This document shows positions 1-64,000 of a stretch of 64,000 nt of DNA, one piece after another. The position numbers and the translations under genes are program-made. This DNA comes from Chitinophaga sp. MM2321 (GTDB taxonomy: Bacteria > Bacteroidota > Bacteroidia > Chitinophagales > Chitinophagaceae). The DNA is taken from positions 6,357,001-6,421,000 of the forward strand of contig NZ_OZ035533.1 in NCBI RefSeq assembly GCF_964033635.1. Reading direction: 5' to 3'. Each line of letters begins with the position of its first letter. Positions within the stretch are counted from its first letter, which is position 1. The notes beneath the pieces were generated by a model. That model worked only from the letters and a program-made list of their open reading frames with translations. It had not been told where the DNA came from and ran no database searches.

Positions 1-1
1 C

Positions 2-691
2 CGCAAACTGCTCTGGAGAAATACCGTTATTTGTGGCGGCTTCCTGGTAATATATACTCTGAGCGTAGGCTCTACCACTCCATGGATGTGGTTGATGAGC
101 CTCGATGCACACTGGTTCTCTACCATGTACAGCTGGTATACTTTCGCAAGCACCTGGGTTGCCGGTCTGGCACTGATATCACTGTTCGTTGTTTACCTGA
201 AAAAACAAGGGTACCTTTCTTTTGTAAATGAAGAACACCTGCACGATCTGGGTAAATTCATGTTTGCTTTCAGCATCTTCTGGACTTACCTGTGGTTCTC
301 CCAGTACATGCTGATCTGGTATGCCAACATGCCGGAAGAAACAGAATATTTCCAGCCACGTGTATGGGGCGAATGGAGACCGATTTTCTTCCTGAACCTG
401 CTGATCAACTTTGTTGCTCCGTTGTTGTTCCTGATGAAAAGAGATACTAAACGTAATTATACTGCCATTGTATTCATCGCTATTGTGATCATTTTCGGTC
501 ACTGGCTGGATTTCTGGCAGATGGTTTATCCGGCTACCGTAAAATCCCTGGTATTCCCTTGGTATGAATTCGGTCTCGGACTGGGTTTCGTAGGACTGAT
601 CATTTTCCTGGTTGCCAACCAGCTTACTAAAGCTTCTCTGGTTCCGAAAAATCATCCATATCTGAAAGAAAGTATCGTTCACCACACCTAA
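2..691 (+). CDS. actF: Alternative complex III quinol oxidoreductase subunit ActF (3' part)
   Basis: The reading frame is open from base 2, so the 5' end lies outside the window. The visible 229 residues are mostly membrane-spanning, with about six hydrophobic segments and conserved WxWxMSLDxHWFSTMYxWY and FSxYMLIWYANMPEE stretches typical of the NrfD-like quinone-binding subunit of alternative complex III. This complex passes electrons from menaquinol to cytochrome c or directly to the oxidase. Its position immediately upstream of cytochrome oxidase genes matches the usual Bacteroidota order actABCDEF-cox, which supports ActF rather than the larger paralogue ActC. The family call is firm; the letter rests on position and on the short C-terminus. 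Confidence 0.9.
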   Translation, partial: RKLLWRNTVICGGFLVIYTLSVGSTTPWMWLMSLDAHWFSTMYSWYTFASTWVAGLALISLFVVYLKKQGYLSFVNEEHLHDLGKFMFAFSIFWTYLWFSQYMLIWYANMPEETEYFQPRVWGEWRPIFFLNLLINFVAPLLFLMKRDTKRNYTAIVFIAIVIIFGHWLDFWQMVYPATVKSLVFPWYEFGLGLGFVGLIIFLVANQLTKASLVPKNHPYLKESIVHHT

Positions 692-751
692 GCGTGTGAC
701 GGAGATTAGGCAATAGAAAAGCATTAGATAACTTAATTATTTCATATAGCA

Positions 752-1798
752 ATGTCAGGATTATTAGCAGTCTTAGTTGTTGTTCTCATATTCATAGTCA
801 TCTTCCAGATTTCGAAGGCGAGCGAATATGTGTCCATATTGAAGGGAGAAAAGAAAGCGCGCCAGCAAAGTAACCGTATAAATGGTTATCTGCTGATAGC
901 ATTCCTGGTGCTGGGGCTTATTGGCGTTTACTACTGTAATGATTTGCTGAAAGGCAAAATCCTGGGTGAGTCTGCATCCGTGCAGGGGGAAGGGGTAGAT
1001 ACCCTTATCTACGTAACACTGGCTATCACCGGTATCGTATTCGTAGTTACACAGATCCTTTTATTCTGGTTCGCATTTAAATACCAGGAAAAAGAAGGGC
1101 AGCAAGCATTTTACTTCCCGCATAATAATAAACTGGAAGTGATCTGGACCGTTATCCCGGCCATCGCGCTCACCGTATTGGTGGCCTTTGGTTTGAAACA
1201 CTGGTTCCAGTTAACTTCTGATGCTCCCAAAGATGCAGCAATAGTGGAAATTACCGGTAAACAATTTAACTGGCTTATCCGCTACCCCGGTAAAGATGGT
1301 CAGCTGGGCCGCCGCGATTTCAAGAAAATCGACGAAGCAGCCAGCAACCCACTGGGTATGGACTGGGACGATCAACTGGGTAAAGACGACTTCATGGCAA
1401 CAGAAGTCCACCTGGTAGTAAACAAACCGGTAAAATTTGTAATTGGTTCACGCGATGTTATCCATGACGTAGGTTTACCTCACTTCCGTATGAAAATGGA
1501 TGCGGTTCCGGGTATCCCAACTACCCTGTGGTTTACACCTAAGTATACGACCAAGGAAATGAGGGAAAAAACCGGCAACCCTGATTTTACCTATGAAATT
1601 GCCTGCGATCAGATGTGTGGTGTTGGTCACTACTCCATGAGAGGAGTGATTGTGGTGGAAACTCAGGAGGAATATGACGCCTGGGTGATAAAACAGCCAT
1701 TACAGTATGCACTGGCTCATCCCGCTGCTGCACCGGCTTCGCCTGATGCACCTAAAGCAGATAGCACGCAAAAAACTGTGGCTGCCAATACCAAGTAA
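752..1798 (+). CDS. coxB: Cytochrome c oxidase subunit II
   Basis: 348 residues. It has four N-terminal hydrophobic segments (about residues 3-20, 46-64, 83-105 and 126-148), more than the two of classical subunit II and typical of Bacteroidota. A periplasmic cupredoxin domain follows. The CuA site is visible: His238 in IHDVG, and Cys285, Cys289, His293 and Met296 in CDQMCGVGHYSM. No CxxCH heme motif is present, so this is not a cytochrome-c-fused caa3 subunit. The tail after residue 320 is rich in Ala and Pro and probably disordered. The gene sits 60 bases after actF and 112 before ctaD, in one apparent operon, and receives electrons from alternative complex III or a soluble cytochrome c. 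Confidence 0.95.
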   Translation: MSGLLAVLVVVLIFIVIFQISKASEYVSILKGEKKARQQSNRINGYLLIAFLVLGLIGVYYCNDLLKGKILGESASVQGEGVDTLIYVTLAITGIVFVVTQILLFWFAFKYQEKEGQQAFYFPHNNKLEVIWTVIPAIALTVLVAFGLKHWFQLTSDAPKDAAIVEITGKQFNWLIRYPGKDGQLGRRDFKKIDEAASNPLGMDWDDQLGKDDFMATEVHLVVNKPVKFVIGSRDVIHDVGLPHFRMKMDAVPGIPTTLWFTPKYTTKEMREKTGNPDFTYEIACDQMCGVGHYSMRGVIVVETQEEYDAWVIKQPLQYALAHPAAAPASPDAPKADSTQKTVAANTK

Positions 1799-1910
1799 GC
1801 CGTAATTTTGTGTAGAAGATTTTTTTGACGCAGTAATTAAAAAACTAAAATAAAAACTGACAAACGATAATACTTCCCGGGAGTTAGTTTATTAATAAAT
1901 CGAACAGATT

Positions 1911-3722
1911 ATGAGTAACGAAGCAACATTGCACAGTCAACAGGAGGTAATGCACGGCGCGCATGAGCATCATGATCATGAGCACCATCATGAAGACAGT
2001 TTCATTTCGAAGTATGTGTTCAGCATGGACCACAAAATGATCGCCAAACAATTCCTGATCACGGGTATTATCTGGGCTATCATTGGTGCCTTCTTTTCTG
2101 TATTGTTCCGTTTGCAACTGGGCTTTCCCGATGCTACTTTCCCCTGGCTGGAAAGCATACTGGGTCACTGGGCCAAAGGTGGCCGTATAACTCCCGAAGC
2201 CTACTATGCATTAGTAACAATGCACGGCACAATTCTCGTATTCTTTGTATTAACAGCCGGATTAAGCGGCACCTTCTCGAATCTCCTGATTCCTTTGCAG
2301 GTAGGTGCACGTGATATGGCTTCTCCTTTCATGAACTGTCTGAGCTACTGGTTCTTCTTCACGGCCAGCCTGGTAATGATGGCTTCCCTGTTTGTACAAA
2401 CGGGTCCTGCTTCCGGAGGGTGGACAATGTATCCGCCACTGAGTGCATTGGGAGATGCTGCTATCGGTTCTAAAATAGGGGTGGATTTGTGGTTAACCAG
2501 TATGGCGCTGTTTGTTGTTTCTCAGCTGCTGGGTGGTTTGAACTACATCTCTACACTGCTGAATATGCGTACCAAAGGGATGAGCATGACCAAAATGCCA
2601 TTAACAATCTGGTCATTCTTCTTTACTGCCGTATTAGGCGTATTGTCTTTCCCTGTTCTGCTGTCAGGTTTCATCCTGCTGCTGATGGATCGTCACGCTG
2701 GCACCAGCTTCTACCTGTCTGATATCTTTATCGCTGGTAAAGCACTGGCAAACGAAGGCGGTAGTGCTATCCTCTATCAACATTTATTCTGGTTCCTGGG
2801 TCACCCTGAGGTATATATTATCATTCTCCCTGCCATGGGTATGGTGTCTGAAGTACTGGCGGTTAGCGCACGCAAACCAATCTTCGGTTACCTCGCCATG
2901 ATCGGTTCCCTGTTCGCCATTTGTATCCTGGCCTTCCTGGTTTGGGCGCACCATATGTTCGTAACAGGACTGAATCCGTTCCTCGGTGCATTCTTCGTAC
3001 TCTTAACATTATTGATCGCAGTACCGTCCGCCATCAAGGTATTTAACTGGATCACCACCATATGGAAAGGAAATATCCGCTTTACACCGGCTTCCCTGTT
3101 CTCTATCGGTTTTGTGAGCACTTTTATCTCCGGTGGTTTAACAGGTATCTGGTTAGGTAACTCTTCTATCGATATTCACCTGCATGATACCATGTTTGTG
3201 ATCGCCCACTTCCACATTGTAATGGGTGTATCTGCTTTCTTTGGTATGTTTGCCGGTATCTACCACTGGTTCCCTAAACTGTATGGCCGTTTCATGAATA
3301 ACACCATCGGGTATATCCACTTCTGGATTACCATGATTGGTTCTTACCTGATCTTCTGGCCTATGCACTACGAAGGCATGGCGGGTATGCCAAGAAGGTA
3401 TTATGATGTATCCGGATGGTCATCATTCAACCAATTCCATGGATTGAACGAATTTATCAGTATCGTGGTAATCCTGGTATTTGCTGTACAGCTGTTGTTC
3501 GTTTTCAACTTCTTCTACAGTATCTTCAAAGGAAGAAAAATGACGGAACTGAACCCATGGAAAGCTACTTCACTGGAATGGACTACACCTATTCACGCCG
3601 GTCACGGTAATTGGCCTGGCGAAATTCCGGAAGTATACCGTTGGGCTTATGATTACAGTAAGGATGGAAGGGATTTCATTCCACAAACTGAGCCTATAGG
3701 ACCGAATGAATCAGAACACTAA
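1911..3722 (+). CDS. ctaD: Cytochrome c oxidase subunit I (A1-type heme-copper oxidase)
   Basis: 603 residues with the twelve-helix core of heme-copper oxidases. Ligands seen are His105 (MHGTIL, low-spin heme), His298 in GHPEVY with Glu300 and Tyr302 (the His-Tyr pair and D-channel glutamate of A1-type enzymes), His347-His348 (CuB) and HFHIVMG with His433 and His435. The D-channel entry motif GARDMASPFMN is also present. It reduces oxygen to water and pumps protons. The N-terminal cytoplasmic tail is unusually rich in histidine (residues about 8-27). The extended C-terminus after the last helix is common in Bacteroidota. Confidence 0.97.
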   Translation: MSNEATLHSQQEVMHGAHEHHDHEHHHEDSFISKYVFSMDHKMIAKQFLITGIIWAIIGAFFSVLFRLQLGFPDATFPWLESILGHWAKGGRITPEAYYALVTMHGTILVFFVLTAGLSGTFSNLLIPLQVGARDMASPFMNCLSYWFFFTASLVMMASLFVQTGPASGGWTMYPPLSALGDAAIGSKIGVDLWLTSMALFVVSQLLGGLNYISTLLNMRTKGMSMTKMPLTIWSFFFTAVLGVLSFPVLLSGFILLLMDRHAGTSFYLSDIFIAGKALANEGGSAILYQHLFWFLGHPEVYIIILPAMGMVSEVLAVSARKPIFGYLAMIGSLFAICILAFLVWAHHMFVTGLNPFLGAFFVLLTLLIAVPSAIKVFNWITTIWKGNIRFTPASLFSIGFVSTFISGGLTGIWLGNSSIDIHLHDTMFVIAHFHIVMGVSAFFGMFAGIYHWFPKLYGRFMNNTIGYIHFWITMIGSYLIFWPMHYEGMAGMPRRYYDVSGWSSFNQFHGLNEFISIVVILVFAVQLLFVFNFFYSIFKGRKMTELNPWKATSLEWTTPIHAGHGNWPGEIPEVYRWAYDYSKDGRDFIPQTEPIGPNESEH

Positions 3723-3837
3723 AATATATTCAGGATGCCGGAAGAGCGGTTTAACATAACCTTTCTTCCGGAATCCGGTTCACTGTGAGTTTGTAAATTT
3801 GTTCCGGATTAAAACCCGGAATGTGGATAGAAAAAAC

Positions 3838-4737
3838 ATGTTGCAAGAAAACTCCATAAAGTTGTCGTCATCGTATGCAGTAGCGAGTAAGGTGAAAGAT
3901 TACTCTCAGTTAATGAAGTTTAATCTCACCTTCATGGTGGTGTTTTCATCTGTGGTAGGATATCTGCTGGTGCCTGGTGTGGAGTTTAATCTCGTTAAAG
4001 TTCTTTTATTATTTGCCGGTGGGTTGCTGGTTTCCGGATCAGCGAATACCATCAACCAGATATGGGAAAAAAATACGGACAAGTTAATGGCACGCACAGC
4101 TCCGCGTCCTTTACCTTCCGGTCGGATGACTGAAGGAGAAGCGATCGGAATAGCGGTGATAACCGGTTTGGCAGGTACATTTATCATGGCCTATTGCTTT
4201 AACTGGCTGAGTGCTGTACTAAGTCTGGCTTCTTTGATCATATATGGTTTTGTATATACACCATGGAAGAAATGGAATTCACTGGCTGTGTTAGTGGGTG
4301 CTATTCCGGGTGCTTTACCGCCGTTAATCGGTTGGGCGGCAGGCTCCAATAGCATTAGTGAAGATGGCTGGTCTTTATTTGCTATCCAGTTTCTGTGGCA
4401 GTTCCCGCATTTCTGGGCTATTGCCTGGATTGCGCATAAAGATTATACCAGAGCGGGTTTCAAGCTATTACCTGCAAACGGTGAACCCAACAGGTTTACT
4501 GCTTTACAGGCTGCCACGTATGCATTATTGCTGATACCGGCAGGCGTAGCACCTTACCTGTTAAAGATCACAGGTGGTATTTCTGCCATCGTGGCTATCC
4601 TTGCAGGGCTGTTTTTTCTGTACCGGGCTATTAACCTGTACAGAAAGAATGATGTTCCTGCGGCGCGTAAACTGATGTTCGGTTCTTATATTTATCTGAC
4701 CGTTATTCAGCTGGCACAGCTGCTTGACAAGGTTTAA
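3838..4737 (+). CDS. ctaB: Protoheme IX farnesyltransferase (heme O synthase)
   Basis: UbiA-family prenyltransferase of 299 residues with about nine membrane helices. It adds a farnesyl group to heme B to give heme O for the oxidase encoded alongside. The allylic-diphosphate binding region NTINQIWEKNTDKLMARTA is the first aspartate-rich motif of the family. The second loop, carrying HKDYTRAGFKLLP, is also present. A TTG codon at 3799 would give 13 extra residues of poor quality, so I chose the ATG at 3838. It is followed within 13 bases by the next oxidase subunit gene. Confidence 0.93.
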   Translation: MLQENSIKLSSSYAVASKVKDYSQLMKFNLTFMVVFSSVVGYLLVPGVEFNLVKVLLLFAGGLLVSGSANTINQIWEKNTDKLMARTAPRPLPSGRMTEGEAIGIAVITGLAGTFIMAYCFNWLSAVLSLASLIIYGFVYTPWKKWNSLAVLVGAIPGALPPLIGWAAGSNSISEDGWSLFAIQFLWQFPHFWAIAWIAHKDYTRAGFKLLPANGEPNRFTALQAATYALLLIPAGVAPYLLKITGGISAIVAILAGLFFLYRAINLYRKNDVPAARKLMFGSYIYLTVIQLAQLLDKV

Positions 4738-4750
4738 AAAAGAAGGAGTG

Positions 4751-5314
4751 ATGCATACAATGAGCATACAACGTAAAAAAATACATCCGCATAAATATTC
4801 CCTATGGATAGCAATGGGTAGCATTACCATGATGTTCATCGGGTTTACCAGTGCGTACGTTGTGAAGAGATCACAGGCAAACTGGCTGGCATTTGAATTG
4901 CCGCATATTTTCTGGTTATCTACTGCCGTAATTTTACTGAGTAGTTTAACCATTCACCTGGCTTTAAAGCAATTTAAAGAAAGGAATATGCAGCGTTACA
5001 AGCAGCTGATCACTATCACAGCAATACTGGGCGTAGCATTTGCCGTGTGTCAATGGATTGGTTTCATGCAGTTGAAATCTGTGGGGCTACCCCTGAACGG
5101 GCCGGTTTCGGCTTCATTTATTTATGTAATCGTAGGCGTACACATGTTGCACGTATTGGGTGGTGTAGTTGCACTACTCGTTATGTTTGGCAGGGCCTAC
5201 AGAACCCGTGTACGCACCTATAGCGCAGTGCCCATTGAAGTGGCAGCCACTTACTGGCATTTCGTGGACATACTGTGGATTTACCTGTTAATTTTTTTAA
5301 GTATCGCCAGATAA
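4751..5314 (+). CDS. Heme-copper oxidase subunit III, first copy
   Basis: 187 residues with five predicted membrane helices, the short subunit III form. The ending carries the family signature EVAATYWHFVDILWIYLL. The start at 4751 is preceded by a good ribosome-binding sequence (AAGGAG at 4742-4747), better than the TTG at 4724 that overlaps ctaB. The subunit packs against subunit I and stabilises proton pumping. A second subunit III gene follows directly, an arrangement usual in Bacteroidota, and the two differ clearly in sequence. Confidence 0.9.
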   Translation: MHTMSIQRKKIHPHKYSLWIAMGSITMMFIGFTSAYVVKRSQANWLAFELPHIFWLSTAVILLSSLTIHLALKQFKERNMQRYKQLITITAILGVAFAVCQWIGFMQLKSVGLPLNGPVSASFIYVIVGVHMLHVLGGVVALLVMFGRAYRTRVRTYSAVPIEVAATYWHFVDILWIYLLIFLSIAR

Positions 5315-5341
5315 ACTTTGTAAAATTTTATAAAACTAACA

Positions 5342-6016
5342 ATGGATACAGCAGTTACAGCGAAGAAAAAATGGTGGGCCGGAGGATATTCTCCCTTTAA
5401 TGTGAGCTATGGCAAGTTGATGATGTGGTACTTCCTGATGTCAGATGCGTTCACTTTCGGCGCCTTGTTGATATCATATGGTACCATCCGGTTTTCCAGC
5501 ACCTCCTGGCCTGATCCCAATGAAGTGTTCAAATCATTTCCCGGCATGGGCCATGCCAATATGCCGCTGGTATTTGTGAGCTTAATGACCTTCATTCTCA
5601 TCATGAGTTCTGTAACCATGGTACTGGCTGTACATGCCGGTCACATGAGAGATAAGAAAACCGTCGCCAAATGGCTTATCTGGACAATCATAGGCGGTTT
5701 CGCCTTCCTGAGCTGTCAGGCATGGGAATGGACACACTTGTACCATGAAGGTGCCTGGTGGGGTCGTAACCCTTTCCCAAACATCGATGGCACAGTTGCT
5801 TCCACTAACTTTACCAACTTCTTCTTTACCATTACCGGTTTCCACGGCTTGCACGTAACTTCCGGTGTGATACTGAATATCGTTATCCTCGCCAACGTAC
5901 TGAAAGGTACTTATGAAAACAGAGGCCACTACGAGATGGTGGAAAAAGTAGGTCTGTACTGGCACTTTGTAGATCTGGTATGGGTATTCGTGTTCACTTG
6001 CTTCTACCTGCTCTAA
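5342..6016 (+). CDS. ctaE: Cytochrome c oxidase subunit III, second copy
   Basis: 224 residues, longer than its upstream paralogue, with about five helices. Signatures include the internal GFHGLHVTSGVI and terminal GLYWHFVDLVWVFVFTCFYLL of subunit III. It lies 27 bases after the first subunit III gene, so the two are almost certainly cotranscribed. Which one occupies the canonical subunit III position cannot be decided from sequence alone; this copy is closer in motif content to classical CtaE. Confidence 0.92.
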   Translation: MDTAVTAKKKWWAGGYSPFNVSYGKLMMWYFLMSDAFTFGALLISYGTIRFSSTSWPDPNEVFKSFPGMGHANMPLVFVSLMTFILIMSSVTMVLAVHAGHMRDKKTVAKWLIWTIIGGFAFLSCQAWEWTHLYHEGAWWGRNPFPNIDGTVASTNFTNFFFTITGFHGLHVTSGVILNIVILANVLKGTYENRGHYEMVEKVGLYWHFVDLVWVFVFTCFYLL

Positions 6017-6098
6017 GTCGTACAGGTAAGTAAATGAATACATGGTTTGTTATTGATGATTTGAATCTGATTTTAGAATTTATTTAATTTAAATAGTA

Positions 6099-6506
6099 AT
6101 GGAGCATACTCATACTGCAGAAGGGCATGAAAATGCACACGGTGGGTCTACCAAAGCGATCTGGAGAACATTCTGGATTCTGCTGTTTATCACGATGATA
6201 GAAGTAGGTTTGGCATTTTTGCACCTGGAAACAGGTTTCCCAAGCAGAGTACTGTTAAACGCCGTATTTGTGGGTCTTACAGTATTGAAGGCATTTTATA
6301 TCGTGGCTGAATTTATGCACCTCGGCTCTGAGATAAAAAACCTGATCTATACAATAATGTTACCTTTACTGCTGTTTGTATGGTTCATCATCGCTTTTCT
6401 CTATGAAGGTAATTCATGGAAAAATATGATCAAGGACCTCAAACCAGGTACACCTATTGAAGCAACAAAGGCACCTGTTAAAGAAGCAGCACACGGACAT
6501 TACTAG
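6099..6506 (+). CDS. ctaF: Cytochrome c oxidase subunit IV (CtaF/CoxD family)
   Basis: 135 residues with three membrane helices (about 22-44, 52-75 and 82-105), the size and layout of bacterial subunit IV. KAFYIVAEFMHL is the recognisable family motif. Both tails are rich in histidine: HTHTAEGHENAH at the N-terminus and AAHGHY at the C-terminus. It closes the block of structural oxidase subunits, and the SCO assembly gene follows. Confidence 0.88.
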   Translation: MEHTHTAEGHENAHGGSTKAIWRTFWILLFITMIEVGLAFLHLETGFPSRVLLNAVFVGLTVLKAFYIVAEFMHLGSEIKNLIYTIMLPLLLFVWFIIAFLYEGNSWKNMIKDLKPGTPIEATKAPVKEAAHGHY

Positions 6507-6562
6507 TTTTTACAGCTAAAATTATAAGTATCATTTCTAGCAGGGCTATTTTAGGAGTTTCG

Positions 6563-7255
6563 TTGGCAATATTGGTGCCCTTGATCGGTTATCTCATTGT
6601 AGATCACTACGGAAGAAATGTAATACCGATACCCGGTTATTTTATTCCCGAGAGAGTTGATACCCTTGTAAAAGATGGGAAGACTACTTATGATACCGTT
6701 TTTCATAAGATCAGCGACTTTGAAATGACCAATCAGTTAGGTCAGAAAGTAAGCCTGAGCAACCTGGAAGGAAAAGTATTACTTGTTGATTTCTTTTTTA
6801 CTTCCTGTCCTTCTATCTGTCCTACTTTGACAAAAAACCTGAGAAAGGTCCAGAGCGCCTACGTAAAGAACGATACTTTACTGCAAATCCTCTCCTTTTC
6901 AGTAGACCCCGTAAGGGATTCGGTAGACAAACTACGTAAATACGGGTATGAATACCAGGTGAATCCTGATAACTGGTGGTTGCTGACCGGTGATAAGAAA
7001 AAGATCTATGATCTTGCCCGGAATGACTTTTTTGTTTCAGTAACAGAAGGTGACGGCGGCCCGGATGATTTTATTCATACGGAGAAGCTGGTACTGATTG
7101 ATAAAGACAGGAACATCAGGGGATATTATAACGGACTCGATTCCAATGCCGTAAAACGTTGTGCAGCAGATATTGCTACCCTGCACCTCGAAAAAGGCAG
7201 ACACCGTCCCGGATTTATGCAATTCCTGAAAAAAATATTTTCCGGAGCAGAGTGA
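6563..7255 (+). CDS. SCO1/SenC family copper chaperone for cytochrome oxidase
   Basis: 230 residues from the TTG at 6563. A membrane anchor is followed by a thioredoxin fold with the copper-binding motif TSCPSICP and a distal His in DFIHTEKLVLID. The protein delivers copper to the CuA centre of subunit II. The start is uncertain: no ATG, GTG or other TTG occurs in frame after the upstream stop near 6479. AGGAG at 6553-6557 lies five bases before the TTG. However, the hydrophobic anchor reads on upstream in frame, so a rare initiation codon further 5' is possible. Confidence 0.88.
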   Translation: MAILVPLIGYLIVDHYGRNVIPIPGYFIPERVDTLVKDGKTTYDTVFHKISDFEMTNQLGQKVSLSNLEGKVLLVDFFFTSCPSICPTLTKNLRKVQSAYVKNDTLLQILSFSVDPVRDSVDKLRKYGYEYQVNPDNWWLLTGDKKKIYDLARNDFFVSVTEGDGGPDDFIHTEKLVLIDKDRNIRGYYNGLDSNAVKRCAADIATLHLEKGRHRPGFMQFLKKIFSGAE

Positions 7256-7269
7256 TAAAACAATATTTT

Positions 7270-7320
7270 GTGAAAGGTGGATAAAGAAAGGTTCTTCACC
7301 TTTCCTTGTCCACCTTTCAC
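7270..7320 (+). terminator. Long hairpin after the SCO gene
   Basis: Outer arms GTGAAAGGTGGA (7270-7281) and TCCACCTTTCAC (7309-7320) pair perfectly. An inner GAAAGGT/ACCTTTC stem closes a five-base loop, and a T-rich run follows at 7322-7327. It probably ends or attenuates the oxidase operon before the DUF420 gene. Confidence 0.75.
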
Positions 7321-7334
7321 ATTTTTTATGATAT

Positions 7335-7907
7335 ATGCAGCTAAAAGATAAAAATCTCAATACACCAATTGCCATCGTCTCGGTTGTTATTCCGGTGCTG
7401 GTGGCGGCATTGTTCTTTTTACCGAAGCCGGATATGCATCCTGGCTTTGATGTGAAGATCCTGCCCTTCTTTCATGCCATCCTCAACTCTACTACAGCGG
7501 TGTTGCTGCTGGCCAGCCTGTATTTTATAAAGAACGGCCGGGTAACGGCGCATAAAAGAACCAACCTGGTTGCGGTAAGTTTATCTGCCATCTTCCTGTT
7601 GTCGTATGTTACTTACCATTCGCTGGCGCCTGAAACCCGCTTTGGCGACGTAGATCATAACGGCGTGGTGGATGCAGCTGAAATAGCCATGCTGGGAGGA
7701 ATCCGTTACCTCTATTATTTCCTGCTGCTTACACACATCGTGTTGGCCGCGGTGATAGTGCCACTGGTGCTTTTTACTTTGCTGCGCGGCTTTCAGAACG
7801 ATATTCCCCGCCACCGTAAAATAGCGCGTATCACCTGGCCTATCTGGTTTTATGTATCGATTACCGGTGTGATCGTGTATATCATGATTTCTCCTTACTA
7901 CCATTGA
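7335..7907 (+). CDS. DUF420 family membrane protein
   Basis: 190 residues with five predicted membrane helices. The family contains B. subtilis YozB and is commonly linked to cytochrome aa3 oxidase maturation. Conserved features include HAILNSTTAVLLL near residue 45, TYHSL and an HRKIARITWPIWFYVSITGVI C-terminal stretch, with several intramembrane histidines. An EF-hand-like acidic segment, DVDHNGVVDAAE, lies in a loop and could bind calcium, which is inference only. It follows the oxidase genes in the same direction. Confidence 0.85.
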   Translation: MQLKDKNLNTPIAIVSVVIPVLVAALFFLPKPDMHPGFDVKILPFFHAILNSTTAVLLLASLYFIKNGRVTAHKRTNLVAVSLSAIFLLSYVTYHSLAPETRFGDVDHNGVVDAAEIAMLGGIRYLYYFLLLTHIVLAAVIVPLVLFTLLRGFQNDIPRHRKIARITWPIWFYVSITGVIVYIMISPYYH

Positions 7908-7940
7908 TATAATTAAGGAAGATTTTTAGGGGAGATGCCC

Positions 7941-7948
7941 TAATTTTG
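7941..7948 (+). promoter_or_regulatory. Possible -7 element TAATTTTG
   Basis: This matches the Bacteroidota TAnnTTTG -7 consensus exactly and lies 21 bases before the ATG of the small CxxC protein. I see no TTG at the right distance for a -33 element, so it is a weak promoter candidate. Confidence 0.4.
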
Positions 7949-7968
7949 TTGAATCAAAATATGTTGAC

Positions 7969-8184
7969 ATGAAGAAGTTGTGTTTGCTATTGCTTACAGG
8001 TGTATTGACGATGATGAGTACTTCGCTGATGGCACAGTGTTCTCTCTGTACCAAAACGGCGCAACAGTTGGGAGAAGGCCCTGCTAAAGGATTGAACAAC
8101 GGTATCCTGATGCTGGCATTAACACCCCTTGCCATTATTGGTTTCCTCGCTTTCCGCTGGTGGAGAAGCAACAAGGAAGCCTGA
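7969..8184 (+). CDS. Small secreted or membrane protein with a CxxC motif
   Basis: 71 residues: a clear signal peptide (MKKLCLLLLTGVLTMMSTSLMAQ), then CSLCT, a short polar linker and one C-terminal membrane helix ending in RWWRSNKEA. Similar small proteins often sit next to oxidase-assembly genes in Bacteroidota. A periplasmic-facing CxxC next to a membrane anchor would suit a copper or thiol-redox role in oxidase assembly, but this is inferred from position only. Confidence 0.75.
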   Translation: MKKLCLLLLTGVLTMMSTSLMAQCSLCTKTAQQLGEGPAKGLNNGILMLALTPLAIIGFLAFRWWRSNKEA

Positions 8185-8262
8185 ATATAGCAGGATGGCT
8201 ATACTGCATGCATGGTGAACCGGTAGTAAATAGCCTTTCATTTTTCTACACCCCGAGCAACT

Positions 8263-8736
8263 ATGATTACCTACAGAAAAGCAGATATAAGGGATATCTC
8301 GCAGGTAACCCATTTGCGGTTACAGTTTCTGAAAGAAGTATACCCTAAAGCTGATCTTTCCCAGGACAGTGTGCTGATTGATCAGTTAACAGCGTATATG
8401 TCAGAACATCTTCCCAAAGGCGATTTTGTGAACTGGTTTGCCGAACACACAGGCAAGGCAGTGGCCAGCGCCGGTATTGTTTTTTATAATCAGCCGCCAT
8501 TGTACCACAACATGGAGGGAAAGGTGGCTTACATCCTCAATGTATATACACTCCCCCACTACCGCCGGAAAGGGATAGCAAAGGTTTTGCTGGATAAAAT
8601 TATGGAAGAAGCCCGGCAGCGCAATGTGGGCAAAGTTAGTTTGCATACAAGCGCCGACGGACGTGCATTATACGAACAGCTGGGCTTTCTGGCCAGTGAT
8701 AGTGAAATGACCTTCCAGCTGCCCCGTATACAGTGA
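8263..8736 (+). CDS. GNAT family N-acetyltransferase
   Basis: 157 residues covering one complete GNAT domain. The acetyl-CoA binding motif A reads YTLPHYRRKGIAKVLLDKIMEEA, matching the family Q/RxxGxG/A pattern. The ALYEQLGF motif near the C-terminus is typical. The substrate cannot be read from sequence. The gene ends ten bases before the convergent MarR-type regulator. Confidence 0.85.
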   Translation: MITYRKADIRDISQVTHLRLQFLKEVYPKADLSQDSVLIDQLTAYMSEHLPKGDFVNWFAEHTGKAVASAGIVFYNQPPLYHNMEGKVAYILNVYTLPHYRRKGIAKVLLDKIMEEARQRNVGKVSLHTSADGRALYEQLGFLASDSEMTFQLPRIQ

Positions 8737-8745
8737 GTGATAATG

Positions 8746-9360
8746 TTATTCCTCTTCTTCTCTCAGTTCAAATACCGGGCAATCTACCCGTAGATCGGCC
8801 TGTTTCATAGGTAATTTGAACAGGGTGCAATAATGTCCTTTTTTCACGGTATAGTGTTGACAATTAAAGCACATGTGCTGTGTGGTGATGACCGCCTGCT
8901 GATTGAGCTGATAGATCAGCTGCATCAGCTGTTCCAATAGCGCCGCCTGTTCTTTGGCCGGCGCCATTTCCACTGTTTCCAGCAAAGGAAGGGCAAAGTG
9001 CTCCACCTTTTTGGCGACAGTGCGGCCTTCCTTTAAAAGTTGTAGGAAGTGACTGCGTGTGTCTTTGGTGCTTGGCTTTCTGACCAGGTACTGCTTCTGT
9101 TCAAGGGATTTAACGGCATCACTGATCGTAGCCTTCGTCATATTAAAATGTGACGCTAACGAGGTGACGGTCCGTTTTTCCTCCGGGTAATGAAGCAAAA
9201 AGGTAAGTACCTGGATCTGTATGGGACTCAAACCATACTGTGTAGCCTCCTGCCATAAGAGTACACGGAAGGCCTCCGAGAGGCGCTCTAGTGCTACAAC
9301 TACTTTGCTCGATGTATGTTCTGCCTGCTGAGCGGGGCTGAATGTGGAAACTTTCCCCAT
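8746..9360 (-). CDS. MarR family transcriptional regulator with C-terminal four-cysteine tail
   Basis: 204 residues. Residues about 20-130 form a MarR winged helix (SPIQIQVLTFLL, then the recognition region SHFNMTKATISDAVKSLEQ). After a helical segment comes a tail not part of classical MarR proteins, with Cys164, Cys167, Cys178 and Cys194 (CX2CX10CX15C). This could hold zinc or an iron-sulfur cluster and make the regulator redox- or metal-responsive; that is inference. The next gene upstream on the same strand encodes a protoglobin-like protein, 159 bases away. Confidence 0.85.
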   Translation of the reverse strand: MGKVSTFSPAQQAEHTSSKVVVALERLSEAFRVLLWQEATQYGLSPIQIQVLTFLLHYPEEKRTVTSLASHFNMTKATISDAVKSLEQKQYLVRKPSTKDTRSHFLQLLKEGRTVAKKVEHFALPLLETVEMAPAKEQAALLEQLMQLIYQLNQQAVITTQHMCFNCQHYTVKKGHYCTLFKLPMKQADLRVDCPVFELREEEE

Positions 9361-9519
9361 ATTTTTATGCTATCCTTAAAAGTTAGCCAGGCAAGGTACA
9401 ATATAAAAGCATCGCTGTAAATAACATCTTAGTGACATACTTTGTAAAATGGCAACTTATCATGGTGGCCAAAAACGTCTTTCAGTAGCGCCTTTTCGGT
9501 GAATGGTTACCTATTAAAA

Positions 9520-10092
9520 TTAGACAGATTGCTCCGGCGGATAAGTCCACAAAAGCAAGCTAAAGCTAACCGCTTTGTACCACGCCTGATGCATGCGTGC
9601 TGTTTCTGTAGTAGTATAACCGGCAGTATTCAGAAAATACCTGCCTGCCTCACTGATCGGAAAAATGAAAGTGGACATATACCGCAGGTAAATGGTTGAA
9701 AGTGGGGAAAGGTCGTCAATGGGAACATTCTTTGATTGCAACTGCGTGATAATCCTTTCTTCAAACTCGGACCAACGGCGGTTTTCAGGCCGCTCACACA
9801 ATTGGTTGATCCATCCCCGGAAATGAGGGCGAAGCGATTGCATGTAATCAGGATCGGTTGTACCGCTGCTGATAAAGTAATGAGCCAGGTAATTATTGGC
9901 CAGCAGCTGCTCATGCCATTTATCCAGTATCTCTTCTGCATGTGGTGCCAGTACTGCGCCGGCTTTGGTAAGATACTGCTCATCTTCATAGGTGAACAGC
10001 ATCATTCTTTTCAGTTTTACCAGGGTCAGTGCATCAATAGATGATCTCTTGGGATCAGGAATTACGGAAGCCCGCTGCGCCGCATTATTCAT
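9520..10092 (-). CDS. Protoglobin-like (globin-sensor fold) protein
   Basis: 190 residues, the length of single-domain protoglobins, with no added signalling domain. The fold pattern shows in HAEEILDKWHEQLLANNYLA, FRGWINQL and YLRYMSTFIFPI. Histidines are at 51, 60, 71, 90 and 168. None falls where I expect the proximal heme ligand (the region ERIITQLQSKN around residues 112-122), so heme binding is uncertain. It may sense or bind oxygen or nitric oxide. The neighbouring cysteine-tailed MarR regulator may be its functional partner. Confidence 0.8.
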   Translation of the reverse strand: MNNAAQRASVIPDPKRSSIDALTLVKLKRMMLFTYEDEQYLTKAGAVLAPHAEEILDKWHEQLLANNYLAHYFISSGTTDPDYMQSLRPHFRGWINQLCERPENRRWSEFEERIITQLQSKNVPIDDLSPLSTIYLRYMSTFIFPISEAGRYFLNTAGYTTTETARMHQAWYKAVSFSLLLWTYPPEQSV

Positions 10093-10133
10093 ATCTGCTT
10101 ATTTAGATTTTTATAGCGATCTGGTTGATATTA

Positions 10134-10141
10134 CAAATATA
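10134..10141 (-). promoter_or_regulatory. -7 element for the protoglobin-like gene
   Basis: On the minus strand this reads TATATTTG, a perfect TAnnTTTG box, about 42 bases before the start codon. No TTG is found at the usual -33 distance. Confidence 0.5.
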
Positions 10142-10224
10142 ATCAGGAAGCCTAACTAAAAGAAGGCCTTATAACGATTAACAAATACACGGAAACAATA
10201 TCGCATATGATAGTTTAAAATAAT

Positions 10225-10255
10225 TTGAGATTCTGATCCTAACAATTTAGCTTTG
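10225..10255 (+). promoter_or_regulatory. Promoter of the ClC channel gene
   Basis: TTG at 10225-10227, a 20-base spacer and TAGCTTTG at 10248-10255 match the Bacteroidota primary sigma promoter (TTG-N19-21-TAnnTTTG) at every position. The predicted transcription start is near 10262, leaving a leader of about 28 bases. Confidence 0.75.
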
Positions 10256-10289
10256 ACCGCTTGTTATCCATGCGCAATAATCATCCCAC

Positions 10290-11567
10290 ATGAAAAACAT
10301 TTTTTATCAGTTCAATAAAAACGGCCTGTCTGTTACCCCTGCCATTGTACCAATGCCGGAGAATTCAATAACCCTCCCTATTAGAAACGATTCTCAACGC
10401 ATAATGTACCTATCCCTACTGGCATTTTTTTTTGGTGCGGGAGTTGTAATCCTGGCAAAGTCCGTGTCATGGCTGATTAACGTATTTACACAATTTTTCT
10501 TCCTGGAGGGCACCGGAGATCCGGCAGCTCATCATTTAGGGGGGTGGGTGATCCTGGTGCCATTGGCCGGCGGGTTACTGGCTATCCTCCTGACCGGGCG
10601 CAACATTCCCTTGTTCAAAACGCTGGCGATGGCCATAGGCATCGGTACGGGTGCCCCGCTTGGTGTTGAAGGAGTGGTGATGCATGGTGGTGGGGCTTTG
10701 GTGGCTACAGGCAGCAGGTTTTTGCGTATTACAGCGGCGGAAGGTCATATACTGCTGGTCGCCGCCATAGGCAGTGGGATGTCATGGTACCTGGGCGCCC
10801 CTGTGGCGGCCATTTTCCTGGCACTGGAAGTACTCCTGCTGGAATGGTCTTTCCTGGCCATTTTACCGGTAGTAATGGGGGCAGCTACGGGCGGCCTCTT
10901 TCACTATTACCTGTTGGAAGGCAAACCGTTCTTCTCTATGGGTGCGGGACCAGCCAACAATGGTATGGCCATCGTGGCATATACGGTGGCTGGTCTGTTC
11001 ATTGGTTTATTATCGGTGCTGATCGTAAAACTATCCCGTAGATGGACCCGGTGGTTTGATAAGCTATCGCTGCGCAGCCGCTGGTGGCTGCTTCTGGGAG
11101 CGGCACTGGTGGGAGTGGCGGGTTATTGCGCACCGGAAACATTAGGTACGGGCGCACACTTCGGGAATGATCTGCTGCAGGCCCATGTTACGATACAGTT
11201 GTTGTTTATACTGGGCATCATAAAACTGCTTCCCTGGCTGTTTTATACGGCGGCTAATAAGAGCGGTACCGCTATTATGCCGTTGCTGATCATGGGCGGG
11301 GCTACCGGTTTGTTGCTGGCCCTCATTATCCAGTTGATCTTCCCGGCGGTGATTATCAACCCTGCCATGGCGGCGCTGATAGGTATGGGCGCCCTCTTTG
11401 CAGGCGTGTCCAGGGCTTTATTGACCGCTGTTATACTGATCGTGGAAATGACGCACGAAACAGCAGCTGTATTGCCGCTGGTTTGTACTTGCATGGTCTC
11501 TTATGGTATTTCTTTCTTCCTGATAAAAACAAAACGCAAGGCCGTTGAAGACCTTGCGCTTTGTTGA
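10290..11567 (+). CDS. ClC family chloride channel or transporter
   Basis: 425 residues, integral membrane. The gating-glutamate region reads GAPLGVEGVVMHGGG, corresponding to the family G(K/R)EGP with the glutamate kept. The internal-glutamate region is GAPVAAIFLALEVLLLEWSF. The usual GSGIP loop is altered to GRNIP. No CBS domains follow, so it resembles the short bacterial ClC forms. A 7-bp stem with CGCAAGG and CCTTGCG (11535-11558) lies in the last codons and may help terminate. The convergent SMR gene ends only five bases away. Confidence 0.88.
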   Translation: MKNIFYQFNKNGLSVTPAIVPMPENSITLPIRNDSQRIMYLSLLAFFFGAGVVILAKSVSWLINVFTQFFFLEGTGDPAAHHLGGWVILVPLAGGLLAILLTGRNIPLFKTLAMAIGIGTGAPLGVEGVVMHGGGALVATGSRFLRITAAEGHILLVAAIGSGMSWYLGAPVAAIFLALEVLLLEWSFLAILPVVMGAATGGLFHYYLLEGKPFFSMGAGPANNGMAIVAYTVAGLFIGLLSVLIVKLSRRWTRWFDKLSLRSRWWLLLGAALVGVAGYCAPETLGTGAHFGNDLLQAHVTIQLLFILGIIKLLPWLFYTAANKSGTAIMPLLIMGGATGLLLALIIQLIFPAVIINPAMAALIGMGALFAGVSRALLTAVILIVEMTHETAAVLPLVCTCMVSYGISFFLIKTKRKAVEDLALC

Positions 11568-11572
11568 AAATA

Positions 11573-11899
11573 TTACTCTCCGCCCGAAACAAATTTCAGT
11601 CCTACTATAGACCCTATCAGCATGATCAGGAAAAAGACCCGCCACATAGCTGCCGGTTCTTTAAAAAAGATCATACCTGCAATGGCTGTTCCTGCCGCAC
11701 CAATGCCCGTCCATACAGCATAGGAGGTACCTATGGGCAAGCCGCTGTTAATGGCTTTGTTCAGAAAGAAAAAGCTGAGTGAAATACATACAAAGAAGCT
11801 CACTGAAGGCCATAACTTTGAAAAGTTCTCAGAATATTTGAGTGAAATAGTAAAGCCTATTTCAAATAATCCGCCAATAAGCAGGAGTAACCAAGCCAT
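11573..11899 (-). CDS. sugE: SMR family exporter, Gdx/SugE type (probable guanidinium exporter)
   Basis: 108 residues with four helices. I chose the ATG at 11897-11899 because MAWLLLLIGGLFEIGF matches the family start. The open frame extends 63 codons further upstream but does not look coding. The membrane glutamate (Glu13) that binds the substrate cation is present. SYAVWTGIGAAGTAIAG and the GLKFVSG ending point to the Gdx/SugE branch, which exports guanidinium, rather than the EmrE polyaromatic-cation branch. I did not recognise a guanidine riboswitch in the 190 bases upstream. Confidence 0.87.
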   Translation of the reverse strand: MAWLLLLIGGLFEIGFTISLKYSENFSKLWPSVSFFVCISLSFFFLNKAINSGLPIGTSYAVWTGIGAAGTAIAGMIFFKEPAAMWRVFFLIMLIGSIVGLKFVSGGE

Positions 11900-12087
11900 G
11901 ATAACCAGATTTACAGATGATAAAAAAAAGAAGAAACTATTAAATGATTGAAGAGATGAGACACCCGCTCCCTGTGGATTACAGGCCGTAATTAAATACC
12001 GCGTAGGCGATTGATACGCCAAAGGATGTAGAACGCATGGGGCGAAGATAATAAAATTGTGGGAACCTGTACCGGAGCGGTGGCACA

Positions 12088-12996
12088 TTAATTTTTGGTG
12101 GCAACATAACGGTAAAGGTTGAACGTTTCAGATTGCAGCAGTGCCTGTATTTCCAGTTGCAGTTGTTTTTTGCTGACATCTTTCATGCGCCGGTATTGCA
12201 GGAGCTGATACGCTTTTTCGGCCAACAGCAAGGTATGTCGCTGCTGATGATGCAATACGCCCTGGTGGTGCCGGGTGATGGCTGCACTGATTTCGTTGAT
12301 GCCTTCCTGTTGGGTCGCCACTGATTTTATTACAGGGATCTCCCAGTCGTCATGATGCTTGCTGTGCGCCAGCAGCCGCAGGTTTTTTACAAATGCATCT
12401 GCACTATCCCTGTCTGATTTATTCACCACAAAAATGTCTGCAATCTCCATCAGTCCTGCTTTCATGGTTTGTATTTCATCACCGGCTTCGGGTACAACTA
12501 CCACCACGGTGGTATCTGCAATACCGGCAATCTCTACTTCGCTTTGCCCTACGCCTACTGTTTCAATAAAAAGATAATCGAAACCAGCTGCTTTGATAAG
12601 ATCACTTACTTCAATGATTTTTGGACTCAGGCCGCCCAGTGCTCCCCGGCTGGCCATAGACCGGATAAATACCAATGGATTGTTGAAATGTTGACTCATC
12701 CGGATTCTGTCGCCCAGCAACGCACCGAAATTAAAAGGGGATGAAGGATCTATAGCAATGATGGCTATACGTTTTTGCTGGTCCAGCAAATGTGTGATGA
12801 GGGCGTTGACAAGGGTGCTTTTACCTGCTCCCGGTGGACCGGTAATACCAACCACTTTGGTGTGATTGTTTACTGGCAATTGTTCCAGCAGCGTTGTATA
12901 ACCGGCAGCTTCATTTTCTACCAGTGAAATACAACGGGCCAGGGCTTTTATATCACCATGAATGAGCCCATTTATATATTGCTGGTACATGCACAA
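12088..12996 (-). CDS. meaB: Methylmalonyl-CoA mutase-associated GTPase MeaB
   Basis: 302 residues, a G3E-type P-loop GTPase. The Walker A motif GPPGAGKS lies at residues 53-60. IAIDPSSPF, the switch region ETVGVGQSEVEI and the base-specificity motif NKSD are all present. It protects and gates cofactor loading of adenosylcobalamin-dependent methylmalonyl-CoA mutase. The mutase genes are not in this window. Met1 or Met3 could be the start; both lie six to twelve bases from the downstream end of the glycosyltransferase gene, suggesting cotranscription. Confidence 0.93.
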   Translation of the reverse strand: MCMYQQYINGLIHGDIKALARCISLVENEAAGYTTLLEQLPVNNHTKVVGITGPPGAGKSTLVNALITHLLDQQKRIAIIAIDPSSPFNFGALLGDRIRMSQHFNNPLVFIRSMASRGALGGLSPKIIEVSDLIKAAGFDYLFIETVGVGQSEVEIAGIADTTVVVVVPEAGDEIQTMKAGLMEIADIFVVNKSDRDSADAFVKNLRLLAHSKHHDDWEIPVIKSVATQQEGINEISAAITRHHQGVLHHQQRHTLLLAEKAYQLLQYRRMKDVSKKQLQLEIQALLQSETFNLYRYVATKN

Positions 12997-13001
12997 ACGC
13001 T

Positions 13002-13820
13002 TTAGTTAATCAGGTATTCCAGGATGCCTTTATCTGCTTTTATTTTCTTGCTGCTCACGGCTGCTTTTACCAGGACACTGTTTTCCTGGTGCTTGCCCCT
13101 GGAGTTTTCATGATGATATAAATGAAAAGCAACGCCTCCCATTTTGATAAATTTTTTCCGGATGCCTGCATTGAGTAGTCTCACAGCGATATCATTATCT
13201 TCCATGCCCCAGCCGGTAAAGTTTTCATCATAACCATTTACGGTAATAAGATCTTTTTTCCAGAAAGACATATTACAACCTTTTACATAGTACTTGTACT
13301 TGCCGTTTACTTTATAGCGGGTAGACAAGTATTCGCTCAGTGAGGCGGAACGTAATGCGTTGAAAATGTGACTGAATGGAGCGGAACGATAGTTCACCGC
13401 TATTTTATGCCCCTGTAAAAGTTTATCGGTGATGTGGGCAGATAATAAAGCGCGGCTGCCGGTAATGAAGTAGCCTTCTTCGGCAAGCGCCATATGATCT
13501 TCAATAAAATGTTTATCGAGGATAAGATCCCCGTCAATTTGTATGATATAATCTGAGGTGGATTGTGCGATCCCTTTATTCCGGATCTGGGCCAGTCTGA
13601 ATCCTTTATCTTCCTGCCAGACATGAATAAGGGGTACCGGGAAATCTTTTTTTATAAGGTTGATTAACTCCCTGGTATCTTCCCTGGAGCCATCATCTGC
13701 AACGATCACCTCTGTGGGTAATACTGTTTGTGATCTTATACTATTAAGACATAAGGATAAGGCTGCCGGCCAATTATAAGTAGAAATCAACAATGATATT
13801 GTAGATGTGGTCGTTAGCAT
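13002..13820 (-). CDS. Family 2 glycosyltransferase with galactosyltransferase-like C-terminal part
   Basis: 272 residues, no membrane helices. The N-terminal half is a GT-A fold with the nucleotide-sugar region STYNWPAALSLCLNSI, VIVADDGSRE and the metal-binding DGD motif in IIQIDGDLIL. The C-terminal part carries GWGMEDNDIAVRLLNAGI, typical of GT27/GT7-type C-terminal domains that bind acceptor and metal. It probably acts in polysaccharide or lipopolysaccharide assembly, but the sugar is unknown. Confidence 0.85.
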   Translation of the reverse strand: MLTTTSTISLLISTYNWPAALSLCLNSIRSQTVLPTEVIVADDGSREDTRELINLIKKDFPVPLIHVWQEDKGFRLAQIRNKGIAQSTSDYIIQIDGDLILDKHFIEDHMALAEEGYFITGSRALLSAHITDKLLQGHKIAVNYRSAPFSHIFNALRSASLSEYLSTRYKVNGKYKYYVKGCNMSFWKKDLITVNGYDENFTGWGMEDNDIAVRLLNAGIRKKFIKMGGVAFHLYHHENSRGKHQENSVLVKAAVSSKKIKADKGILEYLIN

Positions 13821-13959
13821 GTTTGTGAGTAAGTAATAATGTTATCTATAAAGGTATTTCTTTTATTTAATATATAGACGATGCCGGCTCAATAAGCATA
13901 TTATCTATGCTACATCAGGCATGATTTTTTTAACTTTAGAACAAATACAATTCAGCAGG

Positions 13960-14595
13960 ATGACGAATTTTATCTCCATATTTCCCCTTGGCGTAGTGGT
14001 ATATCCGGGTGAACAATTGAATCTTCATGTGTTCGAGCCCCGGTATAAGCAACTGGCCGGAGAATGTATCGCTGAAAAGAAGCCTTTTGGTATTCCGGCT
14101 GTAATTGACAAAAAAATAATGGAATATGGTACACTTGTAGAGATAGAACAGGTAGATAAATTGTATGATAATGGGGAAATGGACATTATAACCCGTGGTA
14201 CTACTGTGTTTCGTACCCTGGAGCATATTCACACAATTCCCGATAAATTATATGCCGGCGCCATTGTAAATTATCCTGAAAATAAGGAGGGCGGAAATAG
14301 CCGGTTGCTGGAGGAGGTACTGCATGGTATCCGGGAGCTGCACGCCATTTTACAGGTACATAAAACGTTTAAGAAAGATGACGACCAGCTTACTTCTTAT
14401 GACATCGGACACCATGCAGGATTATCTATTCATGAAGAATATGAGTTGCTGCACCTGTTTTATGAAGTACAGCGACTGGAGTACCTGAAACGCCACCTGC
14501 ACAAGGTTATTCCCATGATGGCGGAAATGGAAAAGCTCAAAGAGCGCGTAAAGCTGAATGGGCATTTCAGGAATTTATCTGCTGATAATTTATAA
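13960..14595 (+). CDS. LON peptidase substrate-binding (N-terminal) domain protein
   Basis: 211 residues from ATG 13960; the earlier ATG at 13921 adds 13 unlikely residues. Residues 1-200 form a Lon N-terminal (PUA-like) domain beginning with the usual FPLGVVVYPGEQLNLHVFEPRYKQL. It has neither the AAA+ nor the Ser-Lys protease domain of Lon. Stand-alone Lon-N proteins are common and their role is not established; substrate recognition is suggested by the family. Confidence 0.85.
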   Translation: MTNFISIFPLGVVVYPGEQLNLHVFEPRYKQLAGECIAEKKPFGIPAVIDKKIMEYGTLVEIEQVDKLYDNGEMDIITRGTTVFRTLEHIHTIPDKLYAGAIVNYPENKEGGNSRLLEEVLHGIRELHAILQVHKTFKKDDDQLTSYDIGHHAGLSIHEEYELLHLFYEVQRLEYLKRHLHKVIPMMAEMEKLKERVKLNGHFRNLSADNL

Positions 14596-14764
14596 TTTTT
14601 AGGAAGATGATGATCTGGTAAGGATTTCAAGGCTAGATTAAGGGAACTTTAACGTGCTTTTAACAGGGCGGAATTTGGTTTTTTTTGCTTCCCGCCTTAA
14701 AAAGTAGATATTTGCAGACCCATATTTTCTCTGTATAAGGGTTTAACTCAATATCTGATACGAA

Positions 14765-16057
14765 ATGCATTGGACAAAAGTCAGTATTCTTTGCTTCCTG
14801 GTTGGATTGTTCCTGGTAGCAAATAATGCTATAGCACAGGACAACTCACCATATTCGCGTTACGGATTAGGCGATCTGAACAACAACCAGAATACGGTAA
14901 ACCGTGGTATGGGCGGTGTATCTCAGGCTTACGGTGATCCGCAATCCGTCAATTTTATTAATCCGGCCAGTTATACCAACCTGATGCTCACAACATTTGA
15001 TGTGGGTATAGAAGGCGGTTCCAGGTCTATTTCTGAGAATAATAACAAGTTCAATTCCGGATTTGGTACGCTCTCTTATATTCAGATAGGTATTCCCATC
15101 AGGAAAAAATGGGGACTGAACCTGGGTTTGCGCCCGGTTACCAGGGTATCTTATAATATCCAGCAATCTGAAGACCATAATTTCTTTGATACCCTGAAAC
15201 TGCCCATCACCAATAAGTATGAAGGCAGTGGCGGTCTCTATCAGCTGTATGCTGGTACGGGCGTAGGGATCGGGAATTTCAGCATCGGGGTCAATGTGGG
15301 CTATCTGTTTGGCAATATCGAGAATAACACCCGGGTGATCTATCCTACAAATGATATTTTCGCTTCCAGGCATATGTCGCGCATCAGCTATAACAGCTTC
15401 TTCTACAAGGTAGGGTTGCAGTATAAAGCCAAGCTTGCCAAAGATATGGACCTGACCCTGGGCGCCAGCGGAAGCTTAAAACAAAATATGAATGCACGTA
15501 GGGAAACCCTGAGTGAAACCCTCTTATACAATTCCTCCAGTAACGATTATACAAACCAGGATACTGTTTCTTATGCAAAAGGAGCAAAAGGCAAGGTGGT
15601 ATATCCGGAAGAGCTGGGCGCTGGTTTCATGATCCGTAAATTCGATAAATGGATGGTGGGCATGGATTTTAACAGCACACAATGGAGTAATTACACCAAT
15701 TACGGTGCAAAGGATTCTTTACAAAATGCCTGGAAAGTATCAATAGGCGGCCAGTTCGTTCCTAATGCCACCGCACTGAGCGGCTATTGGAACAGGGTGG
15801 CTTATCGCCTGGGTGCTTACTACGGACTGGATTACCTGAAGCTCAATGGCGAGGATATGCCATTGACAGGCTTTACCATAGGCGCCGGCCTGCCGGTTCG
15901 CCGTTTGCCCTACTCTAACCAGTACAGCATGGTCAACCTGGCCTTTGATGTGGCACACCGTGGTAACAACAAAACAGCCCTGAAAGAGAATATCTACCGC
16001 GTTTCACTGGGCTTTACGCTGAGTGACAGATGGTTTATCAAGAAGAAATACGATTAA
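14765..16057 (+). CDS. Outer membrane beta-barrel protein (OMPP1/FadL-like)
   Basis: 430 residues with a signal peptide (cleavage probably after NNAIAQ). The mature start, DNSPYSRYGLGDLNN, followed by GMGGVSQAYGDPQSVNFINPASY, is characteristic of a Bacteroidota barrel family related to FadL transporters. Alternating hydrophobic beta-strand patterning continues to the C-terminus. It lies 124 bases upstream of lptC, an arrangement that suggests a shared role in envelope biogenesis, but a transport substrate is not evident. Confidence 0.8.
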   Translation: MHWTKVSILCFLVGLFLVANNAIAQDNSPYSRYGLGDLNNNQNTVNRGMGGVSQAYGDPQSVNFINPASYTNLMLTTFDVGIEGGSRSISENNNKFNSGFGTLSYIQIGIPIRKKWGLNLGLRPVTRVSYNIQQSEDHNFFDTLKLPITNKYEGSGGLYQLYAGTGVGIGNFSIGVNVGYLFGNIENNTRVIYPTNDIFASRHMSRISYNSFFYKVGLQYKAKLAKDMDLTLGASGSLKQNMNARRETLSETLLYNSSSNDYTNQDTVSYAKGAKGKVVYPEELGAGFMIRKFDKWMVGMDFNSTQWSNYTNYGAKDSLQNAWKVSIGGQFVPNATALSGYWNRVAYRLGAYYGLDYLKLNGEDMPLTGFTIGAGLPVRRLPYSNQYSMVNLAFDVAHRGNNKTALKENIYRVSLGFTLSDRWFIKKKYD

Positions 16058-16083
16058 TATCATCAACATAATAAAGAACAGAG

Positions 16084-16116
16084 AAGTGGAATGCGCATTA
16101 AAAATGCATTCCACTT
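16084..16116 (+). terminator. Hairpin terminator after the barrel protein
   Basis: AAGTGGAATGC (16084-16094) pairs with GCATTCCACTT (16106-16116), with an 11-base loop and a T-rich tail. Confidence 0.7.
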
Positions 16117-16137
16117 TTCTGTTATAATACGCCATCG

Positions 16138-16145
16138 TATCTTTG
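16138..16145 (+). promoter_or_regulatory. -7 element upstream of lptC
   Basis: TATCTTTG matches TAnnTTTG exactly and lies 36 bases before the lptC start, just after the preceding terminator. A clear -33 TTG is lacking. Confidence 0.5.
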
Positions 16146-16181
16146 GAAATCTTTTAACTTATCTCCCCCGGAGCATAATCA

Positions 16182-16730
16182 ATGATAAGAAGAACACTTT
16201 TTTACATACTGATAGCTGCTGCCTTTGTTGGTTGTGAGAATGATATAGCGGCGGTCATGGAGTTTGACTCTAAAAAAGCCGCCGTTGAAAATGGTACGGG
16301 TATTACCACCATTTTCAGCCAGGGAGGAAAAGTAAATGCGAAGCTCACCGCCCCGGCTATGGAGCGTAGCCTCGACAAGCCTTCTTACGTGATGTTCAAG
16401 CAGGGATTGAAAGTATTCATGTATAATGATACACTGGGGCTGGAAAGTACCTTATCTGCCGATACAGGCAGGTACCTGGAAGATGAAGGTTATGTATACC
16501 TGAAGAAAAATGTGGTGGTCATCAACAAAAAAGGAGAAAAACTCAATACAGAAGAGTTGAACTGGGATCCTAAGAAGAAGATCTTCTATTCTACCAAAGA
16601 AGTGTTTATAAAAACGCCTACGGACTCCCTGCATGGCTGGGGCCTGGAAGCCAATGAAGACTTCAGCGAAAAGAAGATCATCAGCGTAAGCGGTCCTATT
16701 ACCGTACAGGACAGCCTTTCTACACAGTAA
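16182..16730 (+). CDS. lptC: LPS export protein LptC (lipoprotein form)
   Basis: 182 residues. A lipoprotein signal ends at Cys18 (AAAFVGC), so the protein is lipid-anchored rather than held by the transmembrane helix of E. coli LptC. The rest is beta-rich, matching the beta-jellyroll (OstA-like) fold used to pass lipopolysaccharide from the LptBFG transporter to LptA. The segment GRYLEDEGYVYLKKNVVVINKKGE is typical of LptC/OstA. Length is close to the family norm. Confidence 0.85.
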   Translation: MIRRTLFYILIAAAFVGCENDIAAVMEFDSKKAAVENGTGITTIFSQGGKVNAKLTAPAMERSLDKPSYVMFKQGLKVFMYNDTLGLESTLSADTGRYLEDEGYVYLKKNVVVINKKGEKLNTEELNWDPKKKIFYSTKEVFIKTPTDSLHGWGLEANEDFSEKKIISVSGPITVQDSLSTQ

Positions 16731-16754
16731 GATCAATTAACAGAAACGTATATA

Positions 16755-16789
16755 CGAAAGAACCCCACCTGTACGGTGGGGTTCTTTCG
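16755..16789 (+). terminator. Perfect 15-bp terminator hairpin after lptC
   Basis: CGAAAGAACCCCACC (16755-16769) pairs exactly with GGTGGGGTTCTTTCG (16775-16789), with a five-base loop. A T-rich stretch follows. Confidence 0.85.
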
Positions 16790-16989
16790 CTTTAACCTAT
16801 TTTTTAACCTAAAATTTGTAATATTAAAAACAATAATTATGCCAGTTTGCCGTGTTATATGCACATTTGCAATAGTTTATTTAGCTGGACAAGCGCACAG
16901 GTCATGTTATAGCGCCGCCCTTCAAAAAGTAGCCACCGGAGTTGTATTTGTGGCGACTGATTTTTATATTTAGTAAAACAGATAGGAAT

Positions 16990-17328
16990 ATGGAAACAAT
17001 TAACTGGCCGGATTTTGAAAAAGTAGAAATGAGAGCAGGCACTATTGTAGAAGTAAATGACTTTCCAAAAGCACGCAATCCCTCTTTTCAGCTGGTAATA
17101 GATTTTGGCCCCGAACTGGGCCTGAAAAAATCATCTGCGCAGATCACGCAGCTTTATGAAAAAGAGGCATTGATAGGCAGGCAGATTATTGCAGTTGTTA
17201 ACTTCCCCCCGAAGCAGATTGCTAATTTTATGTCAGAGTGCCTGGTACTGGGTGTTGTAGGGGAAAATAAGGAAGTTGTATTGCTGAAACCAGACCGAAT
17301 TGTGAAGGATGGACAACGTATAGCGTAA
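16990..17328 (+). CDS. csaA: tRNA-binding protein CsaA
   Basis: 112 residues, a single OB-fold tRNA-binding domain as in the C-terminal domain of methionyl-tRNA synthetase. Signatures are VEMRAGTIVEVNDFPKARNPSFQLVIDFG, QITQLY, VNFPPKQIANFMSECLVLG and the terminal KPDRIVKDGQRI. The ATG at 16990 follows ATAGGA and matches the family start; an open stretch upstream from 16942 is not part of the protein. CsaA has been tied to protein export and tRNA binding in B. subtilis. Confidence 0.92.
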   Translation: METINWPDFEKVEMRAGTIVEVNDFPKARNPSFQLVIDFGPELGLKKSSAQITQLYEKEALIGRQIIAVVNFPPKQIANFMSECLVLGVVGENKEVVLLKPDRIVKDGQRIA

Positions 17329-17537
17329 TAAAATTTAATTAATAAGCATTGCATCTTCGTTATCTATTTATTATCAATCTATTATACATATTTATTCAAC
17401 GTAATTCTATATAATTATAATATGATAATTTATTTAATATAATAACTTAGTTACCATAATCATGATTTCACGAACAATAATGCATCGTTCACGGAAATGA
17501 GAACAAGAACTAAAATCGGCGATATATCTTTGTTCTA

Positions 17538-17600
17538 GGTTTTTCATAGGATATGGTTAAAATTATTACAAGGGGGGTATTCTTACCACCCCTTTTTTTT
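17538..17600 (+). ncRNA. Putative small RNA, repeated element copy A
   Basis: The predicted transcript of about 63 nt starts at GG (17538). The conserved block GGTTTTTCATAGGATATGG (17538-17556) is followed by TTAAAATT. A hairpin at 17570-17594 has arms AAGGGGGGTA and TACCACCCCTT (one bulged A), loop TTCT and a run of eight T. Upstream, TATCTTTG (17525-17532) is a perfect -7 box five bases before the GG. ATCGTTCAC (17484-17492) lies 54 bases before it. The same arrangement recurs at three other sites. No known RNA family was recognised. Confidence 0.65.
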
Positions 17601-17956
17601 GTCCTTTCCCGTCGGTTTTTACTTATTCCCTTTTTTCCCGGTTATTCTTTTTCTCCTTTATCCGGGTTTTGAATAACACTCCTTTTTCGTTTACTGCACA
17701 TATCCGGATTTTAGACACGGTCAGTTTTCATCTTCCCCGACGGTTATTTTACTACTGGAACTGCTTAAAATGACTGTTTTTCACATATATCATTTATAAT
17801 CAGCACGTTATCTTTTTTATGACACATTATCATTAATCATGAAATGTTTTTGGGCCCTATACGTTAACCTTCCTTTTCGCTACGTTCCCTGTTTAAAATA
17901 CATCGTTCACTAAAATGTGACAACACTGTTTCCAAAAATAGGCCACCTTTGGTATA

Positions 17957-18020
17957 GGTTTTTCAATAAAGATATGGTTAAAATTTTTCGGGGCTGTAGT
18001 CTTGCAGCCCTGTTTTTTTT
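17957..18020 (+). ncRNA. Putative small RNA, repeated element copy B
   Basis: GGTTTTTCAATAAAGATATGG (first 20 bases from 17957 shown by position 17957-17977) is the shared block with a two-base insertion relative to copies A and D, then TTAAAATT. The hairpin GGGCTGTA-GTCT-TGCAGCCC (17991-18010) is followed by a T-rich tail. The stem sequence differs from copy A but remains paired. CACCTTTG (17944-17951), five bases before the GG, is the -7-like box. ATCGTTCAC (17902-17910) lies 55 bases upstream. Confidence 0.62.
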
Positions 18021-18139
18021 TCTACTACCCGAAGAACCATCTCCAGGTACAAATCCAACAAAAAGAAAAGTGAATAGCGAATAACGGAATTACATTGGAG
18101 ACGTATGTCGAATATGGTGTCCCTATACCTATAATATAA

Positions 18140-18186
18140 AAGGAAGAATTACGAATCAGGTTAATCCTGGTTCATAATTCTTCCTT
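18140..18186. terminator. Bidirectional hairpin before the dipeptidyl peptidase 3' end
   Basis: Arms of 21 bases (18140-18160 and 18166-18186) pair with one mismatch and one G-T pair around a short loop. It separates rightward transcription of element B from the leftward peptidase gene. Confidence 0.7.
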
Positions 18187-18203
18187 CTTCATTTCAGGGT
18201 ACT

Positions 18204-20351
18204 TTATTTCAGAAACTCCGCCGGATATGCCTTATCCAGCAGGTTATTGTAAATGAACCGGTATGTTTCACCGGCAGAATGCGCACTTTTTAAGCCTCCC
18301 CAACCGTGGCGCTCGCCAGGATAGAGCATCAGCTCAAAGTGTTTGTTAAGATTTTCCAGTTTGTCTACCAACTGAATACAGTGCTGCATATGTACATTAT
18401 CATCCATCGTACCGTGTACAATACGGATGAGGCCCTTATACTTGTCGGCATAAGTCATTACAGCGGTTGATCGGTAGCCTTCAGGGTTCTCTGCCGGCGT
18501 ATCCATGTAACGTTCTGTATAGTGGCTGTCATACAGTTTCCAGTCCGTAACGGCAAAGTTGGCCATGCCATGGGTGAATACTTCTGCCCCATAGGTGAGG
18601 GCCATACAAGTCATATATCCGCCAAAGCTGCCACCGGTCATACAGATCTTGCTGCTATCGGCCCAGGGCTGTGAACGGAGCCACCTGGCGGCGTCCATAT
18701 AATCTTCAATTTCATACTTCCCCATTTGCCGGTGGATGTAGTTCATCCCTGTTTTGCCCAGGTGCCCGCTGCTGCGGTTGTCGATCGCCACCTGGATCAC
18801 GCCTTCCTGTGCCCACCACTGTTGTACCAGGCTTTGTTTCCAGGTATCATAAACGGTTCCGGCATTAGGACCGCCATAAATGCTGATCAGGATAGGATAT
18901 TTTTTGCCGGGCTGCATATGCAGGGGCATAATGATGGTCATTGGTAATTCAAGACCATCACGGGTTTTGTAAGTTTTTAGCGCGGTTTTGGCCAGGTTGT
19001 ACTGCTCAAACCTGCTGCCTTTGCTGTCGCCCAGTTCACGTACCACCTTGCCATTATGATCCAGCAAAGCCATTTTAGCGGGTGTTTGCAGGTTGGAATA
19101 GGTAGTAATGAAGTATTTGCCGCCGGGCGCCATATTGATCACATGGTTATAAGGGCCGAAAGTAAGACGGGTGATCGCCCCTGTTTTCATACTAACCTTG
19201 TACAGATCAAAGCGCGTAGACGCTTCTTTGCGCGCTGTAAAGTAAATAACCTGGTTTTTTTCATCTGTCTGCAATACTTCTTTCACGGTCCAGTTGCCGG
19301 AGGTAAGCTGCTTTTTCAGGGAGCCATCCATATGATGGAGGTAGAGGTGCGACCAGCCTGTTCGATCGCTCTGCAACAGGAAACCCCGGCCATTTTGCAG
19401 GAAAGGAACTGCATCAAACCAGTCGATCCAGGTTTTCTGGTGCTCGTCATAGATTTCTTTTTTAACGCCGCTTTGCGGGTTAATGCTATATATTTTCAGG
19501 TTATCCTGTCCGCGGTTCATCCATTGCATCCACAGTTGCTTGCTATCGCTGGTCCAGAAAGGCATACCGAAATACTGGTCATCGTTTTCATTGAAATCGG
19601 CCCACACAGTGGCGCCACCTGCAACCGGTACTACACCCACTTTTACAGCCGGGTTAGGATCGCCGGCTTTGGGATAGCGGGTATTTTCCAGATAGCCATG
19701 CTGGCCTTTTTCGCTGTAGATCGGAAATACAGGCACTTTGGTATCATCAAAATGCATGTAGGCGATCTGACGGCTGTCCGGACTCCACCAGAAAGCGCGG
19801 TAATGCGTAGGACGGCCCAGGATTTCTTCATAATACACCCAGGAAGCCCAACCGTTGTATATCACATCGGTACCGTCGGTCGTGTAGCGGATCTCTTTTT
19901 TGGAAGCGATTTCAACACTGTAGAGGTCGTTGTTTCGGGTAAAGGCTACATATTTGCCATCGGGCGACAGCGTCGGATTTTTTTCGATAGCGGTATCGTT
20001 CGTCAGGCGGATGCTGTTGCCATCGGCATCTTTATAGAATACATCTTTTTCAAGAATACTTACACTGGGCCCGTCTACCGGTGCGGTATAAATAACAGCC
20101 TTACCGGTGCGGGCATTGATTTTCCAGGCTTGCATGCGGTCGGAAACCGGATCGGGACGCATTTCCAGGTAATGATCCGCATCGGTCCATTCCTTGATCA
20201 GCGGCAACGGTTTACTGATATGGGTGGGCTGTCCACGGAAAACCTGTTCAAATGTAAGATCCTGTTTTTCTTGTGCCCATAGTTGCGGCACCGTCAGCAG
20301 CAGCGCCGCGGCCGTTACGCAGATTGGTCTTAACCATTGTACACTTCTCAT
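18204..20351 (-). CDS. S9 family dipeptidyl peptidase IV-type protease
   Basis: 715 residues. The signal peptide ends near LWAQEK, so it is periplasmic or secreted. The N-terminal beta-propeller (DPPIV_N, about residues 90-430) precedes an alpha/beta hydrolase domain. The catalytic triad is visible: Ser575 in GGSFGGY, Asp in HGTMDDNVH (about residue 650) and His682 in GERHGW. The propeller motif YYEEILGRP carries the double glutamate that anchors the substrate N-terminus in DPP-IV, supporting removal of N-terminal X-Pro dipeptides. The gene stands alone. Confidence 0.93.
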   Translation of the reverse strand: MRSVQWLRPICVTAAALLLTVPQLWAQEKQDLTFEQVFRGQPTHISKPLPLIKEWTDADHYLEMRPDPVSDRMQAWKINARTGKAVIYTAPVDGPSVSILEKDVFYKDADGNSIRLTNDTAIEKNPTLSPDGKYVAFTRNNDLYSVEIASKKEIRYTTDGTDVIYNGWASWVYYEEILGRPTHYRAFWWSPDSRQIAYMHFDDTKVPVFPIYSEKGQHGYLENTRYPKAGDPNPAVKVGVVPVAGGATVWADFNENDDQYFGMPFWTSDSKQLWMQWMNRGQDNLKIYSINPQSGVKKEIYDEHQKTWIDWFDAVPFLQNGRGFLLQSDRTGWSHLYLHHMDGSLKKQLTSGNWTVKEVLQTDEKNQVIYFTARKEASTRFDLYKVSMKTGAITRLTFGPYNHVINMAPGGKYFITTYSNLQTPAKMALLDHNGKVVRELGDSKGSRFEQYNLAKTALKTYKTRDGLELPMTIIMPLHMQPGKKYPILISIYGGPNAGTVYDTWKQSLVQQWWAQEGVIQVAIDNRSSGHLGKTGMNYIHRQMGKYEIEDYMDAARWLRSQPWADSSKICMTGGSFGGYMTCMALTYGAEVFTHGMANFAVTDWKLYDSHYTERYMDTPAENPEGYRSTAVMTYADKYKGLIRIVHGTMDDNVHMQHCIQLVDKLENLNKHFELMLYPGERHGWGGLKSAHSAGETYRFIYNNLLDKAYPAEFLK

Positions 20352-20549
20352 AAGTTATAATCTCAGGTGTTTGTTGTTGACTGTTGGCGGGCGAAATTAA
20401 GCATAACTGAAAAAAAAGCAGGCAGAATTTCCATAAACGGAAGCGGCTACGAAACCGGTTTTAGGCGATTATCTACCAGATATGCAATAAATACCCTCGT
20501 CCTGTAAAACGCTATTATTTATAGCAGTGAAACAGGCTAACTTCATAAT

Positions 20550-20605
20550 GGTTTTCATAGGATATGGTCAAAAAATAAGAGGGTTGTAGTCTTACAACCC
20601 TTTTG
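20550..20605 (+). ncRNA. Putative small RNA, repeated element copy C
   Basis: GGTTTTCATAGGATATGGTC (20550-20569) is the shared block with one T fewer. The perfect 9-bp hairpin AGGGTTGTA-GTCT-TACAACCCT (20580-20601) is followed by TTTT. The -7-like box is weak (TAACTTCA, 20538-20545). The far-upstream ATCGTTCAC is only partly kept, near 20495. It lies between the divergent peptidase and lysS genes. The embedded ATG would give only MVKK then stop, arguing against a coding role. Confidence 0.6.
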
Positions 20606-20630
20606 CATGCAGATATTCCCCATAATCAGT

Positions 20631-20638
20631 TATTTTTG
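20631..20638 (+). promoter_or_regulatory. -7 element of lysS
   Basis: TATTTTTG is a perfect TAnnTTTG box 30 bases before the chosen lysS start and directly downstream of the copy C terminator. The nearest TTG (20603-20605) is 25 bases away, longer than usual. Confidence 0.5.
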
Positions 20639-20667
20639 CACTCCAATTGGCATTTACAACTAACTAC

Positions 20668-22176
20668 ATGACACAATTATCTGAGCAAGAGATTATACGC
20701 CGGGAAAAATTACAGGAGCTGCAAAACATGGGAATAGACCCCTATCCTGCAGCGGAGTACCCGGTTAATGATACTTCCGTTAACATAAAAACAAATTATT
20801 CGGAAGAAACAAAGGCGCAATTTCAGGAAGTATGCCTGGCTGGCCGAATCATGAGTGTACGTGATATGGGAAAGGCTGCATTTGCCGTTATACAGGACAA
20901 AGCAGGCCGTATCCAGATCTATATCCGCCGTGATGATATTTGCCCGGGAGAAGATAAATCCGGTTACGACACCGTTTTTAAGAAGCTGGTGGATATCGGC
21001 GACTTTATCGGGGTAAAAGGCTATGCCTTTATTACCAAAACAGGTGAAACCTCTATCCATGCTACAGAAATTACCATGCTGGCAAAAGCATTGCGCCCGC
21101 TGCCGGTAGTGAAGTCTGTAGAAGGACAGGTATTTGACGAAGTAACAGATCCTGAATTTAAATACCGTCAGCGTTATGTAGACCTGGTGATTAACCCGGA
21201 AGTGAGAGAGGTGTTCATCAAGCGCACCAAAATCATGCAAACCATCCGCGACTTTTATAACCACCTGGGCTACCTGGAAGTGGAAACACCTATCCTGCAA
21301 CCTATTCCCGGTGGCGCAACTGCGCGGCCATTTACTACGCATCATAACGCGCTGGACATGCCGCTGTATCTTCGGGTAGCCAACGAGTTATACCTGAAAC
21401 GCCTGATTGTTGGCGGTTTTGAAGGGGTATACGAATTTGCAAAAGATTTCCGTAATGAAGGGATGGACCGTACCCATAATCCGGAATTTACCGTAATGGA
21501 AATGTATGCCGCCTACAAGGATTATGAGTGGATGATGCGTACTACCGAAACATTGCTGGAAAAAATAGCCCTTACATTACACAACACCACGGAAGTACAG
21601 GTGGGTGATAAAGTGATCGACTTTAAAGCGCCTTTCCGCCGTGTGACCATGTTTGAAGCAATCCAGGAACATACCGGTGTTGATATTGCCGCTATGGATG
21701 AAGCACAGCTGCGCGAGGTGTGTAAGCAACTGGGTATTCACGTAGATCCGAAATTTGGTAAAGGCAAACTGATAGATGAAATTTTTGGCGAGAAATGTGA
21801 AGGCCATTATATCCAGCCTACTTTTATTACCGATTACCCGGTAGAAATGAGCCCGCTGACAAAGAAACACCGCAGCAAAGCTGGCCTGGTAGAACGTTTT
21901 GAGCTGATGGTGAATGGTAAGGAAATTGCCAACGCCTATAGTGAACTGAACGATCCTATTGATCAGCGTGAACGTTTTGAAGAGCAGGTGCAACTGATGG
22001 AACGTGGCGATGATGAGGCCATGTATATTGATTACGATTTCTTACGTGCCCTGGAATATGGTATGCCGCCTACCTCTGGTATTGGTATTGGGATCGACCG
22101 CTTAACAATGCTGATGACCAACCAACCGTCCATCCAGGATGTACTGTTCTTCCCGCAGATGAAGCAGGAGAAATAG
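20668..22176 (+). CDS. lysS: Lysyl-tRNA synthetase, class II
   Basis: 502 residues from ATG 20668; the TTG at 20647 would add seven residues and is less likely. The N-terminal OB-fold anticodon-binding domain (about 55-165, [23 protein letters not shown]) is followed by the class II catalytic core. Motif 2 is [15 protein letters not shown] and motif 3 is [14 protein letters not shown]. The internal [14 protein letters not shown] region is lysine-specific. Length and domain order match bacterial LysS. It charges tRNA-Lys. Confidence 0.96.
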
Positions 22177-22201
22177 ATTTTATTTTATACAGATTTTTAT
22201 A

Positions 22202-22243
22202 AATAACAAAGCAGCAAGGTGTTTTCCTTTGCTGCTTTGTTAT
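22202..22243 (+). terminator. Terminator hairpin after lysS
   Basis: AATAACAAAGCAGCAA (22202-22217) pairs with TTGCTGCTTTGTTATT, ending at 22243. The stem is 16 bp and A/T-rich at its base, so it may work in both directions. Confidence 0.8.
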
Positions 22244-22348
22244 TTACAGCCTTTCCGGCCGGTAAAACTTTGCCTGAAATAATCGCTCATTTACCGTTTC
22301 ACATCGTTAACTTTAAGTAGTGCTTCATTGTATCTTAAAATTAGCCAC

Positions 22349-23182
22349 ATGAAAACGATCTTAGTCCCCACTGATTTTTCTGATACCGCATATAACGCCG
22401 CCACTTATGCATTGGCGTTAGCGCCACAGCTGGGCGTAGCCCGCATTGTACTTTACCATGCGTATGAGCTGATCGTTCCCATCCCGGATGTACCTACCGT
22501 AGTGCCGATGGTAAATCCGGATGATCTGAGAGACGCCAGCCTGGAAGGTCTGGAAAAGATGAAAAAAGAACTGACTGCGTTGCTCTCTCCCGGCCTTACT
22601 ATTGTAACCCGGGCCGATAATACCCTGTTGGCCGCCACTATCGATGATGTATGCCGCCAGGAAGAAGCAGATATGATTATAATGGGTATCACCGGTGGCA
22701 GCAAGATGGAAGAAATCCTGGTTGGCTCCAACACTATTGATGTAGTAAAACATACCAGTTGCCCGGTATTCGTGGTTCCTGGTGCCGCAAAATATAAACC
22801 CATCCAGAAAATAGTATTTGCCTGCGATCTGCGCAAAGTGGCTGATACTACGCCGGTAGCACCCCTCAAAAGGTTGCTGTCTGTTTTTAAAGCCGAGCTG
22901 CATGTAATCAATATTGATCATGAAAGCCGGCACTTTACAACAGATACCCCTTTCGAAACACTGATGCTGGATACTTTACTGGAAGATTATCAACCTGAAT
23001 ATCATTTCATTGATAATCCTAATATTGTACAGGGGATTGTAGAATTTGCAGAAAGTATTCATGCCGATCTCATCCTTACCATTCCAAAAAAACACGGATT
23101 GTTCGAAAGTATCTTCAAACGGAGCCATACTTCAAAGCTGGCCTATCAAACCCATATACCTTTGCTCACAATACACGAATAA
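22349..23182 (+). CDS. Tandem universal stress protein
   Basis: 277 residues with two UspA-like domains. The first (1-145) starts MKTILVPTDFSDTAYNAATYAL and ends with the nucleotide-binding pattern GITGGSKMEEILVGSNTIDVVKHTSCPVFVVP, matching the GX2GX9GS ATP-binding signature. The second (about 150-277) is more degenerate, ending SKLAYQTHIPLLTI. The start at 22349 is preferred to a TTG at 22328 because it matches the family. Tandem Usp proteins are common in Bacteroidota and their targets are not predictable. Confidence 0.9.
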   Translation: MKTILVPTDFSDTAYNAATYALALAPQLGVARIVLYHAYELIVPIPDVPTVVPMVNPDDLRDASLEGLEKMKKELTALLSPGLTIVTRADNTLLAATIDDVCRQEEADMIIMGITGGSKMEEILVGSNTIDVVKHTSCPVFVVPGAAKYKPIQKIVFACDLRKVADTTPVAPLKRLLSVFKAELHVINIDHESRHFTTDTPFETLMLDTLLEDYQPEYHFIDNPNIVQGIVEFAESIHADLILTIPKKHGLFESIFKRSHTSKLAYQTHIPLLTIHE

Positions 23183-23221
23183 TTTATACTTTTGATACAT
23201 ATTAATATTCATTTTAACGCT

Positions 23222-23965
23222 ATGCTGAAAAGAACAATGTTGGTACTGCTGGGTGTATTTTGCTTACAGGCCAGCCAGGCGCAGTTCCTGAAAAAACTGG
23301 GTGACAAACTTGGCACTAAAACGACGACTACTTCCGGAACAACTGCTACCGGCACAAATATTACAGAATCAGAAGCTGGTTCTGCTATTAAAGAGGCATT
23401 ATCAAAAGGGGTAACCGCAGGTATTGCCAAACTGAATAAAACAGACGGTTTTTTTGGTAGTGATATCTACAAATTATTATTGCCGCCGGATGCCGTGAAA
23501 ATTGGTAACACGCTCCGCTCCATAGGTTTGGGTAGCCAGGTGGATAAAGCTATCCTGCAAATAAACCGTTCTGCTGAAAAGGCAATGGGTTATGCAGCAC
23601 CTATCTTTGTAAATGCCATCAAACAAATGACGCTGACAGATGCATTGAACCTTGTAAAAGGGGGTAATAATTCGGCTACAGAATTTTTCAAAAGTAAAAC
23701 CACAGATCAGCTGAAATCCGCTTTTTCGCCTGTGGTGAAGAAATCACTGGATAGTACCAGCGCCACCCGTTATTATACTGATATCGTAACTACCTACAAT
23801 AAACTGCCAACTTCTTTTAACAAGGTAAATCCTGATTTGCAGGATTACGTAACCACCATGGCTGTAACCGCGCTGTTTGACCAGATCGGTAAAGAAGAAG
23901 CCGCCATCCGCGCCAACCCTGCCGCGAGAACAACGGACTTATTGAAGAAGGTTTTCGGTAAATAA
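23222..23965 (+). CDS. DUF4197 domain protein, exported
   Basis: 247 residues from ATG 23222, with a signal peptide ending near QASQAQ. A Thr-rich linker follows, then a DUF4197 domain covering most of the mature protein, with GLGSQVDKAILQINRSAEKA and ITEQEA-like regular helices. The function of DUF4197 is unknown; proteins of this family are periplasmic. The stop codon is followed at once by a 51-bp inverted repeat. Confidence 0.83.
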   Translation: MLKRTMLVLLGVFCLQASQAQFLKKLGDKLGTKTTTTSGTTATGTNITESEAGSAIKEALSKGVTAGIAKLNKTDGFFGSDIYKLLLPPDAVKIGNTLRSIGLGSQVDKAILQINRSAEKAMGYAAPIFVNAIKQMTLTDALNLVKGGNNSATEFFKSKTTDQLKSAFSPVVKKSLDSTSATRYYTDIVTTYNKLPTSFNKVNPDLQDYVTTMAVTALFDQIGKEEAAIRANPAARTTDLLKKVFGK

Positions 23966-24077
23966 TTTAGGGATTTTTTGATTTACGAATTTAGGAATTT
24001 GAAATGCAGCGAAGATTATTGCGTAGATCTTCGCTGCATTTCAAATTCCTAAATTCGTAAATCAAAAAATCCCTAAA
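23966..24077. repeat. Perfect 51-bp inverted repeat between convergent genes
   Basis: The arms 23966-24016 and 24027-24077 are exact reverse complements with a ten-base loop. The left arm starts on the base after the DUF4197 stop codon. The right arm ends two bases inside the reading frame end of the opposing flavin reductase, covering its stop. It can act as a terminator in both directions. Confidence 0.9.
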
Positions 24078-24951
24078 TACTCAGTAGTACCTGCCACGCT
24101 GCATCCACCTTTCCTTCGTCCAGCAGTTTTTTTGCATGATAGTGTAGTTCCTGCTCCATTTCTGCCGGGGTAATGCTATAATACTGGATAATATTTTTGA
24201 GATGATCATCCTGGTAAGATGGATCTATAAACGGGATGCTGTTTACATTGCCCAGTTGCCCGAGGTTATTACCGCTGAGGATATGACTGTTGCGGATAGC
24301 TAACGGTAAGGCATCTACGCCGATGCCCAGGCTGGTATTAGGCTTGGGTACTTCAAATACGGCGTTGCCGGAAGCGCGGCAATAGTAGTCGCCGCCCATG
24401 CGGGCTACGAGGTCAATTTTATGCGGATCTATTTTACCGTTGCTGTCGAGGATACTTTCATCGATATGCAGCATTACTACCTCGCAAATTACCAGGTTGC
24501 CGGCGCCGCCGCCCTGTCCGGTTGCTATAATCTCCTTTACCACACATTCCAGTTGCACCGGGCTCTCTTTTACCCGGAAAGGTTTTACTTTTTCAGATGG
24601 CAGCGCAGTAAATCCTGCTTTCTCAAATTCATTCACCCCTGCCGGGTATTCGCAGCTGGCCAGCGAGATTTGCTGTACCATGCTATAGCTTACCACATTG
24701 ATCACCACTTCGCGGGTAGCCGATACATTTTCCAGCGTATGCTTGGTTGTATTATCACGCACCCTGCGGGAAGGTGAAAAGATCAGCGTAGGCGGGTTGG
24801 AACCGAATACATTAAAGAAACTGAAGGGCGACAAATTAGGCCGGCCATCCCGATCCATTGTACTGGCAAAGCAAATAGGCCGCGGCGCGATGGCGCCCAG
24901 CAGATAAGCATGCAGCTCGCTGGTCTTTATTTCTGTAGGATTCACCTGCAT
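24073..24951 (-). CDS. Flavin reductase-like FMN-binding split-barrel protein
   Basis: 292 residues. The N-terminal half (about 10-190) is a flavin reductase-like domain, with the FMN-binding pattern PRPICFASTMDRDGRPNLSPFSFFNVFGSNPPTLIFSPS. The C-terminal 100 residues are specific to this Bacteroidota subgroup and include YYCRASGNAVFEVPKP. It starts two bases after the FAH-family gene ends, so the two form one transcript. Together they suggest a catabolic step on an aromatic or keto acid, but no substrate can be assigned. Confidence 0.88.
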   Translation of the reverse strand: MQVNPTEIKTSELHAYLLGAIAPRPICFASTMDRDGRPNLSPFSFFNVFGSNPPTLIFSPSRRVRDNTTKHTLENVSATREVVINVVSYSMVQQISLASCEYPAGVNEFEKAGFTALPSEKVKPFRVKESPVQLECVVKEIIATGQGGGAGNLVICEVVMLHIDESILDSNGKIDPHKIDLVARMGGDYYCRASGNAVFEVPKPNTSLGIGVDALPLAIRNSHILSGNNLGQLGNVNSIPFIDPSYQDDHLKNIIQYYSITPAEMEQELHYHAKKLLDEGKVDAAWQVLLSI

Positions 24952-24953
24952 GA

Positions 24954-25967
24954 CTATACGTTTTTCCTGAGCGCCAGTATGGAGAAGTCGGAATCCTCTT
25001 TAATAATTGTATTGGTGAGGGTACCCAGTCCTTCTACTTCCATTTCTACCACATCGCCGGGTTGCAGCCATTGTTCAGTATAATTAGCGTCATTGCTTTT
25101 GCCGGTGCCGTTTAGTTCCAGGAAGCAGCCGGTACCTACGGTGCCACTGCCTATAATGTCGCCGGGAAGGATGTTTACGCCATATGCGCAGCGTTCTACA
25201 ATTTCGGCAAAGGTCCAGTCCATATCACCCATATTGCCTTCACTTACCTGGATGCCATTGACCTTACAGGTCATTTTCAATTGAAAGGCGTTGCCGGTAT
25301 GACCGGGTTTAGCCGGAATTTTAAAGGCGTCCAGTTCATCTGCTGTTACCAGCATTGGGCCGATAACCGTGCTGAAATCTTTTCCCTTGGCAGGTCCCAG
25401 GTTGAGCTTCATTTCTTCCAATTGAAGGGTACGTGCGCTCAGATCGTTCATGATCATGTAACCGCCTATGTAGTCATCAGCTTCTGCTGCGGTAATATTG
25501 CGCCCGGGTTTACAGATGACAATAGCTGTTTCCAGTTCAAAGTCCAGTTTTTCGAAATGGTCGGGCATGCAGCTAACATCGCCGGGACCTTGTATAGCAT
25601 TGTGGTTGGTGAAATAAAAGATAGGGTACTGATCAAACTCGGGGATCATATCTGCTTTACGGTTGCGCCTTGCTGCAGCCACATGTTGCCGGAAAGCGTA
25701 ACCATCGCGGCAGGAGGTAGGGAATGGTACAGGAGATAATATCTGCACGCTTTCTACAGGAATGCCATTGGCAGAACCAGGATGCTTGCCGGCTTTGAGG
25801 CTTTCATCTGCATGTTTGGCAATGTCAATCACATCTTCCCACATCATTAAAAACATACCCATATTGTTGGGTAATTCCGGATGCAACTCCTGTGTATTAT
25901 ACAACAGTCCAGCTACTAAAATCGCCAGCTGGTCTGTTTCTTCTCTTAAATAACTTACAAGTTTCAT
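24954..25967 (-). CDS. Fumarylacetoacetate hydrolase family protein
   Basis: 337 residues with a C-terminal FAH fold. The metal-binding acidic residues are in DFELETAIVI and GYMIMNDLSAR, followed by KGKDFSTVIGPMLV. The GTVGTGCFLELNGTG motif and the ending WLQPGDVVEMEVEGLGTLTN are typical. Such enzymes cleave C-C bonds in 2-keto acids such as fumarylpyruvate or acylpyruvates. Pairing with the downstream flavin reductase is frequent in Bacteroidota. The true substrate is unknown. Confidence 0.88.
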   Translation of the reverse strand: MKLVSYLREETDQLAILVAGLLYNTQELHPELPNNMGMFLMMWEDVIDIAKHADESLKAGKHPGSANGIPVESVQILSPVPFPTSCRDGYAFRQHVAAARRNRKADMIPEFDQYPIFYFTNHNAIQGPGDVSCMPDHFEKLDFELETAIVICKPGRNITAAEADDYIGGYMIMNDLSARTLQLEEMKLNLGPAKGKDFSTVIGPMLVTADELDAFKIPAKPGHTGNAFQLKMTCKVNGIQVSEGNMGDMDWTFAEIVERCAYGVNILPGDIIGSGTVGTGCFLELNGTGKSNDANYTEQWLQPGDVVEMEVEGLGTLTNTIIKEDSDFSILALRKNV

Positions 25968-26081
25968 AGTTTCGTTATTGTGGCTGATGTATGAATGGCC
26001 AAATATAAGAATGGCGCGCTGAATATGCAGATTTATTGAATAAAAGCGATGTGAAAAGGTGGGAAAGACATGAATAGCCGG

Positions 26082-26100
26082 CTAAATATTTTATATTTAG
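26082..26100. promoter_or_regulatory. 19-bp palindrome upstream of the serine hydrolase
   Basis: CTAAATAT-TTT-ATATTTAG is a perfect palindrome 18 bases before the ATG at 26119, in the 151-base divergent region shared with the FAH gene. It could be an operator or a short hairpin. No regulator gene is adjacent. Confidence 0.45.
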
Positions 26101-26118
26101 AAAACAGAACCGCCTCCT

Positions 26119-27366
26119 ATGCGTTATTGTTTGATACTGCTCTTTTGCTGCTGCCAGATATATGGATTGCAGGCCCAGTCGCGCACAGATACCCTTTTAC
26201 GGAACCTGATCAGTCGGGAGGCTTCTCCGGCACTGAAACACATACTTCAGTATCCGGATTCTTTCAGGTATCAGTTGATCTACACACAGATCGACCGGGA
26301 TGCGCACAATCAGCCGCATTTTAAGCATTATTACCTGGACGTGGATGCTGATAAGTATTTCAATCCCGCCAGCACCGTGAAGCTGCCAGTTGCGTTGCTG
26401 GCACTGGAGAAACTGAAGGAACTGAAAGCAGAGGGAATTACCGGCAATACCCCCATGCTGACAGACAGTAGCTGGAGCGGGCAGGTTACCGTGCATACAG
26501 ATAGTACTGCGGAGAACGGGTTGCCATCTATCTATCACTATATTAAAAGAATATTTCTCATCAGCGATAATGATGCTTACAACCGCCTGTATGAATTTGT
26601 GGGACAACAGACGATTCATGAAAAGCTGTGGGATAAAGGTTATAAAAGGGCTCGCATCGTACGCCGTTTTATGCCGCTCTCAGAAGAAGAAAACCGGCAT
26701 ACCAACGCCATCCGGTTTGAAGACAACGGGAAAAGTATTTACGCACAACCGCCGGCGTATAGCACACTGGCCTTTGATTACAGCAAAAAGATAACAATGG
26801 GAACGGCGTACATGGATAAAAATGATAAGCTGGTACCGCTTCCGATGGACTTTACACGGCAAAACAACCTGCCGCTGGAAGACCTGCAACAGCTGTTGCA
26901 GTCGGTATTGTTCCCGGCTTCCGTACCTGCTTCCCGGCGTTTTAATATTACGGAAGATGACTACCGGTTTTTATACCGGTATATGTCGCAATACCCGTCA
27001 GAAACAACGTATCCAAAATATGACACAACAGAATATTTTGACAGTTATACAAAATTTTTTCTCTTCAAAGGTGCAGGGCACAACATTCCACCCTACATGC
27101 GTGTATTTAATAAAACGGGCTGGTCATACGGATTCCTGACTGATGCAGCCTATATTGTTGATTTTAAACACAATGTTGAATTTATGCTCACCGGTACGAT
27201 TTATGTAAACCGCGACGGCATTTTGAATGATGATAAATATGAATATGAAGAGGATGGGTATCCGTTTTTTAAGGAAATTGGAAAAATAATTTATGGGTAT
27301 GAATTACAGCGTCAAAGAGCCCATAACCCCGACCTTAGCCAGTTTAGGATAGATTATACGAAGTAG
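26119..27366 (+). CDS. Exported serine hydrolase, class A beta-lactamase fold
   Basis: 415 residues with a signal peptide ending near GLQAQ. The three active-site motifs of class A beta-lactamases and related peptidases are in order: Ser85-x-x-Lys88 (STVK), SDN at 149-151 and KTG at 332-334. The protein is about 130 residues longer than a class A beta-lactamase, mainly between SDN and KTG. It is therefore better called a serine hydrolase related to that family than a resistance enzyme; a peptidoglycan or peptide substrate is possible. Confidence 0.85.
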   Translation: MRYCLILLFCCCQIYGLQAQSRTDTLLRNLISREASPALKHILQYPDSFRYQLIYTQIDRDAHNQPHFKHYYLDVDADKYFNPASTVKLPVALLALEKLKELKAEGITGNTPMLTDSSWSGQVTVHTDSTAENGLPSIYHYIKRIFLISDNDAYNRLYEFVGQQTIHEKLWDKGYKRARIVRRFMPLSEEENRHTNAIRFEDNGKSIYAQPPAYSTLAFDYSKKITMGTAYMDKNDKLVPLPMDFTRQNNLPLEDLQQLLQSVLFPASVPASRRFNITEDDYRFLYRYMSQYPSETTYPKYDTTEYFDSYTKFFLFKGAGHNIPPYMRVFNKTGWSYGFLTDAAYIVDFKHNVEFMLTGTIYVNRDGILNDDKYEYEEDGYPFFKEIGKIIYGYELQRQRAHNPDLSQFRIDYTK

Positions 27367-27546
27367 TTTTTCTGGGATAGAAATTATTTATGAGGATATA
27401 AAATAGTAAAATATTCCAATCAGAACGAACATTGTATTTTTATTGTAGGAAGTGTCAGAAATTTAAAATTGTGCATAATTTTTGATACACGCTGCCAGGA
27501 TGATATAAGGAAGGTTTTATTCATTTTCCCGTAACTACACTAAATC

Positions 27547-28212
27547 ATGGGAGTCATGAAGTTTGAAAAGATTAAGAACAAAGGACAGGCAAGATTATTT
27601 GAAAGTCAGTACCTGGAGATGCTAACCAAAACGCATCCACTGATTATCTGGGGTTTATATTTACCCATCATCGGTTATATGCTTTATTATAGCCACACTT
27701 CACTGGGCTTTTCGCTGGAAATGGTAGCCCTGGTATTTTTTGGCGCCATGTTATTCTGGTCGTTCTTTGAATACCTGATGCACCGGTTTTTATTCCACTT
27801 TGCGAGTGACCGCCCCAGGATTCAACGATTTATTTATGTGATGCATGGTAATCACCATGAATATCCGCGCGACAAACAACGTTTGTTTATGCCGCCGATA
27901 CCCAGCCTTGTACTGGCATCTGCCATTTTCGGGTTGCAGTATATTTTCCTGCGGCAGTTTACATTTATGTTTTTCCCCGGATTCATGTTAGGATACCTCA
28001 TTTATGGCAGCATGCACTATGCTATCCATGCCTGGAATCCGCCGTTTAAATTTATGAAACCTATCTGGCGGAATCACCACCTGCACCACTATAAGAGTGA
28101 GGACAAAGGGTTTGGTGTAAGCACCGCTGTATGGGATAAGGTATTCGGTACTTTCTTCGACCTGGAAAAGGAAAAAGAAGACAAGGAGAAAGTGAAGGAG
28201 CTAACGTTTTAA
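27547..28212 (+). CDS. Fatty acid hydroxylase / sterol desaturase family protein
   Basis: 221 residues with about four membrane helices. The diiron-binding histidine clusters are HRFLFH, HGNHHEYPRD, HYAIH and NHHLHHYKSEDKGFGVS. The FEYLMHRFLFHF and FGVSTAVWDKVFGT context is closest to fatty acid 2-hydroxylases acting on sphingolipids. Chitinophagaceae make sphingolipids, so 2-hydroxylation of ceramide acyl chains is the likeliest role. No cytochrome b5 domain is fused. It stands alone in orientation. Confidence 0.87.
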   Translation: MGVMKFEKIKNKGQARLFESQYLEMLTKTHPLIIWGLYLPIIGYMLYYSHTSLGFSLEMVALVFFGAMLFWSFFEYLMHRFLFHFASDRPRIQRFIYVMHGNHHEYPRDKQRLFMPPIPSLVLASAIFGLQYIFLRQFTFMFFPGFMLGYLIYGSMHYAIHAWNPPFKFMKPIWRNHHLHHYKSEDKGFGVSTAVWDKVFGTFFDLEKEKEDKEKVKELTF

Positions 28213-28216
28213 AGAT

Positions 28217-28561
28217 TTACCATTTTTCCTCGTCATCCGGCAGGTCGTCTCTTTTCAATGCTGCACGGGAGGCTATTTTCTGCAGCTGTCTTTCAATGAT
28301 CAGGGCTGCTATTGGTTTATAAGGGTCTGTACCGGATGCTGCTGCTTCCTCCAGGATCGCTTTCACTTTCTTTTCAGCAATATCTATCCGGTACAGGATA
28401 AAAATGAATTGGTGGAAGTCTTTACTGATCAGTAATTCTAATCTTTCCGCCAGCATTTCTTCCAGCAATTCATAACTAACGTTAAGGGGAACACGTACTT
28501 CAAAGGTCTGCTGTGCCCAGACAGCTGTTTCCTGTAAGTATTGTGCAGGAAATGAAGTCAT
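28217..28561 (-). CDS. Hypothetical protein, conserved-looking helical
   Basis: 114 residues, soluble, with mainly helical character and acidic ends (DDLPDDEEKW). I do not recognise a family. Its ATG overlaps the stop of the upstream DUF6263 gene (TAATG, one shared base), indicating translational coupling and a real gene. The segment ELLISKDFHQFIFILYRIDIAEKKV resembles small Bacteroidota proteins without assigned role. Confidence 0.7.
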   Translation of the reverse strand: MTSFPAQYLQETAVWAQQTFEVRVPLNVSYELLEEMLAERLELLISKDFHQFIFILYRIDIAEKKVKAILEEAAASGTDPYKPIAALIIERQLQKIASRAALKRDDLPDDEEKW

Positions 28562-29508
28562 TACTTCATTTGTTTTATTTTGTAAGAAGCGTTGGTAACC
28601 ACTTTAATGGGGACTTTCAGGTCCTTTCTGATCTTTTTGGCCTTATCGGCTTTATAGGTATAGTTACCATTCATCTCCGTGGTTTGTACGCATATGCTGG
28701 GGAGGCCGGTGCTGCGTTCTACCAGGTAATTGGAAGAAGTGCTACCGCTGATTTCTGCGGTTGCTTTAATGCCATCTTCCAGGGTCAGCATCTGCACTTT
28801 ATCAGTCTTTATTTTAGAGGTACCGCCAATTTTAGCCGTTTGTGTATCCCAGGTTTGCAGGTTCCAGTACAGGTCTATACTGCCTATCAATCCGCCGCGC
28901 ATGGGCACATTTTCTTCCCATTGCGTACCGGTTTTGATACCGTGTGCAGGGTACATAATCAGCAATTGTTCCAGCCAGCTGCGGAAGGCGTCTGTTCCAA
29001 ACTGGTCTTTCATCAGTTTCATATAGGCTTCCTGTTCATTTTTTTTCAATGCGCTGAAAGCAGCGGCTGCATTGTCAAGGATGTTATCTAGTCCGTCTAC
29101 TTTATTAACGATACCGGTAGATTGTATTTCTACGGTAAAGGGTTTGTCCAGTATATTTTTGAGGCCGGCCTGAAATGGTTCTTTGTCGTTGGCTACTTTG
29201 GCATCAACAAAAATATTCTGGTTTTTGGCGTTGAAGTTAAATTTCAACTCCTTATAACGGAAGGTAAGAATAGTTTTACCGGGATTGACTTCTGTCGCTT
29301 CTATACTAATGATGTTATTATAATCACGGGTAGTACGTTGCACCACATCATTTACGGTCATATAGGTTTCGCTGCGGCTTTTCTGCTCCATTTCAAACTG
29401 TTGTCCCTTAGCGAAGGTATAGTTCATCGCCATATACTCCTGAGCCTTGGTAGTAACAGTGAGTGCTACCAGCATTGTAATCAGTCCCAAAAATCTTTTC
29501 ATTACCAT
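28561..29508 (-). CDS. DUF6263 family exported protein
   Basis: 315 residues with a signal peptide (MKRFLGLITMLVALTVTTKAQ; start at Met1 or Met3). The mature part is beta-rich, and repeated short strands such as KTILTFRYKELKFNFNAK and GIKTGTQWEENVPM fit a large lipoprotein-like beta fold of unknown function. It is the first gene of a pair with the small hypothetical protein and lies 11 bases after the TIGR02757 gene terminus on the other side, with no obvious link. Confidence 0.72.
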   Translation of the reverse strand: MVMKRFLGLITMLVALTVTTKAQEYMAMNYTFAKGQQFEMEQKSRSETYMTVNDVVQRTTRDYNNIISIEATEVNPGKTILTFRYKELKFNFNAKNQNIFVDAKVANDKEPFQAGLKNILDKPFTVEIQSTGIVNKVDGLDNILDNAAAAFSALKKNEQEAYMKLMKDQFGTDAFRSWLEQLLIMYPAHGIKTGTQWEENVPMRGGLIGSIDLYWNLQTWDTQTAKIGGTSKIKTDKVQMLTLEDGIKATAEISGSTSSNYLVERSTGLPSICVQTTEMNGNYTYKADKAKKIRKDLKVPIKVVTNASYKIKQMK

Positions 29509-29519
29509 TATTTAATTGA

Positions 29520-30293
29520 TCAAACATATTTTTCTATCACGCCAAGGCCAAACAGTGCAAAGTCATACTTTGCAGGGTCATCGGGATCCAGTTTTTTCAG
29601 CTCATGGGTCAGCGTTGTGGCTGTTTTCCAATCCGCTTTGGGATCCGTTACCAGGCCCAGTCTGGCAGCTACCCTGCTCACATGAACATCCATGGGGCAA
29701 ACCAGCTGCGAGGGTGATATGTGTTGCCACAGCCCAAAATCCACGCCATTTTCATCTTTTCTTACCATCCAGCGCAAATACATATTGAGTCGCTTGCAGG
29801 CAGAGTGTTTGGCGGGTGTGGAAATATGCTTGCGTGTTCTTTCCGGATGTTCCAGTGCAAAGAATACTTTGTTGAATCCGATGAGCGCGTTTTCCACGTT
29901 CTCGTCTTCCGGTGTAATATGCGCACTGAAAGCAAATTCCAGCGATGTTACATTGGTGTAATAGTGCTGGAGGAATTCCACAAAATACAACAGGTCCAGT
30001 CCATTAAAGGTACGGTGGGTGAAAGACATGAGCTTCATGCGATCCCTGGGTTCATGATGACGGATAAAATCATAGGGCGCATTATCCATCATTTGCATCA
30101 GTTCAGTACATTTATTGATGATGCTGGTGCGGTTCCCCCACGCCATTATAGCCGCAAAAAAGCCAGCTATCTCAATATCCTGCAACCTGCTGTATTGGTG
30201 CGGTATAGAAATAGGATCATTGGCAATAAAGTCCGGGTGATTGTAGTACGCGGCCTTAGCATCCAGGAAATCCTTCAGTTGTTGGATCTTCAT
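29520..30293 (-). CDS. TIGR02757 (DUF2400) family protein
   Basis: 257 residues. The N-terminus LKDFLDAKAAYYNHPDFIANDPISIPHQ and AAIMAWGNRTSIINK are the clear family signatures, and the C-terminal helix-rich part resembles the HhH-GPD DNA glycosylase fold without an established catalytic role. Family length is normal. CPMDVHVSRVAARLGL is also typical. Confidence 0.85.
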   Translation of the reverse strand: MKIQQLKDFLDAKAAYYNHPDFIANDPISIPHQYSRLQDIEIAGFFAAIMAWGNRTSIINKCTELMQMMDNAPYDFIRHHEPRDRMKLMSFTHRTFNGLDLLYFVEFLQHYYTNVTSLEFAFSAHITPEDENVENALIGFNKVFFALEHPERTRKHISTPAKHSACKRLNMYLRWMVRKDENGVDFGLWQHISPSQLVCPMDVHVSRVAARLGLVTDPKADWKTATTLTHELKKLDPDDPAKYDFALFGLGVIEKYV

Positions 30294-30487
30294 ATATAGT
30301 TAGTCACATGTAATTCCGGCAGTCCGGCTGTACACCACAACTATCTGTTAAAATTACCAGTGGCGTTTTAGCAGATGGCTGGGGTATGGCCTGATAAAAA
30401 GACTGTGGATATGGTTTTCGTAAAATAAATATGTAAGTAAAGATAATTTTTAACACGTAACATTTAAAATCTACTTTATTCCGGCTT

Positions 30488-31627
30488 TTATCCAATGGCG
30501 TTATTCAGATCTTCTGTCAGGTCGCCGGCATCTTCAATACCCACGCTCAGGCGGATGAGGGAATCGGCCAATCCGTTTTTGATCCTGTCTTCACGGGGTA
30601 TGGAAGCATGCGTCATGCTGGCCGGATGGCCTATCAGCGATTCTACCCCGCCCAATGATTCTGCCAGGGAAAACAGGTGTGTATTGCTCAGGACGCGGTT
30701 GGCAGCTTCCAGGTTATCATCTTTCAATGTAAAAGAGAGCATGCCACCGAAGCCGCGCATTTGCCTTTTGGCAATATCGTGGTTAGGATGATCGGTAAAG
30801 CCGGGCCAGTATACTTTGTCTACTTTGGAGTGGTTGCGCAGGAAATGGGCGATTACTTCCCCGTTTTCGCAATGGCGCTGCATGCGTACATGCAGGGTTT
30901 TGATGCCGCGCAATACCAGGAAGCAATCTTGTGGCCCCGGAACGGCGCCGCAGCTGTTTTGTATAAAATAGAGCTGTTGGGCCAGTGCTTCATTCTTAAC
31001 AATGATAGCGCCATGTACCACATCACTGTGGCCGCCCAGGTATTTGGTCGCGGAATGCAGCACTATGTCAGCGCCCAGGTCCAGCGGATTTTGCAGATAA
31101 GGGGAGGCAAAGGTGTTATCCACGCACAACAGGAGCTCGCTTTTCCTGGCAATCTGAGCGCAGGCAGCGATATCTATGATGTTCAGCAATGGGTTGGTGG
31201 GTGTTTCCAGCCAAAGCATTTTTGTTTGCGGGGTGATATGGGCCTCGATGTTTTTGGCGTCCTGCATCCCTATAAAGGTGAATTTGATGCCATAACGCTC
31301 AAAAATCTTTGTGAAAATGCGGTAGGTTCCTCCGTAAAGGTCGTTTGTGGCAATTACTTCATCGCCGGGGTTCAAGAGCTTCATCACGGCGTCTGTTGCT
31401 GCCAGTCCGCTGCCAAAAGAGATGCCATGGGTGCCGTTTTCAATGGCTGCCAGGGCGTTCTGAAGGGCATCGCGGGTGGGGTTCTGCGTGCGCGCATACT
31501 CATATCCTTTATGTACGCCGGGTGCGCTCTGCACATAGGTAGATGTCTGGAAAATAGGCGTCATTATGGCCCCCGTAGATGGATCGGGAGCTACACCTGC
31601 GTGTATGAGTTTAGTACCCAGCTTCAT
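30488..31627 (-). CDS. metB: Cystathionine gamma-synthase (PLP-dependent)
   Basis: 379 residues of the Cys/Met metabolism PLP family. The PLP-binding lysine is Lys195 in [12 protein letters not shown]. The phosphate-binding SGLAATDA and the Tyr-containing [15 protein letters not shown] are present. The ending [14 protein letters not shown] is typical. The enzyme joins an activated homoserine to cysteine. Cystathionine gamma-lyase shares all these motifs, so synthase versus lyase is not settled by sequence; I favour the synthase from overall similarity. Confidence 0.88.
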
Positions 31628-31864
31628 ATCTTAAATATTTATAATGAACAATTTTCTGGTAATTTTTCAAAGATACTTTAGATTTTGACACGCCGGGAGG
31701 GTTGGAAAGGATAAGATACATTTCCCGGCCTCCCACCCTCAAAATTGTCAATTTTAGCTCGGGCGTATTTATTTATCGTCTTATTTGGTACGATAACGAA
31801 CGATTTTATATCGTTCACCAAATCGTAGGTAACGGATATGCATATTCGGAGTAGATTCGTTTTA

Positions 31865-31925
31865 GGTTTTTCATAGGATATGGTTAAAATTCTTAAGGCG
31901 GTATTCTTACCGCCTTTCTCTTTTG
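31865..31925 (+). ncRNA. Putative small RNA, repeated element copy D
   Basis: The block GGTTTTTCATAGGATATGG (31865-31883) is identical to copy A. TTAAAATT follows, then the perfect 9-bp hairpin AAGGCGGTA-TTCT-TACCGCCTT (31895-31916) and a T-rich tail. The -7-like box is TAGATTCG (31852-31859), five bases before the GG. ATCGTTCAC (31810-31818), 55 bases upstream, is itself the right arm of a perfect hairpin with GAACGAT (31798-31804). It is convergent with the DUF2911 gene, from which a 25-bp inverted repeat separates it. Confidence 0.65.
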
Positions 31926-31949
31926 TCTAAATTGAAGCTTTATAAATAG

Positions 31950-32004
31950 CAAAGTCCGCAAAGATTTTTTTTAATCATTTTAAAAAAAATCTTTGCGGAC
32001 TTTG
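31950..32004. repeat. Perfect 25-bp inverted repeat
   Basis: Arms 31950-31974 and 31980-32004 are exact reverse complements around a five-base loop, with CTTTGCGGACTTTG in the right arm. It lies between small RNA copy D and the convergent DUF2911 gene and can terminate from both sides. Confidence 0.85.
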
Positions 32005-32018
32005 TGTTTTTGAAGGAA

Positions 32019-32612
32019 CTATTTTTTCTTCGCGATAGCTTCAGACCACTTAATAGGCAGGCTTACACTTACTTTATCCCAGGCTATAACCAGGTTAGCC
32101 CCGGGATCTCCCTTTTCAAATGCCATGGTAAAGGCTTCTACAGGCGTATCTACTGACACTACCGGCAGGGCGGTTCTTACCACATCTTTGCGTTGATCAT
32201 ATTTGAAAGCGCCCCAGATATCCGTATCACGGTTCAGAATGATGGTCCAGGTCTTTTCTGTTGGGATAGCATATATTGTATAGCGGCCTTTGGGAATATT
32301 TTTTCCGGCAATGATCACAGGTCTGAAAAACTCTATTTCAGTGGCTTCGTTCGCACCCAGGCGCCATATTTTGCCGTATTCTTCCAGGTTGCCAAAGATT
32401 TGCCGGCCTTTTGTTTGCGGACGACTGTAAATAACCCTTGCCACCAGCGAGCCTGGTTCTCCTTTTACTTTCACAACATAAGGATACATGACCGGGTAGT
32501 AGGCCATATCCATCGGACTGGCATCCAGCGGGGGCATCTTTTTATCCTGCGCTCCTGCGCTTATACTGAATGTGCCAGCCAGCAGGGCCAAAAAGATTAC
32601 TTTTTTTATCAT
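32019..32612 (-). CDS. DUF2911 family exported protein
   Basis: 197 residues with a signal peptide ending near SAGAQ. The DUF2911 core is clear: SPMDMAYYP, RVIYSRPQTKGRQIFGNL, WRLGANEATEIEF and KGRYTIYAIPTEKTWTIILNRD. The family is common in Bacteroidota and is probably periplasmic with a beta-sandwich; no function is established. The gene stands alone. Confidence 0.87.
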   Translation of the reverse strand: MIKKVIFLALLAGTFSISAGAQDKKMPPLDASPMDMAYYPVMYPYVVKVKGEPGSLVARVIYSRPQTKGRQIFGNLEEYGKIWRLGANEATEIEFFRPVIIAGKNIPKGRYTIYAIPTEKTWTIILNRDTDIWGAFKYDQRKDVVRTALPVVSVDTPVEAFTMAFEKGDPGANLVIAWDKVSVSLPIKWSEAIAKKK

Positions 32613-32708
32613 CCTGTAATACTTTATTTCTTTTTAATTGGATTGAGCGCCCAAACCTACCCAATTTTGAGGAATCAGAAAAGAGGCGGGAAGTGCTTTA
32701 ACAAGCTA

Positions 32709-33305
32709 TTAGCTGTTTTCTGTTTTTAACAACGCTTCCACATGTGCCTGGAGCGACGGAAAAAAATCGTGGTAGCATGCCTGTAGCGCATCATAGTGTT
32801 CAATAAAGGCGGCAAAGATGATCGCCGGATTCGTTTCCAGGTATTTGGCCCGGTGCGTAATTCCTTTGAAAGCACGCTCTATACCGGTAACAGTACGGTA
32901 GTTATACAGCCAGTCGTATTGCTGCATGTACTTAAACATCTCCATAAAGGCGGGTGGAAGCGCAGGCTCGCGGATGGTTATCTCTCCATAAACACTACGG
33001 GCAAAAGCATATAATGTATCATCCGTGAAGCGTTCCTGGTCTGTTGCCAGGAAGTGATCATATACCAGGTCTGTAAATACGCCACTGTAAAGGCCGCAGG
33101 AAGGGCGGAAAAAAAACTTGGCCCTGGCTGTTACCGGATGCTGGTCTGTAAAGGTATCTATAGCCCGGTGTATCCGGATGCCCTGCTGAATACCCGACTC
33201 GTATTGAAGCAGTTGCTGTCTGCCTTTTACATAATCAGCGATCAGGTTGCCGGTCATCAGCAGCGGTTGTTGAAAAGATAAATATGCATGTGCCAGATAA
33301 TTCAT
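32709..33305 (-). CDS. acpH: Acyl carrier protein phosphodiesterase
   Basis: 198 residues, starting at MNYLAHAYLSF (ATG 33303-33305), which matches the family; a longer frame to 33368 adds 21 unrelated residues. The metal-binding HD-like pattern shows in NLIADYVKG, GIRIHRAIDTFTDQHP and VYDHFLA. The enzyme removes the phosphopantetheine group from holo-ACP. Length matches E. coli AcpH. Confidence 0.85.
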   Translation of the reverse strand: MNYLAHAYLSFQQPLLMTGNLIADYVKGRQQLLQYESGIQQGIRIHRAIDTFTDQHPVTARAKFFFRPSCGLYSGVFTDLVYDHFLATDQERFTDDTLYAFARSVYGEITIREPALPPAFMEMFKYMQQYDWLYNYRTVTGIERAFKGITHRAKYLETNPAIIFAAFIEHYDALQACYHDFFPSLQAHVEALLKTENS

Positions 33306-33544
33306 GGAAAGCGCGAATAGTGTCGGTTGTAACAAATGTAACGATCGTTCACCATTCCTGTAGGCCACATTATTTCTCTATCCAGTTTAACACAATCTTA
33401 ACACGACTCCGTGCAACATTGGCGCGTTGGCACCAACAAACTGGCTGTGGCTCTTGTGAATTGCAGGGTGTTCATCACCGGTCAGGCGGACGTTCATTAA
33501 CGGATAGTCCAAGTTTCCGAGTATGTCCATTAATAAAGAATCCC

Positions 33545-33576
33545 TTGACCACTGGCCATTTCAGCACGTAGTTTTG
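33545..33576 (+). promoter_or_regulatory. Promoter of the small exported PepSY-like protein
   Basis: TTG at 33545-33547, a 21-base spacer and TAGTTTTG at 33569-33576 fit the Bacteroidota promoter consensus exactly. The ATG is 45 bases downstream. The rest of the 316-base gap to acpH shows no gene. Confidence 0.75.
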
Positions 33577-33621
33577 TGTTGTAAAAATGATTTTTAAACA
33601 TCAGCATAAATTTTTTCCGCC

Positions 33622-34074
33622 ATGAAAAAACTTATCTTTTTAATGAGTGCAGCTCTTTTGCTGAGTGCACATACGCTTTTTGCAAAGCCATATGAAACCG
33701 CTGTTAATAACAAGATACAGCATACTTTCAGCGAGTCATTCTCAGGCGCCAAAGAGGTGAAATGGTATACAGATGATAACATCACCTTCACAGCCAAATT
33801 CACGATGGTTAATACAAGGGTAACCGCCTTCTTTAATGACGACGGTACTTTGCTGGCTACTTCCCGCTATCTCCAGGCCGATCAGTTGCCGTTGAATGTG
33901 ATCAGCCGGCTGAATAAGAAATTCCCTGCTACCAGCATCTATTGTGTAGTGGAATATGCAGCAGGAGAAAACGCCCTGTATTATATTACATTGGAAGGTA
34001 AGGATACCTGGACCATAGTAAGGGCTGACAGGTTTGGTTCTTTAAAAGTCCAGAACCATTTGAAGAAAGCGTAG
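33622..34074 (+). CDS. Exported PepSY-like small protein
   Basis: 150 residues. The signal peptide (MKKLIFLMSAALLLSAHTLFA) is followed by a beta-alpha domain with FSGAKEVKWYTDDNITFTAKFTMVN, TAFFNDDGTLLATSRY and PLNVISRLNKKFP, the pattern of the PepSY-like (DUF2874) proteins common in Bacteroidota. Likely periplasmic. A strong promoter upstream and a terminator downstream make it a single-gene unit. Function unknown. Confidence 0.8.
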   Translation: MKKLIFLMSAALLLSAHTLFAKPYETAVNNKIQHTFSESFSGAKEVKWYTDDNITFTAKFTMVNTRVTAFFNDDGTLLATSRYLQADQLPLNVISRLNKKFPATSIYCVVEYAAGENALYYITLEGKDTWTIVRADRFGSLKVQNHLKKA

Positions 34075-34104
34075 TTTCAGTTGTAATGTATATTGTTAGA
34101 AGTT

Positions 34105-34137
34105 AAGGCCCGTGGTAGTTTCCACGGGCCTTTTTAT
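34105..34137 (+). terminator. Strong intrinsic terminator
   Basis: AAGGCCCGTGG (34105-34115) and CCACGGGCCTT (34122-34132) form a perfect 11-bp GC-rich stem with a six-base loop, followed by T residues to 34135. Confidence 0.9.
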
Positions 34138-34260
34138 AACAGGTACCACAGGCCGTTGTTTTATTCTGTATACGCCTGCACTCCATGGAAAATTGTCTTA
34201 ACTTTGCCAGCTGTTAAGGCTTTATGAGCCAGGCTGTTAATGTATAAATGATTAAATGAC

Positions 34261-35235
34261 ATGAACAAGGGACCCGTTTCTCAATTTATCCAGCACCATT
34301 ACCGCCACTTTAATGCAGCTGCATTGGTGGATGCTGCCAAAGGATATGAAACACATTTGCTGGAAGGCGGCAAAATGATGGTGACATTGGCCGGCGCTAT
34401 GAGTACGGCTGAATTGGGCATTTCTTTCGCAGAAATGATCCGTCAGGGTAAAGTGGATATAATTTCCTGTACCGGTGCAAACCTGGAAGAAGATATCATG
34501 AACCTGGTAGCCCATACGCACTACAAAAGGGTGCCTAACTACCGTGATCTGAGTCCGCAGGAAGAATGGGAATTACTGGAACAGGGTTTTAACCGTGTTA
34601 CCGATACCTGTATTCCGGAAGAACAGGCTTTCCGCGTTATCCAGCAACATATCCATAAAATATGGAAAGACGCTGACGATAAAGGCGAACGCTATTTACC
34701 GCATGAGTACATGTATAAATTGCTGCTCAGCGGTGTGATGAAAGATCATTATGAAATTGATCCGAAAAACAGCTGGATGATCGCTGCTGCGGAAAGAAAC
34801 ATTCCTATCATCGTTCCGGGATGGGAAGATAGCACCATGGGCAATATCTTCGCTTCTTACTGCATCAAGGGAGAACTGAAAACTTCTACCATGAAGAGCG
34901 GTATTGAATACATGGTGTACCTGACGGAATGGTACCGCAAAAACTCCGCTGGTAAGGGTGTAGGCTTCTTCCAGATTGGTGGCGGTATTGCCGGCGATTT
35001 CCCCATCTGCGTTGTGCCGATGATGTACCAGGATCTGGAATGGACGGATGTACCTTTCTGGAGCTATTTCTGCCAGATCTCCGACTCTACTACTTCTTAC
35101 GGGTCTTATTCCGGTGCTGTTCCTAACGAAAAGATCACCTGGGGTAAACTGGATATTAATACACCCAAATTTATTGTGGAATCAGATGCTACCATCGTAG
35201 CACCCTTGATTTTTGCTTATATCCTGGGCTGGTAG
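34261..35235 (+). CDS. Deoxyhypusine synthase-like protein
   Basis: 324 residues of the DHS family. The NAD-binding and active-site framework is present: LAGAMSTAELGISFAEMI, DIISCTGANLEED, GGGIAGDFPI and SGAVPNEKITWGK. Lys296 in WGK aligns with the catalytic lysine of eukaryotic DHS that forms the imine intermediate. The usual KHH motif after GGG is replaced by AGDF. Bacteria lack eIF5A, so the product is probably a polyamine such as homospermidine; this is inference. It stands alone between a terminator and a long inverted repeat. Confidence 0.87.
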   Translation: MNKGPVSQFIQHHYRHFNAAALVDAAKGYETHLLEGGKMMVTLAGAMSTAELGISFAEMIRQGKVDIISCTGANLEEDIMNLVAHTHYKRVPNYRDLSPQEEWELLEQGFNRVTDTCIPEEQAFRVIQQHIHKIWKDADDKGERYLPHEYMYKLLLSGVMKDHYEIDPKNSWMIAAAERNIPIIVPGWEDSTMGNIFASYCIKGELKTSTMKSGIEYMVYLTEWYRKNSAGKGVGFFQIGGGIAGDFPICVVPMMYQDLEWTDVPFWSYFCQISDSTTSYGSYSGAVPNEKITWGKLDINTPKFIVESDATIVAPLIFAYILGW

Positions 35236-35345
35236 ATTTATTTAGTCATTTAATTATTTAGAGATGTAGATATTTTGTTGCTGATCAGGATTTTGTTCTG
35301 AAACAAAATATCTACATCTCTAAATAATTAAATGACTAAATAAAT
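35236..35345. repeat. Perfect 44-bp inverted repeat between convergent genes
   Basis: Arms 35236-35279 and 35302-35345 are exact reverse complements with a 22-base loop. The left arm starts on the base after the DHS-like stop. The right arm covers the last codons and stop of hemW. It is the same architecture as the repeat at 23966 but unrelated in sequence. Confidence 0.9.
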
Positions 35346-36460
35346 AATTCCGCTGCAATCCCGTCTGCAAACAGTCTTCCGGCCTTTGTGAGCCGTAGTA
35401 CTTCACCTTGTTGCTCCATCCATTCTTTTGAAATAAATTGTTTGCTTTGCTCCTGTAGCTTTTTGCATTGATCGGCGCCGAATTTTTCTGCTACCCATTC
35501 CAGGTTGCAGCCGGCTGAGGTGCGGAGAGAAGTCATGATGTATTCATTAAACATCATGGTGGTGGTGAGCGATTCTATTTCAAAAGGTATTTTACCGCTG
35601 GCTATACTTTTGATGTAAAGGGCGTTGTTGGCAATATTCCATTGTCTTGAATGCCCATTGAAGGAGTGTGCGGAAGGACCCAGTCCAAGATAGGGTTTGC
35701 CTTGCCAATAGCTGCTGTTATGGCGCGAATGCCATCCCGGCAATGCGAAATTGGAGATCTCGTAATGTTCATAGCCGGCTGCTCCCAGCCATTGCATCAA
35801 TAGCTCAAAATGTCTCGCCGCTTTATCAGCGTCTGTAGGCGCCATTTTTTTCTTCTTAATAAACTGGTCGAGTGCCGTGCCGGGTTCCACTGTCAGTGCA
35901 TAGCAGGATAAATGAGGGATTCCCAGGGCAATGGCTTGTTTTACATTTTGTTCCCAGCCTTCATCGGTTAGGGTGGGGCCTCCATAAATCAGGTCGATGG
36001 TAATATTTGAAAATCCGAGCTGTTGTGCGTTGGTAATACATTCCAGTGCCTGTTGGCTGTTGTGCGCCCGGTTCATCCACAGCAGATCTGCTTCATGAAA
36101 GGACTGTACACCAATGCTCAACCGGTTGATACCGGCATCGCGGAGCATTTGCAGTTGAGCGATGTCGAGATCGTCGGGATTGGCTTCCAGTGTTATTTCA
36201 GCGTTGCCGGCTACGGGAAAGGTGGCGCGGAGTTGTGCCAGTAATGCCTGTAATTCGGCAGCATTCAGCAGGCTGGGTGTGCCGCCGCCAAAATAAATGG
36301 TTTGCACCGGCGCTCCGGATAAGTAATCCTGTTGCAGGGTGATCTCCTGTAAGAGGCTTTCAACCATCGCTGCCTGCTGTGTAAGCGAGGTGGAAAAATG
36401 GAAGTTGCAGTAAAAACAGGCCTGCTTACAAAAAGGAATATGTAAATAAATTCCGGACAT
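35336..36460 (-). CDS. hemW: Radical SAM heme chaperone HemW
   Basis: 374 residues from MSGIYLHIPFC (Met at 36460; Met at 36466 or 36481 also possible). Cys11, Cys15 and Cys18 form the CxxxCxxC [4Fe-4S] radical SAM motif, followed by FYCNF. IYFGGGTPSLL, TLEANPDD, GINRLSIGVQSF and DLIYGGP are all present. The CxxxCxYCNF form and length (about 380) identify HemW, which inserts heme into proteins, rather than the coproporphyrinogen oxidase HemN. Confidence 0.92.
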   Translation of the reverse strand: MSGIYLHIPFCKQACFYCNFHFSTSLTQQAAMVESLLQEITLQQDYLSGAPVQTIYFGGGTPSLLNAAELQALLAQLRATFPVAGNAEITLEANPDDLDIAQLQMLRDAGINRLSIGVQSFHEADLLWMNRAHNSQQALECITNAQQLGFSNITIDLIYGGPTLTDEGWEQNVKQAIALGIPHLSCYALTVEPGTALDQFIKKKKMAPTDADKAARHFELLMQWLGAAGYEHYEISNFALPGWHSRHNSSYWQGKPYLGLGPSAHSFNGHSRQWNIANNALYIKSIASGKIPFEIESLTTTMMFNEYIMTSLRTSAGCNLEWVAEKFGADQCKKLQEQSKQFISKEWMEQQGEVLRLTKAGRLFADGIAAELFI

Positions 36461-36613
36461 GAGCATTTTATAGTGGTCCACCGTTGCCGTTTACCGGCCA
36501 ACTATGGACTATTTTAATATCTTTGCAAACGGCAAAATTACGTTTCAGTTTTGTTATGTGAACAGGACACCGTTAATTGCCTTTGTTTACGGCAGGTCAG
36601 GGGGCGTAGGTCA

Positions 36614-37711
36614 TTGTTGAAAAAACCGATTATAAAGTCATTGCAAAATATTTTCCTGGTGCGAAACTGGCTATTGTTTCTATTCATCTTCAGTTATTTG
36701 CCAATATTGGCGCAAACAGCGGATACAACTGGTACCAAGGCACCTGTTGTAAAGAAGCCGGCAGCTACCCATGTTGTTTCAGATTCTTCGCGCCCGAAAG
36801 CGCGGGTGGTGCCTGTGAAAAAGGATACTGCCAATGCTGCCGTAAATAAGGCCGTGCCGGTAAAGAAAGAGATTAAAAATACGGTGGCAGCCGTGGATAC
36901 AACACAGCTGGCTACAGACAGTGCAGCCGTGGCGCCCGTGGCAAAACGGGTATCTGCCTATGAGCTGTACCTGAAAAAGATTAGCGCGGAAAATGATTTC
37001 CTGAAGCCCGATAAGCCTACTTATATTGATACCAACCCCTTACGTCCCTATCGTAGTATGGACTGGCTCATCTATTTAATGGGTGGGGTGTTATTGATGC
37101 TGAGTGTGATCAGGCTGGCTTACCGGAAGTATTTTTCGGATCTTTTCCGGGCCTTTCTTAATCCTACGCTGAGTCAGCGGCAGTTAAAGGATCAGTTGTC
37201 CCAGTCTCCTTTTCCTAACCTGTTGCTCAATATATTCTTTACGATTTCGCTGGGTGTGTACCTGTACCTGGTGTTGTACCGGCAGCAGGTGTTTCCGCAG
37301 GCAGAGCCCTGGTTGCTGATTCCGGGGTTGATTGTGCTGGTGGTGGTGGTGTATGGCACTAAGTATGTGATGCTGCGTTTCTGTGGCTGGTTGTTTGGTA
37401 ATACGGAGCTGGCGGATGCCTATATCTTTATTTTATACCTGATTAATAAGATCCTGGGCGTTTTACTGGTGCCTTTTTTGGTGATCATGGCTTTCTGTGA
37501 GCCTCCGATTGCGCATGCATTTCTTTATATTTCGATATTTTTTATTGCATTACTTGTTGTATACAGGTATATAAGATCTTATTCTCTGGTCAGGCAGTAC
37601 CTATCTTTCAGTAAATTGCATTTTTTTCTTTACCTTTGCACCTTCGAAGTAGCACCCGTGTTAATATTAACTAAGGTGTTGCTTAATATCTGGTTAACTG
37701 GTAATCCCTGA
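36614..37711 (+). CDS. DUF4271 membrane protein
   Basis: 365 residues if TTG 36614 is used; no ATG is available in frame before the signal sequence, and TTG codons at 36551 and 36617 are alternatives. A signal-like helix (NIFLVRNWLLFLFIFSYLPILAQ) precedes a Lys/Pro/Ala-rich low-complexity region and then six helices forming DUF4271. Bacteroidota place this gene upstream of hemD, as here (36 bases). Its role is unknown; a link with heme synthesis is positional only. Confidence 0.8.
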   Translation: MLKKPIIKSLQNIFLVRNWLLFLFIFSYLPILAQTADTTGTKAPVVKKPAATHVVSDSSRPKARVVPVKKDTANAAVNKAVPVKKEIKNTVAAVDTTQLATDSAAVAPVAKRVSAYELYLKKISAENDFLKPDKPTYIDTNPLRPYRSMDWLIYLMGGVLLMLSVIRLAYRKYFSDLFRAFLNPTLSQRQLKDQLSQSPFPNLLLNIFFTISLGVYLYLVLYRQQVFPQAEPWLLIPGLIVLVVVVYGTKYVMLRFCGWLFGNTELADAYIFILYLINKILGVLLVPFLVIMAFCEPPIAHAFLYISIFFIALLVVYRYIRSYSLVRQYLSFSKLHFFLYLCTFEVAPVLILTKVLLNIWLTGNP

Positions 37712-37746
37712 TTACCGCCTATTGTTAACACTAGAGCAAAAAATGT

Positions 37747-38538
37747 ATGATTAAAGGCGGGCCAAAAAAAGATTTGCAAGGTAAACAAGTTCAGTCAATC
37801 CTAATTTCCCAACCTAAGCCTGAAACAGAAAAGTCTCCTTATTTTGATCTGGCAAAAAAGTTCAACATAAAGCTGGATTTTTATCCGTTCATCAGAGTGG
37901 AGGGGTTACCCGCTAAGGAGTTCCGGAAACAGAAAATTGACATACTGACCTATACAGCTGTAATTTTTACCAGCCGTAATTCGGTAGATCATTTTTTCCG
38001 GATCTGTGAGGAGATGAAGGTGAAGGTGTCGCAGGATTGCAAATACTTTTGTATTACAGAAGCTGTGGCATTGTATCTGCAGAAATTCATTCTTTATCGT
38101 AAACGGAAGGTGTTTTATGGTGCAGACGGTTCAACGAAAGGTGTACTGGAAGTCATGAACAAGCACCGGGATAACGAGAAATTCCTTTTCCCCAGCTCAG
38201 ATAGCCAGAAAAAGGATATTGAAGAGTGGTTGAAAGCGAATAAGTGTGAATATGCTACGGCTACCCTTTACAAAACTGTTTCCAACGATGTAACGGCAAT
38301 CCTGGCCGGCACGGTGTACGATATGATTGTGTTTTTCAGTCCTTCCGGCGTACGTTCATTATTTGAGAACGTACCGCAGTTTGAACAGAACGGTACCCGT
38401 ATCGGCGCATTCGGCCCCAGCACCTCCGCAGCAGTAGAAGAAGCAGGATTAAGACTGGATGTAAAAGCACCTGCTCCACAGGCGCCTTCAATGGCAGCCG
38501 CACTGGATCAGTACCTGGCTACATTAAACAAGAAGTAA
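37747..38538 (+). CDS. hemD: Uroporphyrinogen-III synthase
   Basis: 263 residues with two alternating Rossmann-like lobes of HemD. Recognisable parts are TYTAVIFTSRNSVDHFF, YFCITEAVALYLQKF, DMIVFFSPSGVRSLFENVPQF and GAFGPSTSAAVEEAGL. It closes the linear tetrapyrrole to uroporphyrinogen III. Sequence is divergent, as is usual for HemD. Gene context after DUF4271 supports the call, and a terminator follows. Confidence 0.88.
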   Translation: MIKGGPKKDLQGKQVQSILISQPKPETEKSPYFDLAKKFNIKLDFYPFIRVEGLPAKEFRKQKIDILTYTAVIFTSRNSVDHFFRICEEMKVKVSQDCKYFCITEAVALYLQKFILYRKRKVFYGADGSTKGVLEVMNKHRDNEKFLFPSSDSQKKDIEEWLKANKCEYATATLYKTVSNDVTAILAGTVYDMIVFFSPSGVRSLFENVPQFEQNGTRIGAFGPSTSAAVEEAGLRLDVKAPAPQAPSMAAALDQYLATLNKK

Positions 38539-38562
38539 ATTTTAGTACAGACATAATTTCAG

Positions 38563-38590
38563 AGGGATGGCGCTATGCCATCCCTTTTTT
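38563..38590 (+). terminator. Intrinsic terminator after hemD
   Basis: AGGGATGGC and GCCATCCCT form a 9-bp stem with a five-base loop, then six T residues (38585-38590). Confidence 0.88.
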
Positions 38591-38599
38591 GACTATGTT

Positions 38600-38654
38600 T
38601 AGTCCATATATAGTGCATGTATGGTCCATGTATAGTCCGTGTTTAGGCGATGTC
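38600..38654. repeat. Five tandem 11-bp degenerate repeats
   Basis: Units TAGTCCATATA, TAGTGCATGTA, TGGTCCATGTA, TAGTCCGTGTT and TAGGCGATGTC follow each other without spacer, just after the hemD terminator and before the DUF255 gene. An 11-bp period equals about one helical turn. Confidence 0.75.
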
Positions 38655-38739
38655 AAAATTTTATTCCAATAAATGCCGGAAAATAAATTTCTTTGTATAA
38701 GAATATTTTATCGATCAATTTTTTTCGCAAGCGGAATCC

Positions 38740-40788
38740 ATGAACAAACTTACAGGGGAAACAAGTCCTTACTTATTGCAGCATGCGCATAACCCGGTAG
38801 ATTGGTATCCCTGGGGAGAAGAGGCGCTGCAAAGGGCGAAAGCAGAAAATAAGCCCATACTGGTAAGCATTGGATATGCTGCTTGTCATTGGTGTCATGT
38901 AATGGAGCGGGAGAGCTTTGAAGATGCGGCTACTGCGCGCATCATGAACGAGCATTTTATAAATATTAAAATAGACCGGGAAGAAAGGCCCGACCTGGAT
39001 CATATTTACATGGATGCCGTGCAGGCTATGACCGGCGCTGGTGGCTGGCCGCTGAATGTTTTTCTGACACCGGATAAAAAACCTTTTTATGGCGGCACCT
39101 ACTTTCCGCCGGTGAAAGCACACAACCGTCCTTCCTGGAAAGATGTGCTGCTGTCGCTGGCGGATGCTTTTGCCACCAAGCGGGATGAAATAGAGTCGCA
39201 ATCCGAAAACCTGACGCAGCATATCAGCCAGTCCAGCCAGTTTGGGGTGCAGGCGGGTGTAGACCTGGGCATACCGCGGGAGGAGCTCTTTACCAGGGAG
39301 CAGTGTGATATGATGTGTGAGAATATCCTGAAACAGGCGGATACGGTATGGGGTGGTTTCGGCCGTGCGCCTAAGTTTCCGCAAACCTTTACCATTGCAT
39401 ATTTGTTGAGATATCACCATGCCTATAAACATCCGGCTGCGTTGCAGCAGGCGCTGTTGTCGCTGGACAAGATGTTGCAGGGAGGCCTGTATGATCAGAT
39501 AGGTGGCGGGTTTGCCCGGTATTCCACCGACGAAAAGTGGCTGGCCCCACACTTTGAGAAGATGCTTTACGACAATGCATTGCTCATAGATGTGCTGTGT
39601 GATGCCTGGCAGCTGACCCGTAACAAAGTGTATGCACAAACCATAAAAGACACCCTGGGCTTTATAACACGTGAAATGACTTCCCCCGAAGGTGGCTTCT
39701 ATGCTGCATTGGATGCGGATTCGGAAGGTGTGGAAGGTAAATTTTATACCTGGAGCAAAGCGGAGATCCATCATATCCTCGGTGAGCAGGCAAAACCTTT
39801 CTGTGCGTTTTATGATGTGCGGGAAGAGGGCAACTGGGAAGAGCAGAATATTTTATGGGTGCAACAGCCGTTGGAGCAGTTTGCCGCTGAAAAGGGCTAC
39901 GATGCTGCTGTGTTGGAGGCTATGCTGCAAGGTTGCCGTGAAAAGCTCCTGGCAGTAAGGGCTAACAGGATTCGTCCGGCATTGGACGATAAAATTCTGC
40001 TGGGATGGAATGCTTTGCTGGTGCATGCGTGCTGTAAGGCATTTGCGGCACTGGGAGAAGAAACGTACCGGCAGATGGCTATCCGTAACATGGATTTTTG
40101 CCTGGCAAATTTCCGGCAGCATGAAGATGGGCAGGCGTTTTACCATACCTGGAAGGGCGGGCAGGCTAAATATCCGGCTTTCCTGGACGACTATGCGTGC
40201 CTGATCCGTGCATTGATTGCTTTGCAGGAAATTACCGGTGATACGGCCTACCTGTATAAAGCGCATGATCTCACCGCCTTTGTAAATGATCATTTTGGAG
40301 ACGATAGTGGCCACTTCTTTTATTATACCATTGATGGCCAGGATGATGTGATTGTAAGAAAGAAAGAAATTTATGATGGAGCTGTTCCCAGCGGAAATGC
40401 TATTATGATTCAAAACCTTTGGTATCTTTCTATTGTTTTTGATAATAAGCAATGGGCGGATAAGTGTGTGGCGGCGGTATCCAGCCTTTCACAAACAGTG
40501 GTACGGTATCCTACCTCCTTCGGCGTGTGGGCGAGCCAGTTATTACAGTTTGTAAAAGGGACACCTGAACTGGCAGTGGTGGGACAGGATTTTAAGGCGC
40601 GGATGAATGAAGCGGGTAACTGGTTTATTCCTTTCAGGGTTTTAATAGGGGCAGAAAAAAATATTTCTGACCTCCCTTTACTGAGAGAAAGAGCCCGGGA
40701 AAATGACACATTAGTTTATTTATGCAAGGATTATCATTGTATTAAGCCCGTTTTTTATATGCGAGAAATTATTAATCTATTAGAATAA
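38740..40788 (+). CDS. Thioredoxin domain-containing DUF255 (YyaL/SSP411-type) protein
   Basis: 682 residues. The N-terminal thioredoxin-like DUF255 domain (about 1-165) has the signature [20 protein letters not shown] and the motif [14 protein letters not shown] with the CxxC at its heart. The rest is an alpha/alpha six-barrel like glycoside hydrolases and N-acylglucosamine epimerases ([32 protein letters not shown]). Length matches the family. Substrate unknown; it is predicted cytoplasmic. Confidence 0.92.
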
Positions 40789-41055
40789 TTATGTAACTTG
40801 CCCTATACAAGGTAGCCAATGGGCAAATAAATGTTACGACTGGAATATAATAAAATGTTAAAAAGTGCGTTTAAATTAGTTACCGAACCGAAGTAAATGG
40901 AATTGAAAAAGTTGGATAAAAAGTAACTACGGATTAAAATTAATTATTACATTTGCTATCTTTCATATAAACAAAGCGGGTGAAAAATATGAGAAAAGTG
41001 TTCCATTGCATACAGGCAAATAACACCAGGCTGGTTAATAGAAAAACATATTCTG
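40789..41055 (+). other. Leader region upstream of gldK
   Basis: 267 bases with no gene. A short GGGCAA/TTGCCC inverted pair near 40798-40825 may terminate the DUF255 gene. TATCTTTC (40957-40964) is one base off the -7 consensus and could drive the gld operon, with no good -33 partner. Confidence 0.4.
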
Positions 41056-42339
41056 ATGAAAGCTACCCTTATGAAGCTTAACTATTTAAGAGGTCTGTTG
41101 GCAGTTCTGCTGGTTTCCCTGCTGGCCAGCTGCGGTGGTAGTAAAACCCCCAAAAACGCTCAAGGGCAATTAATTGGCGTCAGCCCCAGACCAAAGTACT
41201 CCCCCCCTGTACCTTACGGGATGGTTTATGTACCACCTGGAACTTTTCATATGGGTCCCAGTGATGAGGATGTAAACTATTCTTACACGGCACGTAACAA
41301 GTCAATTTCCATTTCGGGCTTCTATATGGATGCCACGGAAATTACGAACAACGAATACCGTCAGTTTGTGCAATGGGTCCAGGACTCTATTGCGCATATT
41401 CTTTTGGGCCATGTAAAACAGGATGACGGTCATGATATCATTGACTGGAAACAGAAAATTAACTGGAAAGACAAAGCTACCGTTGAAAAGCTGGATGCGA
41501 TGGTGTATACCGAAGCTGACAGGCTATATGGTCGTAAAGATATTGATGTAGGAAAGCTGGTCTATCACCAGGAAACGTTTAACTGGGACAAGGCAAAGCT
41601 GCGGGAAAACTTCGGCAAGCCGCGCTCCACGTTTATCGTTAAAAAGGATGTTCCTATCTATCCGGACACGCTCTGCTGGATCAGGGATTTCTCTTATGCT
41701 TATAATGAGCCGATGACACGTATGTACTTCTGGCATCCGGCGTTCGACAACTACCCGGTAGTGGGTGTAAACTGGCACCAGGCAACGGCTTTCTGCGAGT
41801 GGAGAAGTAAGTTCTGGGAAGATTACAGGAATGCCAAGAAATTATTTACGGAAGATAAATTCCAGTTGCCATCTGAAGCACAGTGGGAATATGCTGCACG
41901 TGGCGGAAGAGAACAAACGCCTTATCCATGGGGAGGTTACTACATCCGTAATAAGAAAGGATGTTTACTGGCCAACTTCAAACCCGGCCGCGGTAACTAT
42001 CCGGAAGATGGCGGTTTCTACACGGTTCGCGCAGATGCTTACTGGCCCAATGATTACGGTCTGTATTGCATGGCAGGTAACGTAGCTGAATGGACGGCGG
42101 ATATCTTCTACGAAAATGCGTATTCCTTTACATCTGATATGAACCCATATCTGAGAATGGATGTTCCGGATGATGCACCACGAAAAATGAAACGTAAAGC
42201 TATCAGGGGTGGTTCCTGGAAAGATGTGGGATACTTCCTGCAAACAGGTACCAGAACTTACGAATACCAGGATAGTTCCAAATCATATGTAGGATTCAGG
42301 TGTACGATCGCATTAAGCAGAAGGAGTAAACACAAATAA
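41056..42339 (+). CDS. gldK: Type IX secretion outer-membrane lipoprotein GldK
   Basis: 427 residues. A lipoprotein signal ends at Cys26 (LLASC). The mature part is a formylglycine-generating-enzyme-like (SUMF1) domain: PPGTFHMGPSD, ISGFYMDATEITNNEYRQF, HPAFDNYPVVGVNWHQATAFCEWRS, LPSEAQWEYAARGG, MAGNVAEWTADI and AIRGGSWKD. GldK forms the periplasmic ring of the T9SS with GldN. It opens the gldKLMN operon. Either Met1 or Met6 could start. Confidence 0.93.
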   Translation: MKATLMKLNYLRGLLAVLLVSLLASCGGSKTPKNAQGQLIGVSPRPKYSPPVPYGMVYVPPGTFHMGPSDEDVNYSYTARNKSISISGFYMDATEITNNEYRQFVQWVQDSIAHILLGHVKQDDGHDIIDWKQKINWKDKATVEKLDAMVYTEADRLYGRKDIDVGKLVYHQETFNWDKAKLRENFGKPRSTFIVKKDVPIYPDTLCWIRDFSYAYNEPMTRMYFWHPAFDNYPVVGVNWHQATAFCEWRSKFWEDYRNAKKLFTEDKFQLPSEAQWEYAARGGREQTPYPWGGYYIRNKKGCLLANFKPGRGNYPEDGGFYTVRADAYWPNDYGLYCMAGNVAEWTADIFYENAYSFTSDMNPYLRMDVPDDAPRKMKRKAIRGGSWKDVGYFLQTGTRTYEYQDSSKSYVGFRCTIALSRRSKHK

Positions 42340-42489
42340 GTAAATAGCTGAACAACTATAGAATAGCTGGTAATTAATATAACTCGAAAAGCCTTTTATA
42401 TTATGAACACTATTAGCAAATCCTTGAGTAATAACTATTCCGTACAGAGAACTTTAACACTAAACACTTTAACCAGTAAATTTTAACCT

Positions 42490-43233
42490 ATGGCTATGAA
42501 TCCTAACAAAGCTAAATGGCTGAACTTTTTCGTATGTATTGCGGCTTCAGTAGTAATTATCGGAGCATTATTTAAATTACAACACTGGCGCGGCGCTGAT
42601 ATTGCGCTGATCCTGGGTTTGAGCGTAGAAGCACTGATCTTTTTTGTATACGCTTTTGTACCTGATGCCAGTGCATCTCATCCGGAAGGCGCCGTAGCAG
42701 TTGCAAGTAGTCCTGCTGTTGCCGGTCTCGACAAAATGCTCCAGGAAGCAGACATTACACCTGCTAACCTGCAACGTTTAAGCGAAAACTTTCAGAAACT
42801 GGGTACTACCGTTGATAAAATGAGAGATATCAGCGATGTGGTAGCCGCAACAGGTGATTACACACAAAAAACAAGAGAAGCTGCCAGTGCTATTGGTAAT
42901 GTAGCAACTGCCTACACTACTGCTGCTGCTGCTGTTTCTTCTTTCAACAGTGCGTCGGAATCCACGAAAGATTTCCATGTACAGATGCAGGGGATGACCA
43001 AAAATCTGGCTTCACTCAATGCAATCTATGAACTGGAACTCCAGGATACCAACAACCACCTGAAAGCAATGAACTCATTCTACAGCAATTTGCAGAATGC
43101 TTCTTCCGCTATGAGTGGCAGCATTGAAGATGCTAAGAAAACGCAGGAGCAAATTACGCTGCTGGCAAAAAATCTGAGCAATCTGAATTCAGTATATGGT
43201 AACATGTTGTCCGCGATGCACGGGACCAGATAA
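42490..43233 (+). CDS. gldL: Type IX secretion inner-membrane motor protein GldL
   Basis: 247 residues. Two membrane helices (about 12-30 and 37-55) with KLQHWRGADIALILGLSVEALIF contain the conserved glutamate in the second helix that is linked to proton flow in the GldLM motor. The cytoplasmic C-terminal part is a long alpha-helical coiled-coil rich in Ala, Ser and Asn. It lies between gldK and gldM in the standard order. Confidence 0.95.
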   Translation: MAMNPNKAKWLNFFVCIAASVVIIGALFKLQHWRGADIALILGLSVEALIFFVYAFVPDASASHPEGAVAVASSPAVAGLDKMLQEADITPANLQRLSENFQKLGTTVDKMRDISDVVAATGDYTQKTREAASAIGNVATAYTTAAAAVSSFNSASESTKDFHVQMQGMTKNLASLNAIYELELQDTNNHLKAMNSFYSNLQNASSAMSGSIEDAKKTQEQITLLAKNLSNLNSVYGNMLSAMHGTR

Positions 43234-43288
43234 GGTATTGCTAGTAGTTTTGAGTTAACAAACATTAAATTAAATCTGAAAACAAACT

Positions 43289-44827
43289 ATGGCACTACCT
43301 AAAGATCCTAGGCAGAAGATGATCAACATCATGTACCTGGTCTTGACGGCCATGCTCGCGTTGAACGTCTCTGCTGAAATATTGAACGCTTTTAACATTG
43401 TTAATAATTCAATCAATACTTCAAATAAATCTTTGACTGACAAAAATGACCTCATTTATCAGCAGTTTGAGAGTCAGATGAAGGAGAATGCTGCAAAAGT
43501 TGCCCCACTCAAAGCCAAGGCTGAACAGGTGAAGAAGCTTTCTGCAGAAATGTTTAACTATGTTGAATCTTTAAAAAATCTCATCATTACGGAAAGTGGT
43601 GGTAAAGATGAAACCGGCGATATTAAATCTAAAGCCGACCTCGATGCGCCTACCCGTGTGATGGAAAATATGAAAAAAGGTCCTGAAATGGAAGCTAAAC
43701 TGATTGCCCTGCGTGAGCAATTGCTTTCTTTTGTAGAACCTAAGGATAAAGAAAAATTTGCAAAAACATTGCCGTTGAAAATAGAAGTTGGCCAATCAGG
43801 AAATGATCATGGTGGCGGTCCTAAAACATGGACTACCTACCACTTCAACATGGTGCCTACTATTGCCGCGGTAACCATCCTGGGTAAATTCCAGAATGAT
43901 ATCAAAAACTCCGAGTCTGCTATTATTGATGACCTGTTCCGCCAGATTGATGCGAGCAACTTCAAATTTGATAAAGTAAGACCATTCATCTCCCTGAATT
44001 CAAAAAACCTGATGGACGGCCAGACCTTAACTGCACAAATCGCAGTGGGCGCTTACAGCAGTACAGTTAATCCTACTATCGTGGTAAACGGACAGTCCGT
44101 TACAGCTACAGACGGTTTAGGAACATTCACGATACCTGTGTCAGGTATTGGCGAAAAAACAATTACCGGTAACATTACCTTACCTAGCCCCAATGGTGGC
44201 GATCCTATCTCCTATCCCTTTACAGAAACTTATAATGTAGGTGCTTCAACCACCTCCATCTCAGCCGACAAAATGAATGTATTATACATTGGTTTGCAGA
44301 ATCCGATTTCTATCTCTGCTGCCGGTGTACCTGCTGAAGCCGTATCTGCTTCCATGAATGGCGGTAGTATTTCCAAACGCGGTTCAGGCGAATACATCGT
44401 AACTGTAAGCCAGCCAGGTAAAGCCATCATTAATGTGATCGCTAACGTGGACGGCAAAACGAAATCATTGGGCCAGAAAGAATTTCGTGTAAAACGGGTT
44501 CCTGATCCGGTGTTGAAAGTAGGTGTTAATAAAGGTGGAAACATGAAAGCTGCCGACTTTAAAGTACAGGGCGGATTACGTGCTGACCTGGAAGATTTTG
44601 AATTTGAAGGTGTGAAATATGAAGTGATAGGTTACCGTGTGGGTATCTCTGCGAAAGGCAAGGAATACCAGGAAGGTGATGCTACCTCTGCTTATTTCCC
44701 CGGTAATGTATCTGCATCTATCCGTTCCCTGCGTCCGGGAGATGAAGTATATTTTGAAAATGTGAAAGTGAAAGGCCCCGACGGCGTTGTTCGTTCGATG
44801 CCATCCACTATCTTTAAATTAAATTAA
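43289..44827 (+). CDS. gldM: Type IX secretion motor shaft protein GldM
   Basis: 512 residues. One N-terminal helix (MINIMYLVLTAMLALNVSAEILNAF) anchors it to the inner membrane with GldL. A long periplasmic part follows: helical D1 then beta-rich D2-D4 domains, including ADKMNVLYIGLQNPISISAAGV. It carries motor rotation to the GldKN ring. The start MALPKDPRQKMI is typical of the family. Confidence 0.95.
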   Translation: MALPKDPRQKMINIMYLVLTAMLALNVSAEILNAFNIVNNSINTSNKSLTDKNDLIYQQFESQMKENAAKVAPLKAKAEQVKKLSAEMFNYVESLKNLIITESGGKDETGDIKSKADLDAPTRVMENMKKGPEMEAKLIALREQLLSFVEPKDKEKFAKTLPLKIEVGQSGNDHGGGPKTWTTYHFNMVPTIAAVTILGKFQNDIKNSESAIIDDLFRQIDASNFKFDKVRPFISLNSKNLMDGQTLTAQIAVGAYSSTVNPTIVVNGQSVTATDGLGTFTIPVSGIGEKTITGNITLPSPNGGDPISYPFTETYNVGASTTSISADKMNVLYIGLQNPISISAAGVPAEAVSASMNGGSISKRGSGEYIVTVSQPGKAIINVIANVDGKTKSLGQKEFRVKRVPDPVLKVGVNKGGNMKAADFKVQGGLRADLEDFEFEGVKYEVIGYRVGISAKGKEYQEGDATSAYFPGNVSASIRSLRPGDEVYFENVKVKGPDGVVRSMPSTIFKLN

Positions 44828-44847
44828 CGGTCATAAATTACTGAATT

Positions 44848-45879
44848 ATGCGAGCAGTAATGTTTAACAGAATTGGTTGGTGCACAATGTTGCTGGTACT
44901 GCTGGCAACAGCCGTTGAAGCGCAACGCCGTGGTGGTACAACCCGCCGCAGAACCGCTACAGAAGGTACAACTCCCCAGCAGGACCCTAATGCGGTGGTA
45001 AACCCCGCAACAGGTAATGCTGTGACGCCACCGCCACCTGCTCCTGCTGTATCCCAGCGTCCGGACGGTCTTACCGGCCCCGTTGTAGATACGCCACGCA
45101 AATCATTGCGTGTAGACGGAGTCGTGGAAAGAAGCCTCGCCAGAGAACGTGTTCCCATTGTCTATGACTACATCCGCGAGGATGACAGGTTCTGGGAAAA
45201 ACGCGTATGGCAGGTGATCGACGTCCGGGAGAAAATAAACCTTCCCTTCCAGTATAACGTGGAAGACGAAAGTGGTACCAATCAGCTGTTCATTAGCATT
45301 CTGCTGGAGGCAATCAAAAATAAAGAGGTAGAGGCTTTCAACCCTATCGATGACCGTTTCACCACCGTAATGCCCTACGATGAAATCCTAGGTAAAATCA
45401 GCGGGGAAGAAAGAACCGTTCGTAGTATCGATCCGGTAACAGGTGAAGAAAAAATGGTGACCACCCGCGATGACTTCGATCCACGTACCATCAAACAGTA
45501 CAAGATCAAAGAAGTATGGGTGTTCGACAAAGAAGCTTCTGCTCTGAAAGTCCGTATCCTCGGTATTGCGCCCATGGTATCCCGTATAAATGAAGATGGC
45601 ACCATCCGTGCTTCCATCCCTTTATTCTGGGTATACTATCCTGACATGCGTCCTACACTGGCCAAATACGATGTATATAACCAGAATAACGATGCTTCTA
45701 CTATCAGCTGGGAAGATCTTTTTGAAATGCGCTTCTTCGGCAGTTATGTAGTGAAGGAAAACAATACCTACAACCGCGAAATCAAGGATTACATTAAAGA
45801 CGGTACCATGCGCCTCCTCGAAGGACAAGCCATCAAGGACCGTATCTTTAACAAGGAGCAGGATCTGTGGCAATATTAA
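44848..45879 (+). CDS. gldN: Type IX secretion ring protein GldN
   Basis: 343 residues with a signal peptide (ending near AVEAQ), then a Thr/Pro-rich linker and the GldN domain: IREDDRFWEKRVWQVIDVREKINLPFQY, YDEILGKI, ALKVRILGIAPM, WVYYPDMRPTLAKYDVYN and TWEDLFEMRFF-like SWEDLFEMRFFGSYV. It pairs with GldK in the periplasmic ring. It ends the operon; a perfect terminator follows 21 bases later. Confidence 0.95.
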   Translation: MRAVMFNRIGWCTMLLVLLATAVEAQRRGGTTRRRTATEGTTPQQDPNAVVNPATGNAVTPPPPAPAVSQRPDGLTGPVVDTPRKSLRVDGVVERSLARERVPIVYDYIREDDRFWEKRVWQVIDVREKINLPFQYNVEDESGTNQLFISILLEAIKNKEVEAFNPIDDRFTTVMPYDEILGKISGEERTVRSIDPVTGEEKMVTTRDDFDPRTIKQYKIKEVWVFDKEASALKVRILGIAPMVSRINEDGTIRASIPLFWVYYPDMRPTLAKYDVYNQNNDASTISWEDLFEMRFFGSYVVKENNTYNREIKDYIKDGTMRLLEGQAIKDRIFNKEQDLWQY

Positions 45880-45900
45880 TATGAACTAAACGCTATACAG

Positions 45901-45940
45901 GAAAGGCAATCAGGTTGTACTGATTGCCTTTCTTTTTTTT
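45901..45940 (+). terminator. Terminator of the gldKLMN operon
   Basis: GAAAGGCAATCAG (45901-45913) and CTGATTGCCTTTC (45920-45932) pair over 13 bp with a six-base loop, followed by eight T residues. Confidence 0.92.
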
Positions 45941-45950
45941 ATCTTACAGT

Positions 45951-46526
45951 ATGTCCCTGACGCTGTTACAAAAAACTGTTTACCAGATCATGCCACTCCC
46001 CACGGCAGAATGGGAGGCGATGTCCGCATGCTGGCTACCGGTGCAGTATAAACGAAAAGCGATGATCACCCCTGCGGGCGAAGTAGAACGTTATCTCTAC
46101 TTTGTGCTGGAGGGCGTACAACGTATTTTTTGCCTGGAAGGCGACAAGGAATCCACCATCATATTTTCCTACACCGGCTCCTTTTCGGGGATCATGGACT
46201 CTTTTCAATTGCAACGACCTTCCCCCTGGTACCTGGAAACATTAACGGCCAGTAAGCTGCTGCGGATGACCTATGCAGACTTCAACCGTCTTACCTTACA
46301 ATACCCCCTGATAGAACGCTGGGCCAGGCTGGGGACTGTAGCGGCGCTTGGCGGGGTACTGGAAAGACATAAAGAACTGCTTTCCTTCAGCGCAGAACAG
46401 AAATTCAGGACGCTCCTTACCCGCAGCCCGCAGGTATTACAACTGATCCCGCAAAAATACCTGGCGGCTTACCTGGGTATAGACCCCGCTACCTTCAGTA
46501 AACTGCTGCATGCCGTAAAACTATAA
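45951..46526 (+). CDS. Crp/Fnr family transcriptional regulator
   Basis: 191 residues from ATG 45951; an upstream TTG in frame lies inside the gld terminator and is rejected. The N-terminal cyclic-nucleotide-binding-like beta-barrel (about 20-115, ITPAGEVERYLYFVLEGVQRIF) is followed by a dimer helix and a winged helix (PQKYLAAYLGIDPATFSKLLHAV). This is the Bacteroidota branch that lacks cAMP-binding residues. It is followed by a DinB-family gene, a recurrent pairing. Confidence 0.87.
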   Translation: MSLTLLQKTVYQIMPLPTAEWEAMSACWLPVQYKRKAMITPAGEVERYLYFVLEGVQRIFCLEGDKESTIIFSYTGSFSGIMDSFQLQRPSPWYLETLTASKLLRMTYADFNRLTLQYPLIERWARLGTVAALGGVLERHKELLSFSAEQKFRTLLTRSPQVLQLIPQKYLAAYLGIDPATFSKLLHAVKL

Positions 46527-46590
46527 AATGTTGATCTGCACCAACTTTTTCTGTTTCGGACCTCCCTAATTTTGTACTAAATATTCAATT

Positions 46591-47187
46591 ATGCCCCCGA
46601 TTAAAAGTAATGAGCTGCTGCAAAACCTGCGTAAACAGATTGTTGCCACACAATACAAGGTAGAAAACCGTTTTGGTGAAAAGAGCGCGGCTATCCTGCA
46701 ACATGCACCCATGCCCGGTAAATGGAGTGCCATACAATGCCTGGAGCATTTAAATACTTATGGAAGATATTACCTGCCTGCGCTGGAAAAGGCAATCAGC
46801 ACCGCTGAGTTACAAGGAAGTAAACCCACCGCTTACTTTCATAGTAGTTGGCTGGGAGCCTACTTTACACGCCTGATGCAACCAAAAGAAGATGGTGAAC
46901 TGCGTTCCCGCATGAAATCCCCGAAGGGGCATCTGCCGGCCATTAAGCCGGATACAGCAGCGGTGATCGGGGAATTTATAGCCCAGCAGGAAACGATGGA
47001 AACATTATTGCTGCGCGCAGAAAAAATAGATCTGCAGGCGGTGAAAGTACCTACTTCCCTGTCGCGTTTCATCCGGTTATCCATAGGGGATACTTTCGGT
47101 TTCCTGACTGCACATATCAACAGGCATATACAGCAGGCGGAGAAGGCCATTGATACCTGTCTGCAACAAATAGGGAATTTAGTTTAG
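46591..47187 (+). CDS. DinB-like (DUF1569-type) four-helix-bundle protein
   Basis: 198 residues. The DinB_2 pattern is visible: KWSAIQCLEHLNTYGRYYLPAL with a conserved His, and FGFLTAHINRHIQQAEKAI with the second pair of metal-binding His residues. The family consists of metal-dependent bundle proteins, including thiol transferases. It is probably controlled by the Crp-like gene 64 bases upstream. Confidence 0.85.
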   Translation: MPPIKSNELLQNLRKQIVATQYKVENRFGEKSAAILQHAPMPGKWSAIQCLEHLNTYGRYYLPALEKAISTAELQGSKPTAYFHSSWLGAYFTRLMQPKEDGELRSRMKSPKGHLPAIKPDTAAVIGEFIAQQETMETLLLRAEKIDLQAVKVPTSLSRFIRLSIGDTFGFLTAHINRHIQQAEKAIDTCLQQIGNLV

Positions 47188-47228
47188 CCGGCTATGTGGG
47201 AAGTGTGGATCATAAATAACGTATATAC

Positions 47229-49034
47229 CTATCCGTTATGAAAGTGATTCCATACCAGTTTGGCTTTGGCGGCGCCCACTTCTTTGCCAAGGTCCTCTTC
47301 CGACAGCAATTTGATCTTGGCTACAGACCGGAAAGTTTTCAGCAGTTGGGTAGCAGTATTTTCACCGATGCCCTTAATGCTTTCCAGTTCATTTTTGAAA
47401 GTGCCTTTACTGCGTTTCTGCCGGTGAAAGGTAATACCGAAACGGTGTACTTCATCGCGGACCCGGCGTATCAGTTTCAGGCTCTCGCTGTTATAGGGTA
47501 AACGGATGCTTTCAGAATCTCCGGGGAAAAATATTTCTTCTTCATTTTTGGCTAACCCCACTACGGTCATACTACCTATCAGGTTCAGCTCACGGATGCT
47601 TTCCATCGCAGAACTGAGCTGGCCTTTACCGCCATCAATGATTACCAGCTGGGGCAGCGGCTGTTGTTCTGCCAGGAGCCGGTTATAACGGCGGAATACT
47701 ATTTCTTTCATGGAAGCAAAGTCATTGATGCCTTCCACGGTTTTAATGTTAAAGTGCCGGTAGTCTTTATTGGAAGCCATTCCATCTTTAAATACCACAC
47801 AGGCGGCTACAGGGTAGCTTCCCTGGAAGTTGGAGTTATCAAAACATTCAATATGCTCCGGTAATGCCGGCAGTTCCAGATCGGCCTGTAGCTGGTATAG
47901 CACCTGTTTCCTTTCCATGTCGGTTTTGCCTTCCAGGTGCAGGATCTTTTTACGGTATAATTCTTCCTTAAAATAATTTACATTTTTCTCAGACAGTTCC
48001 AGCAGTTTCTTTTTATCCCCACCTTTGGGAACAGTAACCGTAATATTACTTTCGGGGTATACTAACGGCAACGGTACTACGATTTCATCGGTGATACTTT
48101 TAAATACATCCCGCAGGTAGGCGATGGCATACGCCAGCACTTCTTCTTCACTTTCTTCCAGCTGCTTTTCCAGTGTTACGGTTTTGGTATCGGCAATAGT
48201 ACCGTTCAGGATACGGAGATAGTTGACATATGCATGATTGCCTTCGCTGAGAATAGAAAATACATCCACATTGCCCATGCGGTTATTCACGATGGTAGAT
48301 TTAGCGGAGTAAGTTTCCAGGCTTTCAATTTTCTTACGCATGATCTCCGCCTTCTCAAATTCCATATTGATGGCATGCTGCTGCATCTGTTCCTTGAAGA
48401 GGTTTACAACGGGCGTAAGGTTGCCTTTCAGTACATTCTTTACCTGTTGCAGTCCTTCCCGGTAGTCTTCCTGTGTTTGTAATCCTTCGCAGGGGCCTTT
48501 ACAGTTACCCAGGTGATACTCCAGGCATACTTTGAACTTTCCTTTCTTTATGTTTTGCTCAGAGAGATTGAGGTTACAGGTACGCAGGGGAATATTGTAT
48601 TTGATCACCTCCAGTATTTCACGGACGCGCCCTACGGAGGTGAAAGGTCCCAGGTAGTCGGAACCATCCCGGATTACATTGCGGGTAAAGAATACACGGG
48701 GGAAAGATTCATGTTTGATAACGATGTACGGGTATGTTTTATCATCTTTCAGGTTGATGTTGTACTTGGGCCTGAATTGTTTGATCAGTGAATTTTCCAG
48801 CAGGAAAGCATCCTGTTCGGAGTTTACAATGGTAAACTCAATGTGATGGATATGTTCAACGAGTTTCCGTGTTTTGTAGTTATCATGATTTTTTACAAAA
48901 TAGGAACTCACCCGTTTGCGGAGGCTCTTGGCTTTGCCTACGTATAACAGTACGCCCTTTTCATCGTAATATTTGTAGATGCCGGCATCTACGGGAATAG
49001 TATGTGATATTTGGTGAAATTCAGCTGCTGTCAT
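47229..49034 (-). CDS. uvrC: Excinuclease ABC subunit UvrC
   Basis: 601 residues. Domains in order: GIY-YIG nuclease (about 15-95, GIYKYYDEKGVLLYVGKAKSLRKRV), four-Cys-type region near 160-180 (CLEYHLGNCKGPC), UVR motif (EQMQQHAINMEFEKAEIMRKKIE), RNase H-like nuclease (IECFDNSNFQGSYPVAACVVF) and two HhH (ESIKGIGENTATQLLKTF). It makes both incisions in nucleotide excision repair. The gene and the downstream lipoprotein are on the same strand two bases apart. Confidence 0.96.
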   Translation of the reverse strand: MTAAEFHQISHTIPVDAGIYKYYDEKGVLLYVGKAKSLRKRVSSYFVKNHDNYKTRKLVEHIHHIEFTIVNSEQDAFLLENSLIKQFRPKYNINLKDDKTYPYIVIKHESFPRVFFTRNVIRDGSDYLGPFTSVGRVREILEVIKYNIPLRTCNLNLSEQNIKKGKFKVCLEYHLGNCKGPCEGLQTQEDYREGLQQVKNVLKGNLTPVVNLFKEQMQQHAINMEFEKAEIMRKKIESLETYSAKSTIVNNRMGNVDVFSILSEGNHAYVNYLRILNGTIADTKTVTLEKQLEESEEEVLAYAIAYLRDVFKSITDEIVVPLPLVYPESNITVTVPKGGDKKKLLELSEKNVNYFKEELYRKKILHLEGKTDMERKQVLYQLQADLELPALPEHIECFDNSNFQGSYPVAACVVFKDGMASNKDYRHFNIKTVEGINDFASMKEIVFRRYNRLLAEQQPLPQLVIIDGGKGQLSSAMESIRELNLIGSMTVVGLAKNEEEIFFPGDSESIRLPYNSESLKLIRRVRDEVHRFGITFHRQKRSKGTFKNELESIKGIGENTATQLLKTFRSVAKIKLLSEEDLGKEVGAAKAKLVWNHFHNG

Positions 49035-49036
49035 CT

Positions 49037-49621
49037 TTACATCCTGTTTTTGGGCGCTATCATTACACTGATCTCCAGCTCTTTTGGCGCCAGGAAAGCT
49101 ATCTTCTGCCAGGTTGTAATGCGTACCATTTTATCGCGTTGATAAAGCAGGTCCTGGCGGTATTCGTACACCATATTGCGGGTGTAGGCATGTATATTCA
49201 CCTGCTGTATGGTGCCATTCTTATCAAGTTCCATGGTGATCTCTGAAGGATAAGTTTGTTTGCCTTTCGATTTATAGATCACGGATCTTCTGCCGGAAAA
49301 CGGATCATACAAACTGGAAGTATCGTATTCATCCCGCAGGGAAGGCTTGTTGAGATCCATATCAGAAAAGGGTTTCAGCAGATCCTGTACGGCCGTGCTG
49401 TCTGAACCGCTTATCGTGATGCTGTCTTTCTGTCCATTCAGTACAACCGTTTTATACAAATTGAAGCCACTGGCACGGATATGTGCTTTTTCCCCGTTAA
49501 AATACGCAGGCAGCTGCTCAAATTTATCATTGGCGGGTCTGTTTGGATTTTCCTGATCCGGGTTACAGGCTATAAAACCGAGTATGGTTAATAGTACCGT
49601 TACATAGCGGTAATGTTTCAT
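49037..49621 (-). CDS. Hypothetical lipoprotein
   Basis: 194 residues with a lipoprotein signal ending at Cys19 (GFIAC), then NPDQENPNRPAND. The mature part is beta-rich and soluble, with paired strands such as HIRASGFNLYKTVVLNGQKDSITISGSD. I recognise no domain. Two bases separate it from the uvrC start, so they are probably cotranscribed; a role in repair does not follow. Confidence 0.75.
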   Translation of the reverse strand: MKHYRYVTVLLTILGFIACNPDQENPNRPANDKFEQLPAYFNGEKAHIRASGFNLYKTVVLNGQKDSITISGSDSTAVQDLLKPFSDMDLNKPSLRDEYDTSSLYDPFSGRRSVIYKSKGKQTYPSEITMELDKNGTIQQVNIHAYTRNMVYEYRQDLLYQRDKMVRITTWQKIAFLAPKELEISVMIAPKNRM

Positions 49622-49809
49622 GCAGCAAAATTAGCACTTAAATGGGGTCATAAAAAATGCGCCGTGAAAACGGCGCATCGTTGCATGAGCAAATCTGTCG
49701 AGAGCACTAAAAATATATAAATCAGTTTGTATGACTGATAATTTTTGTTGGTATTCCCTGTTAAACGGGATGGGTAAAGTAAAAGTTACAGGGGACCAGG
49801 ATTAAACCA

Positions 49810-49980
49810 AGATTAATAGGATAAAAAGGATTAGCAGGATTGAACCGGTGACCAAGATTATAAGGATTAACAGGATTAGCAGGATTGAACGGGTAGATTT
49901 ATAGGAGATAACAATTATTATGTTATTCTTTTCTATTAAATCTACCCGTTCAATCCTGCTAATTCTGTTAATCCTGCTAA
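49810..49980. repeat. GGATTARCA short repeats and a 38-bp imperfect inverted repeat
   Basis: Nine-base units of the type AGGATTAAC, AGGATTAGC and AGGATTGAA occur in two clusters (49828-49845 and 49863-49890). The segment 49864-49901 is repeated inverted at 49937-49974 with one mismatch, with a 35-base loop between. It sits in the 367-base gap after gpmI and before the lipoprotein gene; the rest of the gap shows nothing. Confidence 0.85.
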
Positions 49981-49988
49981 TCTTTGTC

Positions 49989-51512
49989 CTATACGAGGAG
50001 GTTACCTGTCATTTCTGTAGGAATGGGAAGTCCCATGAAATGAAGGATGGTAGGGGCGATATCTCCCAGTTTACCATCTTTTACAGTGCCTTTGAAATCT
50101 TTATTGATAATAAAGAACGGTACCAGGTTGAGTGAATGTGCGGTATTGGGACTGCCGTCAGCATTGATCATAAAGTCGGCATTACCATGATCCGCAGTGA
50201 GGAAAACGGTATAGTCGCTGGCCAGTGCTGCGGTTACCACGCGTTCTACGCAATGGTCTACGGTTTCTACTGCCTTCACTACTGCTGAAAATACACCGGT
50301 ATGTCCTACCATGTCGGCGTTGGCGAAGTTGAGCACAACAAAATCAGCTGATTTCTTTTCAAGTTCCGGAACAATGGTATCGGTTAGTTCGTTGGCGCTC
50401 ATTTCGGGTTGCAGGTCGTAGGTCGCTACTTTAGGAGAAGCCACCATCAGTCTGCGTTCGCCATCAAATTCTTTCTCACGGCCACCGGAGAAGAAGAAGG
50501 AAACGTGTGGATATTTTTCTGTTTCGGCGATGCGGATCTGTGTACAGTTATCCTGGGCCAATACTTCACCCAGTGTCATGTTGAGGTTATCGTTCTCAAA
50601 AATCACGTGTACATTTTTATAGGTACGGTCGTAATCCGTCATGGTGGTGTAGTACACGTTGAGCGGCTGCATCCCGAAATCCGGAATGGCTTCCTGGGTC
50701 AGCACCTGTGATATCTCGCGGCAGCGGTCTGTCCGGAAGTTGAAGCACAGTACGGCGTCGTCTTCCTGGATGGTAGCTACCGGCTGGTTTTCTGCGTCCT
50801 GTACAATGATAGGTTTGATAAATTCGTCTGTTACGCCTTCTGCATAGGAGGCTTTTACAGCGGTTAGTACGTCGTGTGTTGGCGTGCCGGCGCCTTTTAC
50901 CAGGGCGTCATAGGCCAGTTTTACGCGTTCCCAGCGTTTATCGCGGTCCATGGCATAATAGCGGCCGGTTACGGAGGCTATTTTCCCGGTGGTTTTGGCA
51001 AGATGGGCAGAAAGGTCTTCCAGGAAGCCCAGCCCGCTCCTTGGATCGGTATCCCGGCCATCCGTAAAGGCGTGGATGAATACTTTTTCCAGGCCATAAT
51101 TTTTGGCTATCTGGGTGAGTGCTTTCAGATGTTCGATGTGGGAATGCACACCGCCATTGCTGACCAGTCCTATGAGATGAAGTGCTTTGTTATTGTTCTT
51201 GGCATGTGCCAGGGTGTCCTGCAAAACAGGGTTCTTGGCCAGTTCGCCTTCTCTGATGGCAACATTAATGCGTTGCAGCTCCTGGTATACAATTCTGCCG
51301 GCGCCGATATTGAGGTGGCCTACTTCAGAGTTGCCCATTTGCCCGTCGGGCAAGCCTACCGCTTCACCGCAGGTAACAAGGTTACTGTGGGGATATTGGT
51401 TGTACAGGCTGCTTACAAAGGGTGTTTTAGCATGTGCAATGGCATCGGCTGTAGGAATTTTACCTTCGCCCCATCCGTCCATAATTACGAGAATGGCTCT
51501 TTTCTTTTCCAT
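49989..51512 (-). CDS. gpmI: 2,3-bisphosphoglycerate-independent phosphoglycerate mutase
   Basis: 507 residues of the alkaline-phosphatase superfamily with two interleaved domains. The metal site near the start is LVIMDGWGEG. The phospho-acceptor serine is Ser62 in GNSEVGHLNIGAGR. FTDGRDTDPRSG, RYYAMDRDKRWERV and FLTADHGNADFM supply the other metal and substrate residues. It interconverts 2- and 3-phosphoglycerate and needs manganese. Length is normal for the family. Confidence 0.96.
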   Translation of the reverse strand: MEKKRAILVIMDGWGEGKIPTADAIAHAKTPFVSSLYNQYPHSNLVTCGEAVGLPDGQMGNSEVGHLNIGAGRIVYQELQRINVAIREGELAKNPVLQDTLAHAKNNNKALHLIGLVSNGGVHSHIEHLKALTQIAKNYGLEKVFIHAFTDGRDTDPRSGLGFLEDLSAHLAKTTGKIASVTGRYYAMDRDKRWERVKLAYDALVKGAGTPTHDVLTAVKASYAEGVTDEFIKPIIVQDAENQPVATIQEDDAVLCFNFRTDRCREISQVLTQEAIPDFGMQPLNVYYTTMTDYDRTYKNVHVIFENDNLNMTLGEVLAQDNCTQIRIAETEKYPHVSFFFSGGREKEFDGERRLMVASPKVATYDLQPEMSANELTDTIVPELEKKSADFVVLNFANADMVGHTGVFSAVVKAVETVDHCVERVVTAALASDYTVFLTADHGNADFMINADGSPNTAHSLNLVPFFIINKDFKGTVKDGKLGDIAPTILHFMGLPIPTEMTGNLLV

Positions 51513-51740
51513 ATCCTATCTGGTTAAGGTTATTATTAATGTTTTCAAGTTGGGACGTGAAAGTACTTATAATGATGTTGAATACTTTCGAAATATTTTA
51601 CAAAAATAAAGCTATTGGAAATAATGTGAACGGTTGAGCAGCATCGGATAGATTCCGCATATTAATTATTCAAATTAAAATACATATTATCTATCTGTTA
51701 TGATTTATGACTTCATAGCTACCACGATGATGTGATTTTG

Positions 51741-51770
51741 TTGACTTACAGCGTGTTTGGCATAGTTTTC
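51741..51770 (+). promoter_or_regulatory. Promoter of the DUF4783 gene
   Basis: TTG at 51741-51743, a 19-base spacer and TAGTTTTC at 51763-51770 match the Bacteroidota consensus except for the last base. It lies 51 bases before the ATG. The rest of the 308-base gap from gpmI is AT-rich with no gene. Confidence 0.6.
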
Positions 51771-51820
51771 GCATTTAATTTGAGCTTGAAAAAAATCAAA
51801 TTTTAATAAAAAAACTGACA

Positions 51821-52231
51821 ATGAAAAAGCTATTGATTGTGCTGGGGGTGTTGTTGGGAGGAATTATTTCAGCATTTACGCTGTCGGCGAGCTCATTAAA
51901 TAACACAGTGGCCGGCCCGTTTGAAGATGTAGTAAGTGCTATTAAGCAGGGAGATGTAAATGGTTTATCCCGTTACCTCGATAACAATGTTGAAATAAAT
52001 ATAGGTGGAAAGGCGAATTCCTATAGCAAAGCACAGGCAGAAATTATTTTAAAAGATTTCTTTTCCAAAAACCAGGTGAAATCCTTTGAACTGGTGCACC
52101 AGGGTGGAGAAGCATCAAAGTTCGGTATTGGCACGCTGACTACGTCCGGCGGCAATTACAGGCTATCCTTCTTTCTACAGAAGAAAGGCGGCTCTATGGT
52201 CCTGAATGAACTACGATTCGAGAGTAAGTAG
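51821..52231 (+). CDS. DUF4783 family exported protein
   Basis: 136 residues with a signal peptide (LLIVLGVLLGGIISAFTLSAS). The rest matches DUF4783: FEDVVSAIKQGDVNGLSRYLDNNVEINIGGK and QAEIILKDFFSKNQVKSFELVHQGG. The family has an NTF2/lumazine-like alpha-beta fold with no known role. In many Bacteroidota it lies upstream of nadC, as here. Confidence 0.85.
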   Translation: MKKLLIVLGVLLGGIISAFTLSASSLNNTVAGPFEDVVSAIKQGDVNGLSRYLDNNVEINIGGKANSYSKAQAEIILKDFFSKNQVKSFELVHQGGEASKFGIGTLTTSGGNYRLSFFLQKKGGSMVLNELRFESK

Positions 52232-52413
52232 CAACGCAAACCATAAATTAATTGAAAAAGAACGGTGCTCCGCATTTAATTGCGGGGCACTTTTTATTTT
52301 TGCAGCGGTTTCATGCTACGGCGTAAAGAAGTACAGCGGTTCAACCGTTATATTTAAGATCTTTGAAGATCTGCGCTTTGCAGGAAGCCGGAACCAACAA
52401 AACGAACTCATAT

Positions 52414-53265
52414 ATGTTAAACGAAGCAGCTTTGAATGCGTTTATCAGAAGCGCGTTGGCAGAAGATATCGGAAATGGCGATCATTCCACATTGGCCTGT
52501 ATACCGCCTACAGCAAAGGGTAATGCTTTGCTCAAAATAAAGGAAAATGGGATACTGGCAGGTATGGAAGTAGCCGCCGCCATCTTCAAATGGCTGGATA
52601 TGTACACCGTATTCAAGCCACTGAAGCAGGACGGGGACGTGATGAAAGCCGGAGAAGCTGCCTTTGAAATAGAAGCCGCCGTACATACCCTCCTGATGGG
52701 TGAACGGCTGGTACTCAACTGTATGCAGCGTATGAGCGGCATCGCTACCCTCACCCACCAGTACGTGGAAAAACTGAAAGGATACCATACCCGTGTGCTG
52801 GATACCCGCAAAACCACCCCTAATTTCAGAATGCTGGAAAAAGAAGCGGTTCGTATAGGCGGCGGCGTTAATCACAGGATGGGATTGTATGATATGGTGA
52901 TGCTGAAAGATAATCACATTGACTTTGCAGGTGGTATCACCGCTGCGGTGAATAAAACCGTGAACTATCTGAAAGATAACAACCTGCCGCTGAAACTTGA
53001 AGTAGAAACCCGCAACCTGGAAGATGTAAAGGAAGTACTGGCTGCCGGCCGGATAGACCGTATTATGCTGGATAATTTTACACCTGATCAGATAGCGGAA
53101 GCCCTGCAACTGATCAATGGCCGCATTGAAACAGAAGCCTCCGGCGGTATCACACTCACTAATCTCGAAGACTATGCAAAAACGGGCGTAGATTTCATTT
53201 CCGTGGGTGCTATCATTCATCATGCCGTGAGCCTGGATTTGAGCCTGAAGGCGATTATACATTAA
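52414..53265 (+). CDS. nadC: Nicotinate-nucleotide pyrophosphorylase (carboxylating)
   Basis: 283 residues from ATG 52414; the earlier in-frame ATG at 52363 adds 17 unlikely residues. Family motifs are EDIGNGDHST, GERLVLNCMQRMSGIATLT, DTRKTTPNFRMLEKEAVRIGGGVNHRMGLYD and KDNHIDFAGG, with phosphoribosyl-binding residues and ESGGIT-like EASGGI near the end. It converts quinolinate and PRPP to nicotinate mononucleotide in NAD synthesis. Confidence 0.95.
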   Translation: MLNEAALNAFIRSALAEDIGNGDHSTLACIPPTAKGNALLKIKENGILAGMEVAAAIFKWLDMYTVFKPLKQDGDVMKAGEAAFEIEAAVHTLLMGERLVLNCMQRMSGIATLTHQYVEKLKGYHTRVLDTRKTTPNFRMLEKEAVRIGGGVNHRMGLYDMVMLKDNHIDFAGGITAAVNKTVNYLKDNNLPLKLEVETRNLEDVKEVLAAGRIDRIMLDNFTPDQIAEALQLINGRIETEASGGITLTNLEDYAKTGVDFISVGAIIHHAVSLDLSLKAIIH

Positions 53266-53275
53266 ATAAGATTGT

Positions 53276-54157
53276 TTGAAGAAGATTCTGTTTATCATAA
53301 ACCGCAAAGCGGGTACTGATCGTGAAAAGCGGCTGGAAGATGCTATCAGCCGGCATTTTCCGCCGGCCCGGTTTGATGTGAGTATTACGCACCTCGCCTA
53401 TCTTGGCCATGGTGCTGACCTGGCGAGAGAAGCGGTAAAGAATGGCGTGCATACCGTAGTTGCTGTTGGCGGTGATGGCTCTATCAATGAAATTGCCCAG
53501 GGGCTTGTAGATAGCGACACCGCCCTCGCTATTTTGCCCCTCGGCAGTGGAAACGGACTGGCGCGCGCATTGAAAATTCCTTTGGATGTGAATAAGGCGC
53601 TCAACCTGATAGTGGCCAACAAGCAGCGTGCCATTGATGTGGGCTATGCCAATGAACACCTGTTCCTCAGCAACGCCGGCGTGGGCTTCGATGCACTGAT
53701 TGCAGAACAGTTTCGTCATACTGCAAAACGGGGACTGTCCGGTTATGCAAAACTGGTGCTGAAAAGCTTTACCAGTTATCAGCCGGCATCCTACACCATT
53801 GATATAGATGGGGAAACACTCCGGGAGAAGGCATTTTTGCTCACAGTAGCAAACGGTAACCAGTTTGGCTATGAGTTTAAACTGGCGCCCGCAGCGAGTG
53901 TATTTGACGGGCAGCTGGATCTCTGTATCATGCCACCGGTGCGCTTTTATCACCTGCTTCCTGTAAGCATCTGTTCATTGTTAGGGAATATTGATAAAAC
54001 ACGCTTTATGAAACACTTTACCGGCAGGGACATTACTGTCAGCAGTGAAGGTCTTCAATACCTCCAGGTAGACGGCGATGCCGTTCCCCTTTCAGCAGGT
54101 GGTACAGTGCGTTTGCGGGTTCACCCGCAGGCAATTAAAGTAGTGGTAAATGATTAA
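53276..54157 (+). CDS. Diacylglycerol kinase-type lipid kinase (YegS/BmrU family)
   Basis: 293 residues. The TTG at 53276 is the only usable start after an in-frame stop at 53267, and it gives a proper family N-terminus (MKKILFIINRKAG). The nucleotide-binding GGDGS (VVAVGGDGSINEIAQGL) and LPLGSGNGLAR are present, followed by a beta-sandwich C-terminal domain. It phosphorylates diacylglycerol or a sphingoid lipid. It follows nadC by ten bases. Confidence 0.9.
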   Translation: MKKILFIINRKAGTDREKRLEDAISRHFPPARFDVSITHLAYLGHGADLAREAVKNGVHTVVAVGGDGSINEIAQGLVDSDTALAILPLGSGNGLARALKIPLDVNKALNLIVANKQRAIDVGYANEHLFLSNAGVGFDALIAEQFRHTAKRGLSGYAKLVLKSFTSYQPASYTIDIDGETLREKAFLLTVANGNQFGYEFKLAPAASVFDGQLDLCIMPPVRFYHLLPVSICSLLGNIDKTRFMKHFTGRDITVSSEGLQYLQVDGDAVPLSAGGTVRLRVHPQAIKVVVND

Positions 54158-54177
54158 CCTTTTAATTTATCAGGAAG

Positions 54178-54513
54178 ATGTCTAAGAAGAAAAATACCAG
54201 CGGGATCGTTTATTCCACCGATCCTAACTTTTCCTTTGAACGGGAACACCGGGAATCCGCAGTAACCCTCCCGCCTGCTGAGCAGCCGCTGAAAGTAAAG
54301 CTGGACACGAAAAAACGTGCGGGCAAAGTGGTAACACTGATAGATGGATTTATCGGGAAAGATGAAGATCTGGAAAAGCTCGGCAAAGAACTGAAAACCA
54401 AATGCGGTACCGGCGGTAGCGTAAAAGACGGACAGGTACTGATCCAGGGAGATTATAAAGATAAAATAGTGAAGTGGTTGCAGGATTGGGGCTATAAACC
54501 GGCATTAAAATAA
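54178..54513 (+). CDS. SUI1/YciH family translation factor
   Basis: 111 residues. The C-terminal part (about 45-111) is the eIF1/SUI1 domain: KAGKVVTLIDGFIGKDEDLEKLGKELKTKCGTGGSVKDGQVLIQGDYKDKIVKWL, matching bacterial YciH. The N-terminal 45 residues are polar and probably flexible. It may act in start-site fidelity or stress translation. A convergent gene lies beyond a shared terminator. Confidence 0.9.
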   Translation: MSKKKNTSGIVYSTDPNFSFEREHRESAVTLPPAEQPLKVKLDTKKRAGKVVTLIDGFIGKDEDLEKLGKELKTKCGTGGSVKDGQVLIQGDYKDKIVKWLQDWGYKPALK

Positions 54514-54555
54514 TTAAAAAGGATTTTCCCGGCCCGACAGGAAAATCCTTTTTAA
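54514..54555. terminator. Bidirectional 16-bp terminator
   Basis: Arms 54514-54529 and 54540-54555 pair perfectly, with A-tract on one side and T-tract on the other, serving the SUI1 gene and the convergent aldo/keto reductase. Confidence 0.9.
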
Positions 54556-54565
54556 TCTTCAACTG

Positions 54566-55558
54566 TTAACGGTTTACGAGTTTCATACCACCTTCGGTGT
54601 AGCGTGCGCCAGCTACCGCATTTCCTTCCAGGATCTGCTGAATGGCGTTCAGGTCTGCCTGGCTAAAATGAACGTCTGCCGCAGCGGCATTTTCCTGCAG
54701 ATATTTTCTGCGCTTGGTACCGGGGATGGGTACAATATCATCGCCCTGTGCCAGCAACCAGGCCAGCGACAACTGCGCACCGGTGATACCTTTTTCTTTG
54801 GCAAATGCTTCCAGTGCTGTTACTGTATGTAAATTCTGTTCGAAGTTACCTTCCTGGAAACGGGGTAAATTTTTACGGAAATCACCATCGCTGAGCGCGC
54901 CCGTATTGGTGATGGCGCCGGTAGCAAGTCCTCTTCCCAGTGGGCTGTAAGCCACCAGGGTAGTGCCCAGCTCACGGGTTGCTGCTAAAATACTGCCTTC
55001 CACATCTCTTGTAAAAAGAGAGTATTCACTTTGCAGCGCCGCAATAGGATGCACTGCGTGGGCTTTTTTCAAAGAGTCGGCGCTCGCTTCGGAAAGACCG
55101 AGATAGCGCACCTTTCCTTCCTTTACCAGTTCGGCCATGGCACCTACTGTTTCTTCTACCGGAACTTTATCATCTACCCGGTGTGAATAATAGAGGTCAA
55201 TCACATCTACCTTTAATCTTTTCAAACTTGCTTCACAAGCCTGTTTCAGGTATTTGGCAGAACCGTCAAAATAAGTAGTGCCATCTTCTCTGTACCGGAA
55301 GCCAAATTTGGTGGCGAGGAATATTTTATCTCTTTTGGTGGCCAATATATTTGACAACAGGATTTCATTTTTACCCTGTCCGTACATATCGGCCGTGTCC
55401 AGAAAGTTAATACCTAAATCAAGTGCCAGTTCCAGTGTTGCAAGAGATTCCTGTTCATTGAAATCCGCCGCATTGCCGTAAGCAAATGACATGCCCATGC
55501 AACCCAGTCCGATAGCTGATATTGACTCACCTGTTTTTCCTAGTTTTCTGTACTGCAT
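54566..55558 (-). CDS. Aldo/keto reductase
   Basis: 330 residues, (alpha/beta)8 barrel. Catalytic tetrad residues fall in FLDTADMYG (Asp, Tyr), ATKFGFR (Lys) and YYSHRVD (His). The NADPH-binding end is PIPGTKRRKYLQENAAA. The family resembles YakC/AKR13-type reductases acting on carbonyls. It lies downstream of a divergent AraC regulator 89 bases away, on the same strand, which may control it. Confidence 0.92.
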   Translation of the reverse strand: MQYRKLGKTGESISAIGLGCMGMSFAYGNAADFNEQESLATLELALDLGINFLDTADMYGQGKNEILLSNILATKRDKIFLATKFGFRYREDGTTYFDGSAKYLKQACEASLKRLKVDVIDLYYSHRVDDKVPVEETVGAMAELVKEGKVRYLGLSEASADSLKKAHAVHPIAALQSEYSLFTRDVEGSILAATRELGTTLVAYSPLGRGLATGAITNTGALSDGDFRKNLPRFQEGNFEQNLHTVTALEAFAKEKGITGAQLSLAWLLAQGDDIVPIPGTKRRKYLQENAAAADVHFSQADLNAIQQILEGNAVAGARYTEGGMKLVNR

Positions 55559-55647
55559 AATGTTAATGTTTTAGAGATACAAATGTAAGTGCAGGTACAG
55601 GGATTGCAATTGTAGTAGTCACAGTAATACTTGTTAAAATCAATGTA

Positions 55648-56592
55648 TTACTGCGCGCGGTAAATGTGTGGTGATTGTCCGCTGTGATTTTTGAAGAAGT
55701 GTGTGAAATTACCGGGGTCTTCAAACCCAAGACACCAGCCTATTTCAGCGATGTGCCAATCGGTATGGATGAGGAGTAAGCGTGCTTCCAGCAGCATGCG
55801 CTGGCGGATGTGCTCACTGACTGTGCGTCCTGTAACCTGTTTTACGCAGGCATTCAGGTGATTGGGATGCGTGTGTAATACCTGCGCAAATTCCTTCACA
55901 GTTTTAAGCGCCAGCTGATGATGGGAAAATTCTATCGGGAACTGTTTCTCCAGTTTATCTGTGAACCGCTGCGACAAAAGTTGCGCTGCGGTTTGTATGC
56001 GGGCCGGACTATTTGTTTGTGCAGCAATCCGCCTGCCTTCCAGCAATAATAATTTCAGATAGATAAGAATGGCTTCCTGTTTAAAGGCGGCATTCTCCTT
56101 ATATTCCCTTAACAGTTGGCGGAAGATAGACTGGAGATAGTCACTTTGTTCTTCCGTTAAAGAAAATACTGCCTGTGCACCCGGCTGTAGCAGCGGGTGT
56201 TGCAGCAGATCTTCCTGGAGGCTGCGCGGGGCATCAAATAACAGGTCTGTAAACAGGCAGTAGTAGCCTTCCTGCGATTCAGAACTTGCGCGCCATGTTT
56301 TTACATCGTTCGGATTGATGAACAATAGTGTAGGACCATCTATATGATATTGTGTATCGCCCATGGTAAACAGGCCACTTCCTTTTGAAAAGAAACTGAT
56401 CTTGTAATAATCGCGTCTGCTTGCCGTTACTTCATCTTTGCAGGGAAGTTCAGATCGCTCATGTATCGCAAAACTGCCCCGTACAGGCGCTTTCGGCGTT
56501 ATCGCATTTTGTGCGTAAAGCAGGAGTTCGTCGTTAAAATCCTCCATTGTTTTCACCTGGATGGAAGCGGGTTTATGAGTAGGCATATTCAA
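55648..56592 (-). CDS. AraC family transcriptional regulator
   Basis: 314 residues (start Met1 or Met3). The N-terminal cupin-like sensing region (about 40-170; FFSKGSGLFTMGDTQYHIDGPTLLFINPND) precedes a C-terminal AraC double HTH: LKTVKEFAQVLHTHPNHLNACVKQVTGRTVSEHIRQRMLLEARLLL and IAEIGWCLGFEDPGNFTHFFKNHSGQSPHIYR. It is likely to act on the aldo/keto reductase gene immediately downstream on its strand. Inducer unknown. Confidence 0.9.
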   Translation of the reverse strand: MNMPTHKPASIQVKTMEDFNDELLLYAQNAITPKAPVRGSFAIHERSELPCKDEVTASRRDYYKISFFSKGSGLFTMGDTQYHIDGPTLLFINPNDVKTWRASSESQEGYYCLFTDLLFDAPRSLQEDLLQHPLLQPGAQAVFSLTEEQSDYLQSIFRQLLREYKENAAFKQEAILIYLKLLLLEGRRIAAQTNSPARIQTAAQLLSQRFTDKLEKQFPIEFSHHQLALKTVKEFAQVLHTHPNHLNACVKQVTGRTVSEHIRQRMLLEARLLLIHTDWHIAEIGWCLGFEDPGNFTHFFKNHSGQSPHIYRAQ

Positions 56593-56729
56593 ATTTAAGC
56601 AATTCCGGATAAGTTTTTACCGCTCATCATTATTGCCATGTTAAATTTTAATAAAAATAAATAGCCGGAAAGCCTTGTTAATACTGGGTGTTTGACAAAA
56701 ATGAACAGATGTTGCAAATTCATTTTTGA

Positions 56730-56904
56730 TAAGTTTGAAAAAATTTCACAATTTGTTAACGCCTTTATCAACCAAAATCTTGTTATCATCAAACCTTGAT
56801 GATTGCTTGTGTAGAGCGGCCTGCCACATAAGGCGATAAACAAGATACTTAAATTTATAAGCGGAAATGCTGTGTTTCTTAAACACATGTTTCCGCTTTT
56901 TTTA
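56730..56904 (+). ncRNA. Candidate structured RNA or attenuator upstream of the GT39 gene
   Basis: TAAGTTTG (56730-56737) is a perfect -7 box. The predicted transcript runs from about 56744 to a strong terminator (arms at 56859-56877 and 56881-56898, T7 tail to 56903). Inside are a perfect 7-bp hairpin TCATCAA-ACC-TTGATGA (56786-56802), a closing helix ATCTTGTT/AACAAGAT (56777-56784 with 56839-56846) and CGCCTT with AAGGCG (56760-56765 with 56830-56835), which interleaves with it like a pseudoknot or a switch. No open frame is credible. It could be a trans-acting RNA or a cis attenuator. Confidence 0.5.
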
Positions 56905-56948
56905 TGATGATAATTTTTTAACCCTATTCAAGTTACAAATACTTTCAT

Positions 56949-58496
56949 ATGAACCTGAATGATCGCCGGAGTTCCCTGATATTATTGTTGTTGTTTGTAG
57001 TTGTAAAGATAATATTCCAGTATTGGGTGATAAGCCCTGCTTATGATTTGCAGCGCGACGAGTACCTGCACCTGGACATGGCCAATCATATCAGCGCGGG
57101 TTATTTATCCGTACCTCCATTCACCGCCTTTAATTCGCTACTGATAAAGTGGTTGGGCAATGGCGTTTTCTGGATACATTTTTTTCCGGCATTATACGGT
57201 GCACTTACAATGGTGATCATCTGGAAGATGATCACATTTATTGATGGAGGCTGGTATGCGCAGGTGTTGGCGGCTACTTTGTTTGTCTGCTCAGCCATGT
57301 CGCGTCTGAACCTTTTATATCAGCCAAATTCCATGGATGTCCTGTCGTGGACGCTGTTGTTCTGGCTGCTGATGTTATACCTGCGCCAGCAGCAGGGCAA
57401 ATGGTTGTTGTGGATGGGTGTTGTTACCGGTATTGGTTTCCTGAATAAGTATAATATTATCTTTCTTGTTATCGGTTTGATCGGAGCGTTGTTATTATCT
57501 TCTCACCGTAAAATATTTAAAGATAAAAACCTGTATATCGGTGGGTTGCTGGCTTTGCTGATCGTATCTCCCAACCTGGTATGGCAGATACAGCACGGGT
57601 TACCGGTTATCCACCATATGAAAGAGTTGTCTGAATACCAACTGGTAAATGTGAGCCGGCTGGATTTTATCAGCGACCAGTTTATCTTTTTTATAGGAGG
57701 CGCGTTTATTATTGTGGCTGCTTTTGTGGCCTTGCTTTTTCACAAACCTTACCGGCCTTATCGGGTCATCCTGCTGACATACATATTTGTGATCCTGTTG
57801 TTTACTTACCTGCGTGCTAAAAGTTATTACTCGCTTGGTTTGTATCCGGTACTGATTGCCTTTGGATGTGCTTACTGGGAGCGGGTGTTTGCACATGGCT
57901 GGACCAGGCATTTACGGATCTTATGGGTGGCTGTTATTATTGTACCGTTTGTTTTCCTGCTCAGTGCCATCTTTCCTGTAATGGCGCCGGAACAGATCCG
58001 GGAAAGGGCGGGCAAGTTCCGTATGTTGGGATTATTACGCTGGGAAGATGGGAAAGATCATCCGTTGCCGCAGGATTTTGCGGATATGCTTGGCTGGCAT
58101 GAACTGGCTGGTCTGACATTGGCAGCCTATCAGCGGATTCCCGAAGCAGATAAGCCGTACACGCTGGTGATATGTGAAAATTATGGAGAAGCAGGTGCGG
58201 TTAATTATTATAACCGGGGTGAGATGCCGCTGGCGGTATCTTTCGATGCCGACTATGTGTATTGGTTTCCGAAACTTGATACCATCCGTTACATTATTAA
58301 AGTAGGCGAAACGCCCAGGGGAAAACCACTGGAATACATTGGCCGGGTACAACAAATGGGTGCGCTGAAAGATACACTGGCCCGCGAGTATGGTTCAGGG
58401 GTATACCTGTTGTCGGATCTGTCTCCACAACTACCTGTTTTATTACAAAAAATGATTACTGACAGACAGCAGGGATACCGGGGTGTGGGCAAGTGA
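56949..58496 (+). CDS. Family 39 glycosyltransferase (ArnT/PMT-like), membrane
   Basis: 515 residues with about ten to twelve membrane helices. The first periplasmic loop has the catalytic acidic pair in LQRDEYLHLDMANH, followed by GYLSVPPFTAF, typical of GT39 enzymes that use polyprenyl-phosphate sugars. A soluble C-terminal part begins near residue 370 (MLGWHELAGLTL...). The acceptor is unknown; lipid A or a surface glycan is possible. Its stop abuts birA's stop on the other strand. Confidence 0.88.
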   Translation: MNLNDRRSSLILLLLFVVVKIIFQYWVISPAYDLQRDEYLHLDMANHISAGYLSVPPFTAFNSLLIKWLGNGVFWIHFFPALYGALTMVIIWKMITFIDGGWYAQVLAATLFVCSAMSRLNLLYQPNSMDVLSWTLLFWLLMLYLRQQQGKWLLWMGVVTGIGFLNKYNIIFLVIGLIGALLLSSHRKIFKDKNLYIGGLLALLIVSPNLVWQIQHGLPVIHHMKELSEYQLVNVSRLDFISDQFIFFIGGAFIIVAAFVALLFHKPYRPYRVILLTYIFVILLFTYLRAKSYYSLGLYPVLIAFGCAYWERVFAHGWTRHLRILWVAVIIVPFVFLLSAIFPVMAPEQIRERAGKFRMLGLLRWEDGKDHPLPQDFADMLGWHELAGLTLAAYQRIPEADKPYTLVICENYGEAGAVNYYNRGEMPLAVSFDADYVYWFPKLDTIRYIIKVGETPRGKPLEYIGRVQQMGALKDTLAREYGSGVYLLSDLSPQLPVLLQKMITDRQQGYRGVGK

Positions 58497-59246
58497 TTAT
58501 TTGGGGATGATAAACTCCACTTCACCGAATCCCAGTTGCAGTATTTCTCCGTCTTTTTCCAGGCAGAGATGACCGTCCGGCAATACATCGCGGATGGTGC
58601 CCTGGAAAAGCTCCCCGTCTTTCCGGTAGAGGGCTGGTTGTTGCCAGCGGAAAAGCCGGGATTTAAATTCATCCAGCAGTTGTTCAAAATTGGCTGGGAT
58701 GAGTTGGCGAATCCGTTCTTCCAGACAGGTGCACAGTTCCTTTGCGATGGAAACGGGGTCCCATGTTTTGCCGGTGATCTGTTTCAGAGAAACGGGATTT
58801 GGTAAATGGTCGGGGAAAGTAGCCTGGTTACTGTTCAATCCAATGCCTATTATGGCATAATGCCATACATTTCCCCGTAAAACGTTCTCTATGAGGATGC
58901 CTCCTGCCTTTCTGTCACGCCAGTAAATATCGTTAGGCCATTTAATATTAGTTTCGTCGCCGGCAAGGGTGGAAAGGTAATCAGTGGTTGCCAGTGTTAT
59001 GGCCACACTGAGCATAAACTGCCGGGAAAGCGGTAACATAGCAGGTTGCAGGGCTACCGTAAGCGCCATAATATCTCCGGGGTTGGCTATCCATTGTTTC
59101 CCACGGGTTCCTTTTCCTGCTGTCTGGTTGCTGGTAAACCAGGCTGTGCCGGATGTGACCTGCCCTGAATTTACCTGTTCCATGGCATAGTTATTGGTGC
59201 TGTCTATTTCATCTAAGATATAAAACGGGTAACCTATCACGTGCAT
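58497..59246 (-). CDS. birA: Biotin--[acetyl-CoA-carboxylase] ligase
   Basis: 249 residues without the N-terminal DNA-binding domain, so a monofunctional ligase. The biotin-adenylate loop is GKGTRGKQW, and KWPNDIYWRDRKAGGILIE and IIGIGLNSNQ are diagnostic. The C-terminal SH3-like cap carries FQGTIRDVLPDGHLCLE. It attaches biotin to the carboxylase carrier protein. No HTH means no repressor role. Confidence 0.94.
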   Translation of the reverse strand: MHVIGYPFYILDEIDSTNNYAMEQVNSGQVTSGTAWFTSNQTAGKGTRGKQWIANPGDIMALTVALQPAMLPLSRQFMLSVAITLATTDYLSTLAGDETNIKWPNDIYWRDRKAGGILIENVLRGNVWHYAIIGIGLNSNQATFPDHLPNPVSLKQITGKTWDPVSIAKELCTCLEERIRQLIPANFEQLLDEFKSRLFRWQQPALYRKDGELFQGTIRDVLPDGHLCLEKDGEILQLGFGEVEFIIPK

Positions 59247-59355
59247 CTTTTTTAGTCTTATTTCGGGCCGGAAAAGTAATTTATTTTATTGTTTTCTTAA
59301 CATTTGGAAGGCCCTGAGCATGATATTTCTACGTGTTATATTAGTGCTTGTTTAG

Positions 59356-59363
59356 TAACTTTG
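59356..59363 (+). promoter_or_regulatory. -7 element of rsfS-ftsH
   Basis: TAACTTTG matches the TAnnTTTG consensus exactly, 36 bases before the TTG start of rsfS. No convincing -33 TTG was found. Confidence 0.5.
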
Positions 59364-59399
59364 ACAATTAAAGTTTATTTTTAACAAAAACGAGATTTA

Positions 59400-59804
59400 T
59401 TGGCACCCTTAACCGTTCTGAGCACGAGGAAAAAAGCGCAAACGCGTCTATCCAGAGAAAGTGAAATTTTTACCACCATCATAAAGGCCATACAGGAAAA
59501 GAAGGGGGAAAATATCGTATCCCTGGATCTGCGCCAGATTCCTGAAGCCGTGGCCGATTTCTTTATATTATGTGAAGCCAATTCCAATACCCAGGTAAGG
59601 GCAATCGCTGATTATGTGGCTCATGAAGTAGAGAAACAGATCGGGGAAGAACCTTACAAACACGAAGGGTTTACTGCCCAGCAATGGATCCTCGTAGATT
59701 ATGTGAATATCGTTGTCCATGTTTTCCAGCCGGAAACCAGGAGATTCTATAGTCTTGAAGAAATGTGGAGTGACGCCGACAGGATGGAACACAATGACGA
59801 CTGA
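59400..59804 (+). CDS. rsfS: Ribosomal silencing factor RsfS
   Basis: 134 residues from a TTG start at 59400. RsfS/DUF143 motifs are IIKAIQEKKGENIVSLDLRQIPEAVADFFILCEANSNTQVRAIADYVAHEV and YKHEGFTAQQWILVDYVNIVVHVFQPETRRFYSLEEMW. It binds uL14 and blocks joining of ribosomal subunits in starvation. No ATG is available near the family N-terminus. It precedes ftsH in the order common to Bacteroidota. Confidence 0.92.
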   Translation: MAPLTVLSTRKKAQTRLSRESEIFTTIIKAIQEKKGENIVSLDLRQIPEAVADFFILCEANSNTQVRAIADYVAHEVEKQIGEEPYKHEGFTAQQWILVDYVNIVVHVFQPETRRFYSLEEMWSDADRMEHNDD

Positions 59805-59877
59805 GTAAAACAGTCGGGAAAGTATTAATATTATCTAATTCTGATTGCAATAAACATCCGTAAAGGAGCGTAAGATT

Positions 59878-61905
59878 ATGGAAAAAGGAGGCAATAACTT
59901 CAACAAGGGTTCAGAAAAATCGCCTAAGAAAGGACCGAAGTTCAATATATACTGGGTGTACGCCTTTATAGGTGTAGCCTTGCTCGCAATGAACTTTTTT
60001 GATTTCAGATCCCCTACCAAAGAAATCAGCTTCCAGGAGTTTCAGGTAAAATATTTGAAACCTGGTGATGTAGATAAACTGGTAGTTGTAAACAAGAAAT
60101 ATGTAGAAGTCTACATAAACCCTGATAGCTTAAAACTGTCAAAATTCAACGAGGTTTCCAAAAGCAAATTTGGTGGCGCAAACCTTGGTCCTCATTACCG
60201 GTTTTCTATCGGTAGTGAAGAGAGTTTCAAAAAAGATATAGACAAAGCCCAGGCTGATGTGCCTATGGAAAAACAGGTGAAGATCTCTTATGACGAACGT
60301 CAGAGCTGGTTTGAACCTATCTTCCAGTTATTATTGCCCATCATCCTGATAATTGGTTTGTGGATACTGTTGATGCGTAAGATGGGTGGCCCTGCCGGTG
60401 GTAGTGGTGGCCCGGGTGGCATTTTCAATATCGGTAAATCAAAAGCTACCCTGTTTGATAAAGGCACCCGCGTGAACATTACGTTCAATGATGTGGCTGG
60501 TCTGGATGAAGCAAAGGTAGAAGTAATGGAGATCGTGGATTTCCTGAAGAATCCTAAAAAGTATACCGCCCTGGGAGGTAAAATTCCTAAAGGCGCTTTA
60601 CTGGTAGGTCCTCCGGGTACAGGCAAGACCTTGCTGGCGAAAGCCATGGCGGGTGAAGCGCAGGTTCCTTTCTTCTCTATGTCCGGTTCCGATTTCGTGG
60701 AACTGTTTGTAGGGGTGGGTGCGAGCCGTGTACGTGACCTGTTCAAACAGGCCCGTGAAAAAGCGCCTTGTATCATCTTTATCGATGAAATTGACGCCAT
60801 TGGCCGTGCAAGAGGCAAGAACGTGATGATGAGTAATGATGAGCGTGAAAACACCCTCAATCAGTTGCTGGTAGAAATGGATGGTTTCGGAACAGACAGC
60901 GGTATCATTATCCTGGCTGCTACCAACCGCCCCGATGTACTGGATAGTGCGTTATTGCGCCCGGGTCGTTTTGATCGTCAGATCTCTATCGACAAGCCGG
61001 ATCTGGCCGGAAGGGAAACCATTTTTGAAGTGCATTTAAAGCCTATCAAAACATCTCCTATCCTGGACGTGAAAAAACTGGCTTCCATGACGCCTGGTTT
61101 CGCTGGTGCCGATATTGCCAACGTATGTAATGAAGCGGCGCTGATAGCTGCCCGTAAAGGCAAAACACAAGTGGAAATGGATGACTTCAATGATGCGATT
61201 GATCGTGTAATTGGTGGTCTGGAAAAGAAAAACAAAATCATCTCTCCGGAAGAAAAAGAAGTCATTGCTTACCATGAAGCTGGTCACGCTATTTGCGGCT
61301 GGCACCTGGAGCATGCTAATCCCCTGGTAAAAGTAACCATCGTACCACGTGGTGTTGCTGCCCTCGGATATGCACAATATCTTCCGAAGGAACAATATCT
61401 GTACAATACCGAACAATTGCTGGACGATATATGCATGACCCTTGGCGGCCGTGCTGTAGAAGAACTGGTATTCGGTAAAATTTCTACCGGTGCACAAAAC
61501 GACCTGCAGGTAATTACCCGTATGGCGTATGCAATGGTAACCGTGTATGGTATGAACGATAAAGTTGGTAACGTATCTTTCTATGATCCGAACAGCGACC
61601 AGTCATTTACCAAACCTTACTCTGAAGAAACATCCAAGATGATTGATGATGAAGTAAGAAAACTGATTGCTACCGCTTATATCAGAACGAAAGACCTGCT
61701 TACATCCAAGATGGATCAGGTGAAGATACTCGCAGAGGAATTACTGAAAAAAGAAGTTTTATACCAGGCCGACCTGGAAAGACTGATCGGTAAACGTCCT
61801 TACGATGTACACAGAGAACACCAACTGAATAAAGAAGGCATGACTACAGACGGTGTTCATCCGTCAGACATCATCAACCCTTCTCCTTCACCAGCTAATG
61901 CATAA
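59878..61905 (+). CDS. ftsH: ATP-dependent zinc metalloprotease FtsH
   Basis: 675 residues, normal length. Membrane helices lie near 24-42 and 148-166. Then AAA+ with Walker A GPPGTGKT (244-251), Walker B IIFIDEID (299-306) and second-region-of-homology [20 protein letters not shown]. The zinc protease motif is HEAGH (466-470). It degrades membrane and regulatory proteins. It follows rsfS by 73 bases. Confidence 0.97.
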
Positions 61906-61913
61906 ATAGCGAT

Positions 61914-62549
61914 ATGAAGATTTCTCCTGCCAAGGAAAATATGCTGAAGAGAATACGGAATGCGTTAAGTCAGTCAGTACAGTTGCCCTTCCCGAATTCG
62001 GAGGGCAACTCTTCTGTTTTTAAGACAGAGAACGAAGGGCTGGAGTTAAAGTTCGCAGAGGAGTTCACCAGGTTACAGGGGAAATTTGTTTTCTGTACCG
62101 GTAAAGGAGAGCTTATTGAAAACCTGCGCACATTGGCAGAAAAGAAGGAATGGCAGAATGTACTTTGCCAGACCCCGCTGCTGATGAAAACGTTGCATCA
62201 AAACGAATTACCTTTTCTGAATCAGGGCGATATGCACCACGCAGATGCCGCCATTACCGATTGTGAATACCTGGTAGCACGTACGGGTACAGCAGTGCTG
62301 AGCAGCGCACAACCCAGTGGAAGAGCCTTGCCGGTATATGCCCCCGTTCATATCATCATTGCCTATACACACCAGCTGGTATTTGACCTGAAGGATGCGT
62401 TCAGCAAGTTGAAGGATAAATACGGCAACGAATTACCTTCAGCCGTATCCTTTGCAACAGGCCCCAGCCGCACGGCAGATATTGAGAAAACACTGGTGGT
62501 AGGGATTCACGGACCCAAAGAAGTATACGTATTTTTAGTAGACGAATAA
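61914..62549 (+). CDS. LUD domain (LutC/YkgG-like) protein
   Basis: 211 residues of the LUD family: KENMLKRIRNALSQ at the start, then DCEYLVARTGTAVLSSAQPSGR and SFATGPSRTADIEKTLVVGIHGPKEVYVFLVDE at the end. The canonical LutC acts with LutA and LutB in lactate oxidation, but neither is here. Its position eight bases after ftsH is typical in Bacteroidota. The function in this context is unknown. Confidence 0.87.
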   Translation: MKISPAKENMLKRIRNALSQSVQLPFPNSEGNSSVFKTENEGLELKFAEEFTRLQGKFVFCTGKGELIENLRTLAEKKEWQNVLCQTPLLMKTLHQNELPFLNQGDMHHADAAITDCEYLVARTGTAVLSSAQPSGRALPVYAPVHIIIAYTHQLVFDLKDAFSKLKDKYGNELPSAVSFATGPSRTADIEKTLVVGIHGPKEVYVFLVDE

Positions 62550-62563
62550 CATACAGCATTTAT

Positions 62564-62627
62564 GGCTTTTAGTTATCAGCTTTCAGGTGAACAAATGTTG
62601 CCTGCTGCCAGCTGACAACTAAAAGCC
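62564..62627. repeat. Imperfect 18-bp inverted repeat with long loop
   Basis: GGCTTTTAGTTATCAGCT (62564-62581) and AGCTGACAACTAAAAGCC (62610-62627) pair with one mismatch. A second hairpin, TTCAGC-TTTTTT-GCTGAA, follows near 62637-62654. It separates the LUD gene from lpxH and may terminate transcription. Confidence 0.7.
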
Positions 62628-62683
62628 TTTTATTTATTCAGCTTTTTTGCTGAAAGAATAAAAAAGGCTTCATAATTTTAAGC

Positions 62684-63490
62684 ATGGACATTCCTTTACC
62701 AGCCAGTAAGAAAATATATTTTGCATCCGACTTCCATCTCGGTGCGCCCAATGCTGCCACCAGCAGAGAGCGGGAGAAACTCATCCTGCAATGGCTGGAT
62801 CAGGTGGAAAAAGACGCGCAACACATCTTCCTGGTGGGTGATATTTTTGATTTCTGGTTTGAGTATAAACATGTTATTCCCAAAGGCTATACCCGCATCC
62901 TGGGCAGGCTTGCAGCCTTAACAGACAAGGGTATCGGGGTTTCCGTATTTATCGGTAACCATGATATGTGGATGAACGGATATTTTGAAGAAGAATTAAA
63001 CATCCCGGTTTACTACGAACCGCAAACCTATACAATAGCCGGTAAGAAATTCTATATAGGTCATGGCGACGGGCTCGGCCCTGGCGATCATGGCTATAAG
63101 TTTTTGAAAAAAGTATTCAGGAATCCTTTTTGCCGCTGGCTCTTTTCCGGTATCCATCCGGTATGGGGCATTTCACTGGCTAATTATTTCAGCCGTAAAA
63201 GCCGCGCTGCAACAGGTCAGGAACTGGAGAAATACCTGGGAGAAGAAGAAGAATGGCTGGCTATTTACAGCAAAGAAATTTTACAGCAGGAACATTTCGA
63301 TTACTTCATTTTTGGCCACCGGCACCTGCCGCTGGATATTAAAGTAGGCAATAACAGCCGTTACATTAACCTGGGCGACTGGCTCAACTATTGCTCCTAC
63401 GCCGTTTATGACGGACAAACAACCGAATTAAAATACTTTACAGCAGCCGGTGAAAAGGCCGCCAGATCAAGCGTCCAGGATCTCATGTAA
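62684..63490 (+). CDS. lpxH: UDP-2,3-diacylglucosamine diphosphatase
   Basis: 268 residues, calcineurin-like metallophosphoesterase. Metal-binding motifs are ASDFHLGAP, VGDIFDFWFEYKHVIP, GNHDMW, GHGDGLGP and FGHRHLP. EEEEWLAIYSKEIL and the short C-terminus match the Bacteroidota LpxH. It removes UMP from UDP-diacylglucosamine to give lipid X in lipid A synthesis. Its 3' end overlaps the convergent recO by 24 bases. Confidence 0.9.
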   Translation: MDIPLPASKKIYFASDFHLGAPNAATSREREKLILQWLDQVEKDAQHIFLVGDIFDFWFEYKHVIPKGYTRILGRLAALTDKGIGVSVFIGNHDMWMNGYFEEELNIPVYYEPQTYTIAGKKFYIGHGDGLGPGDHGYKFLKKVFRNPFCRWLFSGIHPVWGISLANYFSRKSRAATGQELEKYLGEEEEWLAIYSKEILQQEHFDYFIFGHRHLPLDIKVGNNSRYINLGDWLNYCSYAVYDGQTTELKYFTAAGEKAARSSVQDLM

Positions 63491-64000
63491 GATGGGGGGC
63501 GAATGCATCTCGGTAAAATCAGGCAAATGAAGTCTGAAAAAATCGAGGTATGCATAGAGCAACCTTCTTCTTCTTTCTTTATTCATACTGATCCCGGCGA
63601 GGTGTTGTACTTCACTGCACTGGAATAACTGATCTGTGAGAGAACTGCTTTCAGGATCGAGATGATAGGGATGATGTGGCGGAAGATAAGAGAAGGTACC
63701 TTCCTGTAAATCCAGGTAGGGCGAGTATTCAGAGAAACGGCCATTCAGCCTGAACCCCAGGTGTTCTCCCAATTTCAGCGTAAAATATAGCGGCAGGTTG
63801 GCCGTTACCGCCATGGTGGATACATCCAGCAGTTGCAGGGTGTTTTCCGTAAAGTAGTACAACTCCAGCTGCTGTTCCGGTTGCTTCAGGCACTTTTGCA
63901 GCAATTCTATGAGGTATAGAGCCACGGTGTTTTTTGCCACACTGAAATGCAGCGATGTATAAATATAGCCCAGCTTGAATTCAGAAATGCGTTGCAGATT
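63467..64000 (-). CDS. recO: DNA repair protein RecO (C-terminal part)
   Basis: The frame is open to the window edge, so the N-terminal OB-fold is missing. The visible 177 residues begin NLQRISEFKLGYIYTSLHFSVAKNTVALYLIELL and contain the helical C-terminal domain of RecO. A GTG at 63940 is only an internal codon. RecO works with RecF and RecR in loading RecA. The zinc-finger cysteines of some RecO proteins are not seen. Confidence 0.85.
   Translation of the reverse strand, partial: NLQRISEFKLGYIYTSLHFSVAKNTVALYLIELLQKCLKQPEQQLELYYFTENTLQLLDVSTMAVTANLPLYFTLKLGEHLGFRLNGRFSEYSPYLDLQEGTFSYLPPHHPYHLDPESSSLTDQLFQCSEVQHLAGISMNKERRRRLLYAYLDFFRLHLPDFTEMHSPPILHEILDA

Follow-up and report, generated by a model that had tools for sequence, protein, structure and literature searches.

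A FopS-like, multi-copy small RNA gene family predicted in Chitinophaga and other Chitinophagaceae

Four small RNA-like elements in the window

The window, meaning the whole stretch of 64,000 nucleotides from Chitinophaga sp. MM2321 that was analysed, carries four copies of a short element, each consisting of a near-fixed 5′ leader (GGUUUUUCAUAGGAUAU...) followed by a hairpin:

17538..17602, plus strand: sRNA copy 1, type A; leader 17538-17562, hairpin 17570-17594 with one bulged A, then a T-run
17957..18023, plus strand: sRNA copy 2, type B, with leader CAATAAAGATATGG; hairpin 17989-18012, then a T-run
20550..20607, plus strand: sRNA copy 3, type C, GGTTTTCATAGGATATGGTCAAAA; hairpin 20576-20605
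31865..31928, plus strand: sRNA copy 4, type A; hairpin 31895-31916, then a T-rich end

The original prediction had placed copies at 17538, 17957, 20550 and 31865, all on the plus strand, and each was located there. The leader that it described as shared, with small variations, was also recovered: a search for TTTTCANAGGATATGGTNAAAA with up to three mismatches gave three matches in the window and none in each of 100 shuffles, and the leader of copy 2 is a variant of the near-fixed form. The neighbouring genes are unrelated, as had been stated, and encode a tRNA-binding-domain protein, a DPP IV-type peptidase, LysRS, a Cys/Met PLP enzyme and a DUF2911 protein. About 60 bases downstream of copy 3 comes the ATG (20668) taken as the start of lysS. 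Directly 3′ of copy 4, at about 31950-32004, there is a long inverted repeat (AAAGTCCGCAAAGATTTTTTT...) that is probably a bidirectional terminator. By every sequence test made, the four elements belong to a real, unannotated, multi-copy sRNA gene family.

Pairing and covariation of the hairpin

The hairpins of copies 2, 3 and 4 pair as described, but that of copy 1 does so around its bulged A. The stems do pair, and in the wider set they do not always differ between copies, since GGCGGTATTCTTACCGCC-like stems recur in many of them. The loop is TTCT or GTCT as claimed, but the TA..TA letters said to flank it belong to the stem, and the T-run that follows the hairpin is reduced in copy 3 to only four T after the stem.

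Covariation in a larger alignment, which had been proposed as a check, was found in 89 distinct hairpins, whose rows are related paralogues and orthologues, so that their count is not one of independent events. Paired cells made up 95.4% of 801 compared with 80.9 (sd 0.7) in the shuffles, double changes were present in 9 of 9 stem pairs, and cells with both sides changed numbered 95 against 21.5 in the shuffles. None of 500 shuffles equalled the real set on any of five measures, and sliding of the stem partners abolished the signal. The hairpins were extracted ungapped around the loop, and the mis-anchored rows L021:1747, L032:1741 and L089:6507, together with L057, which had no anchor, were dropped before the count. 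Because the anchoring demanded TC in the loop, the invariance of the loop in this alignment is by construction, and the loop statistics were therefore drawn from folding of the 208 unique elements, in which the loop with its closing pair reads AUUCUU in 125 and AGUCUU in 38.

Promoter boxes and upstream direct repeats

The following features were found upstream of the four copies:

17465..17495, plus strand: LytTR-like direct repeat with a 21-bp period, copy 1; 2 mismatches to the pattern
17525..17532, plus strand: TATCTTTG, −7-type promoter box of copy 1; exact match
17883..17913, plus strand: LytTR-like direct repeat with a 21-bp period, copy 2; 2 mismatches
17944..17951, plus strand: CACCTTTG, −7-type promoter box of copy 2; one mismatch
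20521..20529, plus strand: ATAGCAGTG, upstream of copy 3
20538..20545, plus strand: TAACTTCA, weak −7-type promoter box of copy 3; two mismatches
31791..31821, plus strand: LytTR-like direct repeat with a 21-bp period, copy 4; 2 mismatches
31852..31859, plus strand: TAGATTCG, −7-type promoter box of copy 4; one mismatch

A box resembling TAnnTTTG sits 4-5 bases upstream of the window copies. Among 253 distinct upstreams, mostly from Chitinophaga and taken from 257 rows (208 unique elements) that still include L082 (two rows), L083 and L118, the box is exact in 144 and within one mismatch in 240; in 235 of these 240 it ends 3-5 bases before the GG. These rows of L082, L083 and L118 were excluded from the counts on diverse upstreams, on upstreams from other genera and on hairpins. 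In the other genera, 21 of 41 distinct upstreams come within one mismatch of TAnnTTTG, and because just these fit, other promoter types probably serve copies there.

Farther upstream, in a diverse set of 82 upstreams that are at most 60% alike, a CGTT(C/T)AC-like site occurs in 59, at −50 to −54 in 58 of them, while mononucleotide shuffles gave a mean of 6.4 and a maximum of 13. Both repeats, near −73 and −52, are present in 49 of the 82 and exactly 21 bp apart in 45 of these 49, compared with a mean of 0.49 and a maximum of 3 in 200 mononucleotide shuffles. Type C upstreams, which in the window are linked to lysS, have both repeats in 3 of 18 cases. In the organism's own genome, 7 of the 11 doublets with at most two mismatches, and 4 of the 5 with at most one, lie at promoters of these sRNAs; the reversed doublet pattern gives 10 matches there at up to two mismatches, so that single doublet sites are not specific. 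LytTR regulators are described as binding a pair of 9-bp direct repeats that are separated by 12 bp and placed some 10 bp ahead of the −35 box (PMC6193735). Many Chitinophaga copies have in common with such promoters a repeat pair with a 21-bp period, the distance to −35/−33 being judged by position only, and the doublet is likely a LytTR-type activator site, which we regard as putative.

Letters resembling ATAGCAGT recur near −30 before type C copies, which mostly lack the direct repeats. In other genera, GCAACGTTT..GGTCT or CGTTATA letters, and elsewhere an ATACC..GGTATTG inverted repeat, stand in place of the LytTR-like doublet (second copies of L357 and L359; first copies of L353, L357, L359 and L341; L354, L362, L369 and L370). 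We take the GCAACGTTT..GGTCT letters to be ECF-sigma-like. These copies would represent the same RNA under possibly different control.

Copies in the own genome and in the genus

Two models were used, R1 built from the four window copies and R2 from 26 diverse copies. The prediction of a four-copy family holds for the window, but the genome contains more, with 9 matches to R1 and 11 to R2. Of the latter, 6548923 is divergent, and 304049, which has no leader, is probably only a terminator. Four promoter-RNA units stand about 236 bp apart in a tandem array. Two divergent single copies were noted: the one just named, G000:C1:6548923 (L336), with GGGTTTTCATAGGATAGTAAC..., and 4101072 (L011), with GGTTTTTCAAAGGATATGG... 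and a CTCC loop. The search for further copies in related genomes, proposed as a check, gave 4-18 R1 matches in each of 25 genus genomes, the own genome included. All four copies, read by hand, keep their relative places in 9 of the 25 (G000, G002, G011, G016, G018, G019, G020, G022 and G023), at offsets of 0, 0.25-0.42, 2.7-3.3 and 13.9-16.0 kb; in the remaining genomes only some of the four were present among the matches listed.

The arrangement of the copies bears on two other readings. The elements might be cis-acting terminators or attenuators for the flanking genes, with copy 3 perhaps serving as a lysS leader, which would agree with the terminator shape of all copies and with the short distance from copy 3 to lysS. 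We consider this improbable: the neighbours in the window are unrelated, a promoter box lies directly upstream of the copies, the arrays contain several complete promoter-RNA units, and the interval from copy 3 to lysS holds a separate TATTTTTG box (20631-20638). Dispersal as a REP- or MITE-like mobile repeat with no RNA function would account for the multiple copies and for the tandem array, but it is hardly credible in view of the retention of orthologous positions across 9 of the 25 genomes, the compensatory changes, and the conservation of the promoter box and upstream repeats; a 60-base query, which is a weak test, also found no match on plasmids. Both the mobile repeat and the lysS leader were rejected.

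Distribution across Chitinophagaceae and beyond

The narrow model R1 matched 11 of 195 genomes of the family and none of 15 genomes from other families. R2 matched 317 of 394 family genomes and 92 of 101 genera, of which about 90 genomes, by hand count, do not get below E 1e-6 and are to be held loosely, because outside the family R2 also matched 34 of 386 genomes at E 4e-6 to 1e-3. The outside matches, the best at E 4e-6 and many covering the hairpin end only, were rejected as members. A cleaner, model-free count is provided by the exact 17-base leader GGTTTTTCATAGGATAT, which occurs in 126 of 181 sampled family genomes and 71 of 101 genera, with the reversed control at 0 in every row. In a sample of the class it was found in 3 of 183 genomes, all three of them Chitinophagaceae, and in 0 of 179 outside the family. 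In named records the leader occurs in at least 117 stretches; among the 80 matches listed, 73 are titled Chitinophaga, two Thermoflavifilum and two [Flexibacter] sp. ATCC 35208, and there is one bin each of Flavihumibacter, Bacteroidetes and Eremiobacterota. It is from these titles that the family scanned, f1, was taken to be Chitinophagaceae. The stretch labelled Eremiobacterota (L083) has no hairpin and was rejected as a member.

In the other genera the leader mostly reads GGTTTTTCATAGGATATTGGAT... and is followed by a hairpin with a similar loop form, and R2 found from one paralogue per genome upward. A coding peptide was rejected, as the AUG of the Chitinophaga leader is absent from these leaders. 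No described sRNA family for Chitinophaga or Chitinophagaceae was found in the open-access literature searched. The element would thereby be a regulatory RNA with a broad distribution in a large family of soil bacteria that degrade polysaccharides.

Copies on phage stretches

The exact leader is present in 22 viral stretches, of which 13 represent one coding start and nine look sRNA-like by eye, with six distinct sequences (L420, L421, L422, L424, L425, L431, L432, L433 and L434). Five of the nine score as members with hairpins of their own, at R2 values of 52.8 bits (L434), 48.7 (L424), 36.6 (L422 and L425) and 34.9 (L431). The membership of the other four (L420, L421, L432 and L433) is doubtful, their 21-22 bits being no better than those of the coding start L417 (20.9). 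Among the phage contexts are baseplate proteins for L424, which comes from a contig of 236 kb, a terminase for L431, a replicative helicase for L422, an exonuclease for L434 and an integrase for L421. These copies suggest that phages may use this RNA.

The remaining 13 stretches, all short (L417-L419, L423, L426-L430 and L435-L438) were rejected as sRNAs: there the 17-mer, on the other strand, is the start region of one small-protein gene (AATATCCTATGAAAAACC...). This match probably arose by chance, and it illustrates the likeness of the leader to a mirrored translation start.

Candidate targets and proposed mechanism

The complement of the leader contains AUGAAAAAC. In 546 of the organism's own genes, with first-ATG rather than annotated starts from 12% of the genome, the gain of the leader at start codons over the flanks was better than that of 118 of 120 shuffles, and the FopS leader showed this more so. 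In the first duplex test, a shuffle that retained GGUUUUUCAU scored practically as well as the leader. The 17-mer complement was not enriched in register with start codons, as 9 of 556 genes had at least 12 matches against 9.5 expected when the upstream part was shuffled, and type B leaders, which have no CAU, showed no start-codon dip. A single antisense near-match, with 3 mismatches among its 20 specified bases, lies as we read it at the start of a secreted-protein-like gene; matches of that quality also arise by chance, two having been found in the control. The 50 of 56 susC starts that were tested did no better than other genes (p 0.63), and the FopS leader likewise showed no preference for the susC starts of this genome (p 0.74); preferential susC targeting was rejected. 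As a separate observation in the own genome (L187-L216, L277-L296), AACCAA occurs within 60 bases before the start of 17 of 50 susC genes compared with 27 of 556 others, and is perhaps a susC 5′-leader motif of its own.

On balance we lean modestly toward the reading that every copy is a separate gene encoding a trans-acting, FopS-like sRNA of about 60-65 nt that represses translation by pairing of its leader at mRNA start codons. Transcription from the promoter would begin at the GG or immediately ahead of it and would stop at the hairpin with its U-run. The hairpin would serve termination and stability, for which mainly the pairing and the loop would be kept, while the active part would be the 5′ leader, whose complement reads ...AUAUCCUAUGAAAAACC. 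By likeness to FopS, we infer that it pairs with mRNAs around their start codons, and translation would be repressed, perhaps together with an RRM protein. With copies of one RNA behind different promoters, many of them in Chitinophaga behind the LytTR-type direct repeat, several signals could raise one shared RNA.

The leader might instead be kept as a protein-binding decoy that docks an RRM or other RNA-binding protein, the many copies titrating it with no mRNA pairing. Identity over 17 leader bases in 71 of 101 genera is more than a short seed needs, the complementarity of the leader to start codons is weak, and two RRM genes are present in the own genome. The Chitinophaga leader can also fold a weak hairpin, CAUA-GGA-UAUG, with GGA in the loop. 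In Bacteroides thetaiotaomicron, the part of FopS to which RbpB is reported to crosslink is the 5′ portion; however, FopS, a binder of RbpB, is there also described as pairing with a susC mRNA (PMC11697453). The GGA hairpin was not seen in L338, the sole member from another genus that was folded, and the FopS-A leader has no GGA. We regard the decoy as rather unlikely. Its CsrA-type form was rejected, as the GGA loop was not seen in L338 or in FopS; Bacteroidota are not known to have CsrA.

Comparison with FopS and other known systems

The candidate mRNA-pairing sRNA resembles FopS, a family of paralogous Bacteroides sRNAs that controls sugar uptake in gut Bacteroides, as far as the available part of the source describes it (PMC11697453). 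The original prediction held that no named family fits. No Rfam family passes its curated threshold in the window, but the resemblance to FopS (RF04319) had been missed, and the prediction also did not include the broader distribution, the tandem array, the direct repeats upstream or the copies on phages. RF04319 aligns end to end, below threshold, with window copy 1 (E 0.047 for 101 bases) and with L048 (E 0.02), and the gathering score of 56 bits was not reached by window copy 1 (23.7), L048 (25.7) or L045 (26.3). For copy 1, RF04319 gave the highest bit score, and a partial match to another family had a smaller E (0.0044). Scores of 24-26 bits mean little alone, because the best RF04319 score in L014 (30.9) fell at an unrelated place. 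In eight loci from other genera RF04319 had no match at E up to 1, and it was over threshold in 5 of 198 genomes of the class, none of them Chitinophagaceae.

The leaders were compared in four combinations. That of the other genera matched the FopS-A leader in 20 of the 21 positions aligned, one 2-base gap being needed, which 1 of 20,000 dinucleotide shuffles equalled; with FopS-G, 46 of 20,000 were as good, and for the Chitinophaga leader the numbers were 44 (A) and 1218 (G) of 20,000. The aligned form is GTTTTTCATAG(GA)TATT[A/G]GATTT, and the FopS leader holds both TATTAGATTT, as in the other genera here, and GGTTAA, as in Chitinophaga. Both RNAs are multi-copy, with a single-stranded 5′ leader carrying GUUUUUCAU near its 5′ end, one terminator hairpin and a Bacteroidota-type promoter. 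A phage copy of FopS has been reported (PMC11697453), and the Chitinophagaceae family is likewise found on phage stretches. The hairpin and loop of FopS, however, differ from those of the Chitinophagaceae RNA, which in contrast to FopS has LytTR-like upstream repeats and tandem arrays. FopS is described as pairing with a susC mRNA (PMC11697453); the leader of the present family showed no special match to the susC starts of the own genome. A promoter-plus-leader pattern matched 167 of 395 genomes of the class, largely as background; the FopS-type form is concentrated by eye in four families (f49, f73, f82 and f93) that appear Bacteroidaceae-like, and G271, G704 and G719 have four matches each. 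No convincing members were found in the sampled families between the FopS hosts and Chitinophagaceae.

Common descent of FopS and the Chitinophagaceae RNA is likely, and convergence on a start-codon seed is a possible alternative. More tentatively, and with less than even confidence, we propose one ancient Bacteroidota RNA whose leader would have stayed nearly unchanged since before the orders split. Its promoters would have been rewired repeatedly, with LytTR-type doublets, other inverted repeats and possibly ECF-type boxes, and phages would have acquired copies, fitted with new hairpins, in order to exploit this regulation in the hosts that they infect. Our confidence in this proposal and in the start-codon mechanism was lowered because only 21 of 41 upstreams from other genera fit the box, one FopS score fell outside the element, and membership is doubtful for four of the phage copies.

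Two further systems are likened to the Chitinophagaceae RNA by description alone. GibS, a Bacteroides sRNA related to FopS, has in common with it the seed R1, carries an upstream promoter motif (PM2), and differs by a second seed, R2 (PMC11697453). The sibling sRNAs LhrC1-5 of Listeria, which belongs to another phylum, are also multi-copy and are described in the accessible part of their source as induced through the response regulator LisR (PMC5880928). Beside these, the present family provides a covariance model, a candidate seed, a likely type of activator and a wider frame for FopS: the kind of RNA is known and FopS-like, the variant is new, and its function is the one we infer from that likeness.
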